Assembly: GCF_002286735.1 (NCBI RefSeq)
Contig: NZ_NRTA01000021.1
Span: forward strand, 1 to 64,000
Direction: 5' to 3'
Origin: Leptolyngbya sp. BC1307
Lineage (GTDB): Bacteria; Cyanobacteriota; Cyanobacteriia; Phormidesmidales; Phormidesmidaceae
Length of the DNA stretch: 64,000 nucleotides
Positions 1 to 64,000 of the stretch are shown in pieces. Under the pieces are notes generated by a model, which ran no database searches, was not told the origin of the DNA, and saw only the letters and a program-made list of their open reading frames with translations. Every line of letters starts with the position of its first letter. Positions within the stretch are counted from its first letter, which is position 1. The translations under genes were made by a program, and so were the position numbers.

Positions 1-358
1 ACAGGCTGATACTACTCACAAAAAGGCTTTGAAAACATTGTTATCCTTAAACTTTCAATCCTTCAAGAATGTCCATATATCAAGCGTCTAGAGTATACCC
101 GGCAGCGTTGAAGCGACAGTCAGATGAAACTCCGTACCCAAATTCTGCAATTAATAACTTGCGAATTATTGAGCGAGGCAACTTGAGCCAAAGGTTTGAA
201 TGTACCTCACGCGAGCAAGAACCGCTATATTTCAGCATCGGTGACTCTGAAGATAATGACGGTGTCGTGGGTACAGGTAATCCGTAAGCATCGCTACTGC
301 TGAGATGAAATCCTCGTGATAGGGTCTGTCGTCAGATCATAACTATAGGAATCTATTT
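1..358. other. Left edge, no recognised gene
   Basis: The only plus-strand frame of note runs from 69 to 287 (72 codons). It has no recognisable motif, no membrane segment and no convincing ribosome-binding site, so I do not call it a gene. The minus strand also stays open over part of this stretch, again without a family I recognise. An AGGA at about 347-350 is the likely ribosome-binding site for the MOSC gene starting at 359. Confidence 0.4.
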
Positions 359-1192
359 GTGGAGCGAACATTTGTCGGAACCCTTAAGACGCTCTGGCGC
401 TATCCGGTCAAGTCGATGCAGGGTGAAGCTTTAGAATTGTCAGAGATTGGGGAGGGAGGGCTGCTGGGCGATCGCGCTTACGCCCTTTGGGATATGAAAA
501 CAAGCCGGGTGGCCAGCGCCAAAAATCCTAAAAAATGGGCTGATTTGCTGAACTGTCAGGCAACGCTTGAGAAAATGCCCCAGGTCAGTGAGCCCATCCC
601 CGCTGTGCAGATTTCTCTCTCAAATGGCACGACCGTGACGAGCGCCCAACCCGACATCGATGCGATACTCTCCGGCTGGATTGAAAGAGACGTACAGTTT
701 CTCTCTTCTGTCCCTGAAACCCCCAGCTTGGATCAGTATTGGCCCGATGTAGAAGGGACCCCCCACCGAGACACCGTCACCGAGCTATTGATGCCGCCCG
801 GCACCTTTTTCGATTCTTGCCCCATTCACGCCCTGACCGTAGCCACTCTCGAACGACTCAAAGCGCTCTATCCAGCCGGTGAGTTTGATCCCTGTCGTTT
901 TCGGCCTAACTTGTTAATTGATACGCAGGCTGAGCAGGCAGACTTTGTCGAGCAGAATTGGATTGGCTGCGTTCTCTCAATCGGAGATTCTGTGACGCTC
1001 AAGGTAGATACGGCCTGTCCTCGGTGCGTGGTCACAACGCTGCCACAGCAGGGACTGCCGCATGATCTCGATATCTTACGAACGACCGCACAGCACAACG
1101 ATGTGATTGCTGGGATTCGGCTGTCGGTCATGCAGGCGGGCACAATTCGCAAAGGAGATTCTGTCTGGATCGAGGCGATCGCTTCAAGTTAA
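359..1192 (+). CDS. MOSC domain-containing protein (YcbX/MOSC N-terminal type)
   Basis: The 277-residue product starts at GTG 359, with AGGA about 8 bases upstream. The N-terminus has the MOSC N-terminal beta-barrel pattern (LWRYPVKSMQGE, then GLLGDRAYAL). The C-terminal half has the MOSC sulfur-carrier core, with FRPNLLID, a CVLSIGD strand and the conserved Cys in ACPRCVVTT near residue 221. Family members bind molybdenum cofactor or carry sulfur and include N-hydroxylated-compound reductase components. The substrate of this one cannot be read from sequence. Length is normal and no lesion is visible. Its stop codon overlaps, on the opposite strand, the ancestral end of the decayed pbpC gene (1189), so the two genes are convergent. 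The family call is firm; the function is open. Confidence 0.85.
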   Translation: MERTFVGTLKTLWRYPVKSMQGEALELSEIGEGGLLGDRAYALWDMKTSRVASAKNPKKWADLLNCQATLEKMPQVSEPIPAVQISLSNGTTVTSAQPDIDAILSGWIERDVQFLSSVPETPSLDQYWPDVEGTPHRDTVTELLMPPGTFFDSCPIHALTVATLERLKALYPAGEFDPCRFRPNLLIDTQAEQADFVEQNWIGCVLSIGDSVTLKVDTACPRCVVTTLPQQGLPHDLDILRTTAQHNDVIAGIRLSVMQAGTIRKGDSVWIEAIASS

Positions 1193-2692
1193 TCCTCACT
1201 CGGACTGATGGCTGAGAACCCCGGTCTTTCGGTCGAATCGTCAGGCGATCGCACCTGGAAGTGAACGCGATCGCTCAACTCTCCACTCTTCACTTCCAGC
1301 ACCCAATTTCCTAGCTCCATCGGCCAAAAAACTTCATGCTCAGCCACAGTCTCCAAAGGCCGACCGTTCAGCCGTCACTCCACTGCCTCGCCCGCTGGTG
1401 CCGCAATCTTAAACGCTAGCCGGGCCGCATCCGCTGCCACAAAATAAGCATCCTCACGCGGCGTCAAAATTCTTAGCTCGCCGGTCGTCAAAGCCGCCTC
1501 AGGTTGACTCGCTAGCCACTCGTCATACTCCGGCGGTAGCTCAAAGGGCTGATCGGCTGAATGGTCATAGTCCGCCAGATCATCGGGCGCAAAATACTCT
1601 TCTACCACCGTCGTACAGTCGGCAGTTGGCTTACGCCCAGAAATCGCACAAATCGGTCGTTTCTCCCAGTCGGTCAGGGGCGGAAAGTTCTGCGGATCTT
1701 GCTTTTCGTGCAGATGCAACAGAATTCGCTGCCACAGCGGCGCGGCTCCCATCACCCCAGAGATTTTTAGTCGCCAGCGACTGTACAATCTGTTGAACCT
1801 GCGCCTGTACAAAATTTTGCAGGGGCAAATCGAGAGTTGTTTGTAGTTTGGCAGGGTGGGCGTCCGGCAGTTGCTCAGCCAGCCAAAAGAGAAAGTGGGG
1901 CGCGGCCTGAATGCCCGGCGATCGCTGCTGCAAATCTACCTGCTCTCCAGCCACCCGCTGAGCCTGCTGCAGATTCAAAGCGCCATCGGCCACCATGCGG
2001 CTGAGCACATAGCCCTGCCGCTGCTTCAGCGCCTGCCAGTGAAAATAAGGGTCTAAATCCACCGGGTTATTCGGCAGTGCTGCCAGCAAACTCGCCTGGG
2101 CCAGATTCAGCTCCGAGGCCGGAATGCCAAAGTAAACCTGCGCCGCCGCCTCTACCCCGTAGATATTGCTGCCCATCGGCAGGCGGTTAATATAAGCGGC
2201 CAAAATGTCATCTTTACTCATTCCCGCTGCCAAGCGCCAGGACAGCCAGACCTCACTGGCTTTATGCGCCAGCGTTCGAGGCGCAGACTCCAGCATTCTG
2301 GCGAGCTGCATCGTAATCGTCGAAGCCCCGCTGACAATTTCACGAGCCTGAGCAGCTTCTAGGAGCGATCGCCCCACCGCTCGCAAATCCAGCGGCCCAT
2401 GCCGGTAAAACCGCTGATCTTCAGCCGAGAGAATTGCCTGGATAAAGCTGGGTGATACCTGTGCTAAAGGGACAACTGCTGTATGTTCCTGATCGCGGGT
2501 GAGAATTGTGCCTAAGCGGAGACCATGTCGATCGCTAAACTCCACCGCGAGCTGATTCTGCGCAATATCAACCGCTCGAATCGGAACCAGAGACGGAATA
2601 AACCGGATGACTATAATGCGCGCTAGTAGCCCTAACAGCCGCCGCTGCCAGAGATGATGAGGCGATTGAGCTCGCTTATACAGTCTGTTCAT
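1189..2692 (-). pseudogene. pbpC: Penicillin-binding protein 1C remnant, transpeptidase domain deleted
   Basis: From ATG 2692 the first frame encodes a membrane anchor and a GT51 peptidoglycan glycosyltransferase domain (SAEDQRFYRHGPLD, GASTITMQLARML, AAYINRLPMGSNIYGVEAAA). At about 1760-1775 this frame jumps from the linker (QIVQSLATK) to out-of-frame sequence that matches the end of the transpeptidase domain (SGVMGAAPLWQRIL) and then the C-terminal BiPBP_C domain. The whole middle of the transpeptidase, roughly 300 residues with its SxxK, SxN and KTG motifs, is missing. A second lesion, TGA at 1375-1377, sits where Trp is expected (VE*RLNGRP). The frame beyond it reads on as BiPBP_C (VFWPMELGNWVLEVKSG) to TAA at 1189. 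The intact enzyme polymerises and may cross-link peptidoglycan at the inner membrane. The GT51 part alone could still be translated (353 aa). Confidence 0.85.
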
Positions 2693-2890
2693 GACCTACA
2701 TTTTATCGAGCCAGTGACGCTTTGACAGGCTCCCCGCGCTGAACAGCAAGGCATCGACGGATGGACCGACCCAGTGTCGCAAGAGCCATGAGACTATTGC
2801 CGCCACCGTTCTTGGGCATGGTTCAACTATGGGATTAGTCAATAATGACCCTTGAAATGTATTAAAAGTTAATCATGATTCTCATTCTTA

Positions 2891-2918
2891 AACGTACTCA
2901 GAGCAACGTACTCAGAGT
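2891..2918. repeat. 14-bp tandem duplication
   Basis: AACGTACTCAGAG plus one base occurs twice head to tail, with one difference at the last base. It lies just past the 3' end of the alpha-mannosidase gene. Confidence 0.85.
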
Positions 2919-2935
2919 AATTTGACCCAGAAACC

Positions 2936-5900
2936 TTAACTCTTACAGTCTGCTAAGTCGGTCAGTCTGCTAAGTCGGTAGGTGCTGATTTGCCAGGGCT
3001 TGATATGAGTAGGATACTCATTTGCGGTAGGCATTTCGAGGAGGTTTGTGTGAATTGGGTTGGGTATGGCGCGACCATCACTTTCCAAACTCGCAAACTC
3101 ACCAAGCCCGAGCGTCTGGCTGCTCGCTAAAACTGCACTTTCACCATGCGCTTCGTAACAGCGCAGGACAAATTCGTTGGGATCTGATTCTGCAGGCTTG
3201 AGCGCAGAGAGAATTAGGTTGGGATTGTGGATTTGTAGAAAGCTGTGCGCCCCTTTTTTCAGGCTTTGATCTAACTGTTTGGGCTGTCCTTGATAGACAA
3301 TAGGCGGAATATTCAGTTCGCGAGCATGGTGGACGGTGCGAGCTGATTGCCAGGTACCCGAATGAGGGTAAATAGCGTAGGTGAAATGGTGATGGCCTTT
3401 GTCAGCAGAAGGATCTGGCCAGATAGGAGACTTGAGGAGAGTAAGCCGCAGGTGGCTTGGGCCAGCGTCAAAGCCGTGTTTGCAGTCAGTCAGGATGCTG
3501 ACGCCAAAATCTGGGCTGCCGATATCGGCCCACCGCAGCGCAGGTACTTCCCACTGAGCTTTTTCGGCGGTGGTCTGTGGGCGGGTGATTCTGCGAATGG
3601 CCCCAAACGGGATTTCGTAGGTAGCTGTTTCTGAGGAGACAGTAAAAGAGAAGTTTGTTTTTAGGAGAACTTGGGTTTCTTGCCAATCGATATCAGTTTC
3701 GATTTTTAGATAGGGAGTACCTATTTCAAGACTGTAGATATGGCTAATGGTCGATTGTTGAAACTGGTAGGTAACCCTTAGTCTTTGATAGATGTCACCG
3801 TTTTCGAGCCAGCGAATAGACTGCAGTTTGGGGGCTGGTAGGGGATGATTTGCATAGTCCGGATCGATATTCCAGGCGTCCCAATATTGGCCTTTGTCTT
3901 GAAATGCCTGGAGCTGGTTGCTGGAGGCGCTAAGGGCTTCTGTCTGGGTGATCTTTTCTACCAGGCTAGCAATACATCCTGTTTTAGGATCGAGGGTTGC
4001 TTTGAGAAATTCGTTTTCTAAAATATATTGTTCTAGTTGCAGAGCATGAGTAGGGCGATCGCCAGGACATAGCCAAAAGGACTGATAGCCAACAGCAGGA
4101 ATATCGGCTGAGAAAGACACGTTGCAAACAGCCTGTCCTGAACGAACTGTAGAGCTTGTCTGACAAGGGATTGATTGGTTCTCTGAATTATAGATAGCCC
4201 AGTTGGGAGACAGCTTATCAGATGTCTCTGAGATTGGCAGAGTGATGACTGAGCTACGGGGCCAGCTGAGTGAATTAAATATGACGATAGGTTTAGCTTT
4301 TGGATGAGGCGGCTGGGAGAGATTAATTTGGCTGGCGATCGCCCCAATGCTCTCTCCTAAAACGCGCTGCCCAATGTCGCTAACTTTCTGCCAACCCTGA
4401 TTGGCATCGACAAACACTTCAGGAATAGCTGTACCCGGCAAAATATCGTGAAATTGATTGAACAGTAGCGCCTTCCAAGCCGCTTCTAAATCAGCTTTGG
4501 GATAAGGCTGGCTGGCCGTGAGCTGGGCAATAGTCGCGAATACTTCAGCCTGATATAGCAAGTCTTCGCAGCGGCGGTTTTGCTGTTTTTGATCGGCGTG
4601 GGTGGTGTAGCAGCCTCGGTGGAGTTCCAGGTAGAGTTCGTTGTTCCAGGTGGAAAGAGGGGAAGGGGGCAGGGGAAGATTGTCGATGTAGGTGTTAGGA
4701 GTGATGAATGTTAGCTGGGGGAAGAAGGGTGACTTTTCCCAGCGCTGCGCTTTTTCGAGCATGTCGCGGGTGGGGCCGCCGCCATGATCGCCTAAGCCAG
4801 GCAGCCACAGGGTATTGGGTATCCCGGTGCTGTCCTCCCACTTTTTGGCATGAGCGGACATTTTTACAGGATCGATGTCGGAGCCGATGGGGGGGAGCAT
4901 AAGGCTGAGGATGCGGCTACCGTCGGGAGATTGCCACCAAAAGAGCTGATGCGGGAATTCAGTGGTGTCATTCCAGGAGAGTTTGAGGGTGGCAAAGGTT
5001 TCGATACCGCCTTGGGTGAGCAGTTGGGGCAGTTGCCAGCAAAAGCCGAAGGAGTCAGGCAGCCAGGCGATTTTGCTGATTTGGCCAAATTTTTCCTGGC
5101 AGTAGCGCTGACCGTAGAGCAGGTGACGAGCGATCGCTTCTCCACTAACCAAATTAAATTCAGGCTCGATCCAAAGCCCGGCGTCAATGCTCCAGCTACC
5201 CTCTGAAACTTTTTGCTGAATTTGCTTAAATAGTTCAGGGCGGTTGCGCTCTAGCCATGCGAAGAGAGCTGGGCTGGAATGCGTGTAGGTAAGAGTGGGG
5301 AAATCTTTCTGTAAATCTAGAACAGATCGAAAAGTGCGTTCAGCAGCGTCCCAGGTGTCGGCAACCGGCCACAGCCAGGCCATGTCGAGATGGGCATGAC
5401 CAACGCATTGAATCTGTCGCTGTTTGAGCGTCGCCGCTAAAGGGATAAGGTTTGCTCTCAGTTGAGCAAGAGACTGTTGAAAAGGGTGGTTTGCCAGATC
5501 TTGAACGGTTGCAGCCTTAGTTAAGCTGCTCCAAGCTAGCTGAGAGAGGGCGGTCTGTATCTGGGTTTGGCAGGCAGGTTCAAGGGTTGCTAAAACGGTG
5601 AGTTCGTCAGCGACAAAGCTGGGCTCGGGTGTGGGTGAAGCGTCGGGTAATTCGTAGAAAAGATGCGATCGCACTAACGCCCCCTCGTCATGACCGGGGC
5701 TAACCAGCCGCAGGGCTATTTGAAACGTCTGACCTGCCATGACGCCAGGGCTCAAGCAAATGCGGGTGAAGCATTCAAACAAGTCTCCTGTCTGCACTAA
5801 GTGCCCATCGACATAGATCTGCGCCTCATCAGCCCACCAGGTCAGCCCGAGCCGCAAACTCATGCCCGCCAAGGGATAACCGTGAAAATCAGACGGTACC

Positions 5901-6130
5901 GTAATCGTCTGATAAAGCCAGAGAATATGACGACCGCGCTCCCAAGCGATATGCTGGCGGTCGTTTAGAGCAGCAATAGGCGCGTTGGTTGTAAAAATGT
6001 CTGCCAGGGCGATTTCTTGAGAATGCTGCCGCCAATTGGCTTGAATACTCTGAGTATTAAGCTGACGCAGGCGGTCAAGATTGGCTTGGAGGGCTGAGGG
6101 AATGGCGAGATTAACGTCGGCAGAGGCCAT
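2936..6130 (-). CDS. Alpha-mannosidase, glycoside hydrolase family 38
   Basis: This 1064-residue enzyme shows the GH38 catalytic architecture. An N-terminal beta-sandwich (about 1-230) precedes the catalytic domain. The domain opens with the zinc-binding motif CVGHAHLDMAWLWP (about 242-255), continues with the nucleophile segment WLPDSFGFCWQLPQ (Asp about 358), and has a GLGDHGGGPT loop near 445. Large C-terminal beta domains follow. Family members cleave alpha-linked mannose from glycans. The class with this size is usually cytosolic, and no signal peptide is seen. GGAAG lies just before ATG 6130. It diverges from the gene at 6171 with only 40 bp between start codons. The last residues come from a 17-bp tandem duplication (2946-2979); without the second copy the protein would end about six residues earlier. 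Family certain; substrate linkage inferred. Confidence 0.93.
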   Translation of the reverse strand: MASADVNLAIPSALQANLDRLRQLNTQSIQANWRQHSQEIALADIFTTNAPIAALNDRQHIAWERGRHILWLYQTITVPSDFHGYPLAGMSLRLGLTWWADEAQIYVDGHLVQTGDLFECFTRICLSPGVMAGQTFQIALRLVSPGHDEGALVRSHLFYELPDASPTPEPSFVADELTVLATLEPACQTQIQTALSQLAWSSLTKAATVQDLANHPFQQSLAQLRANLIPLAATLKQRQIQCVGHAHLDMAWLWPVADTWDAAERTFRSVLDLQKDFPTLTYTHSSPALFAWLERNRPELFKQIQQKVSEGSWSIDAGLWIEPEFNLVSGEAIARHLLYGQRYCQEKFGQISKIAWLPDSFGFCWQLPQLLTQGGIETFATLKLSWNDTTEFPHQLFWWQSPDGSRILSLMLPPIGSDIDPVKMSAHAKKWEDSTGIPNTLWLPGLGDHGGGPTRDMLEKAQRWEKSPFFPQLTFITPNTYIDNLPLPPSPLSTWNNELYLELHRGCYTTHADQKQQNRRCEDLLYQAEVFATIAQLTASQPYPKADLEAAWKALLFNQFHDILPGTAIPEVFVDANQGWQKVSDIGQRVLGESIGAIASQINLSQPPHPKAKPIVIFNSLSWPRSSVITLPISETSDKLSPNWAIYNSENQSIPCQTSSTVRSGQAVCNVSFSADIPAVGYQSFWLCPGDRPTHALQLEQYILENEFLKATLDPKTGCIASLVEKITQTEALSASSNQLQAFQDKGQYWDAWNIDPDYANHPLPAPKLQSIRWLENGDIYQRLRVTYQFQQSTISHIYSLEIGTPYLKIETDIDWQETQVLLKTNFSFTVSSETATYEIPFGAIRRITRPQTTAEKAQWEVPALRWADIGSPDFGVSILTDCKHGFDAGPSHLRLTLLKSPIWPDPSADKGHHHFTYAIYPHSGTWQSARTVHHARELNIPPIVYQGQPKQLDQSLKKGAHSFLQIHNPNLILSALKPAESDPNEFVLRCYEAHGESAVLASSQTLGLGEFASLESDGRAIPNPIHTNLLEMPTANEYPTHIKPWQISTYRLSRLTDLADCKS
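2946..2979. repeat. 17-bp tandem duplication in the 3' end of the alpha-mannosidase gene
   Basis: CAGTCTGCTAAGTCGGT is repeated exactly, head to tail. Seventeen is not a multiple of three, so the copy changes the reading frame of the gene end. Read without one copy, the protein stops right after YRLSRL; with it, residues TDLADCKS are added. Confidence 0.9.
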
Positions 6131-6170
6131 AACTTCCGTTAGAATTTAGAGCAGCGAGGGGGCAAATGAC

Positions 6171-7283
6171 ATGACTTCTAGCCCATATCAAAGTAATTTA
6201 TTACGGTTTGCGATCAGTCAGTATCGGCGCGGCAGGGATCGGCATCGCCGCGCTGTTCGTCAGGCCCGAGGGACGGCGACGCTGGGCGTGAGTTTAGGCG
6301 TCGCCCTGACCGTGTTTCCAGTGTACGCCCTGGTTAAGGCGTCTCGATTGGCCGGGCAAAGGCTCAAACAGTCTGTCAATAATATGCGTTTATCTGGCCG
6401 TCTATTCGGGTCGGATGCAGGTACGAACGAGCTGATAGACTTTTCGGACTTTGATGCGCTTCCTACTGCACTTGAGCCCTCGCCGAACGTGGGGCCTGCA
6501 AGCAGTTCAGAGACATCATTATTAATGGCGCAAACGCTGATGGCCGTTGGTGCTTGTCTTTCTCCTGTGCAGGTAAAGCTGCTGCGGGCAATGCGCAGTC
6601 AGTCGGACGATCTATCTACTGGTCTCTCTACTGCCGAGGCAGGTGCCTGCATGACGGGTCGGATTACCGCGATCGCCAGTGACTTAGAGACGCGATCGCT
6701 CGTCCTCGTCTTGGGCCATACCCTTGTGTGGCGCGGTCTGAGCGTAGCGCAGCAGCAGCAGCTTTGGGAGCAGATAGCCCGGCTCATCAGCGGCGGCTAT
6801 CCCAAACGCAGCTCTTTTCAGGCTGGCACATCAGCGGCTTTTACTCCCAACCCAACGGCCAAAGTACTGCCGGGTCAGTCTCGCGGTCTGATGCAGCCTG
6901 TGCTCCTATTTTGGATTGAGGTGCTCAAGACCGTTGCTCAGCGGCAAAAGCGGTCTAAGCGTTTTAGCAGCCGTATTCCTAAGCTATCTAGCGGTTCTGG
7001 CAGACTGTCAGATTCATCGCCCAAACCGAGACTAGCGCCTGGGCCTGCGCTTATAGAAGCGGCTTCAAATTTACAGTGTGCCTTGCCCGCACATAGACCA
7101 ATTACATCAGCAGTAAAGTCCGTGGGCAGCGCCAGCACAGCAGACTGGGAAGCAGATGTCTTGGCTGCGAGCTATATTGAGCACCCGTTAGAAAAGCTGC
7201 TGAAGTGGATGGATCAGATTTTGCTGTGGTTAGAAACTCACTGGCAGACGCTGAAGTCTTGGCTATCGTCGTCGGGATCTTGA
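6171..7283 (+). CDS. Hypothetical protein with one membrane segment
   Basis: I do not recognise this 370-residue protein. The N-terminus is very basic (RRGRDRHRRAVRQARG, about 19-34) and is followed by one hydrophobic helix (about 36-55, LGVSLGVALTVFPVYALVKA), so an N-in membrane anchor is likely. The rest is soluble, with helical stretches, a Ser/Pro-rich low-complexity region (about 200-300) and a Trp-rich C-terminus (LLKWMDQILLWLETHW). ATG 6171 is preceded by GAGGGGG. It is divergent from the alpha-mannosidase across 40 bp, so the two promoters must overlap or share elements. Codon use and embedded HIP1 sites resemble neighbouring genes, so I take it as real. Confidence 0.65.
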   Translation: MTSSPYQSNLLRFAISQYRRGRDRHRRAVRQARGTATLGVSLGVALTVFPVYALVKASRLAGQRLKQSVNNMRLSGRLFGSDAGTNELIDFSDFDALPTALEPSPNVGPASSSETSLLMAQTLMAVGACLSPVQVKLLRAMRSQSDDLSTGLSTAEAGACMTGRITAIASDLETRSLVLVLGHTLVWRGLSVAQQQQLWEQIARLISGGYPKRSSFQAGTSAAFTPNPTAKVLPGQSRGLMQPVLLFWIEVLKTVAQRQKRSKRFSSRIPKLSSGSGRLSDSSPKPRLAPGPALIEAASNLQCALPAHRPITSAVKSVGSASTADWEADVLAASYIEHPLEKLLKWMDQILLWLETHWQTLKSWLSSSGS

Positions 7284-7548
7284 TGATTCTTGCCATAAGC
7301 GACTAAGCCCTGGCGCAAAAAAGAAAGCCATCGAATGACTTCCCTCTATTGAGAACAGTTAGCTCATGGCTACATAAAGTAATCTAAAGATGATGGCAGC
7401 ATCAAATTACTTTTCTAGAACCATACTCCAACAGGCTAGTACTCGCGAGTTCTGATTTTTGAGAACCCTATTTCCCTTATTCATTGGGAATCATATGCGC
7501 AGATTGGTCTGATATTTAGTTACGCTGCAAAATTTTAAGCAACCGTTC

Positions 7549-9357
7549 ATGAACGTTCTAAAAGCTGTCGCTGCCTCAGATTTTAAGTGTGACTTCCAGC
7601 ATTTAGTCAGTCAAACGATTGAGATTATGGCCTGCTATGGGAGCGATTGCCGATACCGCGCCGTCAGTCCAGCGCTGACTGAAATCCTGCAGTGTTCTGC
7701 TGAAACCTTGGTGGGTAAAACAGATTCGGCGCTGGCGCAGATGGCAGATCAACCGGCTGACCTCAGAGCGTATTAGCCGGGCGATCGCGCCGCCTGCCGC
7801 TCCCATGACTGCTCTTGTTGGTGTTGAAATGCCAGGATTAGAGACCGCTTCACTGGCAAACTTGCCGTCTACTCACTCCCGCTCAGCCTCGTATCACTTT
7901 GACGGAAAAGTAAAAAAAAAATACCGGCAATCGCAACAACGTCGAAGCAACGCCGACCTATGAAATGGCCGAATTTATGCAGATTGTGCTCGACAGCATT
8001 CCCCAGTACATTTTCTGGAAAAATCGAGACTGCATGTACTTAGGTAGCAACCGTCGCTGGGCCGAAATGGCAGGACTGGGCGATCCAAACAATGTTGTAG
8101 GCATCACCGATAACGACCTGCCCTGGACCTCAGAGCAAAAAGACTGGTATGCGATGTGCGATCGCAAAGTGATGGAGACCGATACGCCCATGCTACGGAT
8201 CGAGCAATCTCAACGTCAGGCCAATGGCGAGCTGAGCTGGCGAGAAACTAGCAAATTTCCCTTGCACGACACCGAAGGCAACGTCGTTGGCCTGCTGGGC
8301 ACCATCGAAGACATTACCGAGCGTAAAATTTCTGAAGATCTGCTGAAACAGTCCGTAGAAAAGTTTCAAAATCTGGCCAAGCAGGGAGAACTATTGAACC
8401 AAATCTCAACTCAAATTCGCCAGTCATTAGAATTAGAATCCATTCAGCAAATCACAGTCAATGAGGTGCGACAGCTATTCTCCGCTGACCGGGTATTCAT
8501 CTACCGCTTCGACTTAGACGGGAATGACCAGGTTGCCGTAGAATCTGTGACTGAGAGTGGTTACTCCATCCTGGGCAATGCCGGGATGAACGGAAGATTT
8601 CATCATCAATATATCGAACAGTATCAGGAGGGTCAGATTCGAGCCCTCCCCAATCTCACCACTGCAGACCTTGACGCGCATTACAGCGACTATCTGCAAA
8701 TTCTCCAGGTACAGGCCAGTTTGACCGTGCCTATTCTAGTACAAGACACCCTCTGGGGACTGCTCATTGCCCACCAATGCTCAAAGCCGAGGGACTGGGA
8801 AGATAATGAGATTAATTTGCTGCTCACTTTAGCAGGTCAGGTCGGTGTTGCCATTCATCAGTCAACGCTATTTGCCCAGACTGAAAGCAGCGCTGCAGAG
8901 GCCAGAGAAAAAGCTCACCAGTTGGAGGAAAATGTTCAAGCGCTAAAGCGAGCCCAGGCACAGCTTATCCAAACTGAAAAAATGTCCAGCCTGGGACAGA
9001 TGGTGGCAGGCATCGCCCACGAAATCAACAACCCAGTGGGTTTCATTCATGGCAATCTCAGGCATGTAGAAAACTATATTCGCGACCCAGATAACGCTGC
9101 GTACCGAAGCCTGCGCCGATAATATTGTCATTAGCCTCACTGACAACGGTACGGGGATTCCACCCGCGATTAAAGATCGAATTTTTGATCCCTTCTTCAC
9201 GACGAAAGCGGTCGGAAAAGGCACCGGTATGGGGATGGCGATTAGCTATCAGATAGTAGTTTAGAAACATCATGGCCAGATTGAATGCTTCTCTGAAGAA
9301 GGCATTGGCACCCAGTTTGTGATCACAATTCCAGTACGACTGCCAGCTGCTGTATAG
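7549..9357 (+). pseudogene. PAS-PAS-GAF sensor histidine kinase, decayed
   Basis: Pieces of one kinase lie in different frames. From 7549 a PAS-like segment (AVSPALTEILQCSAETLVGK) stops at 7774, and its continuation is visible in another frame up to a run of ten A at about 7912-7921. From 7965 a long frame holds a PAS domain (DSIPQYIFWKNRD to GTIEDITERK), a phytochrome-like GAF domain (SADRVFIYRFDLDGN to VGVAIHQSTLFAQTE) and the HisKA dimerisation helix with the phospho-acceptor His in [17 protein letters not shown]. At about 9095 it jumps, with the N box missing, into the last part of the ATPase domain in another frame ([31 protein letters not shown]). A TAG follows where Glu is expected (QIVV*KHHGQ). 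The final stop is at 9355-9357. Kinase activity is not possible without the N box; the sensor part might still be made. Confidence 0.85.
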
Positions 9358-9424
9358 CGACGACAGTGCCCCTTACCTGTTCGTTTTCAAGAAGTCTCAG
9401 GTTACGAGTGCTAAAAATTGCTCA

Positions 9425-9464
9425 ACTAAAGCGGTCCCCAGATGCATCCGGGAACCGCTTTAGT
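9425..9464. repeat. Hairpin repeat, divergent copy A, between convergent genes
   Basis: An inverted repeat, ACTAAAGCGG at one side and CCGCTTTAGT at the other, surrounds GATGCATCCGGGAACC. The centre matches the other hairpin-repeat copies at 13131-13174, 33201-33253 and 63041-63085. It sits between the end of the kinase remnant and the end of the DUF4912 gene, so it could also act as a two-way terminator. Confidence 0.6.
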
Positions 9465-9511
9465 TCACTGAGTAGTACCCCTTTTTGCTTTTCGTTGCGG
9501 ACGGCTATACC

Positions 9512-10837
9512 TTATACAAACCACTCTTCTACGGCTTCTGCTTTGGTGTTGGTATTGCGTGATAGCGTTTGCCGCTCAAAGTCCATATGGATAGAGCGGG
9601 TTTGCTCGCCGTCTTTAGCCACTGCCACAACCGGATAGCGCAGCACGCCATCTTGGAAAGACATTTGGAACCGGAAAGTGCCATCGGCATTGAGCGTGAT
9701 TGGCTGACCGTCGATGGTGACCGTCGCATCTGGCTCAGTCGCACCGTATACGATTAGCTCAGCGTCCGCTATCAGCCAGAACTTGCGAGGCTTAACCGGG
9801 GGCGCAGAAGCAAATAGTCCAGCGCCAGACATATTGATGCCAGAAGCTGTTGGCAGTGCCCACAGCCCAGCGCCAGACGGAAAGACAAAAGAACTAACCG
9901 CTTGCTCAGGCACCTGCTGCATAGAGCCAAACAAAGACCCCGCTATCCGCTGCGCCTCAAGTGACTGAGCGCGAGCAACCATTTCGTTGTAAAGCGGATT
10001 TTCACCAGTCAGTCCGGCGGCCTGTCCGGCTGCTCCTGCTCTTTGGGTAGGCGAGACTAGCTGGGTAAAGGTGCGGCTTTGTAGACCTGCTTGCCATTCG
10101 ATGGTGAGGAACTGATCTTCTACCCAGTCGGAGGGGTAAACCGGTGGAATTCGCATAGAAGCCGAGCGCGTCAGCACCAACCAGCGACCATCGTCACAGA
10201 TATAGCCAATTTCTACGGTGTAATCGCGATCGCTTACTGGCACCGGCAAATACCATTCCCGCACCATCTCCCCACATTCGTACTGCTGCAGGCTGTGCGG
10301 GCTCTGACTGTTGATATCAATATCGGTGACATCGTAAAACCGCAAGGCCAGGCGGCTACCGCCCTGATCGCGAAGCGACTGCTTGTGCTCATTGGGAATA
10401 TCCCAGTAAGCGTAAGCCCACTGCGGGTCTCTAGTAAGCAACACAATCCGGCTTTCGCCATAGCCACTCGGCAATTCGCTGAGGTTATCATCCACCGTCG
10501 CTAGCGCTGCCATATCTGGTCTGGCCGCTGTCGGCATGGCGACGGCTGTACCGGCGCTGCTATGGCTACTTTCTAACTGGCCAACGGCTTGATTTGATGG
10601 CTGCATATAACCCTGTGCCGGATTGGCATACTTAGCCGCTTCCGCCTCTGTTTGTCCATCTACAGCGGCGGCGACGGGTGTACGCACGCCTGCTGCTATC
10701 TGCTTTTGCTTAATGGCAGCCACTAGTTCCACCTTACGCATCCGGCTGTAGCGTGAGACTTCGTATTCGCTAGCAACTCTGCGGAGCTGGCGCAGCGTCA
10801 TTTCCTCTAGCGGAATGTTGGGTGTAGGGGATGACAT
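9512..10837 (-). CDS. DUF4912 domain-containing protein
   Basis: I place the start at ATG 10837 (MSSPTPNIPLEE), which has AGGAGA about 12 bases upstream. A longer in-frame start at 10942 has no such site and its extra residues look non-coding. The 441-residue product begins with a short SAP/Rho-N-like helical motif (TLRQLRRVASEYEV, then KVELVAAIKQKQ). A disordered Ala/Gln-rich linker follows, then the DUF4912 core (IVLLTRDPQWAYAYWDIP, then LALRFYDVTDID, then DYTVEIGY). A C-terminal beta-sandwich-like part contains DAELIVYGATEPDATVTIDG. DUF4912 proteins are common in cyanobacteria but have no established function; the SAP/Rho-N motif suggests nucleic-acid contact. The upstream DNA holds an unusual cluster of GGGATC sites. 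Confidence 0.85.
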   Translation of the reverse strand: MSSPTPNIPLEEMTLRQLRRVASEYEVSRYSRMRKVELVAAIKQKQIAAGVRTPVAAAVDGQTEAEAAKYANPAQGYMQPSNQAVGQLESSHSSAGTAVAMPTAARPDMAALATVDDNLSELPSGYGESRIVLLTRDPQWAYAYWDIPNEHKQSLRDQGGSRLALRFYDVTDIDINSQSPHSLQQYECGEMVREWYLPVPVSDRDYTVEIGYICDDGRWLVLTRSASMRIPPVYPSDWVEDQFLTIEWQAGLQSRTFTQLVSPTQRAGAAGQAAGLTGENPLYNEMVARAQSLEAQRIAGSLFGSMQQVPEQAVSSFVFPSGAGLWALPTASGINMSGAGLFASAPPVKPRKFWLIADAELIVYGATEPDATVTIDGQPITLNADGTFRFQMSFQDGVLRYPVVAVAKDGEQTRSIHMDFERQTLSRNTNTKAEAVEEWFV

Positions 10838-10870
10838 AATCGGCTGTTCTCCTAGCTGAAGGGCAATCGT

Positions 10871-11070
10871 GATCCCGTGGAAGTCCGCAGATGCCTCTAG
10901 AGGGCATAGCACTGGGATCACTTTCGGGATCAATGTCGTCATAATATGACAAAAAGCTGTATGGGGATCAAGAAAACCTGCCTATTTATGCCAAAAGCAC
11001 GCCGATCTACAGGGTTTCGGGATCAAAAAGTCATTAAATCATGACATAAGTGGGATCTGTACTCGATCCC
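10871..11070. promoter_or_regulatory. Cluster of seven GGGATC sites upstream of DUF4912 gene
   Basis: GGGATC or its complement GATCCC occurs at 10871, 10914, 10926, 10964, 11019, 11052 and 11065 (first base). Several sites extend to GGGATCA. The last two form an inverted repeat, GGGATCTGTACTCGATCCC (11052-11070). This lies between the divergent DUF4912 and DUF2993 genes. The pattern looks like a set of operator sites for an unknown regulator; this is inference from clustering only. Confidence 0.45.
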
Positions 11071-11167
11071 GCAGGCGCAGTTTGGCATCCGTCTTCTAAA
11101 CCATTCCTGAGATAGCGCTGATTCAGTCGATAATAAGGCCAGCAAAAAGAGAGGAAGCACTAAAGGC

Positions 11168-11953
11168 ATGGGAGAAAACGCAGATTCTCACAGCAGCGCT
11201 GGCGGCAGTCGACTTATCGGGAGAGTTTTGCCGGTGGCTGTGCGGCTTTGGCTACTTTCTCAGGTAGAGCAGGCAGACGATCTGTCTTTGCAGTTAGAGG
11301 GGCGCGATCGCGACATTCTCACCGGCTATCTGCCCAAAGTGACCGTCTCTGCTGAGCAGGCCGTTTACCGGGGTATTCGTCTCGGCCAGGTGCAGCTATC
11401 GGCGATGGATATTCGGATTAACCTGGGGCAGGTGATTCGCGGCAAACCGCTGCGGCTGCTAAGGAAGTTTCCGGTATTGGGAAAAGTGGCGCTGACAGCT
11501 GACGATCTCAACGCTTCACTGGTCTCTCCCCTGCTAGCTGAGGGGTTAGAGAACTTTTGGAAATCGCTCTTGCGGCAAACCCCGGCGCTAGTGCCCATTG
11601 TCGCAGCTCGCTACGGACAGCTGCCGCTGCAATCGGATATGAGCTTTGGGCGATCGCAAATTTGTCTGGGCGATCAGAGTCTTGGGCTGAGCTTCTACCC
11701 CCAGGTACCCGGAGAAACCGCCGCTAATCCGATCATCCTCGGCACCCAGCTCACCGCTTCAGAGAATTTGCTGCGGCTAGAGTCTCCCCGCTGGCTAGAA
11801 ACCTTAGATGACCTGAATAATCCAGCCAAAGGCGTGCTGATTAAACCGCTCGATGGATTTCAATGGAATTTAGGGAAAGACGTTCAGCTCACCCGGCTGA
11901 CGCTGAGCCCGCAGCAGTTGGTGTGTCAGGGGAAGCTCAGCGTCAATCCTTAG
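11168..11953 (+). CDS. DUF2993 (LmeA-like phospholipid-binding) protein
   Basis: The 261-residue product fits DUF2993, a tubular lipid-binding fold related to mycobacterial LmeA. Diagnostic stretches are LEGRDRDILTGYLPKVTVSAEQ written here in part (GRDRDILTGYLPKV), LGQVQLSAMDIRINLGQV and LTADDLNASLVSPLLAEGL. No clear signal peptide is seen, which is usual for the cyanobacterial members. Family members are thought to bind phospholipid. GAGGAAG lies about 10 bases before ATG 11168. It is divergent from DUF4912 and convergent with cdsA, with 44 bp separating its end from the end of cdsA, a phospholipid-synthesis gene. That neighbourhood fits a lipid-related role but does not prove it. Confidence 0.85.
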   Translation: MGENADSHSSAGGSRLIGRVLPVAVRLWLLSQVEQADDLSLQLEGRDRDILTGYLPKVTVSAEQAVYRGIRLGQVQLSAMDIRINLGQVIRGKPLRLLRKFPVLGKVALTADDLNASLVSPLLAEGLENFWKSLLRQTPALVPIVAARYGQLPLQSDMSFGRSQICLGDQSLGLSFYPQVPGETAANPIILGTQLTASENLLRLESPRWLETLDDLNNPAKGVLIKPLDGFQWNLGKDVQLTRLTLSPQQLVCQGKLSVNP

Positions 11954-11997
11954 CAAACGCCTTAGTAAACGTGGGTAGAGACTCGGGCACAGACGAA

Positions 11998-12867
11998 TTA
12001 GTAGCGACCGATCAGCGGTATCAGATAGACCACAAAGTAGTAAACCAGCGGCGCTGTAAAGACGTAGCTATCGGTGCGGTCTAAAATGCCGCCATGACCA
12101 GGAATCAGCGTCCCCGAATCTTTTACGCCAGCGTCGCGCTTCATTAACGATTCGGTCAGGTCGCCTAGCAGGCTGGAGATCCCAATAATCGTGCCGAGCG
12201 CCGCACCAGTTAGCCACCAGATCGGCCAGGCCATTGCCCAAGCACCCAAAATGCCGATACTGGCGCTGGCTCCCATGCCAAAAATAGCCCCTTCCACCGT
12301 TTTTTTAGGGCTAATGCTGGAAAGCGGCGTCCGCCCAAAGGCACGCCCAAACACATAGGCTCCGATGTCGGCTCCCCAAATACAGACAAACGCAATCAGC
12401 GTCACCGTCAGCCCAATCGGTAACGCTGACCAGCTGAAGCTAGTCGGCCAATAGCCCCCCCAAAGAAAATTAGCGGAATCGACGGGTCCCAGGTCTCTCA
12501 GCCGAATCCAAAAAGTAGGCAGGTAGCCGCCGTAAAACAGGGCCAAAATCGAAGCTGCTACGTCGGCGATGGTGGCAAACTTGGGCTGAAAAAGCAGATA
12601 AAAGCAGATGCAGGTGCCTGCTAGGGCCAAAATAGCGTCGGCAACAGGTGGGGAGAGATGGGCCGTAATCAGCAGCACCTGACTGACGATCAGAGTGGTT
12701 TTGGCAGCGGGGTTGATACCTTTGGCGCGCACTAGGTCAAAGACTTCTAGCTGGCCCAGGTAGACGATTATGCCAAACCCCACTGTGAAGTACCACCCGC
12801 CTAACGTAATCAGGGTGAGGGCAATAGCGATCGCGATAATTCCGCTGGCAATGCGAGTCCAGGGCAT
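11998..12867 (-). CDS. cdsA: Phosphatidate cytidylyltransferase
   Basis: CdsA makes CDP-diacylglycerol from phosphatidic acid and CTP in the membrane, feeding phosphatidylglycerol synthesis. The 289-residue protein has about eight hydrophobic segments. Its C-terminal family signature is intact: [12 protein letters not shown] followed by [14 protein letters not shown] (about residues 238-267), with the catalytic Asp residues and the HGG motif. [25 protein letters not shown] upstream of it (shown in part: [14 protein letters not shown]) is also typical. Length is normal. The gene stands alone, convergent with the DUF2993 gene and followed upstream by a 425-bp gap. Confidence in function is high. 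Confidence 0.95.
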
Positions 12868-12921
12868 AGACGTATCAACTCAGATGAATGAGGTTCTCGG
12901 CAAGTTCTGACGGTAAAGCCT

Positions 12922-12957
12922 TTACAGTAAAGTTTTCACAGTAAGGCTTTCACAGTG
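12922..12957. repeat. Imperfect 14-bp tandem repeat, about 2.5 units
   Basis: Units TTACAGTAAAGTTT, TCACAGTAAGGCTT and a partial TCACAGTG follow each other directly. They lie upstream of cdsA. Confidence 0.6.
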
Positions 12958-13069
12958 CGAGAAGGCGTTGATAAAACACTACAGCAAAGTCTAGCCCGCT
13001 GGCGCAGAGATCCTGGCATTCTGAGAGCAAGCTGTGACAGCCGGTGCAATGCCGCTTGTGTTGCCAATT

Positions 13070-13174
13070 TATAGCGTTGGTCACTTGGCTTGAATACAGC
13101 AACGCAGGCAAAACCTTTGCATAGCAACAGGCCAAGTGACTCGCGTTACCCGAATGCATCCGGGTAACGCTATA
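13070..13174. repeat. Hairpin repeat copy B with outer inverted arms
   Basis: The inner part (13134-13174) reads AAGTGACTCGCGTTACCC, then GAATGCAT, then CCGGGTAACGCTATA, giving a strong GTTACCCG/CGGGTAAC stem. An outer arm TATAGCG..GTCACTTGGC (13070-13089) is the reverse complement of parts of the right side (GCCAAGTGAC and CGCTATA). The whole looks like a small non-coding mobile repeat (MITE-like). It shares its core with copies at 9425, 33201 and 63041. Confidence 0.7.
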
Positions 13175-13292
13175 TGCGAACAGCCTATCAACATATTCCG
13201 CTGATATCATCGACCCAAAGACGCGAGGGCGGGCCGATTTACCGGCCAATCAGGGCTCAATCATCGGAAGATTAGCGGTACTGGGAGAGGCA

Positions 13293-15227
13293 CTATTGAC
13301 CCATTGCGACGGCCTGAAGCGGCTGAGGTCGCCCGGTTTGATAGCCTTGAACGTAGGCAATACCCTGCCGTCGAATCATTTGGAGCGTGGCCTCGGAGTC
13401 TATGCCTTTGGCGATTACCTGCACCGAACTATCTTGCATGGCTTGATGTAGCTGCGACCATAACCCTCTGCTCGGGCGACGAGTAGGCTGGGTGACCGCC
13501 GGTGTAAATTTGACATAGTCAATCGGTAAGTCGGTATTCAGAGCCATCATCGTCTGGCCGAGCGTGGCATCGTCTAAAGTCACCCGGCAGCCCAACTGCC
13601 GAAGGCCAGCCATTAGCTGACGGGTTTGCAAGGACCAGGTCGTGGCCACCGTAGCCGTCACTTCAAAGCAAAACAGGTTGGGAGCCAGATCGGTTTGTGC
13701 CAGCTTACTGGTAATCCGCTGCACTAAGCTGATATCAGCGACACTGTCTTGAGAGAGGTTGATGGAGTAGAGGGGGGAGCAAGCAGGGTCAGTGGAACCC
13801 GTGAGGCTAGCGTCTTGTCTTTGGCTAGCCCAGTCAAACACATAGCGAATGACCCAGCTATCTAGCGCGCGCATCATGCCGTGTCGTTTGGCTGTTGGCA
13901 AAAAGCTGCCCGGAAGCGCATAGCTATCGTCCGCATTACGCATTCTTATTAGCAGTTCTCTGTGTCCGGTTGCCTGCAGCTGAGCAGGCTCATCTACGTC
14001 AGCGCCAGTGATCGCCACCACCGGCTGTTGATAAAGCGCAAATAAGTTCTGCTCAAAGGCTTGATTGAGCTGATCTATGCGGCAGTAGCGATCGCCCTGA
14101 AGCTGATCTCGATAGGTTTGCAGGCTGTCTTTGCAGGCTTTTTTGAGCAAAAAGAAGGGACTTGCCAGAGTGCTGGTAAGCAATTCGTAACGGCAGTGTT
14201 CGACGACGCTGAGTTGCGATCTCGAAGGGTAGCGCAGCCTGTGCAGCAGCAGCTTACGAATATCGTTTGTCACATAGGCAGGAATCGCTAGAGGCCGCTG
14301 CCAAGCCTGCAGGCCGAGCATCCGAATATGAAATCGGCTGAGGCCAACGCAGCGCAGTAGCGTGATGAGATAGTCTTCATTCAAGCGATCGCTAGGAATG
14401 TCGTGATACACCACCATATCGGGGTTGTACCAGACTTCATGACCAGATTTTTGAATGTAGAGAATGGCTTCTAGGTCTTCGCTGGCTAAGCCCGCGCTTT
14501 TGCCTTTGTTATTGAGAAACAATCGAGCAGGTACCGACTCTAGCCATACCTGTTTGCGCACGACCAACCCCGCCGCTGGCGGCAAAATTTTATGGGCAGG
14601 TTCATAGCGGTGCGGCTCAGAACCGCGCTCGATAATGGCCAAGAAGCACTTGATATCGGTGAGTTCACAAGGTAGCTCTGTTTCAAACTGGCCATGAATC
14701 TGAGAGCCAAATACGCTCGCCTGCGGGTGAGACTGCGCAAACCGGTAGACCTGGGCCACCCAGTTTTCGGTCGGAAGGTTGTCGTCGTCTAGAAACGCGA
14801 CCAGGCTACCTCTGGCAACTTCGACCGCACGCTGACGAGCAAAAGCCGCCCCTTGCTGAGCGGCAAAGCGATAGTGCAGCGGCCACTGGCCTGGCCAGCT
14901 AGCTTGATAGTTACGGACGACGATAGCCGTATCGTCAGTACTGCCGTTATCGCAGACAATAACCTCCCAATTAATCAGGTCGGTGCCTATCTGCGATCGC
15001 AGCTGGTCTAGCACTAGGGGCAGTCGCGCAGCGCCATTATGGGTCGGAATAGCAACCGTAATATCGAAAAATGGGGGTTGGGCAAGCTGTTCAGCTAAGT
15101 CGGACCAAGTTTTGGATTGCTTAGTATCTTGTGAGATTGGCAAAAGTGTAGCGCTAGTACCTGTCTGGTGACTATTTGTAGAAGCAATACCCGAGGCGAG
15201 AGAGCTGAGCGAGCCGAAATTTGGCAT
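13293..15227 (-). CDS. HpsE-like family 2 glycosyltransferase fused to a degenerate EAL domain
   Basis: The N-terminal half (about 53-330) is a GT-A glycosyltransferase: FDITVAIPTHNGAARLP, VIVCDNGSTDDT, the metal-binding FLDDDNLP, and SEDLEAILYIQKSGHEVWY. It most resembles HpsE, a hormogonium polysaccharide glycosyltransferase of filamentous cyanobacteria. A helical linker leads to an EAL-like domain (about 410-640). That domain keeps ELLIRM in place of EALLRW, INLSQDS, LDD, a Lys in VKFTPAV, and QGYQTGRP. It has lost one Glu of the ETE motif (FEVTATVA) and the Glu of the AEG motif (VIAKGID). Cyclic-di-GMP hydrolysis is therefore unlikely; binding or sensing is possible. The protein is 644 aa, longer than HpsE alone. 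A five-unit 16-bp repeat array lies upstream. Domain calls are firm; regulation by c-di-GMP is inference. Confidence 0.85.
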   Translation of the reverse strand: MPNFGSLSSLASGIASTNSHQTGTSATLLPISQDTKQSKTWSDLAEQLAQPPFFDITVAIPTHNGAARLPLVLDQLRSQIGTDLINWEVIVCDNGSTDDTAIVVRNYQASWPGQWPLHYRFAAQQGAAFARQRAVEVARGSLVAFLDDDNLPTENWVAQVYRFAQSHPQASVFGSQIHGQFETELPCELTDIKCFLAIIERGSEPHRYEPAHKILPPAAGLVVRKQVWLESVPARLFLNNKGKSAGLASEDLEAILYIQKSGHEVWYNPDMVVYHDIPSDRLNEDYLITLLRCVGLSRFHIRMLGLQAWQRPLAIPAYVTNDIRKLLLHRLRYPSRSQLSVVEHCRYELLTSTLASPFFLLKKACKDSLQTYRDQLQGDRYCRIDQLNQAFEQNLFALYQQPVVAITGADVDEPAQLQATGHRELLIRMRNADDSYALPGSFLPTAKRHGMMRALDSWVIRYVFDWASQRQDASLTGSTDPACSPLYSINLSQDSVADISLVQRITSKLAQTDLAPNLFCFEVTATVATTWSLQTRQLMAGLRQLGCRVTLDDATLGQTMMALNTDLPIDYVKFTPAVTQPTRRPSRGLWSQLHQAMQDSSVQVIAKGIDSEATLQMIRRQGIAYVQGYQTGRPQPLQAVAMGQ

Positions 15228-15373
15228 ATATCAACTTAACTGTTCAGCAGTTGTGATGAAGGAACGGTAAATGGCAACCTTAGAGGCACTGCACTGGGGT
15301 AATTTGACCATGAAAAATCCATGATGATTCACGACTGAGTGACATCTTCAAACTTCCTTTAAATTAGGTAGCT

Positions 15374-15453
15374 TCACGGGTCAGTGATTCCACGGACAAG
15401 TGATTGTACGGGCAAGTAGTTTCACGGAGAAGGCGTCTACCGGTCAGTAGTTT
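15374..15453. repeat. Degenerate 16-bp tandem array, five units
   Basis: Five consecutive 16-bp units starting at 15374, 15390, 15406, 15422 and 15438 share the pattern YNACGGRYAAGTRRTT, with the last two most diverged. The array lies between cbiT and the glycosyltransferase-EAL gene, 146-226 bp upstream of the latter's start. It could be operator-like or a relic of slippage duplication. Confidence 0.65.
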
Positions 15454-15496
15454 TGGTAACGCGTACCAGCGTTAGCGAACTGCTTGACTACCCGTC

Positions 15497-16093
15497 TTAC
15501 TCCAGCTTGTCGCCACTGATGACAAAGATCGGATTGACCGAGGCAAAGACCTGACGATTGCCCCGCGTTTCTAGACGGTTGACAGCAGGCTGAGCCACTT
15601 CAATGTTGCGCATGTGCAAGGCTGCAAAGGTTTCTGAAGCGGTGTAGAGGGCTTCTAAATTACTGGCGGTAACGACAATGCGGCCATTGAAGATGAGTTT
15701 ATCCCAGGCGGTTTCGAGCGTAGCTTTGAGCGGTGCGCCCTCGATCAGGATGCAGCTTGGTTTGCCCTCGATCTGATGCAGGCACTCAGGCGCACTGCCA
15801 GAAATCACATCGACGTTGCTGACTTCAAAGCGATCGCAATTCGTCTGAATCAAGCTAGCGACCTCTTCGTCGCGCTCAACGGCGGTAACTTTGCCGTGAG
15901 GGCAGAGCAGCGCCGCCTCAATCGCAATCGTGCCTGTCCCCGCCCCGATATCCCATAGGTGAGCGTCGGCCTTGAGCCGTAAGTAGCCCATTACCAATAG
16001 ACGAACTTCTCGCTTGGTCAGCGGAATGCCGGGTAGCTGCTGAAAAAGCTGGTCGGGAATGCCGGGGGTCACGTAGGGCCAGAGTGCAGACAT
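15497..16093 (-). CDS. cbiT: Cobalt-precorrin-6B C15-methyltransferase (decarboxylating)
   Basis: CbiT methylates C15 of the corrin ring and removes the acetate side chain at C12 during cobalamin (or pseudocobalamin) synthesis. The 198-residue protein is a class I SAM methyltransferase. It opens with the CbiT-specific GIPDQLFQQLPGIPLTKREVR (shown in part), then has the SAM-binding glycine loop WDIGAGTGTIAIEAA (about 47-61), an acidic strand end VTAVERDEE, and GSAPECL. It is the stand-alone CbiT, not the fused CobL. It lies near cobalamin-dependent metH (18321), though on the other strand and separated by two genes, so the link is thematic rather than an operon. Confidence 0.92.
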   Translation of the reverse strand: MSALWPYVTPGIPDQLFQQLPGIPLTKREVRLLVMGYLRLKADAHLWDIGAGTGTIAIEAALLCPHGKVTAVERDEEVASLIQTNCDRFEVSNVDVISGSAPECLHQIEGKPSCILIEGAPLKATLETAWDKLIFNGRIVVTASNLEALYTASETFAALHMRNIEVAQPAVNRLETRGNRQVFASVNPIFVISGDKLE

Positions 16094-16152
16094 ATTTGTT
16101 TCGAGGGCTGAGAAAAGCGGCTAGCAAGAGAATCCTATCAAGTGCTGATTGG

Positions 16153-17670
16153 CTAGGGCTGGATCACGCGCATTGTCTTTAGAGACGGATCGCTGCAGCC
16201 TGTGAGGCAACCGCCCGCGCTGAGAATGGCTTGCAAGTGGGCGATCGCTGCTGCGCTGATCGGTTCGCCGGGGAGCAGGGCGGGAATGCCAGGGGGGTAG
16301 GGACAGATGGTTTCTGCGCAGATATGGCCGATGGTTTGGTGAGTGGGTAGAGGGGTTTTGCGGGCGAAGAAGGCTTGGCGGGGCGTGAGCGGGGGGGGGA
16401 GGGGGGAGGGGGGGACTTCGGCTATGCTCAGCCGCCGAAGAGGGAGGGAAGGGTGCTGGCTGAGCTGCTTAAAGGCGGCGATGAGCTGGGTGATGTCGGC
16501 GGTGGTGTTGCCCAGAGAGACGATGAACATCAGGTGGCGAAGGGCAGGTAGCTCGGCGGTGACGTTGTGGTGATTGTGGAGTAGGTCGTCGGCGGTGAAG
16601 CCGGTGATCCCCAGATCTGAGACATCGATGGTGAGACGGGTGCGATCGCCGATAATTCCGCTGCCATCCGTGGCAGGCTGCAAAACTTTCAATCCGGGTA
16701 ACCCGTTCAGGGCGGTGCAGGCTTGATCTGCCAGCGCCAGAGTGCGAGCCATCAGCGAGGTTCCGGCTGTCGCCATCTGGTGGCGGGCCGCGTCCAGGGA
16801 GCCTAGCAGCAGATAGCTGGGGCTGGTGGACTGAGTGAGCTGGAGGGATTGGGTGAGGCGATTGCGATCAATTCGGTTGCCTTGCACATGCAGTAAGGCC
16901 GATTGGGTAAAGGCACTGAGAACTTTGTGGGCCGACTGCACGGCGATATCTGCGCCAGCGGACAGGGCGGTAGTGGGTAGCTCAGGGTGAAAGGCAAAGT
17001 GGGGGCCGTGGGCTTCGTCGATGATTAACGGAATGCCGTGCTGGTGAGTGATCTGAGCGATCGCCTTTAGGTCTGAGCAAACGCCGTAATAGGTGGGGGA
17101 GACGAGCAGCACTGCTTTAGCATCTGGGTGGGCAGTGAGGGCAGTGGCGATCGCTTCAGGCGCTACGCCCAAGGGCATATCCCACGCCGCGCTGTAGGTA
17201 GGCGATACGTAGACAGGGACAGCGCCCGACAGAATTAGGCCAGAAACCGCAGAACTATGAAGATTGCGCGGCAAAATCAGCTTATCGCCGGGGCCGCAGG
17301 TGGCTAAAATGGCAGCTTCAATCCCGCAGGTAGAACCATTGGCCAAAAACCAGGTCTGCTCAGCGCCAAAGGCATCGGCAGCGAGGCATTGAGCTTCCAA
17401 AATCACGCCTTCAGGAGCAAAGAGATTGTCCAGTTCGGGCAGTTCGGGCAGGTCAGCGCGAAATACGGCAGTGCCAAAAAGCTGCTGCTGGCGGGCAGAA
17501 ATTCCCTGGCCTCGCTTGTGTCCGGGCGTGTGGAAAGCTGCGTTCGGGCGGTCGGCGCAGCGCTGTAGAGTGCTCAGCAGCGGCGTGGCGGTCTGGTCTA
17601 AAGCGTATGTTTTCAGGGGCTTCTGAGAATTAAGAGGAATAAGATCAGGCCGGGTCGCAGCGAACTTCAA
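16153..17670 (-). CDS. Orn/Lys/Arg decarboxylase-family PLP enzyme
   Basis: This 505-residue protein belongs to the short, fold-type I Orn/Lys/Arg decarboxylase group common in cyanobacteria. The N-terminus has AAFHTPGHKRGQG. The middle has the pocket residues FLANGSTCGIEAAI and IIDEAHGPHFAFHP, and the PLP lysine lies in QSAHKVLSAFTQSA (about 250). The C-terminal domain has CAETICPYPPGIPALLPGEP. Substrate (arginine, lysine or ornithine) cannot be fixed from sequence. Its start at 17670 overlaps the end of the VOC gene by 26 bp. No other ATG start is available before the conserved N-terminus, so the overlap is likely real and suggests translational coupling. There is a G/C-poor-complexity stretch (about 16381-16415, G runs) inside the coding region with no effect on frame. 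Confidence 0.88.
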   Translation of the reverse strand: MKFAATRPDLIPLNSQKPLKTYALDQTATPLLSTLQRCADRPNAAFHTPGHKRGQGISARQQQLFGTAVFRADLPELPELDNLFAPEGVILEAQCLAADAFGAEQTWFLANGSTCGIEAAILATCGPGDKLILPRNLHSSAVSGLILSGAVPVYVSPTYSAAWDMPLGVAPEAIATALTAHPDAKAVLLVSPTYYGVCSDLKAIAQITHQHGIPLIIDEAHGPHFAFHPELPTTALSAGADIAVQSAHKVLSAFTQSALLHVQGNRIDRNRLTQSLQLTQSTSPSYLLLGSLDAARHQMATAGTSLMARTLALADQACTALNGLPGLKVLQPATDGSGIIGDRTRLTIDVSDLGITGFTADDLLHNHHNVTAELPALRHLMFIVSLGNTTADITQLIAAFKQLSQHPSLPLRRLSIAEVPPSPLPPPLTPRQAFFARKTPLPTHQTIGHICAETICPYPPGIPALLPGEPISAAAIAHLQAILSAGGCLTGCSDPSLKTMRVIQP

Positions 17671-18133
17671 TCATAAAGCCATCAGGATCGTAGAAGTAAA
17701 TGCCTTGACCTGTAGGCCGAATGACTGGGCCAGAGAAGTCAATATCGGCCTGACGTAGCAGCGCCATTGCCTGCTCGAAGCGGTCAGCGGCGATATCAAA
17801 AGCCAGATGATTCGCTCGGGTAAAGCCCTGTTCAGGGTCGGGATTCGGTGGGGTCAGCTCGGGCTCCCAAAAGAGATCAAGAATGGTGCCGTCAGGCGTT
17901 CTAAAATTGGTGACTTTGCCCTCGGCAACCAGCTTGACCAAGGTTTTTGGCACCTCTTCGCCCGTGAGCCGATGCAGACCTAAAAGCGTGCCGTAAAAAT
18001 CACAGGATGCCTGCATGTCCTGCACGTTGAGGGCGATATGATGGACGCTACGCAGCATTCCCGGTGTGAGACCGACGGCTGCCTCTGAAGCACTGGCTGC
18101 GGGCTGATTAGGGTGACTGGCGGTGAAGGTCAT
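17645..18133 (-). CDS. VOC family (glyoxalase/dioxygenase fold) protein
   Basis: The 162-residue product has one vicinal-oxygen-chelate domain: VHHIALNVQDMQASCDFYGT (metal His and start of the first module), then NHLAFDI with the second His, and YFYDPDGFMIEVR with the terminal Glu. These supply a typical metal site. The N-terminal 28 residues are Ala/Ser-rich and may not belong to the fold; a start at a later Met (MLRSVHHIAL) is possible. Members include glyoxalases, dioxygenases and resistance proteins, and the substrate here is unknown. It overlaps the downstream decarboxylase-family gene, which suggests co-transcription. Confidence 0.85.
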   Translation of the reverse strand: MTFTASHPNQPAASASEAAVGLTPGMLRSVHHIALNVQDMQASCDFYGTLLGLHRLTGEEVPKTLVKLVAEGKVTNFRTPDGTILDLFWEPELTPPNPDPEQGFTRANHLAFDIAADRFEQAMALLRQADIDFSGPVIRPTGQGIYFYDPDGFMIEVRCDPA

Positions 18134-18320
18134 AGTTTTGAGAAGCTATAGATGAGCGTAAGCCTATGAGCGAAGTTGATGCGTGAGGAGAGATCGCACT
18201 CATGAGCGCTAATTGAGCAGCTAGGTGATTTTTAGTAATAATAATAGGAGCTTTATATTTGAGCTGAAGAATTGAAAAGCTAATTCTGAATATTCCTCTT
18301 ACCCGCATCCTAACGCCGCT

Positions 18321-21300
18321 ATGAAAAGCCTGTTTCTAGACCGTTTGCAAAGTCGTGAGCGTCCGGTTCTTGTGTTCGACGGCGCGATGGGGACCTCTTT
18401 GCAGATGCAGGAGCTGACAGCAGAAGACTTTGGCGGCGCGAACTATGAGGGCTGCAATGAATACCTCGTCGAAACCAGGCCCGATGCCGTGGAGAAGGTG
18501 CACCGGGGCTTTTTGGAAGTCGGCGCAGATGTGATTGAGACCGATACCTTTGGCGGCACGGCGCTGGTATTGGCTGAATATGACCTGGCAGATCGGGCTT
18601 ATGAGCTGAACCGGAAGGCGGCAGCGATCGCCCGTAAAGCAGCCGATGACTACTCCACCCCCGAAAAACCCCGCTTCGTCGCCGGTTCCATCGGCCCCGG
18701 CACTAAGCTGCCCACGCTGGGCCATGTGGACTTTGACACGCTCAAGACAGCCTATATCGAGCAGGTAGAAGGGCTTTACGACGGCGGCGTAGATCTGATG
18801 CTAGTCGAAACCTGTCAGGACGTGCTGCAAATTAAAGCGGCGCTGAATGCGATTGAGGAAGTCTTTGAGCGCCGGCAGGGTCGCCTGCCGATAATGGTTT
18901 CGGTCACCGTAGAGCAGCAGGGCACGATGCTGGTCGGGTCAGAAATTGGCGCGGCCCTGACGATTTTAGAGCCTTTTTCCATAGACATCTTGGGTCTCAA
19001 CTGCGCGACTGGCCCGGCGGAGATGAAGGAACATATCAAGTATCTATCGGAGAATTCGCCGTTTATTATTTCCTGCGTGCCGAATGCCGGACTGCCCGAG
19101 AACGTGGGCGGTCAGGCACACTACCGACTGACGCCGATGGAGCTGCGGATGTCGCTGATGCACTTTGTAGAAGATTTGGGCGTGCAGATTATCGGCGGCT
19201 GCTGCGGCACGCGGCCCGATCATATTGAGCAGTTAGCTGAGCTATCGAAGGATTTGACGCCGAAGGAAAGAGCGGTGGGCGATCGCACCCAATTCCCCCC
19301 TTACGGCGACCTGCCCTACATCCCTGGTGCGGCTTCTATCTATAGCCCGCAGCCTTACGAACAAGACAATTCCTTTTTGATTGTCGGTGAACGGCTGAAC
19401 GCCAGCGGCTCTAAAAAGTGCCGGGAAATGCTCAACGCCGAAGACTGGGACGGCCTGGTAGCGCTGGCCAAGTCTCAGGTGAAAGAGGGCGCACACATAT
19501 TAGATGTGAACGTGGACTACGTGGGGCGCGACGGCGTGCGCGACATGCATGAGCTGGTCTCGCGACTGGTCACCAACATCACCCTGCCGCTGATGCTCGA
19601 CTCCACCGAGTGGGAAAAAATGGAAGCGGGCCTGAAAGTGGCAGGCGGCAAGTGCATTCTCAACTCTACTAACTACGAAGACGGCGATGAGCGCTTCTTT
19701 AAGGTGCTAGAAATTGCCAAGCGCTACGGCGCAGGGGTGGTGATCGGCACCATCGACGAAGATGGCATGGCGCGCACCGCCCAAAAGAAATTTGAGATTG
19801 CGCAGCGGGCCTACCGGGATGCGGTGGAATATGGCTTTCCGCCCTATGAGCTGTTTTTTGACACGCTGGTGCTGCCAATTTCTACCGGGATTGAAGAAGA
19901 CCGGGTGAATGCCAGAGAAACGCTTGAAGGCATTCGTCTGATTCGCAAAAATCTGCCCGGTTGCCACATCATGCTGGGCGTTTCTAACGCTTCTTTCGGG
20001 CTTAATCCGGCGTCGCGCGTGGTCTTAAACTCGGTGTTTCTTAACGAAGCGATGGCGGTGGGAATGGACGGGGCGATCGTCAGCGCCAGTAAAATTTTGC
20101 CGCTGGCGAAGATTGACCCTGAGCATCAGAAAATTTGCCGCGATCTGATTTACGACAAGCGTGAGTTCGAGGGTGACGCCTGCACTTACGATCCTTTGGG
20201 TGAACTGACGACACTGTTCGCAGGGAAGAGCACCAAACAGCTTAGAACCACTCAGGATGAAAATCTGCCGTTGGAAGAACGGCTGAAGCAGCACATTATT
20301 GACGGCGAGCGCATCGGTTTGGAAGATCAGCTCGCTAAAGCGCTAGAGAAGTATCCGCCACTGGAAATAGTCAACACCTTTTTGCTCGACGGCATGAAGG
20401 TGGTGGGCGAGCTATTTGGCTCAGGGCAGATGCAGCTTCCCTTTGTGCTGCAGTCGGCGCAGACGATGAAAGCAGCGGTAGCTCACTTAGAACCGTTTAT
20501 GGACAAGGCTGAGTCAGACAATAGCGGCAAGGGCACGGTGGTGATCGCAACGGTAAAGGGCGATGTGCATGATATCGGTAAAAATCTGGTCGATATTATC
20601 CTGTCTAACAACGGCTACAAGGTGGTGAATATCGGCATTAAGCAGCCGGTGGACAACATCATCGCGGCCTACCAGGAGCACAATGCCGATTGCATTGCGA
20701 TGAGCGGACTGCTGGTGAAATCGACGGCCTTTATGAAGGACAATCTGGCCACCTTTAATGAACATGGCATTAACGTGCCGGTGATTTTGGGCGGGGCAGC
20801 GCTGACGCCGAAGTTTGTCCATGAGGACTGTCAGAATGCGTATAACGGGCGGGTGATTTACGGCAAAGATGCCTTCGCTGACCTGCACTTTATGGATGCG
20901 CTGATGCCCGCGAAAAAGGCGGCGCAGTGGGACAATCTCGGGGGATTTGCGGACGATCATCCGATGAGCCGAGTGGCAAAAGTCGCCGTTAATAATGCGC
21001 CCGAACCAGAGGAAATCGCCGCTGCCGAGCCGACGATTATTGACACTCGCCGCTCCGATGATGTCGCAATTGATATTGAGCGGCCTACGCCGCCGTTTTG
21101 GGGGCCAAAGGCACTGAAGTCAGCAGATATCCCGCTAGCGGAGCTGTTTGACTATCTGGACATGCAGGCGCTGGTCGCCGGGCAATGGCAGTTCCGCAAG
21201 CCAAAGGGCCAGTCCCGCGAAGAGTATGACGCTTTCCTCGCAGAAAAGGTAGAGCCGATTTTAACGCACTGGAAACAGCGAGCTGTCGATGAAAAGCTGC

Positions 21301-21908
21301 TGGACCCGAAGCTGGTTTATGGCTACTTTCCCTGCTTGGCAGAAGGCAATACGCTTTACCTGTACGACTGGAAATCGGCGCAGAGGGGCGAACCTAGTGA
21401 ACCAGTGACTTCGTTTGAGTTTCCGCGTCAGCGCTCGATGCGGCGGCTTTGCATTGCTGACTTCTTTTTGCCAAAAGATCAAGCGCAGCCCGGTGAGTAC
21501 GATGTCTTTCCGATGCAGGCGGTGACGGTAGGCGATATTGCCACCGAATTTGCCGCCAAGCTCTTTGCTAAAGATAACTACACCGACTATCTGTACTACC
21601 ACGGCTTAGCGGTGCAGATGGCCGAAGCGCTGGCCGAGTGGATGCACATGAAAATTCGCTGCGAGCTGGGTTACGCCGATCAAGAACCAGAGGGCATTCG
21701 CAATATCCTGGCGCAGCGCTATCAGGGGTCGCGCTATAGCTTTGGCTACCCGGCCTGCCCGAACATGCGCGATCAGGTGAAGCAGCTCGATTTGTTAGAT
21801 GTCAGTCAGATTGGCATGCACATGGATGAGAGTGAGCAGCTTTATCCTGAGCAGTCAACGACGGCGATTGTGACGTATCACCCGGCGGCGAAGTACTTTA
21901 GCGCCTAG
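18321..21908 (+). CDS. metH: Cobalamin-dependent methionine synthase
   Basis: MetH transfers the methyl group of 5-methyltetrahydrofolate to homocysteine through methylcobalamin in the cytosol. All four modules are present in 1195 residues, which is a normal length. First is a homocysteine-binding barrel (about 1-325) with zinc Cys in LGLNCATGP and [10 protein letters not shown]. Second is a pterin-binding barrel (about 350-620; [12 protein letters not shown]). Third is a cobalamin cap and binding module with the axial His in [13 protein letters not shown] (about 749). Last is a SAM-binding activation domain (about 930-1195) ending [15 protein letters not shown]. It is divergent from the VOC gene. 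I see no cobalamin riboswitch in the 187-bp upstream region. The stop is only 14 bp from the end of the convergent cytochrome gene. Confidence 0.97.
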
Positions 21909-21922
21909 ATTAGGAGGACTTT

Positions 21923-22342
21923 CTACCAGCCAGCCTCGGCCTGCTGAAGAACGTAGGTAGCGATCGCCTCAATCTCCTCAGCCGTCAGTCGGTCGGCGTA
22001 GGCCGGCATGGCTCCTTTGCCCTGGGTGATGAGGTGGGCGATCGCCCCTATCTCTGCATATCCCCGCCGCACCAGCGTCTTTTGTTTAAGGTTTTTACCC
22101 CGGCGAATAATATTGCCACCGTGGGCATGGCAACCGGCACAGTTGAGGCTAAAGAGCGCTTCTCCTGGTGGCGCTGCAGGGGCTGAGGTGGGCTGAGTAG
22201 TCTCAGTCAAAGAGACCGGTGCAGACTGACCAGCCAAGGCTTGAGCAGCAACCTGATCGATCTGGGCAACCCACAGCAGCCCCACCATTAGCCCGACTAT
22301 CGCATGAGAGAAAAGAAGATCAAAAACCCGCCAGCCACGCAT
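21923..22342 (-). CDS. Cytochrome c6-type class I c-type cytochrome
   Basis: The 139-residue precursor has an N-terminal hydrophobic export signal (about 6-35; VGLMVGLLWVAQIDQVAAQA). A Thr/Pro-rich spacer precedes one heme-c domain with CAGCH (about 69-73) and the axial Met in GKGAMPAY. The C-terminal ATYVLQQAEAGW is the hallmark end of the c6 group. Such proteins carry electrons from cytochrome b6f to photosystem I or oxidase in the thylakoid lumen. The long spacer and the sequence HAHGGNIIRRGKNL differ from canonical PetJ, so it may be one of the c6B/c6C paralogues. It is convergent with metH across 14 bp. Confidence 0.9.
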   Translation of the reverse strand: MRGWRVFDLLFSHAIVGLMVGLLWVAQIDQVAAQALAGQSAPVSLTETTQPTSAPAAPPGEALFSLNCAGCHAHGGNIIRRGKNLKQKTLVRRGYAEIGAIAHLITQGKGAMPAYADRLTAEEIEAIATYVLQQAEAGW

Positions 22343-22661
22343 AAAAAGAAACCATTGCTACAAAACTAATTTCTAAAGAGATACCTATACTCAATGGATG
22401 ATAGAGGCTTACAAATTCAGCTTTAGATGAGCCGTCTAGACCATATACTTAATGAGTAATAGGTAAATTTAGCAATAAAACCTAATAAGCAATATTTGTT
22501 GAGGTCACGCTTTGTGAACCTGATATTGCTAGTTCAAGGCCTAATCCCTACAGCGTAAGTGTATAGGTAACCTGCCAGATAAAGGCTGAATACTTTTAGC
22601 CTTCACCTGGTCCCGCTGGCTTCGTCTAGATTTAACATTCACGCTGATCTAAGAAAGTCCT
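22343..22661. other. 319-bp A/T-rich upstream region of kaiA
   Basis: No gene is seen. The region is A/T-rich compared with its flanks and should hold divergent promoters for the cytochrome and kaiA. A small inverted repeat, AAGGCT..AGCCTT, lies at about 22581-22603. Confidence 0.5.
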
Positions 22662-23618
22662 TTGTCTGCACAGTTTCTCATTGGTGTTTTCGTTCCCACT
22701 GAGTCCCTGGCTGATCTACTGCGTCAGCTGCTAGCTCAGAAGAGTTTTGTGGTGAGCTGGAGTCAGTCGGCAACGGACTTTACAGACTGGGTGATCAGCA
22801 ATCGTCACCGCATCGACTGCCTGATTGTGCAGTCCTCAGAAGCAGCATTTCAGGCTTTGCGAGAGCTAAAGCGACGCGATATCTTGCTGCCAGCGCTGAC
22901 AGTTGATCACCCTACAGGTTTTGATCGCTCAGAAGACTCTACTGGGCCGATATCCGGGCCTGAAGCCGCTCTAGAAGGCAGCAGTAGGGCAGCAGCAGAT
23001 GAAGCGATCGCCGAGTCAGTCAGCCAGCGAGTGTTCTCCTACCATGAAGCCGTTGCTGCTCTCGATATTGACGACTTAGACGGCGTCGATGAAGCCATTC
23101 GGCTAGCGGTCAAGCGCTACTTACAGTTGCCCACCGATGAGACTAAGGCGCAAGCCGCCAAGCAACCTGAGAGCGCTACCGACGAGCGCGATAAACGCCT
23201 GTTTTTACTGAGCTTGCAGCAGCAGCGCCTGACCGAAAAGCTGCAAGAACGTCTGGGCTATGCCGGTGTGTATTACAAGCGCAATCAGCGAAACTTTTTG
23301 CGCCACATGAGTGCATCGGAGCATCACGAATTTTTAGACAAGCTGCGCCAGGACTACCGGCACATTATCTTGAACTACTTTGCTGACGACGGCACAGTCA
23401 ACCAAAAAATAGACGACTTCGTCAACGTCGCCTTCTTTGCCGATATGTCAGTCCCCAAAATTGTCGAAATTCATATGGAACTGATTGACGATTTTTCTAA
23501 GCAGCTACAGTTAGAAGGACGTAACGAAGAAATTTTGGCAGACTACCGGCTCACGCTGATTGATGTCGTTGCTCATCTGTGTGAGATGTACCGTCGGTCA
23601 ATCCCCAGAGGTATGTAG
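22662..23618 (+). CDS. kaiA: Circadian clock protein KaiA
   Basis: KaiA stimulates KaiC autophosphorylation. The 318-residue protein has a degenerate receiver (PsR) domain at the N-terminus (about 1-130; IGVFVPTESLADLLRQLL). A variable linker rich in Ser/Ala follows, then the helical KaiA C-terminal domain (about 195-318; LSLQQQRLTEKLQERLGYAG, HHEFLDKLRQDYR, then CEMYRRSIPRG at the end). It starts at TTG 22662 in good register with the family N-terminus. KaiB and KaiC, normally directly downstream, are absent; a tRNA and a MarR gene on the opposite strand follow instead. It is intact and slightly longer than usual in the linker. Confidence 0.96.
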   Translation: MSAQFLIGVFVPTESLADLLRQLLAQKSFVVSWSQSATDFTDWVISNRHRIDCLIVQSSEAAFQALRELKRRDILLPALTVDHPTGFDRSEDSTGPISGPEAALEGSSRAAADEAIAESVSQRVFSYHEAVAALDIDDLDGVDEAIRLAVKRYLQLPTDETKAQAAKQPESATDERDKRLFLLSLQQQRLTEKLQERLGYAGVYYKRNQRNFLRHMSASEHHEFLDKLRQDYRHIILNYFADDGTVNQKIDDFVNVAFFADMSVPKIVEIHMELIDDFSKQLQLEGRNEEILADYRLTLIDVVAHLCEMYRRSIPRGM

Positions 23619-23637
23619 TCTTCTCACGTAAACTTAA

Positions 23638-23711
23638 CGAACATGGAGGGATTCGAACCCCCGACCCTCAGAACCGGAATCTGATGCTCTATCCAACTGA
23701 GCTACATGTCC
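23638..23711 (-). tRNA. tRNA-Arg (anticodon CCG)
   Basis: The minus strand folds as a complete 74-nt cloverleaf: acceptor GGACATG pairing with CATGTTC, D arm GCTCAGTTGGATAGAGC, anticodon stem TCAGA/TCTGA around the loop TTCCGGT (anticodon CCG), and T arm GGGGGTTCGAATCCCTC written in part. The discriminator base is G and CCA is not encoded. It reads the Arg codon CGG. It lies 20 bp after kaiA on the opposite strand. Confidence 0.95.
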
Positions 23712-23826
23712 TCGGCTAGGCTAAGCACGCTAAAAGCAATGCCGCTAGTCTAGAGTTAAAATTCTATCATCTCTGTGCCGATGCAGCATAGTCAGATTTA
23801 AATGCCTCGGCTCTGCCGTCTCAGTT

Positions 23827-24330
23827 TTAAAGGTAAAAGTCGTTTGCCGAGGGCGGTTGGTCGGCCTCGGCTGTCGAGGTGGGTTCGTCACTGAGGGCAA
23901 GCATCTGAAGGATATTGTCGCCGCTGTCAGAGGTGAGAACGCCTGCTTGCAGAGTGTCCCACGTGGGGGTGACTGTCAGTAGGAGCTGCTGGCCTTTACG
24001 GGTTACGCTAAGTAGCTGAGTGCGGCTATCTTCACCCGCTGCGATTTTTAGCCAGCCTTTGCTCACCATCCGGTCTACAGTGCGGCTGACGGTAGATTTT
24101 TCCATGCCGAGAGTTTGCCCGAGCTGACCGGGGCGAATTTGAGTTTCGCTGATGATGACGGCCAAAATATTCAGCTGGTTGACGGTCAGACCGTAGGGGC
24201 GGAGGGCTTCGTCATAAAGCCGGGTAATAGTGCGATTGACCTGTCGCAACCGGCGGGCCACGCATTCTTGTGACATCTGTCGGGCGATTTCTTGGGCTTG
24301 CTTTTGAGTAATTTCTCCGGTCGAGACCAT
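23827..24330 (-). CDS. MarR family transcriptional regulator
   Basis: This 167-residue protein has the MarR winged-helix core: a dimerisation helix (VNRTITRLYDEALRPYGLTV), the recognition region GQLGQTLGMEKSTVSRTVDR (about 83-102) and the wing KIAAGEDSRTQLLSVTRKG with the typical D-x-R. The C-terminus (SNEPTSTAEADQPP-like, Ser/Glu rich) is probably disordered. Target and ligand are unknown. It stands alone between tRNA-Arg and the TetR gene. Family call is firm. Confidence 0.9.
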   Translation of the reverse strand: MVSTGEITQKQAQEIARQMSQECVARRLRQVNRTITRLYDEALRPYGLTVNQLNILAVIISETQIRPGQLGQTLGMEKSTVSRTVDRMVSKGWLKIAAGEDSRTQLLSVTRKGQQLLLTVTPTWDTLQAGVLTSDSGDNILQMLALSDEPTSTAEADQPPSANDFYL

Positions 24331-24500
24331 TGCAGCAGTCGGTTAAAAAGGAGTTAGCCAGCGGCGGGGGCGCACGGTTGAATATACAACTCGCAGGCCG
24401 ATTTTGCTAGCAAAACGAGGTAATTCCCCGCAAAGGCTACATCCAGCGGTATCAGCAACCTTTAGTGTTTGGTCGCTGACCGCTGAGTGCGAACCGCCAG

Positions 24501-25169
24501 TTAGTTATCATCTCTAAGCCTGTCGAGTCCATCCAGGACGATATCGAGCCCAAATTCAAAATCATGAAGGCCATCGTAGCGGCCTTCGGCAACGTGATGG
24601 CTGAGCAGGTTCATGTAGGGATACTTATCAGCCGGAATCATTGGTAGGTAATCGGTGGCCGTCGCGGAATAGTCTGCTGCCTCTATCGGAAAATTCAGTT
24701 CCTGAAGCGTAAATCCGTAGATATGGCTATCGATCACATTCCAGGCATGATCGGCCATTTCATATGAAAAACCTGCTTCAAGCAGGCAGCCCAGCGTGGT
24801 ATCTACATAGCGCAGCATCGCTGGGCCAACATTGATTCGGGAGACCAGCGGCATCGTCGCCCAGGGGTGGCGCAACAGCACCTCATGAGCTGAGGTCGCA
24901 CGCTGCCGCATGGCTGTTTTCCAGTCAATACTCAGGTCAGGTACCTTGATTTCACTTACTACGATATCGACAATGCCATCTATGATGTCATCTTTATTGG
25001 CCACATGGTTGTACAGCGACATTGCTTTGACACTGAGCGCTTGAGCCAGCTTTCGCATCGAAAGCACCTCGATGCCGCCTTCATCAGCCAGATGCATAGC
25101 CGTGCGCAACACCCGTTCCTTGCTCAAGGGGACTCGGGATTTTGTGCCTAAATTGTTCGTCTTTGCCAT
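24501..25169 (-). CDS. TetR family regulator with tetracycline-repressor-type C-terminal domain
   Basis: I favour the start at ATG 25169 (MAKTNNLG), giving 222 residues; an upstream ATG at 25220 would add 17 residues of unlikely sequence. The N-terminal HTH runs LSKERVLRTAMHLADEGG, IEVLSMRKLAQALSVKAMSL and YNHVANKDDIID. The C-terminal ligand domain (ATSAHEVLLRHPWATMPLVS, then GFSYEMADHAWNVIDSHIYG) is of the TetR_C class. It is divergent from an oxidoreductase gene, with a perfect palindrome between them (25272-25286). The simplest reading is a local repressor that controls the oxidoreductase and itself. Confidence 0.9.
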   Translation of the reverse strand: MAKTNNLGTKSRVPLSKERVLRTAMHLADEGGIEVLSMRKLAQALSVKAMSLYNHVANKDDIIDGIVDIVVSEIKVPDLSIDWKTAMRQRATSAHEVLLRHPWATMPLVSRINVGPAMLRYVDTTLGCLLEAGFSYEMADHAWNVIDSHIYGFTLQELNFPIEAADYSATATDYLPMIPADKYPYMNLLSHHVAEGRYDGLHDFEFGLDIVLDGLDRLRDDN

Positions 25170-25246
25170 TGAAATTTTTTCGTTGTCGTTCACCGCAGAT
25201 AGAGATAGACCTATCCCCATTTTGAGGCGCTAGGTTTTAATCTATC

Positions 25247-25286
25247 TTGACAGACTTACACTGTATGCTAAACTTACGGCGTAAGT
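25247..25286 (+). promoter_or_regulatory. Promoter with overlapping palindromic operator
   Basis: TTGACA (25247-25252), a 16-bp spacer and TAAACT (25269-25274) form a plausible promoter for the oxidoreductase. A perfect 15-bp palindrome ACTTACGGCGTAAGT (25272-25286) overlaps the -10 box, and a related half site ACTTAC lies at 25254-25259. Position and symmetry suit a TetR-type operator. Confidence 0.6.
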
Positions 25287-25317
25287 CAAAATAGCTAAAG
25301 TGACAGAGGCTCACAAG

Positions 25318-26289
25318 ATGAAGGCAATCGTCCAGTCTGAGTACGGCTCAGCAGATGTTTTGCGACTAGCGGAGGTCGCAAAGCCCGTTTGCGATGATGA
25401 GAGTGTATTGGTGAAGGTGGAGGCGGCGTCTGTCAATGCGGGCGACTGGCATTTGATGACTGGCGATCCGTTCTTCCTGCGCCTGATGTTTGGCGGCCTG
25501 CTGAAGCCGAAAATTAAAACCCTGGGCTTTGATGTCGCCGGGCGAGTGGAAGCGGTGGGCAAAAACGTTACCCAGTTTCGCTCGGGCGATGAGGTGTTTG
25601 GAGATATTTCCGATTATGGATTTGGCGCTTTCGCTGAATATGTCTGCGTCCCGGCAGCGGCATTAGCGCTAAAGCCCGCGACGCTAGCCTTCGAGCCAGC
25701 TGCCGCTGTTCCGGCTGCGGCAGTGACCGCTTTGCAGAGTTTGCGCGATTGCGGACAAGTGCAGCCGGGGCAAAGGGTTTTGATCAATGGGGCCTCGGGT
25801 GGCGTGGGCTCATTTGCGGTACAGATTGCGAAGGAGCTGGGCGCTGAGGTGACGGCTGTCTGTAGTACGAGTAAGGTAGATATGGTGCGATCGCTCAACC
25901 CAGATCACATCATCGACTACACAAAAGAAGACATTACCCAAAACGGCCAGCAGTACGACCTGATCTTAGATGCAGCGGCTTACCGCTCAGTTTTTGACTA
26001 TTTCCCTACCTTGAGTTCTGAGGGCACCTATGTGATGGTAGGCGGCTCCATTGCTCGTTTATTCCAGGCGATGCTCTTATCACTTTGGTTCTCAAAGCCT
26101 CATCGCCGAAAAGTGAAATGTCTGGTGGCAAAACCCAATCAAGCCGATTTGATTGCTGTGAAGGATTTGATAGAAGCTGGAAAGATTGCGCCTTTCATTG
26201 ACCGAGTTTATAGCCTGAACGAGGTGCCTGCCGCGATTCGACATCTTGAACAAAGACAGGTTCGCGGCAAAGTTGTTATCCGTGTTTGA
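25318..26289 (+). CDS. NAD(P)-dependent alcohol dehydrogenase / quinone oxidoreductase-like (MDR family)
   Basis: I place the start at ATG 25318 (MKAIVQSEYG), the family's usual N-terminus, with GAGG about 9 bases upstream; a GTG at 25300 would add six residues. The 323-residue protein has a GroES-like domain (VEAASVNAGDWHLMTGDP, then GFDVAGRVEAVGKNV) and a Rossmann domain with VLINGASGGVGSFAVQIAKE (about 152-171). The Cys/His residues for zinc are absent, so it is the zinc-free quinone oxidoreductase/enoyl reductase type. The TetR gene and operator suggest induction by a small molecule, possibly an electrophile. Substrate unknown. Confidence 0.88.
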   Translation: MKAIVQSEYGSADVLRLAEVAKPVCDDESVLVKVEAASVNAGDWHLMTGDPFFLRLMFGGLLKPKIKTLGFDVAGRVEAVGKNVTQFRSGDEVFGDISDYGFGAFAEYVCVPAAALALKPATLAFEPAAAVPAAAVTALQSLRDCGQVQPGQRVLINGASGGVGSFAVQIAKELGAEVTAVCSTSKVDMVRSLNPDHIIDYTKEDITQNGQQYDLILDAAAYRSVFDYFPTLSSEGTYVMVGGSIARLFQAMLLSLWFSKPHRRKVKCLVAKPNQADLIAVKDLIEAGKIAPFIDRVYSLNEVPAAIRHLEQRQVRGKVVIRV

Positions 26290-26434
26290 TATTGTTGTTT
26301 AGCAGTCCGATGACGCTCGTCACTTATCATGTGACCTTAGCAGGAACGATACTGCTTCCTATGAAGCCTGATAGAGATATTTGCACACCCAGGATCGGCG
26401 GCGTGAGCGCAACCTAAAAAAGGAATTCACGGTC

Positions 26435-27007
26435 ATGAAAAAGATAGGTGCAGGACTCATTCCCATCTCTGGGGGAATTGTCCTGACAAATTTTGATTTC
26501 ACGTACGATAGTTTTGGCCGGTTCGATCTGTTTCCAGACTTTGTTGGATATGGCCTAATCGCTATGGGGCTGGGCGGCTTAATACGGCTGTCTAAACAGT
26601 TTGCGATCGCTCGCCTCTGTGCATGGGTGCTCATGCCCATCGCAATTATCAGGTGGCTGTGTCCGCCAACGATTCTGATGGCCTTTGAGTGGGTGGACAC
26701 CGGACTCAATGCCGTCATGATTTGGATGCTGCTCAGCGGCATTAGGGATTATTCAGCTAGAGAGCATCAGTCTTATCTTCTCAAGTGGTCGTCCGTTTAT
26801 CGGATCGCCTATGTCGGGTTAATTTGTGTTGCCCCGATGATGTTAAATGTCGTCTCTCCTATCCTCCCACCACCACCACCCGGTGAATTAGGAGTAATCT
26901 TCGCACTAGGTCTGGTAGCGGCCTTTTTCTGGGCAATTTCACCTTTCATGATTTTGGATCTCCTTGTCCATTTCAAAAGAGATCTTGATAAGCGTGCATT
27001 CCGTTAA
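26435..27007 (+). CDS. Hypothetical multi-pass membrane protein
   Basis: I do not recognise this family. AAGGA stands about 10 bases before ATG 26435, which gives 190 residues; the open frame extends further upstream but lacks that site. About five hydrophobic segments are visible: GAGLIPISGGIVLTNF, VGYGLIAMGLGGLI, LCAWVLMPIAIIRWL, LNAVMIWMLLSGI and VIFALGLVAAFFWAISPF. A PPPPPP run lies at a loop near residue 150, and both ends are basic, including FKRDLDKRAFR at the C-terminus. It stands alone between the oxidoreductase and the broken beta-lactamase-family gene. Confidence 0.6.
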   Translation: MKKIGAGLIPISGGIVLTNFDFTYDSFGRFDLFPDFVGYGLIAMGLGGLIRLSKQFAIARLCAWVLMPIAIIRWLCPPTILMAFEWVDTGLNAVMIWMLLSGIRDYSAREHQSYLLKWSSVYRIAYVGLICVAPMMLNVVSPILPPPPPGELGVIFALGLVAAFFWAISPFMILDLLVHFKRDLDKRAFR

Positions 27008-27172
27008 TTGGTTACTTGGAAATGAATTTAGAACAATATGGCCTACAAAAAATATTGGCCATATGAACAAGCGTTACTTTAGCAATAGAATTGATACCTT
27101 CACTATAGAGATTTACTTTCAGCATCGCTAGATTTTAAGAGACTTTACCCCTTCGCAAACAAAGAGATCAGT

Positions 27173-27474
27173 ATGACGACGACTCTAACGGTTGATTCAG
27201 CAACAGGTACGCTATTGATATCTGAGGCGCTGGCGAAGCCGCTCTCTGAGAGAATTGCCCAGATCGATACCTACTTAAACGCCTGTTCCCAAGCTGGTGA
27301 ATTCTCAGGAAGTGTTGCGATCGCTCGCGGCAAGGAAGGCACGATCGCTCGGAGCTATGGGCAGGCCAACCGAGAGCATGAGGTGCCCAACAATCCTCAA
27401 ACCAAGTTTCGGATCGGTTCACTTGCCAAGCAATTCACAGCGGTTTCTATCCTACAGCTATAAGAGAGAGGGGT
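27173..27474 (+). pseudogene. Beta-lactamase/penicillin-binding-like serine hydrolase, N-terminal fragment
   Basis: The fragment begins at ATG 27173 and shows the family start: IDTYLNACSQAGEFSGSVAI, GQANREHEVPNNPQTKFRIG and the catalytic SxxK in SLAKQFTAVSILQL. It then hits TAA at 27461-27463 where Glu is expected (family pattern LQLEERG; the next codons still read GAG AGA GG). A few bases later the IS1-family element begins. No trace of the remaining roughly 300 residues is found beyond the element, so the insertion came with a deletion. Family members act on beta-lactams, D-Ala peptides or esters; this one is dead. Confidence 0.8.
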
Positions 27475-28305
27475 AGTCCTAAACGAGTAAGGATATTTCT
27501 GTCAATGAGGGGATGTGTGATCGCTCCCCCATTCCCGATAATGTAGGCGTAGCAATCCAAACCTTCTCCGTGTTTTCCCTTTTGCCCGCTTGTCCCAGTT
27601 GCGATTCTGAAGCTGTGGTTAAAAATGGCTTTATTCACAACGGTAAACAGAATCATCGTTGTCAAGATTGCGGGCGGCAATTCGTAGCGAACCCTGAGAA
27701 CAAGATTATTAGCGACGAAACGAAATCGCTGATTGATAAACTTCTGTTAGATGTTAGAGAAGATTCCGATGGCTGGCATTGCTAGAGTCGTTAACGTTTC
27801 TGAGCCATGGCTGCAAGGGTATGTCAATGAAAAATACGCCTCGGTGCCCCGCCAAGTGAACGTTCGGCCAAAAAAAAGGCCGCTTGACGATTCAGTGCGA
27901 CGCAGCTTGGTCTTTTGTCGGCAATAAGGACAACAAGCAGTGGATTTGGCTGGCTATTGACGCAGCAGCCGGAGAGATTGTCGGGGTCTTTATCGGTCGG
28001 CGTAGTCGAGTCGGCGCACGAGGACTCTGGCGATCGCTGCCGCCTATCTACCGACAGTGTGCTGTCGCTTACACAGACTTCTGGGAAGCTTACAAGCAGG
28101 TCATTCTGAGCAAACGTCACCGCCCGGCAGGAAAAGAAACGGGACAAACCAACCGCATCGAACGCTTTAATTGCACCTTACGTCAACGGGTATCGAGATT
28201 AGTGCGTAAAACATTGTCGTTTTCTAAGAAGTTGGAAAATCATATTGGTGCCATTTGGTACTTCATTCACCACTACAACGAGTCCTTACCTGTTTAGGAC
28301 TACCC
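27471..28305. mobile_element. IS1-family insertion sequence, 835 bp
   Basis: Terminal inverted repeats are exact over the first 14 bases (GGGTAGTCCTAAAC at 27471-27484 and GTTTAGGACTACCC at 28292-28305), with further matches at GTAAGGA. Inside is an InsA-like zinc-finger segment and an InsB-like DDE transposase. No matching target duplication flanks the ends (AAGAGAGAG against ATCACATAG), consistent with a deletion next to the element. Confidence 0.88.
27513..28297 (+). pseudogene. IS1-family transposase in three frames
   Basis: The first frame (to 27785) has the four-Cys finger CPSCDSEAVV and CQDCGRQFV of InsA. At about 27750-27765 homology moves to a second frame (MAGIARVVNVSEPWLQGYVN). 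At a run of eight A (27872-27879) it moves to a third (27884-28297) carrying CDAAWSFVG, AYTDFWEAY and TNRIERFNCTLRQRV, whose D, D and E are the catalytic triad of IS1 transposases. The A-run shift resembles the programmed frameshift of IS1. The earlier shift looks like a real lesion, so the copy is probably inactive. Confidence 0.75.
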
Positions 28306-28340
28306 ATCACATAGGGCGATCGCTGGATCGGGTCATGAGT

Positions 28341-28437
28341 AAGCAGGAGACAGGAGACAGGAGGCAGGAGAGCAGGAGAGCAGGAGGCAGGAGGCAGGAG
28401 GCAGGAGAGCAGGAGAGCAGGAGACAGGAATCAGGAG
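28341..28437. repeat. CAGGAG-rich minisatellite
   Basis: About 97 bp consist of AGCAGGAG, ACAGGAG and GCAGGAG units (7 or 8 bp) in irregular order, purine-rich on the plus strand. It lies between the IS1 element and the ISAs1 remnant. An open frame crosses it but encodes only low-complexity QE/RR sequence and is not a gene. Confidence 0.85.
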
Positions 28438-28541
28438 GGAGCCGTAGATATACTTCTCAACGTCGCTGGCTGAAGTCATAGCACAAGCGTTTTCTAGCTC
28501 TGTGTACAGCCAACCCTACTCTGCGACAGGGCAAACGCATC

Positions 28542-28930
28542 TTAACCTGCCAAAACTTTGAGTAGGTAGTCGTTATCCCAACCAGCCCGTAATCGCTTAT
28601 TTTTAATGCCCAATTTAGCCGTATCCTCCTGATTGAGCGCACTCAGCGCCAGATGTCGCAGCAGTGCCAAGTTTTCAGGCGCATGACCAAAACGAATGCG
28701 GCAGTCATCTTCACAGAAGGCAACATCGAGCACCTGGCGAAAGCGAACTGACGTAATAGCGAAGCTCTCAGCTAGTATGCCCATTCACCTGTCTGACCGA
28801 CTCCACCATGGCAGTGCTAGTCAACTGAGACCACTTTTCTGCATCGATTAGACCTTTGACGATGCCTAAGCTCCAGCATCGGCGCTTTTCAATGCGCCCG
28901 TGGCTGGTCTTGAGCCACGACCTGCTCAGC
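28542..28930 (-). pseudogene. ISAs1-family transposase remnant
   Basis: Two joined pieces are readable on the minus strand. The upstream one (about 28930-28770) has SHGRIEKRRCW, the ISAs1 H-G-R-I-E motif, and reads to an in-frame TGA just before ELRYYVSSL. The downstream one (28784-28542), in another frame, is the conserved C-terminus: LDVAFCEDDCRIRFGHAPEN and AGWDNDYLLKVL. Sequence between them and the whole N-terminal half are gone. No terminal repeats are visible. Confidence 0.8.
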
Positions 28931-28939
28931 GATCGCCTA

Positions 28940-30376
28940 TCAGTCCGGCATCTCTCCCCCCAGTTTTGCCTTCACCTTCAGCTTCATAGAAGCAGGTGGA
29001 GCCATCGTCAAGCCTCTACGAGAGGGTAAAACAGGCCGAGAATGCAGCAGCGCTAGCTGATAGTCAGTCAACAAGGTGGCTACACTTAGCTTGAGTTCCA
29101 TCATGGCGAGCGCAGAGCCAATACAGTAGCGGTGGCCACCACCAAAGGGCAAATACTCATAAGGGGCAAACTGCCTTTCCAAAAATCGCTCCGGGCGAAA
29201 CTGCCGGGGCTCAGGGTAAATATCCGGGCGCTGGTGAATGATGTAAGTCGCTGGCAGCAGAGCGGTTCCTGCTTTGAAACGGTAGCCAGCCATCGTCATC
29301 GGTGCGCGTAACTGACGCACAAACGTTGTTGGCGTAATCGGAAAAATTCGCAGCGCTTCCTGGCAAACAGCCGTCAGGTAGGGAAGTTGAGAAATCGCTA
29401 TGGGGTCAGGCTCGGGGCCTAGCGTGGCCAGTTCAGCCCGCAGCTTCTGTTGCACTTCTGGCAAATGGTGAATCCAGTACAGCGCCCAAACAATCGCCGA
29501 GGCAGTGGTCTCATGCCCCGCTAAAAGCAGCGTGACTATCTCATCATGGAGTTCTTCATCAGTCATCGCTTCGCCGTTCTCATCTCTTGCTTGGAGCAGT
29601 AAAGTGAGAATATCGGTCTTTTCGTCCGGGCTCACGCCGGGTTGACTGAGAGCGTTGCGGCGATCGCGAATTTCGGCATAGATCAACGCTTGCACCGCTT
29701 CTCGCAGGCGAACAAACTTTCCCCAAGGACTCCACGGCCCCCAGTCTTTTTGCAGCCCTGGAAAAAAGAGAAAGCTAGCACTAATGGGATAGGCAAACGA
29801 ATCCAGCAGCGTGCCCATCAGATGCTGCAGCTGGGAGAGCCGCACGCCTTCTCTCAAGCCGAAAACAGCTTGCAAAATCACCCCCAGGGTAAGATCTTGC
29901 ATAGGCGGGCGCGCCACAATCGACTGCCCGGGTTGCCAACCAGCGCTGACCTGGCGAGTAATATCTACAATGAGTTGGGCATAGGTACGCAGGCGATCGC
30001 CATGAAAAGGCGGCATCAAAAGCTTGCGCTGTCTTCGATGGGGAGCACCATCCAGCAGCAAAATAGACCGCTCACCCACCATAGTCTGAAGAATTTTATT
30101 CTGCTGTCCGGTGATGACCTTGCTGTCATCAAGCGCAAAGATCTCTCGCACGACCTCGGGGTCGCCTACATACACCAGCGGCGCAGAACTCTCTCCGCCG
30201 ATTTGAAACATCGGTCCATAGCGCCGAACGTTATCATCCATGTACCCCGTAGGCTGTAGGATGAGCCGAAATATCCGCAGCATCCGTCGTAGCCCCTTTG
30301 CCTTGGGGCCATCAATCTCCCGGTACGCAGGGCGGTTGGATTGAGCCGCTGTCTCTACCACGTCAGTCGTCATCAA
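28940..30376 (-). CDS. Cytochrome P450 (CYP110-like)
   Basis: The 478-residue enzyme carries all P450 marks: the I-helix LLLAGHETTASAIVWALYW with its AGHETT oxygen-activation motif, the E-x-x-R pair in CQEALRIFP, the PERF-type FRPERFLE and the heme loop FGGGHRYCIGSALAMMELK (Cys about 419). No membrane anchor or signal peptide is obvious. The overall pattern is like CYP110, a cyanobacterial group that oxidises fatty acids, alkanes or terpenes. Redox partners are not encoded nearby. It ends 10 bp from the ISAs1 remnant but is itself intact. Confidence 0.93.
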   Translation of the reverse strand: MMTTDVVETAAQSNRPAYREIDGPKAKGLRRMLRIFRLILQPTGYMDDNVRRYGPMFQIGGESSAPLVYVGDPEVVREIFALDDSKVITGQQNKILQTMVGERSILLLDGAPHRRQRKLLMPPFHGDRLRTYAQLIVDITRQVSAGWQPGQSIVARPPMQDLTLGVILQAVFGLREGVRLSQLQHLMGTLLDSFAYPISASFLFFPGLQKDWGPWSPWGKFVRLREAVQALIYAEIRDRRNALSQPGVSPDEKTDILTLLLQARDENGEAMTDEELHDEIVTLLLAGHETTASAIVWALYWIHHLPEVQQKLRAELATLGPEPDPIAISQLPYLTAVCQEALRIFPITPTTFVRQLRAPMTMAGYRFKAGTALLPATYIIHQRPDIYPEPRQFRPERFLERQFAPYEYLPFGGGHRYCIGSALAMMELKLSVATLLTDYQLALLHSRPVLPSRRGLTMAPPASMKLKVKAKLGGEMPD

Positions 30377-30478
30377 GTTACATCCGGTCGTTGGCCTTAT
30401 TCATGATAGTAGAAGCGACAGGGTGTAGATTTCTAATAGGCGCGTACAATTTAAGAAACCAACAACAGATTGCCTCGG

Positions 30479-32290
30479 CTATTTCCGATATTTTTCTAAC
30501 AGCGCGGAGATGTCTTCATAGCCATCGGCGCTGATAACGGGCATCAGCTGACGACGGTACTTTTCTAACGTTTGCTGAAACGTGGCTTCACCTAGCTGCC
30601 CCTGCAAAATAGACGTGAGCCCGGCGGCCTGTCGCCATTCTTCTGAGCCCACACTCGCTAGCAGAGACATGGCAATCACACTGAAGAAAACCGCCTGCTC
30701 AGTCTGCTTGAGCCCGTGGTGGGCTTCGGCTATGTACAAGAAATGTAGCCCGCGCAGATAGATGTTGGCAGACGCATTGATAGTCTCTGTTCCTTTTGCC
30801 AAAATGTCGAGACCTGCTTGGGGGCGATCGCACATGACGTAGGCAATGCCCAGACTGTTGTAGGCTAGCGCCTGACTCTGCAAGTCTCCTTGCCTGACCG
30901 CTAGCTCCAATCCTTGGTTGAGATAGGCGATCGCCCCATCATAAAGCGCCGCATCAATCACATCGGTTGCCCGGCCTTGCAACACCTGCGCGTAACCCAG
31001 ATTTACCAGCGCATTCGCCTCGCCAATCCGGTCTCCTCGCTGCCGTGCCAGAATGAGCGCTCGCTGACTGGTAGCAACGCCCTCAGCATAGTCTTTTTCT
31101 AAAACTGCATTGCGCGCTAAATGGCACAGATCTGCCGTCTCACAGGGCAGGTCTCCAGCGGCTTGGGCAATCTCTAGCGATCGCTGGTAAAACCGCTTCG
31201 CCTCTGCCGCCCGCCCCAACATCTGCCGGGAATAGCCCAGCAGCGTTAAAATCCGCGCCTTTTCCTGAGTGCCCTCTACCTGACTGAGCGGCTCGCTGAA
31301 GTAGTCCAGCGTATCTTGCAGATAGTCTCCTGAGAAAGAAGCGAACACCCCGCCATAGAGCGGAAAGTCATCTCTTTGAGCAAACGTCCGCAAAATCTGT
31401 AGCATCAGCTGAAAGCTGCCGTCACCTAGCGCCTGGTAGGAGCCCGCACCGCTGCTTCTAAACCCCTGTGCCAGCCGTCCCCAGATGGCCGCAAAAATGA
31501 GAGACGTACTGTACGAAAGCTGCTTACCCGCCTTAGCGCTGTAGGGCTGCTTGTCAAACCAGGTAATCAGACTGCGCTGCACAAAATGCAGGACGACGGC
31601 CAAATTGACCCAACTCGCAACATCTACCGCCGTTCGGGTCACCGCCTCGACGGCTTCACCTTGAGCTAGCGCCGTGAACAGCAGCTTGGGCAGTCCGACT
31701 GACGCTTTTTGCCAGACTGGCCACGGACCGCCCCGATCCCCCGAGCCAAACCCAACCGCCCCACCTGCCGGCTGATACAGCCAGCTCACCAAGTCCGCTT
31801 CCAGCCGTTCATAGCTTGCTAGCCCTGCCAGTATTCCCTGTTGCCAGGGTGCCAACTCTTCTGTATCGCCTAGCGCCTGAGCGAGCTGTTGGAGCTGCTT
31901 ACGGTTGAGACTATTGGGCTGATTAGGATCGATCAAACTCAAAAATACGATGGGCCGCTCTGAAGCGTCTGCCTGGCAGAGCTGGTCGGCAGCGAGGGTA
32001 ATCCCGCTGGCAGCCTGTCGATCTGCCTGGCCCTTTTGCCACTCGCCTTCAATGGTTTTAAGCGCCCGTAAAATGCGCGGAGCTTTAAGCGAGCCTTCTA
32101 GCTGACCTTCGATTTCGGTAATGCGGCGCAGCAGCGATCGCTCAAAAATTTCTCCCGTGCCGCGCTCAACCGCTTCTTCTAGCTGCGATCGCACCTGCTC
32201 TTTTGAGCGCACATTGCCCTTCAGCGTCTGCTGCACGATCCCATCAATCAACGCCAGATACTGCTCTGCCAAAGATTCACCCGCTGCCAC
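30479..32290 (-). CDS. TPR-repeat protein
   Basis: An AGGAGG 7 bases before GTG 32290 sets the start, giving 603 residues beginning MAAGESLAEQYLALID; a longer start at 32386 lacks such a site. The first half is helical, with EQVRSQLEEAVERGTGEIFE and a hydrophobic middle region. The second half (about 335-540) has consecutive TPR units: ARILTLLGYSRQMLGRAAEA, ERSLEIAQAAGD-like repeats, GEANALVNLGYAQVLQGRAT and SQALAYNSLGIAYVMCDRPQ. It probably works as a protein-interaction scaffold in the cytosol. Partners are unknown. It is followed at 30478 by a 100-bp gap before the P450 gene. Confidence 0.82.
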   Translation of the reverse strand: MAAGESLAEQYLALIDGIVQQTLKGNVRSKEQVRSQLEEAVERGTGEIFERSLLRRITEIEGQLEGSLKAPRILRALKTIEGEWQKGQADRQAASGITLAADQLCQADASERPIVFLSLIDPNQPNSLNRKQLQQLAQALGDTEELAPWQQGILAGLASYERLEADLVSWLYQPAGGAVGFGSGDRGGPWPVWQKASVGLPKLLFTALAQGEAVEAVTRTAVDVASWVNLAVVLHFVQRSLITWFDKQPYSAKAGKQLSYSTSLIFAAIWGRLAQGFRSSGAGSYQALGDGSFQLMLQILRTFAQRDDFPLYGGVFASFSGDYLQDTLDYFSEPLSQVEGTQEKARILTLLGYSRQMLGRAAEAKRFYQRSLEIAQAAGDLPCETADLCHLARNAVLEKDYAEGVATSQRALILARQRGDRIGEANALVNLGYAQVLQGRATDVIDAALYDGAIAYLNQGLELAVRQGDLQSQALAYNSLGIAYVMCDRPQAGLDILAKGTETINASANIYLRGLHFLYIAEAHHGLKQTEQAVFFSVIAMSLLASVGSEEWRQAAGLTSILQGQLGEATFQQTLEKYRRQLMPVISADGYEDISALLEKYRK

Positions 32291-32345
32291 TTCAAGCCCT
32301 CCTTCTTTTTTAACGCTCTGCCAAAGCCCTGTACAGCCAATCCAT

Positions 32346-32560
32346 GATCGGCTCGCTTTACAGCTATTGTAAGCAGCAAACCTCAACTAACGGCCTCAGC
32401 GCATCAAGGCGACGCCGAAGCCCAATGTCTGCTTGGCAATCTGTATCAGCTCGGGTTTGGCACCGTCGAGATCAACGAGGCCGTAAGCGCATGGGTTCGA
32501 GGTATACTGTCAGTGGGCGCAGTTCTGGACTTCTTTGCTAGATCTGTGCTTCTTTTGTAG
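32346..32560 (+). pseudogene. Sel1-repeat protein remnant
   Basis: A frame without a usable start codon encodes one recognisable Sel1-like repeat, HQGDAEAQCLLGNLYQLGFG followed by TVEINEAVSAW (about 32402-32494), and then loses the pattern before TAG at 32558. This matches the A-x-G-x-A-x-A-Q-x-x-L-G signature of Sel1 repeats. The rest of the gene is absent. It lies in the gap between the TPR gene and the DUF2808 gene. Confidence 0.55.
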
Positions 32561-32592
32561 GTGTCAGATTTGCTGTGTGGTAAGCGCGCCCT

Positions 32593-33201
32593 ATGAATTA
32601 TCCATTTCTACGACCTGGTTTGACCTGCGGCTTATTAACAGGTGCAGTCGCTTTGGTGCTTTCCCTGTGGACTCCGGCGATCGCCCAAGAAGCCCCTGAT
32701 TCCCCATCAGTTCCTGCCGCCGCTGACGCTAACCCTATTTACTTTGCCAGACAGCTGCGTCTAGTCGATGTGAGCGTTCCTAATAAATGGCAATTCCGCG
32801 CGTCAGAATATCTGTTTACCATCGACATTCCATCAGCGGCATCACAGCCGCTAGAAAGATTGGTCTTCACCCAAATTGAAGGCGCAGATTACCCTCGGTA
32901 TAGCACTCGTGATACCCGTGCTTTGGAAGCGGGCGATCGCCAAACTCCTCTAACTCTTAGCCAGGTCGAAAATAATACCGACGACAGAACGATAACCGTC
33001 GTATTTGACCCGCCAGTCGAGCCGGGCCGACAGATCACCGTTGCCTTAAAAGCTCATCACAACCCGCGCGACGGTATTTACCTTTACGAGGTGACGGCAG
33101 TTCCTCCAGGCATAAGCGGAGCTGGTCAGCGCGTTGGTCTGGGGCGACTAAATTTTTACGAAAGAGAATCGCTAGGCAGACGACGCTTTGGCATTCATTA
33201 G
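32593..33201 (+). CDS. DUF2808 domain-containing exported protein
   Basis: The 202-residue precursor has a signal peptide ending at about residue 31 (GLLTGAVALVLSLWTPAIAQ). The DUF2808 domain follows: YFARQLRLVDVSVPNKWQFR, ASEYLFTIDIPSAASQPLER, VVFDPPVEPGRQITVALKAH and NPRDGIYLYEVTAVPPG. DUF2808 proteins are cyanobacterial, exported, and of unknown role. The gene is monocistronic, with a hairpin repeat directly after the stop. Confidence 0.9.
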   Translation: MNYPFLRPGLTCGLLTGAVALVLSLWTPAIAQEAPDSPSVPAAADANPIYFARQLRLVDVSVPNKWQFRASEYLFTIDIPSAASQPLERLVFTQIEGADYPRYSTRDTRALEAGDRQTPLTLSQVENNTDDRTITVVFDPPVEPGRQITVALKAHHNPRDGIYLYEVTAVPPGISGAGQRVGLGRLNFYERESLGRRRFGIH

Positions 33202-33253
33202 AGTGACTTATGGCGGTTCCTGGACGCATTCGGGAACCGCGAGTCACTTTGCC
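33201..33253. repeat. Hairpin repeat copy C (inverted orientation)
   Basis: GAGTGAC..GGCGGTTCC..GCATTC..GGGAACCGCGAGTCAC forms two nested stems (GCGGTTCC/GGGAACCGC and GAGTGAC/GTCACTT). On the minus strand it reads AAGTGACTCGCGGTTCCCG, as in copies B and D. It begins at the DUF2808 stop codon and may end its transcript. Confidence 0.7.
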
Positions 33254-33413
33254 CGTTTCAACATAAGGTTTTCAGCCGATGTGATGTACCTCAGCAAAGT
33301 GACCAGCACTGTAAATGCTTTGCGCTTTCTTACCTGTGCTATTTATAGCTTTGGCCAATTGGCTCACTACATTAGCGATCGCTAGAACCGTCGTGTGCTG
33401 AGGGCTAAGTGGC

Positions 33414-33468
33414 TAGCCGTCGTACGTAGGCGTAGCCTTCTCTGCGAGTATACATCCGACGACGGCTA
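33414..33468. repeat. Inverted repeat with 35-bp loop
   Basis: TAGCCGTCGT (33414-33423) and ACGACGGCTA (33459-33468) are perfect complements. The loop contains GTAGGCGTAGCCTTCTCTGC, a motif often seen in dispersed cyanobacterial repeats. A CGGCTATAC(C/T)TTAT tail also occurs beside the DUF4912 stop (about 9502-9515). It sits just past the stop of the GT39 gene. Confidence 0.6.
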
Positions 33469-33485
33469 TACTTTATCGTTAAAGA

Positions 33486-35006
33486 CTAAGAATCTGCGGC
33501 TGATTGGGTCGATGAACTGTTCAGAGGCGTGAGCAGCATCACTTGCGAGCCGCGCTCGTAGTCAAATATTTCTTCAATACGATAGCTTTCGGCAATAGCA
33601 CCCTTAAACTCATCTTTGATGGGCTCAGTATAGTCAATCACCACCCACCAGCGATCATATCCCAGCGGCATCTGAGTCACCCACTGCTGTGCATCCGCAG
33701 GCATTTCTACTTCGTAAGTCGGACGCCAGAGGATATCGGCATCGCCATCGTAGTAGCGATTCAGGGGCTTTAAATAGTGGTATCCCCAAACGATGGCGTC
33801 TCCTGGCTGTTCATACTGCTCAATGGTGGCAATATTAAACTTATAGTCTGGACGTTCTTGCACCGTATAGTAGTGTACTAGCCCGCCGCCCGCCGCGATT
33901 AAATACGCTATGCCCATGACGACAGCAGCGATCTTCCACTGCCGCCAAAGGCGAGTAAATCCTGCGGCTAGTAAAATAAAAAGGTAAGGAATCACAAAGA
34001 GAAGATAGCGATTTACCCAAATTGGCGTTGAGATATAGGAAAACACAACAATGGGCAATAGCGGCAAAATAAACCAGGCCGTGACCCATAGCAGAGCAGG
34101 CGATTTGTGTTTGCCAATCAGGGCGGCTCCTATTAGCCCAGATAGCAGTAGGGTAAACACCTTATAAAAGAGAGCAGCGATCGCATTCTCTTGGGCTTCG
34201 AAGGGCCACACGGTGAAAAACTTGAGCGGGCGGATCAACCGGCCTAGTCCTGGCGGCGCTGCATCAGAATGATGAGCAGCAAAATTAGAAGAGGGCGAAG
34301 ATTCTTGAACGACCGATAAAATAGAGGGCGACCATAACACTATCAAAAGCAACAGCCACTTACCAAAGCTGAAGAGTACTGCCCGCTCCCGACGAAACCG
34401 CAGGCAGATAATCAGCACATCAGGTAAGAGCAGCGTGACATTGAGCGGCACCGTGTAAATCGCCAGTAAACGGAACAGCGACCAACCCGCTAAAGCCCGC
34501 TGGCTCGGGCGCTGAGGCCGCTCAGTGAGCAAGGCGTCCGTCAAAAACAGGGTGCCTGCCAAACCCAGGCACAAGCTCAACACATACATCCGAATCTCTT
34601 GAGCATGGTTGATAAATAAAGGCGAAACCGTCAATAGCAACGCCGCCATCAGGCCCTCTGCTTCCCCACTCAGGCGACGCCCTAGCCGGTATATCAGAAA
34701 CACGCTGACGATAGCGAAGATCACCGATAGCGATCGCAGCCAGGCATCGCTACTGCCAAAGCGCATCCAGAACATCAGCAGAAAATAATAGAGCGGCCGC
34801 AGCTGATTTTCTCTATAGGCAGCCAGCGGGCTCTGGTCAGCATCTTGTATGCTAGTTAGCTCATCTAGCCAGAGCCCCTCACCTTCTAGCTGGTAGGTGA
34901 ACAAAACCGTAGCAGCTATTAGAATAGAAGTAATAGGTAGCCAGCGATCAAGCGATCGCGGCTTTATCCGAGAGCCGTAAGGAGATGGCGGTGTTTTGAT
35001 AGTCAT
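33486..35006 (-). CDS. GT39-type membrane glycosyltransferase, paralogue A
   Basis: I use ATG 35006 (MTIKTPPSPYG), which aligns with the start of the paralogue at 36619-38142; the frame extends to 35087 without support. The 506-residue protein has about ten hydrophobic segments and the PMT_2/ArnT pattern: the periplasmic acidic motif GLWLDELTSIQDAD after TM1, RPLYYFLLMFWMRFGSSDAW, LSVIFAIVSVFLIYRLGRRL and HAQEIRMYVLSLCLG. GT39/83-type enzymes use polyprenyl-phosphate sugars as donors on the outer face of the membrane. The adjacent GT2 gene would make such a donor. The C-terminal soluble domain (WGYHYLKPLNRYYDGDAD) probably contacts substrate. Confidence 0.87.
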   Translation of the reverse strand: MTIKTPPSPYGSRIKPRSLDRWLPITSILIAATVLFTYQLEGEGLWLDELTSIQDADQSPLAAYRENQLRPLYYFLLMFWMRFGSSDAWLRSLSVIFAIVSVFLIYRLGRRLSGEAEGLMAALLLTVSPLFINHAQEIRMYVLSLCLGLAGTLFLTDALLTERPQRPSQRALAGWSLFRLLAIYTVPLNVTLLLPDVLIICLRFRRERAVLFSFGKWLLLLIVLWSPSILSVVQESSPSSNFAAHHSDAAPPGLGRLIRPLKFFTVWPFEAQENAIAALFYKVFTLLLSGLIGAALIGKHKSPALLWVTAWFILPLLPIVVFSYISTPIWVNRYLLFVIPYLFILLAAGFTRLWRQWKIAAVVMGIAYLIAAGGGLVHYYTVQERPDYKFNIATIEQYEQPGDAIVWGYHYLKPLNRYYDGDADILWRPTYEVEMPADAQQWVTQMPLGYDRWWVVIDYTEPIKDEFKGAIAESYRIEEIFDYERGSQVMLLTPLNSSSTQSAADS

Positions 35007-35240
35007 AATGTGTATATCCCAGGCGATCGCTACCCGCCAAGGGCATATGCCTGTAAAAAGTTGTTTGAATGATAATTCGCTTCTCAATTAGCACATAATT
35101 ATGTCAATCCAGGCGATGCTTAGTTGCCTGGTCTTGCAAGTACCTTTGAGAGCATTTTGTCTCGCGAGTGCCAGCTTTCGTCAGCTTTTTTCTTCTGAGG
35201 GCAAAGTTGCCAGCACCCTCCTATTCTGCCCAGTTTGGAG

Positions 35241-36293
35241 CTAGATCAGTCTGCCGCCGACTCGCTCTCTGACGCGATAAATGGGTTTATTTTGTGACTC
35301 GTGGTAGGTGCGCATTAGCAGTTCAGCTAGTAAACCAACGCAGAATAGCTGAACGCCCGCTAGAAAGAGCACGACTGCTAAGAGCAGCAGTGGGCGATCG
35401 CCGATCCCTTGTTGCAGCACTATTCTTACAAAACCCAGATAGAGCCCTAATACAGACCCTGCCCCTATAGAGGCCATACCTAAACTGCCAAAGACATGCA
35501 TCGGTCGAGTTAGGAAGGTCTTCATGAATGAGACAGTGAACAAGTCCATGAGGACACGAAAAGTTCTTCCCAGGCCATACTTACTTTTGCCGTGCTTACG
35601 CGCATGGTGGCGCACTGCCACTTCAGTGACTTTAGCGCCTTCAATGAAGGCTAGCGCGGGTAAAAAGCGATGTAGTTCGCCATAGAGCTTCATATCTGCA
35701 ACCAGCTCAGCTCGGTATGCCTTGAGCGAGCAGCCATAGTCGTGCAGTTTTACCCCAGTGACTTTGCCGATGATAAAGTTGGCAATTTTAGAAGGCAACA
35801 GCCGGGTCAGAGCCGCATCTTGCCGGTTCTTGCGCCAGCCACTGACCAGGTCATAGCCCTCGGAGAGCTTAGCTAAAAGCGGTAAAATATCTTGAGGATC
35901 ATTTTGCAGATCGCCATCTAGCGTGACAATTACCTGGCCCTGAGCATTTTCAAAACCGGCGGCCATCGCTGCAGTCTGGCCATAGTTGCGCCGTAGGATA
36001 ATCGCCTGCAGATGATTATGGTTTGCCGCTAACTGCCTCAGGAGATCAGTCGAACCATCTTGAGAGCCATCGTCTACGCAAATAATTTCATAGCGATCAG
36101 GGTAGTCGGCAACACCCTGTTCTACTCGCTTAATTAAGTGAGGCAGCGTATCGACCTCGTTGTAAATAGGGATTACAATCGAGAGCGCAATCTGAGATGA
36201 AGCCTGGTTTCCATAAGGGTTGGTAACGGCTGCTAGAGCGGGGTTGTGCTTAAGAGCACTGGGCACTTTTGCATCAGATAGAGAAGTCACCAC
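35241..36293 (-). CDS. Polyprenyl-phosphate glycosyltransferase (DPM/GtrB-like GT2)
   Basis: The enzyme charges polyprenyl phosphate with a sugar from a nucleotide donor at the cytoplasmic face. The 350 residues comprise a GT2 catalytic domain and two C-terminal membrane helices. The catalytic domain has LSIVIPIYNEVDTLP, ICVDDGSQDGSTDLL, the metal-binding VTLDGDLQNDPQDI and YDLVSGWRKNRQDA. The helices (about 255-330) include ASIGAGSVLGLYLGF and LAVVLFLAGVQLFCVGLL, a GtrB-like layout. It lies between the two GT39 paralogues, with which it probably forms a donor-acceptor set. A 21-bp element upstream (36518-36538) is shared with the upstream region of paralogue B. Confidence 0.92.
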   Translation of the reverse strand: MVTSLSDAKVPSALKHNPALAAVTNPYGNQASSQIALSIVIPIYNEVDTLPHLIKRVEQGVADYPDRYEIICVDDGSQDGSTDLLRQLAANHNHLQAIILRRNYGQTAAMAAGFENAQGQVIVTLDGDLQNDPQDILPLLAKLSEGYDLVSGWRKNRQDAALTRLLPSKIANFIIGKVTGVKLHDYGCSLKAYRAELVADMKLYGELHRFLPALAFIEGAKVTEVAVRHHARKHGKSKYGLGRTFRVLMDLFTVSFMKTFLTRPMHVFGSLGMASIGAGSVLGLYLGFVRIVLQQGIGDRPLLLLAVVLFLAGVQLFCVGLLAELLMRTYHESQNKPIYRVRERVGGRLI

Positions 36294-36618
36294 GGGCTGA
36301 GTTCCTATAGTTTGGTTAAGTGGGTCTGGTTTAAATGGCTTAAGCTGAGAAGCGGCCTGAGGTTCAAAAATCGGTCTGAGTCAGGCGTGCGCCTTGACTA
36401 CGCGATCCTCGAATAGACTCTCTGGCAGTTTTCAGAAAAGCTCTAAGCACATTTGCTAGGAGTTCTTTCAACCAACACTAACGCTAAACTCCTCTATCTC
36501 TAGGACTAGATAATCAGCTTTATTTAGTCTTTATAGAATTGTTTTTTGCCTTTATTGCATCTCTTGTTCGTAACGATATGTGAGGTATCTAGAGTTCTGC
36601 TTCAAGAAGCTGGCCTCA
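36294..36618. other. 325-bp gap upstream of the GT2 gene
   Basis: No gene is seen. It contains the shared upstream element at 36518-36538 and A/T-rich stretches likely to hold the promoter. Confidence 0.5.
36518..36538. promoter_or_regulatory. Shared upstream element, copy 1
   Basis: CTTTATTTAGTCTTTATAG plus AA is nearly identical to 38344-38364 (two differences). It starts about 225 bp upstream of the GT2 start; copy 2 starts about 202 bp upstream of the paralogue B start. Flanking sequence is also loosely alike (AACCAACRCTA further out). Confidence 0.45.
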
Positions 36619-38142
36619 TCAATTTGGCTTCGCTGGAGATTCTTTTGATGATTTATCTAGCGGGGCAAGCAGCATGACACTAGAGCGTTGCTCATAGCTA
36701 AAAGTCTGCTCGATATTGTAAGCGGCTTTAAGCCTGTTTTCGACCTCGGTACTGAGTGATTTGGGATCGTTTATGACTACCCACCAGCGCTTGTACCCTT
36801 TCGGAAACTGGCTGACCCACTGCTCGATCCCATCAGCCGTATCGACATCTTGCACGTTGCGCCAATAGGTATCAGCAGCGCCATCGTAGTAATAATCTAA
36901 GGCATTCTCCCACCGGTAGCCCCAGATAATGGCATCTCCTGGCTGTTCGTACTGTTCAACAGTTTCGAGGTTGAACCGATAGTCTGCGCGGTTTTGTACG
37001 GTGTAGTAATCGGCTAGCGCTCCGCTAATGGCGACTGAGTAGATAGCAATTGCTACAATTGCTCCGCTTCTCCACTGCCGCCACAGACGAGTAAAGCCTG
37101 CCGCCATCAAAATAAAGAGATAGGGGCTGACAAAAAGCACGTAGCGGCTATCCCAAATCTGCGCTGAAAATAGAGAAAAGGCGACGATGGGGATGAGCGG
37201 AATAACGAACCAACCGGCAGTGAGTAATAGGGTGGGCGATTTGTGTTTACGGATCAGGCCCGCGCCAACCAGCCCGGCCACCACCAAGGTAAACAACTGA
37301 TAGAGCACGTGTAGAACTTTGCTGCCCTGAACGACAAAAGGCCACACCATCCAAAATTTGAGCGGGTACACCAGATTTCCGAGCCCTGGTGGTTTTGAAT
37401 AGGCTAGCCGCTTCTCAGCGTAGGTGGTGTTGGCAGCCGCTTCCTGCACAACCGATAAAACAGACGGTGACCACAGAACAAACAGCAACAGTAGCCATTT
37501 GCCAAAACTAGTCAGAATCTGGCGCTCTTTGCGAAAGCGCAGCCAGATTGCGATCACATCTGGCAAAAGCAGCGTGAGATTGAGCGGAAACGTATAGATG
37601 GCCAGCAGCCTAAATAAAGACCAGCCTGCGATCGCTCTCTGGCTTGGCTGCTGAGACCGCTCAGTCAGCAGCGCGTCGGTCAAACAGACAGTGCCTGCTA
37701 ATCCTAAGCAGAGGCTCACGACATACATCCGCACCTCTTGAGCATGGTTGATGAAGAGCGGTGATGTTGCCAGCAGTAGGGCGGCAATTAAGCCTTCGGA
37801 CTCTCCGGCTAGGCGGCGTCCAAGTCGATAGATTAAGAAAACGCTAATGACAGCAAAGACAACTGAGAGCGATCGCAGCCAGGCATCACCACTGCCGAAA
37901 GCCATCCAGCCTTTCAATAAAAGGTAGTAAAGGGGACGTAGCTGGTTTTCTTTATAGACTGCGAATGGACTGCCGGCAGCATCCTGTACGCTGAACAGCT
38001 CGTCAGTCCACAGGCTCTCCTGCCCTAAGCGATAGGTAAACAGGAAAGCAGCAGCGCCGAGAATCAGAGAAATTGGTAGCCAGCGATAGGCCGGTTTAGT
38101 ACTCACGCGAGAGGGCGCTGGCTCTAGCCTATTTGTCGTCAT
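36619..38142 (-). CDS. GT39-type membrane glycosyltransferase, paralogue B
   Basis: This 507-residue protein is a clear paralogue of the 33486-35006 product, with the same segments: ESLWTDELFSVQDAAGSP, RPLYYLLLKGWMAFGSGDAW, VFAVISVFLIYRLGRRLAGE and HAQEVRMYVVSLCLGLAGT. I prefer ATG 38142 (MTTNRLEP), with GGGGA close upstream, over 38154. It has about ten membrane segments and a C-terminal soluble domain (QWVSQFPKGYKRWWVVIND). The duplication suggests two related sugar transfers to the same or similar glycans, sharing one donor from the GT2 between them. Confidence 0.87.
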   Translation of the reverse strand: MTTNRLEPAPSRVSTKPAYRWLPISLILGAAAFLFTYRLGQESLWTDELFSVQDAAGSPFAVYKENQLRPLYYLLLKGWMAFGSGDAWLRSLSVVFAVISVFLIYRLGRRLAGESEGLIAALLLATSPLFINHAQEVRMYVVSLCLGLAGTVCLTDALLTERSQQPSQRAIAGWSLFRLLAIYTFPLNLTLLLPDVIAIWLRFRKERQILTSFGKWLLLLFVLWSPSVLSVVQEAAANTTYAEKRLAYSKPPGLGNLVYPLKFWMVWPFVVQGSKVLHVLYQLFTLVVAGLVGAGLIRKHKSPTLLLTAGWFVIPLIPIVAFSLFSAQIWDSRYVLFVSPYLFILMAAGFTRLWRQWRSGAIVAIAIYSVAISGALADYYTVQNRADYRFNLETVEQYEQPGDAIIWGYRWENALDYYYDGAADTYWRNVQDVDTADGIEQWVSQFPKGYKRWWVVINDPKSLSTEVENRLKAAYNIEQTFSYEQRSSVMLLAPLDKSSKESPAKPN

Positions 38143-38343
38143 AGATCCCCGCATCTAAGAATGCTGTCGCTGTGCAAATGCTCTCCTCAAAATATCTGCC
38201 GAACGTCTCTTAGAACGGTGACTTCTCTGGCTAACAACAGCTAAGGAAGCTCAGCTCAGCGTTCAGATAGATATTTTCAGTTGAGTTTTTTGTTTAACCA
38301 ACGCTACCGTCAAACCTCTGTATTTTCCCCTAATCTTGATTAC

Positions 38344-38364
38344 CTTTATGCAGTCTTTATAGAA
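38344..38364. promoter_or_regulatory. Shared upstream element, copy 2
   Basis: CTTTATGCAGTCTTTATAG plus AA matches copy 1 at 36518-36538 with two differences. It lies upstream of paralogue B and just past the end of the DUF5060 gene. Confidence 0.45.
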
Positions 38365-38434
38365 CTGCTGCCGTGGCTCTACTGTATCTTCTGGTAACAG
38401 GGCTATCCACCAAATTTCTACGCGGCTAAACGCT

Positions 38435-39865
38435 TTAAGTGCGATCGCCCTCTGCCTGAGCTGAAATTCGAAACGCCCAGTCCGACTCATACGGCGGTTG
38501 CCAGTCGAAAGTTGCCTCTGGTGCGACTACTTCGATTTCTTCGTAAGGCGATCGCGTATCCACAGCGACTATCTGCATAGGAGCGGCAATTTCCCTCAGA
38601 TTGAACTGCAGGGTTTCTGGCTGCTCCGAATAGCAAATCGCGGCTTGATCGCTATCTCTTAGACAATAGCCATCGCTGATCAAGTCATTGTCGGGCGTCA
38701 TGCCGACAGAAAAAGCGCTGTCAATAAACCTACTGTAGGTTTTAATCTCTTCTTTGTTGGGATAAGGCTCAGAAAACTCTTTACCTTCGGGCTTGTATCC
38801 CCAGATATTGGCAACGCCGCCCGCCATAGCCGAATCCCAAAGCCCCTGGCGAGTTAGCTCAATGTCGTAATCTTTCTCCGGATATCGAGTAGGTACCCGA
38901 AAACGAAAGCGATCTTCAGAGAAAGCAGGGCGCTGATTAGCTTCTTTCAAGTGATCCCGGTAGTCCTCGTAGCTAGGACGGTGCCACTCCCACGAAACAT
39001 AGTCCAATTTCGAGCTAATCTCTTTGTATTCGTTTTTATGTCCTCTACCGCCGATCATATGGTGATAGCTAGAGTCCGCCTGTAGCTTCGCCCGAAACTG
39101 CTCTATCTCTTCTGCTTTAGCCCACTCAAACAGATCAAATCCGTAGCTGACCGTCCAACCAGGAATGGGAGCAAGCCTAGCGACAATTTCGGTATAGAGC
39201 AAATCAGCATCTACCCCATAGGTAGAAGGGGTTTCATTTCTAGATTTATCTCCCCATATCCAGAAGTGAGTGACTCCTCCATGGCGATAGGTCTTTAAAG
39301 CAACAGCTTCGAAGTAGCCCGGATTTTCTATGAAGTCTCTTAGGTTAGTAATATGAAAACCGGTAAAGCCATGACCGTCGATGAATTCGTCGAGCCCAGC
39401 ATCTATATCAGGTTTGTCATACATTACATATTGGGGCACAAAAGCTTTGCCAGTCGCTGATCGGATCCACTTGCTGCCCTCAGCAGCGACAAAGCCTTTG
39501 GCATAAGCGGGTCTATCAGCATCAATGTCGATGTCTCCCCCTGTGCTGAATGTCCAAACACCTTTCTGAGTAGGCGTAAAGCGAAACTTAGTTTGATCGT
39601 TTTCCTGAAAAGTCAATACCTGCTGCTGCTCGCCACTTTCGTGTCGAATACTCACCGTCTGATGAGGCGCTCCAGAAGCGGGTATTTCGTAACATTCCCA
39701 GACTGGATGAGGTGCCTGATCGGGCAAGAGACAGCCTTCCTCAAACCGAGCAGCTAGGGCTTCAGAAATATCTGGTGAAGGGTAGAGTGCTGGGCGCATC
39801 ATTGCCAGGGCTATCACAGCAGCAATGCTGATGACAAATAGAGTCAGAAGCTTCCAGAGTTTCAT
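38435..39865 (-). CDS. DUF5060-type, glycoside-hydrolase-like exported protein
   Basis: The 476-residue protein starts with an uncleaved or cleaved signal helix (KLWKLLTLFVISIAAVIALA). A DUF5060-like beta-sandwich follows (VWECYEIPASGAPHQTVSIR, then TKFRFTPTQKGVWTFSTGGD). Next is a TIM-barrel-like domain typical of DUF4038/apiosidase-type glycosidases (HGFTGFHITNLRDF, HFWIWGDKSRNE, LDYVSWEWHRPSYEDY). Candidate acidic residues are in AFSEDRFRFR. A C-terminal beta domain (TLQFNLREIAAPMQIVAVD) closes it. It probably trims or binds glycans in the periplasm. Its position in the glycan cluster supports that, but substrate and catalysis are unproven. Confidence 0.7.
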   Translation of the reverse strand: MKLWKLLTLFVISIAAVIALAMMRPALYPSPDISEALAARFEEGCLLPDQAPHPVWECYEIPASGAPHQTVSIRHESGEQQQVLTFQENDQTKFRFTPTQKGVWTFSTGGDIDIDADRPAYAKGFVAAEGSKWIRSATGKAFVPQYVMYDKPDIDAGLDEFIDGHGFTGFHITNLRDFIENPGYFEAVALKTYRHGGVTHFWIWGDKSRNETPSTYGVDADLLYTEIVARLAPIPGWTVSYGFDLFEWAKAEEIEQFRAKLQADSSYHHMIGGRGHKNEYKEISSKLDYVSWEWHRPSYEDYRDHLKEANQRPAFSEDRFRFRVPTRYPEKDYDIELTRQGLWDSAMAGGVANIWGYKPEGKEFSEPYPNKEEIKTYSRFIDSAFSVGMTPDNDLISDGYCLRDSDQAAICYSEQPETLQFNLREIAAPMQIVAVDTRSPYEEIEVVAPEATFDWQPPYESDWAFRISAQAEGDRT

Positions 39866-39954
39866 GCCAATTGCGTTAAAAAACGGTTCTTTAAATTTGT
39901 TTGACGTAGTAGGATTTCTATTAATTTACCGGATCAGTTTACGCGCATATTATC

Positions 39955-40998
39955 TTAAGGGTTGCGTTTATCTTCATAAGAAGGTGCAGCTGTCCTAGCC
40001 ATTTGCTGAGGAGACGCCATCCCTTCACTCACAAGCGGGTAGACTAACCCGCCCAGACCGGCTGCCAGTAGAGTCTTAAGGCGCATCAGCAAGGCGACAG
40101 AGATGGCGACGGACGGATTGATACCGAATAGACCCAAGGTAAAGCTATAGGCAAACTCCGTCAGGCCAATGCCACCAATGGAAAAGGGTAGATTCATGAT
40201 AAACATCATGATGGGCACTGCCACTAACATACTGATGAAGCTGATGCTGTTGTCGAAAGCTAACACACTCACCCATACGTTACAAACCGCTAGAAAGTAA
40301 AATAATAGGGAGTTGAAGGTGGCTAGCCACAGGACCTCGGGCTTATCTTTATAGACCAAGACGGCCTCTCTAAACTTTCCTATTTTCTTAAGAAAGGCAG
40401 GTACGAAAGCCAGTCTGCGACTAGGCCCTCTGCCGGTGAAGTACCGGTTAATCAGGTTAAACGGGCGGGCGTCAATGATTATCCAGCAGATGAACGCGAC
40501 CCCAATTACGCCGATAAGGAGCGTAGCGGTTAACCAGGGCATATTGAACATCTGTAGGTTGACGACTACGGCGATCGCAGCCAACACCACCAGCATCGCC
40601 AAGCCGCTAAACCGCTCGACAAAAACAACGGCTGCTGAGTCGGCATAGCGCCCTGTATATCTGCCCAGTTCGTTAATACGAATGACATCACCGCCAATAC
40701 TGCTAGGAAGCACCAAGTTGAAAAAACGACCCACCATGTAATAGGCATAAAGTCGCCATAGCCCCACCTTCAGACCGCAAGCACGAGCCAGATAGTACCA
40801 CTTAACTGAGCTGACAAAATCCATCAGAGGGACAAGCAACACAGCCACTAAAATGAGCCATAAATTAGCCCGAGAAAAGGTTGCCAATAGATCTTGCCAT
40901 CCCTTAACCGTTAACAGCCCTGCCTTGTGAAAAACATAGACGAGCAGTGCCGTAGTAACGACAATGCGGATGAAATGCAGACCTGATTTTCTCTTCAT
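39955..40998 (-). CDS. UPF0104/AglD2-like (LPG synthase TM) membrane protein
   Basis: The 347-residue protein has about eight hydrophobic segments and the LPG_synthase_TM/UPF0104 signature: YMVGRFFNLVLPSSIGGDVIR, FVERFSGLAMLVVLAAIAVV and LPFSIGGIGLTEFAYSFTLG (each shown within 20 residues or as a part). Members are often found with lipid-linked sugar genes and have been proposed as flippases or regulators. Here it follows glpD and a small ORF on the same strand. The end NP is preceded by a charged tail (SYEDKR). Confidence 0.87.
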   Translation of the reverse strand: MKRKSGLHFIRIVVTTALLVYVFHKAGLLTVKGWQDLLATFSRANLWLILVAVLLVPLMDFVSSVKWYYLARACGLKVGLWRLYAYYMVGRFFNLVLPSSIGGDVIRINELGRYTGRYADSAAVVFVERFSGLAMLVVLAAIAVVVNLQMFNMPWLTATLLIGVIGVAFICWIIIDARPFNLINRYFTGRGPSRRLAFVPAFLKKIGKFREAVLVYKDKPEVLWLATFNSLLFYFLAVCNVWVSVLAFDNSISFISMLVAVPIMMFIMNLPFSIGGIGLTEFAYSFTLGLFGINPSVAISVALLMRLKTLLAAGLGGLVYPLVSEGMASPQQMARTAAPSYEDKRNP

Positions 40999-41023
40999 GG
41001 CGATTGCTCTACTGGCTGATTCA

Positions 41024-41209
41024 TTAGCTCTGATCCATTAGCTTGAGAATTTGTGCGAGAGCGAAATCTTCAGTGAAGAATACTACTAGGTGAATACATA
41101 GGAAAATGCCGAAGCCTGACAACCAAGAAAGACGGATATCGCAGCGCTGAAACATAAACAATGCCCCAGCGCTGAGGGTCTCCGGCATGAGGGCTACGGC
41201 ATCAGACAT
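41024..41209 (-). CDS. Small one-TM protein, tentative
   Basis: This 61-codon frame starts at ATG 41209, inside the end of the GlpD gene (8-bp overlap), and stops 25 bp before the start of the UPF0104 gene. It has one strong hydrophobic helix (WLSGFGIFLCIHLVVFF). The tight placement within an operon and the ATG overlap favour a real, translationally coupled gene. There is no family match I know, so it may be chance. Confidence 0.4.
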   Translation of the reverse strand: MSDAVALMPETLSAGALFMFQRCDIRLSWLSGFGIFLCIHLVVFFTEDFALAQILKLMDQS

Positions 41210-42923
41210 CGGCCTGCACCACGTAATTTTCCTGCCTATACAGGAGTGGAGAAGGCTTTTTATCGTTAGGGATTACGATATAAGCCTTCTCCACTTCTTC
41301 CATCTCGCTCTGTATGCGAGACTCGCTCCAGCCCAGTTCCTGAGCCATTAGCTCGGCGCATACCCGCAGCGCTTTTTCACCAGGATATTCCAGGCTGGCC
41401 AGATCGGTTCTTCTAAAGACAACATCAGTCAGCTTTTCAGCTAGCTCATCGCGCATGGCGTGGATGACTTCAACCTTCAAAACAGTGCTGTCTGGGATCA
41501 CGTCTGCCCACTCCGGATTCTCGTCTAAGTAGGAGAGAACCAGCGGATACTTTGAGCCGTATGTGTTCACCAAGTGCAGAGTAACCGCTTCGCTGAGGCG
41601 CTTGGACTCTGACTGGATAGCCTGCTGCTTGAACTTGTCCAAGAATTCAATATCACCACCCCAAAGAGGAACCTTGTGAGTCGTGCAGGCCGACAATTTT
41701 TTCAGCTTTTTGCAGACAATGTCGATAGCCTTTTGGGCAACATCACGGGCTGTTGTATACTTTACGCCAACCACGCTGACAAGGCCCTCAAGCTGATCTT
41801 CTTTAGCATGATCTAAGATCTGGTAGTGCTTCTTAGGTGCGGCTGAACCTGATTCATCGGCTGGCACGATCCCCCAGAGAATATGCCGAACGTCTTCCCG
41901 GGTAAGCCTGGCCGCCGGATAGCCATCATTGATAAGATCAATATAGGTTTGGATTTCTTCTTCGGTGATAGTCACTTTTGCCGGATCGTCGTCGCAGGCC
42001 AGGTGCAGTGACCCAATCATGGAATAGCCGCGCCAGGGAATGGCAAAGGTGAGACTAGACTTTTTATCGACAATCGCCTGCTTGTCCTCGTACATCGGTT
42101 TGATGGGGAACGTTAGGGCATGCTCAGTGGTGAGCGGGCGAGTGAGTAGCGTGAAGGCTTTAGAGGCATGAACCTGACGACCTATAGACGGCTTGCCTGA
42201 AAGATTCAGCGTCTTGACGATTTGCGGGCCAGAGGCGTTGACGACGGCCTTCGCTTTGATAGTGAAGGTCTCACCCGTCAGGCGGTCTTTAGCCTCAACC
42301 CCAGTGATGCTATTGCCAGACTGGAGGAAATCAGTAACTTCGGTGTAGTTGGCGACGCTGGCACCCTGCTCCACAGCGGAGCGAATATAGGAGAGCAGCA
42401 GCCGCTCGGTGTTATGCATTTGACCTTCAGACCAGACAGCGCCTCCCGTTAAGTTTTGAGTGTCAATTTCAGGCGCGATTTTCAAGACCTCTTCTTTTGA
42501 GATCATGTAAGAGTTGGGAATTCGGCGGGCCGGGTCTTTGAACCAGCGTCTGTCTGGGCTAAATAGATCAAAGGTTTTGATATAGATGGCCATGGTTTCT
42601 CGGCCTTTGATCCCGTGCCCGTAGATCGGCAGCAGATAGGGCTGAGAATCGACCAAGTGAGGGGCTCTCTCTAGGAGGAGATTGCGCTCGCGGATGGACT
42701 CACGCATACGCTTAAAGTCTGCATGCTGCAGGTAGCGCAGCCCGCTGTGGGCAATCTTAGAGCTGTTTGACGAAGTGGCTCCGCCAAAGTCGTTTCGCTC
42801 TAGCAGGGCGACTTTTAAGCCGCGCAAGGTTGCATCCCAAACGCAGGCTGCCCCGTTAATACCGCCTCCAATGACCAAGAGGTCGTAGTCTTGGTTCATT
42901 AGCGCTTGGATGTTTCGCTTCAT
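41202..42923 (-). CDS. FAD-dependent glycerol-3-phosphate dehydrogenase-like protein, copy 1
   Basis: The enzyme family oxidises glycerol-3-phosphate to dihydroxyacetone phosphate at the membrane with FAD. The 573-residue protein has the dinucleotide motif DYDLLVIGGGINGAACVWDA (about 13-32), the GlpD segment FGGATSSNSSKIAHSGLRYL, KAVVNASGP, and VGVKYTTARDVAQKA near 393. The C-terminal helical DAO_C domain follows (VVFRRTDLASLEYPGEKALR). In the first segment, HSG replaces the HGG of canonical GlpD and of copy 2 (47267-48979), so substrate handling may differ. GAGGTG lies just before the start. The glycan-cluster setting hints at a specialised, glycerol-phosphate-linked role rather than glycerol catabolism. 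Confidence 0.85.
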   Translation of the reverse strand: MKRNIQALMNQDYDLLVIGGGINGAACVWDATLRGLKVALLERNDFGGATSSNSSKIAHSGLRYLQHADFKRMRESIRERNLLLERAPHLVDSQPYLLPIYGHGIKGRETMAIYIKTFDLFSPDRRWFKDPARRIPNSYMISKEEVLKIAPEIDTQNLTGGAVWSEGQMHNTERLLLSYIRSAVEQGASVANYTEVTDFLQSGNSITGVEAKDRLTGETFTIKAKAVVNASGPQIVKTLNLSGKPSIGRQVHASKAFTLLTRPLTTEHALTFPIKPMYEDKQAIVDKKSSLTFAIPWRGYSMIGSLHLACDDDPAKVTITEEEIQTYIDLINDGYPAARLTREDVRHILWGIVPADESGSAAPKKHYQILDHAKEDQLEGLVSVVGVKYTTARDVAQKAIDIVCKKLKKLSACTTHKVPLWGGDIEFLDKFKQQAIQSESKRLSEAVTLHLVNTYGSKYPLVLSYLDENPEWADVIPDSTVLKVEVIHAMRDELAEKLTDVVFRRTDLASLEYPGEKALRVCAELMAQELGWSESRIQSEMEEVEKAYIVIPNDKKPSPLLYRQENYVVQADV

Positions 42924-43031
42924 GCTTCACCTCAAAAGTATAGTTGTTAAGCTGTTTGGTTCTCTGAGCTTGGAATTTCCTTGACAGTTGTGTCTGCTCG
43001 GGAAGAGCGATAGTGAAGACGGCCGTCATGC

Positions 43032-43844
43032 CTATCCATTAGGAGCTGTGGTAGTTAGTGGCTCAGTTGATACAGGTGTTGATACAGGTGTTGATACAGG
43101 TGTAGCAGTAGCCTCTTTTTGCCCGACTACTTTGGCAGGTATTCCCATGGCGATCGCATTAGCAGGAATATCCTTAGTGACAATCGCCCCGGCTCCGACA
43201 ATCGTGTTGTCGCCAATCGAAACACCGTCTAAAACTACCCCCTTAGCGCCTATCCAGCAGTTTTCTCCGACTAGCGTTGGCCCGTCTGAATAGCTACTCT
43301 GATCGGCTAAGGGAACCGCTGAACGATAATCGTATCTGCCGCCACTCATAATATAGTTATAAGCGGCAATGAGGGTACCCTGGCCGATAACTAGCCGCCG
43401 CTTTGAATACACTTCACAATTCGCGCCAATATTTACCCGAGACTGTATTTCTATATCGCCATTTTTGCAGTAAAGGATGGTATTACGGCCAATAAACACG
43501 CCGTCTCCAATGCTGATACCAGAATTGGTCTCGCCTTTGGCATCGAGCACGCAGTTATCATCGATGATCACATTGCTGCCAATGCTAATTTTGTGTGGGT
43601 GTCTGAGGGTGACGCCCCGGCCAAATACTACGTTTTTACCCACGTCTGCCAAGAGAGACGGATAGAGTTTGCTTCTGAGATAAAGGCCCAGGGCACCAGG
43701 TAGGTTGCTACATAGGAGGGTGATGAGTTCAAACTTAAGCAGACTGCCTGCATCGACTTTACCGATGGTCAGGGCGGCATACTGCTGCCAGCGTGGGATC
43801 TTGCCCTGACTAAACTCTCTGACTTTAAAGTTACCTGATTCCAT
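43032..43844 (-). CDS. Left-handed beta-helix (hexapeptide) acyltransferase
   Basis: The 270-residue protein has a helical N-terminal part and at least ten hexapeptide turns (VVFGRGVTLRHPHKISIGSN, VIIDDNCVLDAKG, SGISIGDGVFIGRNTILYCK, TLVGENCWIGAKGVVLDGV, SIGDNTIVGAGAIVTKDIPA). It ends with the classic GIPAKVVG. It should O- or N-acetylate a sugar using acetyl-CoA. The tail is an in-frame tandem repeat, STPV three times, encoded by a 12-bp triplicate (43068-43103), and is probably disordered. It belongs to the glycan cluster; the acceptor is unknown. Confidence 0.88.
   Translation of the reverse strand: MESGNFKVREFSQGKIPRWQQYAALTIGKVDAGSLLKFELITLLCSNLPGALGLYLRSKLYPSLLADVGKNVVFGRGVTLRHPHKISIGSNVIIDDNCVLDAKGETNSGISIGDGVFIGRNTILYCKNGDIEIQSRVNIGANCEVYSKRRLVIGQGTLIAAYNYIMSGGRYDYRSAVPLADQSSYSDGPTLVGENCWIGAKGVVLDGVSIGDNTIVGAGAIVTKDIPANAIAMGIPAKVVGQKEATATPVSTPVSTPVSTEPLTTTAPNG
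43068..43103. repeat. 12-bp tandem triplicate within acyltransferase gene
   Basis: TGATACAGGTGT occurs three times exactly. Twelve is a multiple of three, so the frame is kept and the protein tail becomes STPVSTPVSTPVST. Confidence 0.9.
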
Positions 43845-43909
43845 ATTTAATTAGCCTTTTAATGATGTATATATGCCCGGTCAGTAGCGGTAGCAACAAG
43901 TAGGATGCT

Positions 43910-44992
43910 CTAGAGGGAGATCCACTGCTGGTCTAGATACCACTGGGCCATTTCTTTAAGCCCTTCCTGGTCAGAATGACGCGGTTTGAAGCCTAGAAGA
44001 TCTCTGGCTTTTGAAGTGTTGAAGGAGCGGTCTTTAGTGTAGAAAGCCAGCCTTCTACGATAGATCGGCGGTTCGATGCCAAGAGGGCGAAAAACTAGCT
44101 CGCAAAAGTCTGCCAGGGCAAACAGGGGAGCTGCTGGCAGCTGAATGAATTTGATAGATTTTCCGTAGTATTCACCAATCAGTGAAACCATCTCTCTAAG
44201 AGTGATCGCGCGCTCACTGCCGCAGATAAACGTCTCTCCGATCGCCTGAGGATGCGTTGCGGTCAGCAAAAAGCAGTCAGTTAAGTCGTCAACGTGAATG
44301 AAGTGCAGTAGATTGCTGCCGTTGCCGATAGCGGGTACCCAGCCTTTGGCAACCATTTTATAAATTTTCAGCAATCGTTTCTCGCCGGGGCCGTAGATGC
44401 CAGCAGGACGCACGATCGCAACCGGCAGTCCGGTTTCTTCTCCAAAAGACTTAATCCACTTTTCGCCTTCAAGCTTGGTGTCCTGGTAAATATCTCCTGG
44501 CGACATGGGGTAGGTTTCATCAGCCGGAGGGTGGGCGATATGACCATGAACGCCGATGGTAGAGACATGTACCAAGCGCTTGAAGTCAGGCTGCTGGAGG
44601 GCGGCTTTAGCGAGCAACTGCGTGCTTAAGACATGGACATTGTAATAGCCCTGGTCAGGAGATTTGGCCTCTCGGAACGGCGTCACCATATGGAAGATAT
44701 AGTTGACGCCAGCCACTGCCTGCTCAATGAGATCAGCGTCGAAGACATCGCCTTTGATCCACTTTATTGGGAGACCTTCGAACTGTTTGATATTGGAGGT
44801 GGGGCGGGCGATCGCTACTACTTCAAGCCCCTGTTTAACCAGCTTGCGAACTAGAACAGCACCTGTAAAACCGGTTGCGCCAGTTACCAAAACGCGACTT
44901 CCTGATGGCAGTTGTAGGGCCTCACTGAGGCTAGCTGAATCAGCAGTCGGTGAATCAGCAGTCGGTGAACCAGCAGTCGATGAATCAACCAT
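43910..44992 (-). CDS. NAD-dependent epimerase/dehydratase (extended SDR)
   Basis: The 360-residue protein has the extended short-chain dehydrogenase layout: nucleotide motif VLVTGATGFTGAVLVRKLVK (about 34-53), KGDVFDADLI, and the catalytic YxxxK in YQDTKLEGEKWIK. Then come IVRPAGIYGPGEKRLLKIYK and FIHVDDLTDCFLLTAT. It resembles the 3-beta-hydroxysteroid dehydrogenase/NDP-sugar epimerase group; the sugar substrate is not readable. The N-terminus carries STAGS-PTADS-PTADS, an in-frame repeat of the gene's 15-bp triplicate. It starts within the end of the methyltransferase gene (8-bp overlap), so the two are coupled. Confidence 0.9.
   Translation of the reverse strand: MVDSSTAGSPTADSPTADSASLSEALQLPSGSRVLVTGATGFTGAVLVRKLVKQGLEVVAIARPTSNIKQFEGLPIKWIKGDVFDADLIEQAVAGVNYIFHMVTPFREAKSPDQGYYNVHVLSTQLLAKAALQQPDFKRLVHVSTIGVHGHIAHPPADETYPMSPGDIYQDTKLEGEKWIKSFGEETGLPVAIVRPAGIYGPGEKRLLKIYKMVAKGWVPAIGNGSNLLHFIHVDDLTDCFLLTATHPQAIGETFICGSERAITLREMVSLIGEYYGKSIKFIQLPAAPLFALADFCELVFRPLGIEPPIYRRRLAFYTKDRSFNTSKARDLLGFKPRHSDQEGLKEMAQWYLDQQWISL
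44936..44980. repeat. 15-bp tandem triplicate within the epimerase gene
   Basis: TGAATCAGCAGTCGG is present twice exactly and a third time with two changes. It lies at the 5' end of the epimerase gene and keeps frame. Confidence 0.88.
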
Positions 44993-45764
44993 GAGTAGCT
45001 GCCTCCTGTTTAACCTGTTTGGTGAGCTTAAGAATGACGGGAGAGCCGAACTGCTTGGAGAGCCCCAACTGCCGCGCTCCGCCCTCTAAGAATGAAGATA
45101 TTTGAGGTTTGCCCAACATGCGGTGCAAAACCATGGGCCAGAAAAACTGAGCATAGCGCTGATGCCGCCGCTCCTGGCGAGAATTGCCCACACTTAGGTC
45201 TAAGCTCTGAGCGTAGTCCAGCAGTTCGGTTTCGTCGTAGCAGGTATAGGGCCGGGTATTGCCCTCGACACCTTTTTTGAATGAGAACAGCAGCGGCGTA
45301 ATGTAGTTAACGCTGCGCAGCGTTGGATAGTCTACTAGTACGGCTCGCTTGGCGACGCGAGCTAGCTCACTCAAAAACTGCTGCCACTGCTCTACATGCG
45401 CTAAAAAGCGATAGCTAATCACCACATCAAACGAGTTGTCGGCATAGGGCAACGCCAATACGTTGCCGACTTCAAACTGACACTGCCCTGCCTCTACCAG
45501 TGAGCGAATTCTGGTCTGGCAGCTTTCATCACTGCCGAGCACCGTGACCGTGTGCCCTGCGGCGATTAGCTGGGAAGTGAGCTGACCGTGGCCGCCGCCG
45601 ACTTCTAGTACGCTAGCTTTAGGATAGGGCGCAAGCATGGCCAAAGTCGCCTCTGACTGTACGCGCAGCAGCCAGGCTCCGGTTGGTCCGGCAAACCTTG
45701 AGGCGTAGGCTTCTGAGGAAGTTTCAATATCGGCAGTTTCTGGAAATTGTTTGGTAGACATCAT
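44985..45764 (-). CDS. Class I SAM-dependent methyltransferase
   Basis: The 259-residue protein has the SAM motif SVLEVGGGHGQLTSQLIAAG (about 49-68), an acidic motif II (VTVLGSDESC), and NVLALPYADNSFDVVISYRF as motif III region. Proteins of this kind in glycan clusters usually O-methylate sugars or lipid carriers. The C-terminus is basic and includes HHRYAQFFWPMVLHRML-like sequence (HQRYAQFFWPMVLHRML). Its 3' end overlaps the epimerase start by 8 bp. Acceptor unknown. Confidence 0.88.
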   Translation of the reverse strand: MMSTKQFPETADIETSSEAYASRFAGPTGAWLLRVQSEATLAMLAPYPKASVLEVGGGHGQLTSQLIAAGHTVTVLGSDESCQTRIRSLVEAGQCQFEVGNVLALPYADNSFDVVISYRFLAHVEQWQQFLSELARVAKRAVLVDYPTLRSVNYITPLLFSFKKGVEGNTRPYTCYDETELLDYAQSLDLSVGNSRQERRHQRYAQFFWPMVLHRMLGKPQISSFLEGGARQLGLSKQFGSPVILKLTKQVKQEAATHG

Positions 45765-45798
45765 GGCGGTGCTAACAGAAGGACGCGGATGGACGAGA

Positions 45799-46596
45799 TC
45801 AGCTCAGTCTGAGCAGAGACTGATTTTTCAGGAAGTGCCAGGGTGACTGCGGCTGGCCATACGCTTGGACGACTGGCTGTGGCCCCAGCAAAATTTGCTT
45901 CAGGCTCTCACCGGGCCGATCCGTATCGAGGTGACCTTGGGTGACAAAGCCGAAGCTACCGGCTCGCTTCACTTCATAGGCCAGAGGTAAAGGATCGGTG
46001 CCAGGTAGCTGTAAGCGCTGCTGACAGTAGTCAGGCAGGGGCCAAAAGCTAGGGCGACCGCCATTATCTCCAGCAAAAAGAGGGCCATCAGCGGCCTGTA
46101 GCTGCGCAGCGACGAGCTGACCGCGTTTGCCCAGCCATTTACCAACGCCCCAGGGCAGCACCGGTAACCCACCGGCAGCGGTAACAGCTGCTAGCGTATC
46201 TTCTAGACTGAGGCGATCTTCAATCGCAGCGGCAGTGAGCAGCGCTAAGACTTCAATTCCTTCTTGCGTAACGGCCTGTCGTCCGGCAGCTATCAAGAGA
46301 GTATGACCCGAAGAATGCTTGAACCAGAGAGTGGCAGCTTCTGCGGTTGGGCAGATTTCCCAGTCTGTTGGCGGGTTGCCTTGTTTGTATCGGCTTACCA
46401 GATCGGCGAAGGCGTTGACTCCGCTGACCTCTGCTAGTAGTAGAGCCGCCGTTAAAGGCTGGTTTAGCCCTAATTTGTCGCTTTGATGCTGAAAATTAGC
46501 TAGGGCGGATTGTAAAAACTGTGTCAGATCAAAACAGGGATGCAGATGAACATGGGCATCCACGAGTAAAGAAGGTAGATCGGTTGATAGGGTCAT
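45799..46596 (-). CDS. PHP/amidohydrolase-like protein, unknown function
   Basis: I do not recognise a characterised family. The N-terminus VDAHVHLHPCFDLTQFL is a strong metal-dependent-hydrolase motif (D-x-H-x-H). Later come LPVLPWGVGKWLGKRGQLVA and LFAGDNGGRPSFWPL, which fit a second metal-ligand and substrate loop. The 265 residues include an LSLEDTLAAVTAAGGL helical part. It may act as a PHP-like phosphoesterase or carbohydrate lactonase in the cluster, which is inference. It starts 65 bp after the end of the DUF457 gene and precedes the methyltransferase on the same strand. Confidence 0.7.
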   Translation of the reverse strand: MTLSTDLPSLLVDAHVHLHPCFDLTQFLQSALANFQHQSDKLGLNQPLTAALLLAEVSGVNAFADLVSRYKQGNPPTDWEICPTAEAATLWFKHSSGHTLLIAAGRQAVTQEGIEVLALLTAAAIEDRLSLEDTLAAVTAAGGLPVLPWGVGKWLGKRGQLVAAQLQAADGPLFAGDNGGRPSFWPLPDYCQQRLQLPGTDPLPLAYEVKRAGSFGFVTQGHLDTDRPGESLKQILLGPQPVVQAYGQPQSPWHFLKNQSLLRLS

Positions 46597-46661
46597 AACC
46601 TGACGGGCGGCGCTTAAAAGAGTAGTGAAAACTGTAGGCTGTGAATTTGGCAGGGCGATCG

Positions 46662-47207
46662 CTAGCGAGAGACCTGATGATCAGCGCGTGCCTTCCAAAT
46701 TTGTAAGCCGCTGAGCAGTATCAGCGAATAGAGGAGTTCGGCACCGATGAAGATCAGGTGGCTGTTATCCCACAGGCCACGCGAGTAATGCACGCCCGGA
46801 AACAGGGCGAATGGCGATTGAAAATATTGGGAACTCAGCGGCCATAAGAGAGGAATGCCGCGACCGCCAGCCGTGAACAAGTCCAACAGAAGATGGGAGC
46901 CGTAGAGCCCGAAAGTAAAGCTGAAGAGATTACCGTAGCTAGACTGAGGGCGATAGCGATGGACGAGCCAGGCAAGTAGGCCGCTGACAATCAGCGCCGC
47001 CAGCAGGCTGTGAGAAGGGCCGCGATGAAGCTGTAAACCGGTTAACAGCTGTCCTAGAAAGTCCAGATCGGGTGAGTTGGCAACAAACAGACTGTAGAGG
47101 GCAGCGGCAGGCGTTATCGGCCAGAGCCGACTGGGGATGATATTCTTGACAATCGGCAGACGAGTCAGGACGTAGCCTGAAACCGAATGGGCAATGGGCG
47201 AAGGCAT
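46662..47207 (-). CDS. YdjM/DUF457-type membrane-bound metal-dependent hydrolase
   Basis: The 181-residue protein has four or five hydrophobic helices and the family's His/Asp sites: MPSPIAHSVSGYVL at the start, NSPDLDFLG, HRGPSHSLLAALI and GSHLLLDLFT. It belongs to the YdjM-like inner-membrane hydrolases whose natural substrates are mostly unknown. The last residues are charged (ARADHQVSR). It lies between the PHP-like gene and the second glpD-like gene, on the same strand. Family call is good; biochemical role open. Confidence 0.85.
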   Translation of the reverse strand: MPSPIAHSVSGYVLTRLPIVKNIIPSRLWPITPAAALYSLFVANSPDLDFLGQLLTGLQLHRGPSHSLLAALIVSGLLAWLVHRYRPQSSYGNLFSFTFGLYGSHLLLDLFTAGGRGIPLLWPLSSQYFQSPFALFPGVHYSRGLWDNSHLIFIGAELLYSLILLSGLQIWKARADHQVSR

Positions 47208-47266
47208 GGTGACAAACTCCTGATGACAGCTCCTGATTACACTAAGCCAACGACGTTAAGCGAGGA

Positions 47267-48979
47267 CTATACCGGACAGGGCGGACGGACAGACACCTGC
47301 CCAGACGACTGCTGCTCAGAGGGCCGCCCGGATCGCTGCTGTTCGAGGTGTTGCTGCACCTGCTGAACTTCGGCCTGCCGCTTTTGGGGGCTCCAGCCTA
47401 GGGCCTCACCCATAATGTGCCCACACAGCTGCAGCACCTCGTCGCCAGGATGACCGACCGCGCCCAGCTCTGTCCGGCGGAAAACCACGTCGCTGAGGGT
47501 CTGAGGCATCGTATTTCGCAAATTGTATTTAACCTCTGCTGCTAGAACCCTCTGATCGCTAAGGGACGAGGCGTCATGCTCTAAAGCAGAGACCTGCTGT
47601 AAGACTTTAGGGTAGTTGGCCCCATAATTGTGGACTAGCTGCTGTAGGGTTTGAGCTGGAATTTTCTGACCGTAAGTTTTGACCGCAGCCTCTGTAAACC
47701 GCTGAAACTGTGAGATTTGCCCGCCGTAAAGGGGCTCTTGATGAGAGAGAGATAGGGGCGAAATCTGGCTGCGATCGCGAAACACCCAATCAACCGCCCG
47801 GCAAGCCAGGTCGCGCGCAGTCGTATACTTCACGCCAGCGACAGAGAGCAGGCCGCTAAGCCCTTCGCGGCGGTGGTCTTTAAGCTGAAACTGCTTGGTG
47901 AGCTGAACCTCACCCGTCTTTGAGGAAATGCCATAGCTGGGCAAGAGTCCCGTATGCACCCACTGCACATCGTCAGGGGTGAGGTTAAAGCTGGGGTATG
48001 CCTGGTTGATGTCGGCTAAAAAGCTCTCAATTTCGGCACTGGTGGCGCTCGGTGGCTTACTGTGACCTGAGTCGGGGCCATACCAGGTGCCCACTAAGGA
48101 GCGCGATCGCCAGGGAGCAATAAAAAACAGACGGCTGCCTGGCGCTCGGCCTGTGATCCCGACGGCGCACTTTTGCTGCGGGCCAAATAGGGGACGGGTG
48201 ACCAGGTTCATCGCCTTAGCGAGCGGCTGTGGGCCAGCTACCTTCTCAATGGCGCTGGAAATGAGCTGGTTAATCCAGGGGCCGCTGGCATTGACAATGG
48301 TTTTCGCCTGAATGGTAAAGCGATCGCCTGTTAGCTGGTCTTGAGCGGTGGCGGCGACGACGCGATCGCCTTCTTTGAGCAGATTGACCACACGGGTATG
48401 GTTCGCCACCTGAGCACCGCGCTGAGCCGCTGACTGCAGGAAAGCCAGCACTAGCTGCTCTGAATTGTAGACCTGGGCGTCGTAAAAACAGGCAGCGCCC
48501 GTCAGTCCTTCGGGGGGTAAGTCGGGCAGCTGTGCTAGACACTCTTGCTTCGAGAGCATTTGGCCAGCGGGAATGTGCTTTTGCGGATCGGTGAGGTAGA
48601 GGTTGCGATCGCAGCTAATCCAGTCGTTGATCTTGAGGGCAGCCGTCATGGCCTCTTTGCCTTTAAGGCTGTGGCCATAAGTCGGCACCAGCACCGGCAA
48701 CGGATGGACCAAATGAGGCGCAATCCGCATCAGCGTTTGGCGCTCTCTGATCGACTGGCGCATCCGCCGTAAATCAGCCGTTTGCAGATAGCGCAGTCCG
48801 CCGTGAATCACCTTGAGGCTATTGGCCGACGTACCAGAGGCAAAGTCAGACTGTTCTACTAGCGCTACCGACAGCCCCCTTAGAGTGGCTTCCCAGGCTA
48901 CACAGGCACCGTGAATCCCGCCGCCAATGACCAGTAGGTCGAATGACTGATCAGACAGGGCGGGCAAGTTTCTCTGCAT
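47267..48979 (-). CDS. FAD-dependent glycerol-3-phosphate dehydrogenase-like protein, copy 2
   Basis: The 570-residue paralogue of the 41202-42923 product has LLVIGGGIHGACVAWEATLR, then FASGTSANSLKVIHGGLRYL with the canonical HGG. The lines TIVNASGPWINQL and VAGVKYTTARDLACRAVDW also match. The DAO_C helical domain is present (VVFRRTELGAVGHPGDEVLQ). GGAGATC lies about 10 bases before ATG 48979. The tail is Gln/Pro-rich (QRSGRPSEQQSSGQVS) and appears disordered. Having two such oxidases 4 kb apart suggests duplication and specialisation. Confidence 0.85.
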   Translation of the reverse strand: MQRNLPALSDQSFDLLVIGGGIHGACVAWEATLRGLSVALVEQSDFASGTSANSLKVIHGGLRYLQTADLRRMRQSIRERQTLMRIAPHLVHPLPVLVPTYGHSLKGKEAMTAALKINDWISCDRNLYLTDPQKHIPAGQMLSKQECLAQLPDLPPEGLTGAACFYDAQVYNSEQLVLAFLQSAAQRGAQVANHTRVVNLLKEGDRVVAATAQDQLTGDRFTIQAKTIVNASGPWINQLISSAIEKVAGPQPLAKAMNLVTRPLFGPQQKCAVGITGRAPGSRLFFIAPWRSRSLVGTWYGPDSGHSKPPSATSAEIESFLADINQAYPSFNLTPDDVQWVHTGLLPSYGISSKTGEVQLTKQFQLKDHRREGLSGLLSVAGVKYTTARDLACRAVDWVFRDRSQISPLSLSHQEPLYGGQISQFQRFTEAAVKTYGQKIPAQTLQQLVHNYGANYPKVLQQVSALEHDASSLSDQRVLAAEVKYNLRNTMPQTLSDVVFRRTELGAVGHPGDEVLQLCGHIMGEALGWSPQKRQAEVQQVQQHLEQQRSGRPSEQQSSGQVSVRPPCPV

Positions 48980-49053
48980 GCTGGTGGTGATCTCCGGTAA
49001 AAATCTGGCGGGTCAAGTGTCGCTTGCAGCGGCTGATTTTGTAAGCCTGTTTT

Positions 49054-49081
49054 GGCGTAACGGCAGGGCAGGCGTTACGCC
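49054..49081. repeat. 9-bp perfect inverted repeat at the 3' end of the GT4 gene
   Basis: GGCGTAACG (49054-49062) and CGTTACGCC (49073-49081) pair around a 10-base loop. There is no T-run on either side, so I do not call it an intrinsic terminator; it may slow RNase decay or be a repeat fragment. Confidence 0.5.
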
Positions 49082-50357
49082 TGTTCTGCCCTTATCAGCG
49101 GCGACTCAGCTAAAGACGACAAAGTTGAGCTTAGCGATAGTTCGCTGTGGAGCCAGTCGTATAGTGACGAGAGTTTTTGTGAAAAGGCTTCGTAGTTATG
49201 GTCTTTAGAAATGTAGGCTTGGGCCGCTGTGCCCAATTTTTGCCGCAGTTCAGGGTGAGCAATCAGATGCAGCATACCGGCAGCGAAAGCCTCAGCCTCA
49301 GGCTCAGCTAGCCAGGCTATCTGCTCATTGAGAACCTGAGTATGGGTAGTCAGATTAGTCGCTAGCAACGCCTTGCCGCTATCTAGATAGGAGTAAAGCT
49401 TCATCGGCGTATTGTTACCCTGAATGCGGGGGGAGACCACGATATCGGCCTGCGCTAAATACTGATTGAGCAGCTGAATAGGCCGAGGGCCAATGAAGTG
49501 AACATTGGCATCGATCTCGTACTGAGTAGCCTGCGCCTGATATCGAGCGATATCAGGCGCATTGCCGCCCACAACGACTAAGTGGGCAGTCGGGGCATCC
49601 TGTAAAACTTTAGCAAAGCTCGCGAGCAGCAAGTCGATCCCCTGATATCGCTCTAAATTACCCACATACATGAGCAATGAGCCTTCGATATAAAATCGTT
49701 CTTTGAGGCGCTCTTTAGAGGTTGTTTCAGGACGCTGCAGGGTGGTTTTCATAGCTTTACGCAGTAATGGCTTTACGCAGTAGTAGAATCGGCGTGGTAG
49801 TTGAGGAGCGAAATGTCGGGAATAACGACAACTTTATTCGGTTTATGCTGCTGCACTTCGAGCGCGAGCGACTGGCAGACCGCGATGACCGCTTTGGCAT
49901 TATGAACAGCAAAGCCTTCACAGGGTTGCAAGATCGCCTTCAAGAATTCCAGCCGAGGATATTTATCAAAGATCTGTTGGACTAATGAAGAATCCATGTC
50001 GTAGATATAGGGAATGCCAAACAGCTTTTTGATAATCAGCGCGATGAAAACAGCTTCTTCGCCAGCATGAATGAGATCGTAGCGATTGCTTTTGGCGAGC
50101 CTGATAGCCTGAAACAGTAAAAACAGATCGCAGACTACTTTTTTCCAGGAAAAGCCCGGGCGGATATTCTGAATGAACTTGAAAGCAGGCGTGCGGTAAA
50201 GCGTCACGTTGGGATAGTGAACATCGCTGCCTTCTGGAAACGCAATCACGTCTATGGTTTCGCCCCGCTCAGAGAGCACCTTCAGAACCAGGTCTGCTGC
50301 GATCGGTGTGCCTCTGGCTTGATAGAAAGGATGGGGAGCCAACATTAGAATGTTCAT
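49075..50357 (-). pseudogene. GT4 glycosyltransferase split by frameshift at a tandem duplication
   Basis: The N-terminal half (50357-49773) has MNILMLAPHPFYQARGTPIA, a GT-B donor-side fold and AVIAVCQSLALEVQ, and stops after ADSTTA. The C-terminal half (49752-49075), in another frame, has SLLMYVGNLERYQGIDLLLA, VHFIGPRPIQLLNQYL and VVSPRIQGNNTPMKLYSYL with the Glu-like retaining-GT region. Together they cover one GT4 enzyme. The break coincides with a 16-bp tandem duplication (49751-49782). Two separate polypeptides might still associate, but the second has no clear ribosome-binding site. In the glycan cluster it would add a sugar from a nucleotide donor. Confidence 0.75.
49751..49782. repeat. 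16-bp tandem duplication at the GT4 break
   Basis: ATAGCTTTACGCAGTA and ATGGCTTTACGCAGTA follow one another. The unit length is not a multiple of three. Removing one copy alone does not rejoin the frames, so a further small indel must also be present. Confidence 0.85.
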
Positions 50358-50728
50358 ATCGCGTTAACTGATAATTTTTTGTTGCCAAGATCACAGCTAA
50401 GTCGATTCACAGAGCTGAGTCAGGTGTCAGATCACGGACGCACCTTAATAGACCGAGCACGTCTAGTCAGATCCACTTGGTTAGCCGCGCTTAAGTACAC
50501 ATATAAACGATGGTGGCTGGCAAAAATCAGAAAATCCGCTGGGTTTATGCAATGTTTATTCTTGCTACTCGTTGTTTAAACTAGTCATAAATACTGAGCC
50601 TGACTCCATCCGCTGCGCTAGCTAGCAAGTATTATTTGTCTAACGGCAGGCTGCGGGACAGCTGACTGCATAGGCTGACTGCATAGAATTGTCTAGACTG
50701 ACAAGCAGTCCCTCCTCCTTTTTAAGCT
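50358..50728. other. 371-bp divergent promoter region between GT4 and nnrD
   Basis: No gene is supported. It holds a 13-bp exact tandem duplication (50661-50686, GCTGACTGCATAG) and no recognisable RNA. The promoters of the minus-strand cluster and nnrD must lie here. Confidence 0.5.
50661..50686. repeat. 13-bp exact tandem duplication
   Basis: GCTGACTGCATAG is repeated without change, 43 bp upstream of the nnrD start. Confidence 0.9.
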
Positions 50729-52384
50729 ATGAACCGGGTTCGGCCTGATCATCTATCGTCTGTCGACACTACTCCTTTGGGCGCGGCTAGAAACCACTAT
50801 CGGGAGGCTACTCAGGCTTGCGTGGTCACAGCTGGACAGATGCAGCAGATAGAGCAGCGGATATTTGAGGCTGGTATGCCAGTAGAGGCGCTGATGGAGA
50901 AGGTCTCTGGACAAATTGCCCGCTGGTTTGTCGCCCGCTATAAAACGCTGTGGAACCTCGCTGCTGGCCCAATTGGTATCCTCGCTGGCCCTGGCCATAA
51001 TGGGGGCGATGCGCTGGTTGTGGCTCGCGAGCTGTACCATGCTGGCTACGATATACGGATCTATCAGCCATTTCCTCGGTGTAAGCCGCTGACACAGCAG
51101 CATAGCCGATACGCCAAAAGCCTGAACATTCCCTTCGTCGATTCGCCGCAGGATTTGGCAGACTGCGCAGCAATTGTAGACGGCTGGTTTGGCTTTGGTC
51201 TGACGCGCCCGATTACCGGCCAGCTAGCGACCGATATTGGGCTGATCAATCAGCAGCAGACGCCTGTTTTTAGCATTGATTTGCCCTCTGGCATCCATAC
51301 CGATACCGGTCAGGTGATGGGAGCGGCGCTCAAGGCTGACTATACGGCCTGTTTGGGCCTGTGGAAGCGGGCTTTTATGCAGGAAAACGCGCTTGCCTAT
51401 TTGGGTGATTGTGAGCTGATAGATTTTGATATTCCCCTGGCTGACGTGACGGCAGTGCTGGGCGAGGTGCCGGCGGTGCAGCGAATTACCCGGCCTGGCG
51501 CGATCGCTCACCTACCGCTCAACCGCTCACTGACAGCGCACAAGTACAAGGCCGGTCATCTGCTGCTGATTGCTGGCTCTCGTCAATATGCCGGTGCTGC
51601 TTTGCTAACGGGGCTAGGAGCGATCGCCAGCGGCGTTGGTATGCTCACCCTAGCTGTGCCCGAGTCGATTCGGCTGGCCCTACTGCCACAGCTACCGGGC
51701 GCTCTGCTGATAGGTTGCCCAGAAACGCCATCCGGGGCGATCGCTCATCTTCCTGACTCGTTAGACCTGGAGAAGTATGACGCGATCGCCTTTGGGCCGG
51801 GGCTGACCACCGCTGTACCCAGTTTGCTTCAGTCCATCTTTACTACCGGCTGTCCCCTGCTGCTCGATGCCGATGGACTCAATTTGCTGGCCAAAGGCGA
51901 CCCGATCCAGCAGCTTCAGTCGCGATCTGCCCCTACCGTGCTCACGCCCCACATCGGCGAGTTTAAGCGGCTCTTTCCCGACATCTACCGACAGACCCAA
52001 GATCAGGATCCTGGTGAAAGTGCCCTGCAAGCTGCCGCTGCTAGTAGCGCTATTGTTTTACTGAAAGGGCCAAGAAGTGCGATCGCCGCTCCCTGCCCAT
52101 CGGCTCGCCTATGGTTTAACCCTGACAGCACGTCAGCGCTGGCCCGAGGCGGCAGTGGCGATGTGCTCACCGGGCTCATTGGCGGTCTGATGGCAGCAGC
52201 AGCAGCAGCGGCTAGTCCAGATCCGACAGCTATCACGCAAGCCGTCCTCAGCGCTGTTTGGTGGCATTCTCAGGCGGCGATCTACGCTAGCGGGCAGCGT
52301 ACCTTACTTGGAGTCGATCCGCTGCACCTGACCCAGGCGTTAGATCCGGCTTTACAAGCGGCTATCAGCTCCGGCGTGAGGTGA
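50729..52384 (+). CDS. nnrD: Bifunctional NAD(P)H-hydrate epimerase/dehydratase
   Basis: The enzyme repairs damaged NAD(P)H: the N-terminal domain epimerises and the C-terminal domain dehydrates the hydrate using ADP or ATP. The 551 residues have the YjeF_N part (about 30-240; GILAGPGHNGGDALVVAREL, then FSIDLPSGIHTDTG). The ribokinase-like YjeF_C part (about 250-545) follows: HKYKAGHLLLIAGSRQYAGA, LTPHIGEFKRLF and ARGGSGDVLTGLIGGLMAAA. Fusion of both domains is the normal bacterial form. CTCCTCC lies near the upstream region but the start itself could be a later Met around residue 31 (MQQIEQRIF). It sits between the two glycan arms. Confidence 0.95.
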   Translation: MNRVRPDHLSSVDTTPLGAARNHYREATQACVVTAGQMQQIEQRIFEAGMPVEALMEKVSGQIARWFVARYKTLWNLAAGPIGILAGPGHNGGDALVVARELYHAGYDIRIYQPFPRCKPLTQQHSRYAKSLNIPFVDSPQDLADCAAIVDGWFGFGLTRPITGQLATDIGLINQQQTPVFSIDLPSGIHTDTGQVMGAALKADYTACLGLWKRAFMQENALAYLGDCELIDFDIPLADVTAVLGEVPAVQRITRPGAIAHLPLNRSLTAHKYKAGHLLLIAGSRQYAGAALLTGLGAIASGVGMLTLAVPESIRLALLPQLPGALLIGCPETPSGAIAHLPDSLDLEKYDAIAFGPGLTTAVPSLLQSIFTTGCPLLLDADGLNLLAKGDPIQQLQSRSAPTVLTPHIGEFKRLFPDIYRQTQDQDPGESALQAAAASSAIVLLKGPRSAIAAPCPSARLWFNPDSTSALARGGSGDVLTGLIGGLMAAAAAAASPDPTAITQAVLSAVWWHSQAAIYASGQRTLLGVDPLHLTQALDPALQAAISSGVR

Positions 52385-52644
52385 AGCAATAGGTAAGCAG
52401 GGGACAAAGCATGTTCATCCCAATGTTTTTTCAATAGACTGCATGGCTGACCTGCCTAGTTGGGTCTGGTATAGAGCGATCGCATAGCTGAACTAGAGTG
52501 AACCGTAGATGAAGATTTTACTGCCTGCGCCAGATCTAATTTGGCATGAAGCTTGCGTGAAGATGATGTGGCTAGTAAAAACCCCTAGAGCCCTTAGTGA
52601 TACTTTAGTTGCACGGTGGTACATTTACCCAGCGAGCGATAAAT

Positions 52645-53604
52645 ATGAATTTTAGTACGAAGCGTAGAAACCTGCACCTCAGGGAATTTCGAGCTGCAAA
52701 TATGTATCCATACATCAGTGCGCTTCGTCCTCATCACTGGACGAAGAACCTAATTATTTTTGCTGCGCCGCTGTTCAATTTTAGTTTTAACATAGCAACT
52801 GTTCTTAACAGTTTATTTGCATTCTGTTTGTTTTGTTGTATCTCAAGCAGCTTTTATCTACTCAACGATATTGCTGATATTGAGTCTGATCGGCGTCATC
52901 CGGTCAAGTGCGAGCGACCCATTGCCGCTGGCAAAGTGCCAATTTCGGCAGCGGCGGGAATGTCGTTGTCTTTGCTCGGTGGGTCTATTGGCTTAGGGCT
53001 GTATCACTCTTTCTCTTTGGGGCTGACACTAATTTGCTATGCCCTTTTGCAGCTAGCTTACAATCTCAAGTTAAAGCGAGTCGTACTACTGGATATCATT
53101 GTAATTGCCAGTGGCTTTGTGATTCGAGCCTGTGCGGGTGCAGTGGCGACAAGGGTTGATTTGTCGGTGTGGTTTTTAGTCTGTACTGCCATGCTGGCGC
53201 TGTTTCTCGCGATTGAAAAGCGTAAGGCTGAATTGCGGCGGGGGGGTAGCACGCGATCAGTGCTCAAACGCTATTCTCCGTCTTTGCTGCTGCGTTTAGA
53301 GAATGTCGCAACGACGGGAACGCTGATGAGTTATGCCCTGTGGAGCGCGGGACTGGGCTTAGAAGGGGCAACAACGCCCTGGATGATGCTGACGTTCCCA
53401 TTCGTTTTATACGGCGTGTTTCGCTATCAGCTGCTGAGTGATCCGCACGGTCAGCCCGGCGATCAGCAAGAAATGGCTAAGGAGAGAACCGAGCGCCCAG
53501 AAGGTGTGCTCTTGACAGACAAGCCTTTGCTACTGACTGTCTTTATTTGGGGCCTAGTCGCGTTTTCTATTCTGTGGCTTGAGCATCAGGGCTTAATTCA
53601 ATAA
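52645..53604 (+). CDS. UbiA-family polyprenyl-phosphate phosphoribosyltransferase (DPPR synthase type)
   Basis: DPPR synthases move 5-phosphoribose from PRPP to polyprenyl phosphate. The protein has about nine hydrophobic helices and the subgroup's signatures: YISALRPHHWTKNLIIFAAP at the start and SSFYLLNDIADIESDRRHPV with the metal-binding NDIxDxExDxxHP. A second site is YNLKLKRVVLLDIIVIASGF. I choose ATG 52645 (319 aa); a TTG at 52609 and an ATG at 52702 are alternatives. It heads a five-gene run with a small transporter, two multi-spanning glycosyltransferases and a HAD phosphatase. This fits the mycobacterial-style lipid-linked pentose route. Subgroup call is good; product inferred. Confidence 0.88.
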   Translation: MNFSTKRRNLHLREFRAANMYPYISALRPHHWTKNLIIFAAPLFNFSFNIATVLNSLFAFCLFCCISSSFYLLNDIADIESDRRHPVKCERPIAAGKVPISAAAGMSLSLLGGSIGLGLYHSFSLGLTLICYALLQLAYNLKLKRVVLLDIIVIASGFVIRACAGAVATRVDLSVWFLVCTAMLALFLAIEKRKAELRRGGSTRSVLKRYSPSLLLRLENVATTGTLMSYALWSAGLGLEGATTPWMMLTFPFVLYGVFRYQLLSDPHGQPGDQQEMAKERTERPEGVLLTDKPLLLTVFIWGLVAFSILWLEHQGLIQ

Positions 53605-53656
53605 TTCGAGCGCCGCTCTCTCGAATGATGCTCACTGGACTAATAGATATGAAAAG

Positions 53657-53992
53657 ATGTCACATCCGATCTTTATAGGGCTGATTTTAGTAACGGTTGG
53701 ATTAAATACGCTTGCTCAAGTGTTGTTTAAGTCGGGTGCCGGCGATAGTTTGCTAAACGTATATCTGTTGGGTGGTGTAGCTGCATATGGTCTGAGTACG
53801 CTTGTCTATATCTCAATTTTGGGCAAGCTCAACTTGTCGGTGGCTTATCCAGTGGTGATTGGCCTGACGGTGGTGTCAACAACTATTATGGGAGCGGTCG
53901 TGCTGGGAGAAAAAGTCTCTTCTATCAACTGGGCGGGGATAGGTCTGATGATTAGCGGTCTGTTTGCAGTGGCTTACGGCCGCACGCTGTAG
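53657..53992 (+). CDS. Small multidrug-resistance-type (SMR/EamA) four-helix transporter
   Basis: The 111-residue protein has four transmembrane helices (FIGLILVTVGLNTLAQVLFK, LLGGVAAYGLSTLVYISIL, YPVVIGLTVVSTTIMGAVVL, GIGLMISGLFAVAYG) and a conserved Gln in LAQVLFKSG. Such small proteins pair up and some (ArnE/ArnF type) flip undecaprenyl-phosphate sugars. In this cassette, a lipid-linked pentose flippase is the natural guess. It starts 52 bp after the UbiA gene and 79 bp before the next. Confidence 0.85.
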   Translation: MSHPIFIGLILVTVGLNTLAQVLFKSGAGDSLLNVYLLGGVAAYGLSTLVYISILGKLNLSVAYPVVIGLTVVSTTIMGAVVLGEKVSSINWAGIGLMISGLFAVAYGRTL

Positions 53993-54070
53993 ATTTTACC
54001 GTTAGGCTAACTGAGCATTGACGCTGCGGGAGTAGGATTTGCTGTATTGGGAGCGCAAAGGGTCAACTTT

Positions 54071-55372
54071 ATGATGCCTGACTTTTTAAGTATAGTGAGC
54101 TTAAAACGTTTGACTAATCTGGCGTGGGGCGCTCGCCTGAACCTCTTTATCGGTCTCATACTTGCCATCATCGCCAGCGTTATCGCCTATTACTGCGCCG
54201 AGCTGATTGGCCCAGAGCTGTTCGCCATTGGCCCTTACGGTGACACCTGGTTTGATTCTGATGTCGCGGCTTATTATAAGACTATCGCTAATCATCAAGA
54301 TTCCACTTTGCACAAGCGGACTTACAAGCATCCGCTACTCTCACTGGCGTTTTGCCTGCCTATCTATCTACTGCAAGCAATCCATGTGCCGTCTTTGGTG
54401 GCTGTGCGGATAGTGATAGCTGGTATCGCTGCGGTTTGGCTAGTAAGTCTTTTTGGCTGTCTCCGGCTGATGGGCTGCCGCCTGCTAGAAGCAGTTTTGC
54501 TCAGCTTATTGGGATTGCTCAGCGCGGCAGGACTTTTCTGGCTGACGGTTTTAGAGTCTTTTGGACTGGGTTCGATTGGCCTGATTTGGGCCTTGGCGCT
54601 GGTCGCGCTGGCAGAAACGCGGCGGTTGGCTGGGGGCTGGGGGGTGGTAATTAGCCTGGCGACGCTGAGCATTACGGTGACCAACTGGATTTTTGGTCTG
54701 GTGGCTGTGGCCTTAGCCTATACCTGGAAGCAGATGATTTGGGTAAATGGCGTTGCTTTGCTGATCTTTGGGGTGCTGGTGGGCGCGCAGCAGCGGCTGT
54801 TTGGAAGCGCGTTGCCGCTGTCTATTCCCACTAAAGAGCTGAGGTATTTCCTGTCTGCTGAGGCGGGCGGCCCTTGGAATGTGATTCGGGCTTTTGTTTG
54901 CCATACTATAGTGATGCCTGCTATCCAGGTGATTCAGCATCCGCGCACGGGTTTGCCGATGATGACGGTTCAGTTCTCTGCGCCGGGAGCGGGGCATGGG
55001 TGGGGGGCGATCGCCGTAGGTCTCTGGTTAGGTCTAGTCACGCTGGGTCTGTGGCAGCTATTCACGCTGAAAGCCCATAGGCAATTACGGCTAATGATAG
55101 GCATCTCACTGCTCGGGCAGCTAGGGCTGCATTTGGTCTATACCGGGCGAGAAACCTTTCTCTATTCGCTACATTTTCTACCTTTTTGGCTAGGTCTGGT
55201 CGCGTTGGGCGGACTAGATACGAAACACTATCTCCGGCGACGTTTGTTTATTACCCTCCTGATCGCACTTTTGATCACAGGGGGGATCAACAATCTGACT
55301 CAGTTCGCTGAGGCAAGAGCGTTTTATCACGGCGCTTATCCGGTTGACATAGAGACAGAACCCAAGGCCTGA
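54071..55372 (+). CDS. Multi-pass membrane protein, probable GT-C glycosyltransferase
   Basis: ATG 54071 (MMPDFLSIVS) has AAAGGG 8 bases upstream; a TTG at 54047 would add eight residues. The 433-residue protein has about ten to twelve hydrophobic segments. After TM1 it has an extracytoplasmic acidic loop (YGDTWFDSDVAAYYKTIANH) containing the DxD-like motif typical of GT-C enzymes. It then has HKRTYKHPLLSLAFCLPIYL. It lacks a named family match. The donor would be the lipid-linked sugar made by the cassette. Confidence 0.65.
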   Translation: MMPDFLSIVSLKRLTNLAWGARLNLFIGLILAIIASVIAYYCAELIGPELFAIGPYGDTWFDSDVAAYYKTIANHQDSTLHKRTYKHPLLSLAFCLPIYLLQAIHVPSLVAVRIVIAGIAAVWLVSLFGCLRLMGCRLLEAVLLSLLGLLSAAGLFWLTVLESFGLGSIGLIWALALVALAETRRLAGGWGVVISLATLSITVTNWIFGLVAVALAYTWKQMIWVNGVALLIFGVLVGAQQRLFGSALPLSIPTKELRYFLSAEAGGPWNVIRAFVCHTIVMPAIQVIQHPRTGLPMMTVQFSAPGAGHGWGAIAVGLWLGLVTLGLWQLFTLKAHRQLRLMIGISLLGQLGLHLVYTGRETFLYSLHFLPFWLGLVALGGLDTKHYLRRRLFITLLIALLITGGINNLTQFAEARAFYHGAYPVDIETEPKA

Positions 55373-55420
55373 TGCAGCTCGATTTGCCTTGAAGGCTTCA
55401 AGTTTGAGCAAGACTGATAT

Positions 55421-56857
55421 GTGGAGACGTTTGGGAATCGCATGGTTCGTTTGTCGCTGACCCCAAAGAGTGTAATTGACTACTGGCAGCAGCTAACGCC
55501 TCTGACTAAGGGGCTGCTGATTTTATTGGCTGTCAATACGATAGTTGTTTTACCCTCCGTTCTTGTATCGCTGAGCGATCGCTACATTTTTGACCTAGCG
55601 GTCAGACCCAGAGAGATGCCGCAGTACCATCTGCTGAAATTTCTCACAGTGCAGCAAGATCTGGACTCGTGGGAGCCGATGTGGCAAGCGTTTGAGCAGC
55701 TCAAAGCCGCGCCTAAAGAGCCGCTGTATGCCGAAATATTTTTCGATCAGCACACCAAGTTTCAGTATCCGCTGACCTCTTTACTGCTGTTCTATGCGCT
55801 GCAAGCTGTGTTAGCGCCGTTCACTTCTCACTATCCTCAGGCTCTATATGCTGTACTGGCGATCGCCTCCTGGATCTCTTTTGTCGGTCTACTCGTTGTT
55901 TCAGTCAACATCTTCAATACCGCTTGTCAGCAAACAAACGCAATACGCCCTCAAAATTCTGAACAAATTCTCAGAACTGTTCTTTTAGTATTGCTCGGGT
56001 TGAGCTTTTACCCGGCAATTCGTGCCTATAGCTTGGGTCAGATTCAGGCATGGATCAATCTGCTGTTCGCCGTTATGCTGTGGTGCTGGATGCGCGAGAA
56101 GCAACAGATTGCCGGTGTGTTAGGGGGGCTAGTCTGTCTGGTCAAGCCTCAGTATGCGGTGATTTTGCTGTGGGGGCTGCTGCGCCGACGCTGGCGATTT
56201 GCGATCGCCTTTTTTGCGGTGACGGCTGCGGGCTGGCTGGTCGCCTGCATCATGTTTGGCGTTGCTAATAATCTGGACTATTTACAGGTGCTCTCTTTTA
56301 TCTCAAAACGGGGAGAGGCTTATTTTCCGAATCAGTCGGTCAACGGTTTATTGAATCGTTTGCTATTTAATGGTAGCAACTTAACCTGGACAGCCGATGC
56401 CTTTGCGCCCTTTAGCCCCTGGGTTTATATCGGGACGTTGGCCAGCTCAGTACTACTGCTAATCGGTGCGCTGCGACCGGCTAGAAATCGGCGATCGCGC
56501 GGCCATACGGTCGATTTTGTCTTGGTATCGCTGACGGCGACAATGGCATCTCCGGTGGCTTGGGAGCATCACTACGGCATTTTGCTACCAATCTATGCGC
56601 TGCTGCTGCCTCAGCTTTGCCAGTATCGGATCTGGGGTGTGCTGACGCTACCCCTGCTAGGGCTGAGCTACATCTTAGCTAGCAACTATTTCTACATTAC
56701 CAAAAAGTTTGCGGCTCTGCCGCTGCTGAATATTGCGCAGTCTTATCTATTTTTTGGGGCGCTAATCGTATTGCTGATCCTTTATCGGCTGCGCGATCGC
56801 GTCACTTCTCAACCGCCTGACCAGCCGGATCAAGTCCCCATAACCGAACGGTCGTGA
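55421..56857 (+). CDS. GT87-family membrane glycosyltransferase
   Basis: The 478-residue protein shows the GT87 (DUF2029) pattern: about ten helices, RAYSLGQIQAWINLLFAVML, and the AGVLGGLVCLVKPQYAVILL stretch with its conserved Lys. GT87 enzymes in Actinobacteria use polyprenyl-phosphate mannose or arabinose to build lipoglycans. An extracytoplasmic loop (LTWTADAFAPFSPWVY) follows. GTG 55421 is used here, with ATG 55442 as alternative. Its stop overlaps the next gene's start (TGATG), so the two are translationally coupled. Confidence 0.85.
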   Translation: METFGNRMVRLSLTPKSVIDYWQQLTPLTKGLLILLAVNTIVVLPSVLVSLSDRYIFDLAVRPREMPQYHLLKFLTVQQDLDSWEPMWQAFEQLKAAPKEPLYAEIFFDQHTKFQYPLTSLLLFYALQAVLAPFTSHYPQALYAVLAIASWISFVGLLVVSVNIFNTACQQTNAIRPQNSEQILRTVLLVLLGLSFYPAIRAYSLGQIQAWINLLFAVMLWCWMREKQQIAGVLGGLVCLVKPQYAVILLWGLLRRRWRFAIAFFAVTAAGWLVACIMFGVANNLDYLQVLSFISKRGEAYFPNQSVNGLLNRLLFNGSNLTWTADAFAPFSPWVYIGTLASSVLLLIGALRPARNRRSRGHTVDFVLVSLTATMASPVAWEHHYGILLPIYALLLPQLCQYRIWGVLTLPLLGLSYILASNYFYITKKFAALPLLNIAQSYLFFGALIVLLILYRLRDRVTSQPPDQPDQVPITERS

Positions 56858-57471
56858 TGCCATCAAAGCCTGAGCGATCGCTTACCATAGCCGTCTTTGA
56901 CTTTGACGGCACCCTGACGCGATGCGATTCATTTTTTCCTTTCTTATGGGCACTCGTAGGCCGCTGGCGGTTTTTTTGGGGAGTCGTCCGCTTGAGTCCG
57001 ATACTCGCGGGATACAGCCTCAAGCTCATTCCCAACTGGCGAGCCAAAGAATCAATGCTCACCTATTTTCTAGCGGGCAAGTCAGCGTCTCAGCTAGCTG
57101 CCTTTAGCCAGCGCTTCGCAGACGATGTCTTACCTAAGCTCCTGCGGCCAGAGGCGATCGCGCGCCTGAGATGGCATCAGCAACAGGGGCATCGCACCAT
57201 TGTAGTCAGCGCCTCTTTGGAAATTTACCTGCGGCCCTGGGCGACACGAATGGACATCGATCAGGTCATCGGCACTCGACTGGAGAGCCACCGTGACCGT
57301 TTGACCGGGCGCATTTTAGGCAAAAACTGCTACGGCCCTGAAAAAGTCAGCCGCTTACAGTCTTTTGTGGGTCAGTCGCAGCCTGTGCTCTATGCCTACG
57401 GAGATAGTCGGGGCGACCATGAGCTGCTAGCCGCCGCTAAGTATCCTTACTACCGCAAGTTTCAGGACTAA
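56857..57471 (+). CDS. HAD-IB family phosphatase
   Basis: The 204-residue protein has the HAD motifs: nucleophile loop VFDFDGTLTRCDSF (Asp about 16), motif II VSAS in HRTIVVSASLEIYL, a Lys in YGPEKVSRLQ, and motif IV YAYGDSRGDHELLAA. It belongs to subfamily IB, like serine phosphatase and the HAD domains fused to UbiA enzymes in other bacteria. It should remove the 5-phosphate from polyprenyl-phospho-5-phosphoribose. It ends the cassette. ATG 56857 overlaps the GT87 stop by one base; GTG 56854 is an alternative. Confidence 0.87.
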   Translation: MPSKPERSLTIAVFDFDGTLTRCDSFFPFLWALVGRWRFFWGVVRLSPILAGYSLKLIPNWRAKESMLTYFLAGKSASQLAAFSQRFADDVLPKLLRPEAIARLRWHQQQGHRTIVVSASLEIYLRPWATRMDIDQVIGTRLESHRDRLTGRILGKNCYGPEKVSRLQSFVGQSQPVLYAYGDSRGDHELLAAAKYPYYRKFQD

Positions 57472-58019
57472 ACCGCTGAGTTAGGGACTATCAGGACTCA
57501 AATCAAATCCGCAAATTAGTGGTCGCGCGGTATGCTTGTAGTTTGAGCCGGGTCAAGCTTTTGAGATTATTGCCTGTAACCGCCCGTGTTCACTGCTGAC
57601 AATTTTCTGAATGAATGCTACTGCAAGAGTGCTTTTGATATCAGTTCGTTAACCTATCAAAGCGATAAACTACAAGCGCGATCAACTGATGGCTGCTACT
57701 GTACTTTTGCAAATCGAGCGCTTTTTCAAGCTTACCCGTCCGCAACTGCCGATCCACCTCCCTACCTATGCATCCAGATTTTTTGCTTTGACATCAACTT
57801 TTTCTAACCTTTTACGCCTTCTAACTTTCTGTGCCTTAGGTCACCGCGTTCTAGTCTACACAACGCGCCTTTTCTAAGGCTATCAATCCGGTAGCCGTAC
57901 CACAGTCCTCATCGGCTACCCGCTCCACTGCTTTTTTCGCTCCACTGCTTTTTTCATAGTCGGAATCTGGTCACGGTTGGCCGCTGTATTCCGCTGCTTA
58001 GCTCTCAGGTAATTTTAAT
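57472..58019. other. 548-bp leader region of the DEAD-box helicase gene
   Basis: No gene is supported. A 62-codon frame (57689-57877) starts MAATVLLQ, loosely like the helicase start MSATV, but has no other support. A 17-bp exact tandem duplication with T-tracts (57921-57954) lies 66 bp upstream of the helicase start. Long leaders are usual for cold-induced cyanobacterial RNA helicase genes, which makes this region a candidate regulatory RNA. Confidence 0.5.
57921..57954. repeat. 17-bp exact tandem duplication
   Basis: CGCTCCACTGCTTTTTT is present twice, head to tail, in the leader of the helicase gene. Confidence 0.9.
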
Positions 58020-59747
58020 ATGTCTGCTACTGTGCCATCTTTCAAAGATCTCGCGCTCACTGATCCCGTTCTCAGAGCGCTGGATGACGTAGGCTACGAA
58101 ACCCCTACGCCTATTCAAGCCCAGACCATTCCGCCGCTAATCGAGGGGCGAGATATCATTGGCCAAGCTCAGACCGGTACTGGAAAGACAGCGGCCTTTG
58201 CTCTACCGGTGCTCTCACACATCGACACTCACAACAATCGACCTCAGGCACTGGTACTAGCCCCCACCCGTGAGCTAGCGCTACAGGTCGCTGAAGCCTT
58301 TCAGGGCTACGGCAAGCATCTAGACGGGTTTCATGTACTGCCAATCTACGGCGGTCAAAGCTACCAGATTCAGCTCAAGCAGCTCCGCCGGGCCGCTCAT
58401 GTCGTGGTTGGCACGCCAGGCCGGGTGATTGACCACATCAAGCGCGGTACCCTCGACCTAACACATCTCAAGTTTTTGGTGCTAGATGAAGCCGACGAAA
58501 TGCTGCGCATGGGCTTTATTGACGATGTGGAGTGGGTAATCGGCCAAACTCCCAAAGACCGGCAGGTTGCCCTCTTTTCAGCAACTATGCCGCAGGCGAT
58601 TCGCAAAATTGCCCAGCAGCATCTCAGCGATCCTGTCGAAATTTCGATTCAAACCAAGTCTAAAACTGCCGATACAATCCGTCAGCGCTTTTGGACGGTG
58701 AGCGGCTACCACAAGCTCGACGCTCTCACGCGCATCTTAGAAGTCGAAGCCTTTGACGGCATGATCGTCTTTGTCCGCACCAAAGTCGCTACCGTAGAGC
58801 TTTCTGAAAAGCTAGAGGCCCGGGGATACAATGCCGCACCGCTCAGTGGTGATGTGCCTCAAAACCAGCGCGAGCGCACCGTAGACCGTCTGAAAAAAGG
58901 CAAGCTAGATATTCTGGTCGCAACTGACGTAGCAGCCAGGGGTCTGGACGTAGACCGCATTAGCCACGTCATTAACTACGACATGCCCTACGACCCCGAA
59001 GCCTACGTCCACCGGATTGGACGAACGGGCCGGGCCGGACGCAAGGGCGAGGCAATTTTATTTGTTACCCCTCGGGAGAAGCGGCTGCTAAGCGCTATTG
59101 AGCGCTCTACCAAGCAAAAAATTGATCGGATGGAGATGCCTTCGACTGAGGAGGTGAACGACCAGCGAATTGCCCGCTTTAAGCAGCAGATCAGCGACAA
59201 GCTAGCAGAAGAAGACTCTGACTTTTTTGTGCGCGTCTTGGAGCAGTATGAACAAGAGCACAACGTGCCAGCGCTAGAAATCGCGGGCGCACTCGCTAAT
59301 TTGCTACAGGGCGATGAGCCGCTGCTAATCAAAGAGCAGACGCCTCAGCGTCAGAATCGAGAGGATCGAGGCCGTGACGATGTCAAAATTGATGGCATTG
59401 GGATGGAGCGCTTTCGGGTAGAGGTAGGCCGAAATCACCAGGTGAAGCCCGGGCACATTGTGGGGGCGATCGCTAACGAAACCGGCCTGGCCAACCGTCA
59501 CATTGGTCGCATCACCATCAACGACGACCACAGCACCGTAGACCTGCCAGTCGGCATTCCCAAAGAAACCTTTGACCTGCTCAAGCGAGTGTCGGTACTC
59601 GGCCACCCGATGAACATCTCTAGCCTGGGCAAAACCCGCGATGACGATAACTGGCAAGAAGGCCGGGCCAACAAGCGACGGCGGCGAACCGGCGCAAGTG
59701 GCCCGACTTTGAAGAAGAAGCGACGGAAGGATAAGCCGAATGTTTAG
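58020..59747 (+). CDS. DEAD-box RNA helicase (CsdA/CrhR-like)
   Basis: The 575-residue enzyme unwinds structured RNA using ATP. It has the Q motif (YETPTPIQAQTIP), Walker A in AQTGTGKTAAFALPVL, PTRELALQVAEAF, VLDEADEMLRMGF, the SAT motif (LFSATMPQAIR) and HRIGRTGRAGRKGEAILFV. A DbpA-type RNA-binding domain lies at about 460-540 (RVEVGRNHQVKPGHIVGAIA). The tail is basic (NKRRRRTGASGPTLKKKRRK). This is the CsdA/DeaD layout, and cold-shock or redox control is common in cyanobacteria. Its long leader (57472-58019) is consistent with RNA-level control. It is convergent with desA, 3 bp apart. Confidence 0.94.
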   Translation: MSATVPSFKDLALTDPVLRALDDVGYETPTPIQAQTIPPLIEGRDIIGQAQTGTGKTAAFALPVLSHIDTHNNRPQALVLAPTRELALQVAEAFQGYGKHLDGFHVLPIYGGQSYQIQLKQLRRAAHVVVGTPGRVIDHIKRGTLDLTHLKFLVLDEADEMLRMGFIDDVEWVIGQTPKDRQVALFSATMPQAIRKIAQQHLSDPVEISIQTKSKTADTIRQRFWTVSGYHKLDALTRILEVEAFDGMIVFVRTKVATVELSEKLEARGYNAAPLSGDVPQNQRERTVDRLKKGKLDILVATDVAARGLDVDRISHVINYDMPYDPEAYVHRIGRTGRAGRKGEAILFVTPREKRLLSAIERSTKQKIDRMEMPSTEEVNDQRIARFKQQISDKLAEEDSDFFVRVLEQYEQEHNVPALEIAGALANLLQGDEPLLIKEQTPQRQNREDRGRDDVKIDGIGMERFRVEVGRNHQVKPGHIVGAIANETGLANRHIGRITINDDHSTVDLPVGIPKETFDLLKRVSVLGHPMNISSLGKTRDDDNWQEGRANKRRRRTGASGPTLKKKRRKDKPNV

Positions 59748-59750
59748 GCT

Positions 59751-60788
59751 CTAGAATCCCGCTTCCCGAAAAGACTGGTACGCCTTCTCCGGATGATACA
59801 GATGGCACTCAGTCGCGATGGACTTCATCAGCGCCCAGCTAAATTTGCGCTCGACTACATGCTCGCCCCAGTTTTCTTTGAGGTTGGCGTGGGCCGAGCG
59901 TAAGTTGTAAGAGGGGATGCCCGTTGAGACGTGGTGCGGTACGTGGACGTTGATATCGTGGCAGAGAATCTCGATCCAGCGGGGATACGTGCAGTGAACG
60001 GTACCGGCTAGCTGCGCGTCTCCGGCACTCCACTGAGCAGCCGGCTGAAAGGAAATCTCAGGAATGGTGTGATGCACGATGGTGAAGGTGCTCATCCAGA
60101 AGTGATAGACCATCCAGGGCATCAGCCAGAACTTGATCACGCCCCAGAAGCCAGTGGTGGCAATTAATGTGGGGAAGAAGATGATCGCAAAGACGATAAC
60201 GACAACCATTGAGAAGAGGGCTTTGGCGCGATCGCGTCGCTTGAAATTCCGCAGGTCAAAGTGCAGCGCCGCCCAGTGGCCGATTGAGCCTAGCCACCAG
60301 AAGTAGCCCCGCGCAATTTTGTAGATGGTTTGCATGGCCGGATGCGCCCGCTCAAAATCTTCGGCGTACCAGGGGTCCCAGGCGTTGTCTTCTTCAATTT
60401 TGTTGGTGTGCAGATGGTGATGGTCGTGCAGCAATCGCCAGGGATGAAAGGGATAAATCAGCGGTAGAAAAGCAATATGTCCGACCAGATCGTTTACCCA
60501 ACGCCGCTTAGCAAAGGAGCGATGGCCCGCATCGTGGCCGATGACAAAGAAGCCAGTCAGCGCTGTCCCGGTAAAAAACCAGGAGAAGGGCAGTAAAAAT
60601 GAGGGTAAAAGGCAGATAGCACAGTAGCCAGCGATGACTGCTGAGACGCTTACCAGCACGGCCTGCCATGCTTTTGCCGAATTTTTCTCAAAACAAGCCT
60701 TAGGTAGGCTTCTGATAATTTCTTTTAGCTGCAGTACCTCTTGAGGCAGTGGGTCAGCAGCAATAAACCTTTCTGTCGTAGCAGTCAA
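59751..60788 (-). CDS. desA: Acyl-lipid fatty acid desaturase (Delta12, DesA type)
   Basis: DesA inserts the Delta12 double bond in membrane glycerolipids. The 345-residue protein has the three His boxes in the family order: HDAGHRSF (about 88-95), HDHHHLHTN (about 124-132) and [16 protein letters not shown] (about 290-305). Four hydrophobic helices lie between ([20 protein letters not shown] is one). [14 protein letters not shown] matches the plant and cyanobacterial Delta12 branch better than Delta9 or omega-3. It is likely cold-induced, and its neighbour the helicase is often so as well. It starts at ATG 60788. Confidence 0.93.
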
Positions 60789-61050
60789 AAGTCAATACTC
60801 CGTTAGAAATCAAGCAAAAGCGTCTCCGTTTATAGAAAATGCACATTGAACGAAAACGCTTTAAAAGTCTTAACACTTATAACATTTTGAGGGTAGGCAA
60901 CCGTTGGTCAAGCTGACTGATATTGCGGTTTTTTGAGATTAGATTTCCAGTGCTGGCCTTTTGACGGTGGCGGCTTGGCATCGGTCAGCAGACTGCTCAC
61001 TCCTACCTTTTTGACCTACGATAAAGATTCCTGCCTTATTTACCGCGCCC

Positions 61051-62991
61051 ATGAGCCTGATTACTTTTCAATCTGTCCATAAAGACTTTGGCATCAAAGA
61101 AGTGCTGCGTGACGGCTCCTTCAGCATTGAGCCCGATGACAAGGTCGGCGTGATTGGGGTAAATGGCTCGGGCAAGTCTACCCTGCTAAAGATGATGGGT
61201 GGCTTGGAGCCCATCGACAGCGGTCAGCGCTTAACCAAATCTGGGTCACGATTGGTTTACTTGCCCCAGCAGCCTGATATTAACGAAGACCTGACGGTGC
61301 TCGATCAGGTGTTTGCCGACTGCGGCGAGCAGATGCAGCTAGTACGTGAGTACGAAGACCTCTCTCATAAAATGTCTCATGCCCAGGGCCAGGAACTCAA
61401 CCAGCTGATGAACCGGCTGGCAGTGGTCGGCGAAAAAATGGAGACGGCGGGCGCTTGGGACCTGGAGACCGACGCCAAGATTATTCTCAGTAAGCTGGGC
61501 ATTGAAGACTTTGAAGCGCGAGTGGGCGATCTCTCGGGGGGCTATCGCAAGCGAATTGCCCTGGCAACGGCGCTGATGAGCGACCCCGACCTGCTGCTGA
61601 TGGACGAGCCGACTAACCACCTGGACGCGGGGTCAGTGGAATGGCTGCAAGACTACCTGAGTCAGTTTCGCGGCGCGCTGGTGCTGATTACCCACGATCG
61701 CTACTTCCTCGATCAGGTGACTAACCGCATTATCGAAATTGACCGGGCGGATCTGTATACCTACGCGGGTAACTACGCTTACTACCTGGAGAAAAAAGCT
61801 GATCAGGAGACGTCAGCAGCGAGTTCTCAGCAAAAGTTTAAAGGGATCTTGCGGCGAGAGCTGGCCTGGCTGAGACAGGGACCAAAGGCGCGAAGCACGA
61901 AGCAAAATGCGCGCATTGGCCGAATTGAAGAGATGAAGGAGACTCAGTTTAAGGAGACCCAGGGCAGGGTAGAGATTGATACGCCCGGGCGACGGATTGG
62001 CAAAAAGGTAATCGAGCTACACGGGGTGAGTAAGGCTTATGGCGATCGCACCTTAATCAAAGACTTCACTTACGAATTTACGGGCAGTGATCGCATCGGC
62101 ATCATCGGCGGCAATGGCGCAGGCAAAACCACGCTGGTAGACATCATCACCGGGCGGTTAGCGCCCGACAGCGGCACTGTAGACATTGGCTCCACTATTC
62201 ACATCGGCTACTTTGACCAGCATTCTGAAGCTCTGCTCGAAGCGCTCAACGAAGACCTGCGAGTCATGGACTACCTCAAAGAAGAGGGTGCCTTTGTCAC
62301 CACTGCCGACGGCAGCCAGATCAGCGTTTCTCAAATGCTAGAGCGCTTTCTCTTTACCAGCAATCAGCAGTACACGCCCATTCACAAGCTCTCAGGTGGT
62401 GAAAAGCGTCGCTTGTTCTTACTGCGCGTCTTGCTCAGTGCGCCCAACGTGCTCATCCTCGACGAGCCCACCAACGATCTCGATGTGCAAACGCTGACCG
62501 TGTTAGAAGACTACTTAGAGGATTTTAACGGCTGTGTGCTTACTGTCTCGCATGATCGCTATTTTTTAGATCGCACGGTACGGAACATCTTTGCACTAGA
62601 GCCCGGCGGCAATATTCGCCGCTATCCTGGCAGCTACTCAGTTTATCTGGAGACCAAGAAAAAAGAAGAATCGGCTGAGAAGGCAGTTCAGAAGTCAGCT
62701 CAGCAAAAGTCAGCTCAGCAAGTGAAAACAGAGAGCCCAACTGAAGCTAAGCCGAGCATCAGCTCTCCCTCAAAGAAAGTCTCTAATCGAGAGAAGAGAG
62801 AGTACGAAACGCTAGAAAACAAAATTCCTAAGCTAGAGGCGAAGAAGGCTAAGCTAGAGAAGCTGCTGTATCCTGAGCCTCCCAGTGACTATGGCGAGTT
62901 GCAGAAGCTGTCTGAGGAGATTGCGTCGATCGCAGCCGAAATTGACTCTGCTACCGAACGCTGGATGGAGCTAGCCGAACTTATTTCTTAA
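61051..62991 (+). CDS. ABC-F family ATP-binding protein (Uup-like)
   Basis: The 646-residue protein has two ABC ATPase domains and no membrane part. Domain 1 has GVNGSGKST, LSGGYRKRIALA and LLLMDEPTNHLD; domain 2 has GGNGAGKTT, LSGGEKRRLFLL and LILDEPTNDLDV. The linker carries basic helices (RRELAWLRQGPKARSTKQNA) of the ABC-F tRNA-contacting type. The C-terminus is a coiled coil (KKVSNREKREYETLENKIPK) as in Uup. ABC-F proteins act on ribosomes in translation. A 15-bp in-frame duplication (62694-62723) adds five residues to a low-complexity Lys/Gln/Ser region before the coiled coil. Confidence 0.95.
   Translation: MSLITFQSVHKDFGIKEVLRDGSFSIEPDDKVGVIGVNGSGKSTLLKMMGGLEPIDSGQRLTKSGSRLVYLPQQPDINEDLTVLDQVFADCGEQMQLVREYEDLSHKMSHAQGQELNQLMNRLAVVGEKMETAGAWDLETDAKIILSKLGIEDFEARVGDLSGGYRKRIALATALMSDPDLLLMDEPTNHLDAGSVEWLQDYLSQFRGALVLITHDRYFLDQVTNRIIEIDRADLYTYAGNYAYYLEKKADQETSAASSQQKFKGILRRELAWLRQGPKARSTKQNARIGRIEEMKETQFKETQGRVEIDTPGRRIGKKVIELHGVSKAYGDRTLIKDFTYEFTGSDRIGIIGGNGAGKTTLVDIITGRLAPDSGTVDIGSTIHIGYFDQHSEALLEALNEDLRVMDYLKEEGAFVTTADGSQISVSQMLERFLFTSNQQYTPIHKLSGGEKRRLFLLRVLLSAPNVLILDEPTNDLDVQTLTVLEDYLEDFNGCVLTVSHDRYFLDRTVRNIFALEPGGNIRRYPGSYSVYLETKKKEESAEKAVQKSAQQKSAQQVKTESPTEAKPSISSPSKKVSNREKREYETLENKIPKLEAKKAKLEKLLYPEPPSDYGELQKLSEEIASIAAEIDSATERWMELAELIS
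62694..62723. repeat. 15-bp in-frame tandem duplication in the ABC-F gene
   Basis: GTCAGCTCAGCAAAA and GTCAGCTCAGCAAGT follow each other and keep frame, adding KSAQQ-type residues in a linker. Confidence 0.8.
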
Positions 62992-63040
62992 GCACTCAAA
63001 TATTTTAAAGAACTAGCTGAAAACCTGATGTTGCAATGGG

Positions 63041-63085
63041 CAAAGTGACTCGCGGTTGCCGAATACATCCGGGAGTCGCTATAAG
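63041..63085. repeat. Hairpin repeat copy D
   Basis: CAAAGTGACTCGCGGTTGCC then GAATACATCC then GGGAGTCGCTATAAG matches the core of copies B and C, with changes in the stem. It starts 50 bp after the ABC-F stop. Confidence 0.65.
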
Positions 63086-63232
63086 CTCAAGGGCTTGCTG
63101 CCGCATGGTTTTAGCAACTCAGGCTTAGCTCGACCAGGAAAGGCCACTGCTAATTCGCTCAAGTTGACCGTTTTCCTGCGAAATAGGGCCATGATAAAAT
63201 ATGAAACCCCCTCCCTGTATCTTGCGCAAGCT

Positions 63233-63260
63233 TTTGTCCTGTACTCTTTGTCCTGTACTG
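63233..63260. repeat. 14-bp tandem duplication
   Basis: TTTGTCCTGTACTC and TTTGTCCTGTACTG follow one another in the gap after the ABC-F gene. Confidence 0.85.
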
Positions 63261-63267
63261 AGAAAAG

Positions 63268-63525
63268 CTAGTAGTTTTTCTGATTGCTAGATTTGAAGCG
63301 ACCGACCTCAAAGCTGCGCTTTTTAGCGTGTTTGGTTTTGCGATCGCTCACCCGCTTGCGCCACATCCTGAAGCTAGAAGCCTTCATATGGCGTCGCATC
63401 ACGGCAATCACGTCTTTCTCCTTCAGGCCAAACTGTGTCTCAATGGCTTCAAAAGGGGTTCTGTCTTCCCAGGCCATTTCGATGACGCGATTGATGGTTT
63501 CTCCATTTAGCTGATCAGGCTTCAT
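63268..63525 (-). CDS. DUF2805/TIGR03643 family protein
   Basis: The 85-residue protein matches the conserved short family (IEMAWEDRTPFEAIETQFGL, then KEKDVIAVMRRHMKASSFRM then WRKRV). It is basic, with a Lys/Arg-rich C-terminus (RKTKHAKKRSFEVGRFK). Its two-helix layout suggests HTH-like nucleic-acid binding, but function is not established. It stands alone, with short tandem repeats on both sides. Confidence 0.88.
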   Translation of the reverse strand: MKPDQLNGETINRVIEMAWEDRTPFEAIETQFGLKEKDVIAVMRRHMKASSFRMWRKRVSDRKTKHAKKRSFEVGRFKSSNQKNY

Positions 63526-63534
63526 AGTTGCTCT

Positions 63535-63569
63535 GGGCTTTCTTTAGGGCTTTCTTTAGGACTTTCTTA
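63535..63569. repeat. 12-bp tandem repeat, about 2.9 units
   Basis: GGGCTTTCTTTA occurs twice exactly, then GGACTTTCTTA with changes, directly upstream of the DUF2805 start. Confidence 0.85.
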
Positions 63570-63711
63570 TGACACTGTCGTTTTTTAGTGTATCGAGCGA
63601 TCGCTGTATCGACATCGATACTCAGGCGTAGATGACGTTTACCAATAGCGTTAGGCGGACGCATGGCTTACCCGGTAAAATAAGCAGACACCTTGGGAAG
63701 CAGTGGGTTTC

Positions 63712-64000
63712 ATGTCAGATGTATTAGTGATTGGGGCGGGGCCAGCAGGGCTGTCGCTGGCAGCGGCGCTAGGGCAGCGGGGATTGAAGGTGGCAGGGCT
63801 AACAGCAACTGACCCGGCAAAGCCCTGGCCAAACACTTACGGTATCTGGGCAGATGAATTAGAAGCGCTGGGGATGAGCGAATTTTTGGGGCATCGCTGG
63901 CAAAATACGGTGGCGCATATGGGCCAGGGGCCCCTGCCGCTACGGCGAGACTATGGGTTGATTGACCGGGAGAAGCTGCAAGGTCATTGGTTATCCCAGA
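63712..64000 (+). CDS. crtL: Lycopene cyclase (CrtL type), 5' part cut by window edge
   Basis: CrtL closes the ends of lycopene to form beta-carotene at the thylakoid membrane. The window shows the first 96 residues: the FAD motif DVLVIGAGPAGLSLAAALGQ (about 3-22), then KPWPNTYGIWADELEALGMS and LPLRRDYGLIDREKLQGHWL, which are signature segments of the CrtL-b family. It starts at ATG 63712 and runs off the window. It appears intact as far as visible. The 186-bp upstream region contains repeats and a GAGCGATCGC HIP1 site. Confidence 0.9.
   Translation, partial: MSDVLVIGAGPAGLSLAAALGQRGLKVAGLTATDPAKPWPNTYGIWADELEALGMSEFLGHRWQNTVAHMGQGPLPLRRDYGLIDREKLQGHWLSQ

Follow-up and report, generated by a model that had tools for sequence, protein, structure and literature searches.

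Organization of the locus

Within the window, the whole 64,000-nucleotide stretch of Leptolyngbya sp. BC1307 contig NZ_NRTA01000021.1 that was analyzed, ORF analysis and profile searches revealed a run of five tightly spaced + strand genes at nucleotides 52645–57471, specifying in order a UbiA-family protein, an SMR-type small transporter, two membrane glycosyltransferases (GT-C and GT87) and a HAD phosphatase. The initial annotation had described this arrangement, and it was borne out by the ORFs, Pfam, NCBIfam and the GT-C structure model. All five reading frames are open; the intergenic gaps are, in gene order, 52, 54 and 48 bp, and the GT87 and HAD genes overlap by 4 bp. The start codon of the UbiA gene is the ATG at 52645, with the first in-frame start a TTG at 52609 and an internal ATG at 52702. 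The promoter scan found 4 sites against 5.0 expected, and the terminator scan 10 against 6.8.

The HAD, SMR, GT-C and GT87 profiles were self-built from few sequences. Using these profiles (E 1e-5, approximately 1.5 kb on each side), no SMR or HAD gene was found beside the six other UbiA loci of the genome. Since related UbiA genes repeatedly adjoin SMR and HAD genes while these six paralog loci do not, the grouping goes beyond chance.

The UbiA-family protein

The product of the first gene (52645–53604, + strand) contains a UbiA domain (PF01040, 85.9 bits) and is a putative UbiA-fold polyprenyl-phosphate phosphoribosyltransferase (PPPRS/DPPR-synthase-like). It scored 237.1 bits against NF008978, decaprenyl-phosphate phosphoribosyltransferase (curated cut-off 207), and fell under the cut-offs of the sister models NF008977 (204.7 vs 234) and NF008976 (177.1 vs 474). 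Its match among solved structures was Rv3806c (PDB 8j8j; E-value=2.9e-39). The models for other prenyltransferases gave 15.7 bits for ChlG (cut-off 313), 16.3 for UbiA (275.45) and 22.9 for CtaB (210.3).

Twelve PRPP-contact residues of Rv3806c, taken from a passage of PMC10994848, were compared. Ten are identical in the cassette protein (R22, K28, Y70, N73, D77, K87, R90, Q135, Y138 and K143), including all of the Mg/PRPP residues (N73, D77, K87, R90 and K143) and 5'-phosphate residues (K28 and Y70) described there; the two that differ are Y157F and K208S. Across a set of 87 DPPR-like sequences Y70, N73, D77, K87, Y138 and K143 are kept in every case, R90 in 86, R22 and K28 in 85 (with 2 gaps) and Q135 in 80, while position 157 is F in 87/87 and position 208 is K in only 17. 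Some mycobacteria are reported, in the same source, to carry F at position 157 as well. The six paralogs of the same genome keep 5–8 of the 12 contacts, with Q135 in none and K28 and Y70 in one each, so that the residue contrast between them and the cassette protein is, as read from the sequences, a matter of degree.

In a quick tree, with 44 of its 91 inner branches open and with long branches for Rv3806c and the paralogs, the genome's own paralogs lie apart from the cassette protein (support 99, on very long branches), which groups with the proteins of DprE-free loci (support 83). The family scores, the tree and the PRPP-site residues support a DPPR-synthase-like enzyme, as had been proposed, and not a quinone or chlorophyll enzyme; the protein did not cluster with prenyltransferases of the latter kind.

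The phosphatase and the transporter

The last gene (56854–57471, + strand) codes for a HAD-IB phosphatase (Pfam, 146.8 bits; TIGR01490, 162.6 bits against a cut-off of 98.3), a candidate 5'-phosphoribose phosphatase. The strings DFDGT, VVSAS, PEKV and GDSRGD stand at the usual HAD places, and presumably have the functional roles of HAD motifs in this protein. Beside related UbiA genes the HAD occurs in four forms: as a separate HAD-IIIA, as a separate HAD-IB, as a HAD-IB joined to a flippase-like domain, or in fusion with UbiA. The cassette HAD falls in one clade (support 100) with HAD domains that, in DprE1 loci, are joined to a flippase-like domain; the cassette is a DprE-free layout carrying the HAD subtype of the DprE1 layout. 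The possibility that the HAD-IIIA of the relatives is a mere housekeeping YqeG-type gene was rejected, because all six genomes examined with the HAD-IIIA layout have an extra YqeG-type copy, whereas the ten others examined have a single one.

The SMR protein (53657–53992, + strand) passed PF00893 marginally (24.5 bits, cut-off 23.7). Its E-value against TMEM234 was better, yet the score was below the TMEM234 cut-off, and its best NCBIfam model was ArnE, at 30.2 bits far below the cut-off of 92. SMR proteins also export drugs. Among the best 80 of 418 candidates, an SMR gene lies near the related UbiA gene in 36 of 74 cyanobacterial loci, and from this gene context the protein is a candidate flippase for polyprenyl-P-ribofuranose.

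The glycosyltransferases

The third protein (54047–55372, + strand) was assigned to no family by Pfam or NCBIfam at the thresholds applied, and its sequence gave a single match to solved structures (E-value=0.076). An AlphaFold2 model (pLDDT 86.4) is predicted to have a GT-C fold, as the initial annotation had supposed for this membrane protein: using Foldseek and VIA-align, Z-scores of 11.9–23.0 were obtained to 48 entries, the next entry having 4.4. Except for two GPI transamidase entries, the 48 are GT-C enzymes. The model resembles protein O-mannosyltransferases and also ArnT and AftB. Asp72, His95, Thr210, Thr212 and Asn213 are invariant in 18 of 18 sequences.

The fourth gene (55421–56857, + strand) specifies a second membrane glycosyltransferase, of family GT87 (PF09594, 70.0 bits, cut-off 25). 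Its structure model, from an alignment of 3 sequences, has a pLDDT of 39.7, and no solved structure was matched by its sequence. A narrow profile of our own found GT87 in 2 of the 74 cyanobacterial relatives (among the best 80 of 418), and also in locus L049, which has all five gene classes with a HAD-IIIA as its HAD. In L044/L066 the GT87 gene adjoins the HAD gene, as it does in the cassette.

Neighborhoods of related UbiA genes

The relatives were drawn from 418 confirmed candidates, of which the best 80 were used. Of these, 74 are cyanobacterial, and the other six were dropped from the counts. Two layouts were evident among the 74: UbiA with SMR and/or HAD-IIIA in 43 and UbiA with DprE1 in 17, with both in none and neither in 14. 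In the subset of 59 having at least 4 kb downstream and at least 1 kb upstream (again from the best 80 of 418) the corresponding numbers are 36, 14, 0 and 9. No match to SMR, HAD or DprE1 was obtained in the DNA covered at 10 of the 74, five of which have more than 7 kb downstream. The SMR of Nostoc calcicola L077 (44 bits) was added to the count by hand, with Pfam in support, and the HAD-IIIA of L078 and L105, hidden by the overlap filter in one count, is present in the other profile search. From 26 genomes with a DPPR-like UbiA below the cut-off seven loci were taken (L055–L059, L060 and L061, the second locus of G060). Repeat loci (L042/L065, L044/L066, L051/L116, L153/L106, L154/L107, L155/L112 and L159/L103) were not added together.

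Among the 17 DprE1 loci in the best 80 of 418, 12 have a HAD-IB that forms one protein with an LPG_synthase_TM flippase-like domain, and none gave an SMR match. In the DprE1 locus L157 no DprE2 match was obtained. Six UbiA proteins of this layout show 63, 60, 58, 49, 47 and 40% identity to that of the cassette. In L042/L065 an SDR is encoded near UbiA on the other strand, with 100 bits to our DprE2 profile as against at least 224 in the DprE1 loci. Nostoc calcicola L077 has the same mix of SMR and HAD-IB as the cassette.

What recurs is a core of UbiA, HAD and SMR, with the genes after it varying from locus to locus. Of the proposal that the five genes are conserved together this core stands; the exact set as a conserved unit was rejected, since the neighborhoods vary and GT87 is rarely found by our narrow profile. 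The pathway had also been thought foreign to standard cyanobacterial envelope biology. It is indeed distributed patchily, being present in 8 of 63 genomes from the family and 2 of 7 from the genus, but with 74 of the 80 best relatives (of 418) being cyanobacterial it is not foreign. Similarly, the DprE1/DprE2 route, which had been presented as actinobacterial, occurs in cyanobacteria too (17/74). In cyanobacteria the pathway type appears to exist in a ribose version and an arabinose version.

Nature of the sugar and proposed pathway

In a genome-wide search of the 99.99% complete genome the DprE1 model NF053785 gave background matches (best E-value=2.4e-11) and no ALO domain was found; the initial annotation, having noted no DprE1-like oxidase in the cassette, had asked for this search. 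The same model scored at least 283 bits in 13 of 292 genomes, the next score being 80.8. Since so complete a genome lacks DprE1, ribofuranose is the likeliest sugar of the cassette. Cyanobacterial extracellular glycans are reported to contain ribose and arabinose (PMC4390846) as well as D-ribofuranose (PMC5635763). A candidate for the product of the pathway is the ribofuranose pendant described for Nostoc polysaccharide; passages of a paper on Nostoc sphaeroides mention no ribose.

We propose, with a probability of roughly 0.7, that the five genes serve to transfer lipid-linked ribofuranose and represent, of the two layouts of this system in cyanobacteria, the one without DprE. Judging from its family, residues and kinship, the UbiA protein would transfer 5-phosphoribose from PRPP to polyprenyl phosphate, and the HAD would remove the 5'-phosphate to give polyprenyl-phospho-ribofuranose. 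With DprE1 at background in the genome the sugar would remain ribose. The SMR protein, by its context, may flip the lipid-sugar outward, whereupon the GT-C enzyme (by its predicted fold), and probably also GT87, would transfer ribofuranose to an acceptor outside the membrane.

Instead of a polysaccharide, the acceptor could be a protein (a pilin or S-layer). We hold this to be possible, at well under even odds: a DPPR-synthase orthologue has been proposed, according to the main text of PMC11127046, to act in pilin arabinosylation in Pseudomonas, and the GT-C model is like protein O-mannosyltransferases besides ArnT and AftB. The fold does not discriminate the acceptor, and nothing decisive stands against a protein; the sole reported ribofuranose found in the literature searched is on the polysaccharide of Nostoc. 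That an enzyme encoded elsewhere epimerizes the lipid-bound ribose prior to export, arabinofuranose or xylofuranose then being transferred, seems unlikely. Relatives do have DprE1/DprE2 in the same locus, and the xylofuranose version of Citrobacter is credited with an SDR epimerase (PMC11127046), but DprE1 was not above background here, no SDR is among the five genes, and where relatives have DprE1 it sits in the UbiA locus (named loci among the best 80 of 418, in a search covering the UbiA locus).

A mosaic no longer functional as a whole, left from a DprE1 locus minus its epimerases, is quite improbable. The clade that the HAD shares with DprE1 loci (support 100), the GT87–HAD adjacency of L044/L066 and the absence of HAD-IIIA would fit such a remnant, while the open frames, the intact HAD motifs, the grouping of the UbiA protein with DprE-free loci (support 83) and the identical SMR and HAD-IB mix in L077 argue against it. 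Least credible of all, and rejected, is the reading of the UbiA protein as a usual prenyltransferase of quinone, chlorophyll or haem synthesis with incidental neighbors. It has membership in the UbiA superfamily (PF01040) to recommend it; against it stand the family scores (15.7–22.9 bits on ChlG, UbiA and CtaB against 237 on DPPR synthase), the separation of the paralogs in the tree (support 99, very long branches) and the PRPP-site residues, Q135 being kept across the DPPR group and in 0/6 paralogs; the HAD and SMR neighbors, moreover, recur.

In openly licensed literature searched with the enzymes and cyanobacterial terms, no report was found of genes assigned by this route to ribose or arabinose of cyanobacterial glycans. 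We suggest, quite tentatively, that the DprE-free layout (UbiA, HAD, SMR and GT-C) might be an unrecognized cyanobacterial route for ribofuranose side chains of extracellular polysaccharide, including the D-ribofuranose pendants of the Nostoc heteroglycan, and that gain or loss of DprE1/DprE2 might switch between ribose and arabinose surfaces. If true, such switching of strain surfaces would resemble serotype switching in enteric bacteria. The cassette and its relatives form a defined gene set with a clean contrast between loci with and without DprE1/DprE2, and with testable enzymes, the GT-C protein lacking a Pfam or NCBIfam family among them.

Comparison with known systems

ArnE/ArnF is the undecaprenyl-P-aminoarabinose flippase, and here too a small SMR-like protein stands beside a lipid-linked pentose pathway; the cassette SMR, however, has just 30.2 bits against the ArnE cut-off of 92. 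With the mycobacterial decaprenyl-P-arabinose pathway (Rv3806c, Rv3807c, DprE1/DprE2, Rv3789 and Emb/Aft) the cassette shares the first enzyme family, the flip-then-transfer logic and GT-C transferases. Unlike that pathway, the cassette genome has no DprE1 and the putative phosphatase is a HAD; Rv3807c is called unrelated to HAD-family phosphatases in the main text of PMC11127046. The cyanobacterial DprE1/DprE2 layout (for example L044/L066, L043, L045, L048 and L052) has a related UbiA and in many cases the same HAD-IB family, but carries DprE1 and DprE2, often a HAD-IB-flippase fusion, and no SMR match.

The pathway type is already known from mycobacterial arabinan and from the three-component pentofuranose systems of Kelly et al. 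2024 (PMC11127046), in the main text of which 'cyanobacter' occurs 0 times. According to that text, Citrobacter youngae O1/O2 likewise combines a UbiA-fold polyprenyl phosphoribose synthase and a HAD-type phosphoribose phosphatase with a GT-C enzyme and a protein proposed to be the flippase, and the ribose version, O1, does not need the epimerase gene that O2 has. As for the components of such a system, genes for a putative UbiA-fold synthase and a HAD-IB protein are present in one operon-like run in the cassette, and a GT-C fold transferase is predicted in the locus by the model. Citrobacter has a HAD-synthase fusion where the cassette has a separate HAD, and its flippase is of MATE type, whereas the transporter of the cassette is of SMR type and no MATE is among the five genes. 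Compared by description, the Citrobacter GT-C founds GT136 and has a carbohydrate-binding module, whereas that of the cassette has no Pfam or NCBIfam family; GT87 is additional. Together with its relatives, the cassette points to a phosphatase and a flippase that can each be replaced as modules in pathways of this type; the SMR transporter, the separate HAD and the GT-C family mark the cassette as a variant.

Gene organisation

Five open reading frames lie on the forward strand at 52645–57471, separated by gaps of 52, 54 and 48 bp and, finally, joined by a 4-bp overlap. The upstream neighbour is an NAD(P)H-hydrate-repair-like gene, and DEAD-box-helicase-like and desaturase-like genes follow downstream (all named by eye from their translations); inspection by eye of the adjoining genes revealed no obvious polysaccharide cluster.

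The UbiA protein

The first protein (UbiA; 52645–53604) scored 237.1 bits against the decaprenyl-phosphate phosphoribosyltransferase (DPPR synthase) model NF008978, whose cut-off is 207, and 15.7 to 22.9 bits against the chlorophyll, ubiquinone and haem O models. Among solved structures, its best match is Mycobacterium tuberculosis Rv3806c (8j8j; E=2.9e-39). Ten of the twelve PRPP-contact residues of Rv3806c named in excerpts of PMC10994848 are identical, the exceptions being Y157 (F) and K208 (S). In 87 DPPR-like sequences (the window, 80 named loci that are the best of 418 confirmed candidates, and L053–L058), Y70, N73, D77, K87, Y138 and K143 are invariant, while R90 is kept in 86, R22 and K28 in 85, and Q135 in 80; all 87 have F at position 157, and 17 have K at position 208. 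The six UbiA paralogs of the window's genome possess five to eight of the twelve contacts, and none has Q135. A quick tree, with very long branches, separated the paralogs (support 99) from the DPPR group, in which Rv3806c and the window's protein fall.

Search for DprE1

In the window's genome the DprE1 model NF053785 gave background matches only (best E=2.4e-11); four FAD_binding_4 proteins and no ALO domain were found. Across the phylum sample, 13 of 292 genomes scored at least 283 bits, the next match being 80.8. DprE1 of the related locus L044 fell just under the cut-off (474 bits against 500) and matched a solved DprE1 at E=1.1e-98. Since DprE1 is convincing in relatives, its absence from the window's genome is informative, which makes ribofuranose the likeliest candidate for the lipid-linked sugar. 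Among the 14 genomes above the NF008978 cut-off, DprE1 is present in seven and absent from seven, including the window's. Genome G060 carries both kinds of UbiA locus, and its DprE1 accompanies the other UbiA. Another genome, which has no strong match to DPPR synthase, carries a DprE1 of 414 bits (G143:C3:3472545-3473789).

Two cyanobacterial layouts

In the phylum sample NF008978 gave 14 genomes above its cut-off and 40 with at least 98 bits, the next score being 41; the cut-off was passed in 8 of 63 genomes of the window's family and 2 of 7 of its genus. Contents were compared by profile search in 20 fetched regions and the 80 named loci. Among the 74 cyanobacterial loci in this best 80 of 418, 43 have SMR and/or HAD-IIIA beside UbiA (the DprE-free layout), 17 have DprE1 and none has both; four have HAD-IB alone, and ten showed no SMR, HAD or DprE1 within the sequence covered. 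The order UbiA, HAD-IIIA, SMR on one strand holds in 30 of 31 loci checked (exception L076). Twelve of the 17 DprE1 loci belong to Prochlorococcaceae or Synechococcaceae, and 12 of the 17 have HAD-IB fused to a flippase-like LPG_synthase_TM domain, as scored by a common start (Pfam domains were seen for L043, L044 and L157). Seven other loci come from the window's family: five UbiA-HAD-IIIA-SMR, one UbiA-SMR, and L157 with DprE1 and the HAD fusion. The two labels require at least four changes on the UbiA tree; if the tree holds, the epimerase module was therefore gained or lost repeatedly.

Fourteen records, mostly picocyanobacterial (Prochlorococcus, Synechococcus, Cyanobium and others), combine DPPR-like UbiA with DprE1 and DprE2 (L117, L119–L122, L124–L126, L128–L130, L134, L137, L138), many with the HAD-IB/LPG_synthase_TM fusion; from gene content they are predicted to encode a polyprenyl-P-arabinofuranose pathway. 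In the tree, the UbiA of contig L135, assigned to a Flammeovirgaceae bin, groups with that of Prochlorococcus L126 (support 99); the contig is probably mis-binned.

Phosphatase

HAD proteins near DPPR-like UbiA take four forms: separate HAD-IIIA; separate HAD-IB (the window, L063, L077, L115 and the DprE1 locus L122); HAD-IB fused to the flippase-like domain; and a HAD-UbiA fusion (L059, L060, L061). Among 16 hand-picked genomes, YqeG-type HAD-IIIA occurred as a second copy in all six with the HAD-IIIA layout and as a single copy in the ten others, the window's included. The window's HAD (56854–57471) forms a clade (support 100; 44–63% identity) with the HAD domains of DprE1 loci L157, L066 and L082 and the standalone proteins of L077, L063 and L115. 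The window thus joins the SMR (53657–53992) and GT-C of the DprE-free layout with the phosphatase type of the DprE1 layout; Nostoc calcicola L077 also mixes SMR and HAD-IB. That one HAD subfamily is replaced by another in this position is an argument for dephosphorylation of the pathway's product as the step concerned.

Glycosyltransferases

The third protein (GT-C; 54047–55372) matched no Pfam or NCBIfam family. Its structure model (pLDDT 86.4; alignment of 18 sequences) matched 48 entries at Z of at least 11.9, the next being 4.4. These are GT-C enzymes, except for two GPI transamidase entries; the kinds include ALG12, Pmt, ArnT, oligosaccharyltransferases, AftB, AftD, AftA, Emb and PimE. 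Foldseek alone gave one match under E 0.001, ALG12; its weaker matches include transporters, with low TM-scores. All 18 sequences keep Asp72, which lies in the first outer loop, where GT-C enzymes have their catalytic acid. The GT87 protein (55421–56857) exceeded its Pfam cut-off. GT-C relatives of 1011–1104 residues, against 441 in the window, occur at L069:5696-8926, L106:9960-13274, L112:10037-13342 and L157:5-3040; those of L069, L112 and L157 matched no Pfam family over cut-off.

Proposed pathway and possible product

The analysis established gene content and order, family membership, residues and a predicted fold, and found no DprE1; every reaction, the flipping direction and the acceptor are inferred. 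UbiA would convert PRPP and polyprenyl phosphate to polyprenyl-P-ribose-5-P, HAD would yield polyprenyl-P-ribofuranose, SMR would flip it, and GT-C and GT87 would transfer the ribofuranose outside.

Nostoc heteroglycans bear D-ribofuranose and nosturonic acid pendants, according to excerpts of PMC5635763, which credits Helm et al. (2000). Seven of the eight Nostoc-titled loci among the best 80 of 418 have SMR and/or HAD-IIIA (L077, L079, L085, L094, L096, L100, L102), and profile search found DprE1 in none of the seven; in the eighth, L127, it found neither layout's markers. The ribofuranose pendants are a possible product of the DprE-free layout. Four Nostoc records (L094, L096, L100, L102) have three further gene families together downstream of SMR, represented in L094 by a PMT-like transferase, a protein-kinase-domain protein and an AAA_26 protein. 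Another family lies near UbiA in seven loci (L063, L070, L090, L092, L094, L096, L115); its L063 member (8916-9614) is a SAM-dependent methyltransferase by Pfam, perhaps indicating a methylated pentose.

Comparison with the Citrobacter system

Such a pathway was characterised in Citrobacter by Kelly et al. (2024; PMC11127046), the main text of which does not mention cyanobacteria. As described there, it comprises a HAD-UbiA fusion, a putative MATE flippase and a GT136 GT-C, with DprE1/E2 or an SDR epimerase present where arabinose or xylose is made. Measured against this description, the window has a separate HAD rather than one fused to UbiA, an SMR rather than a MATE transporter, a GT-C without a family model in place of GT136, and GT87 as an additional enzyme.
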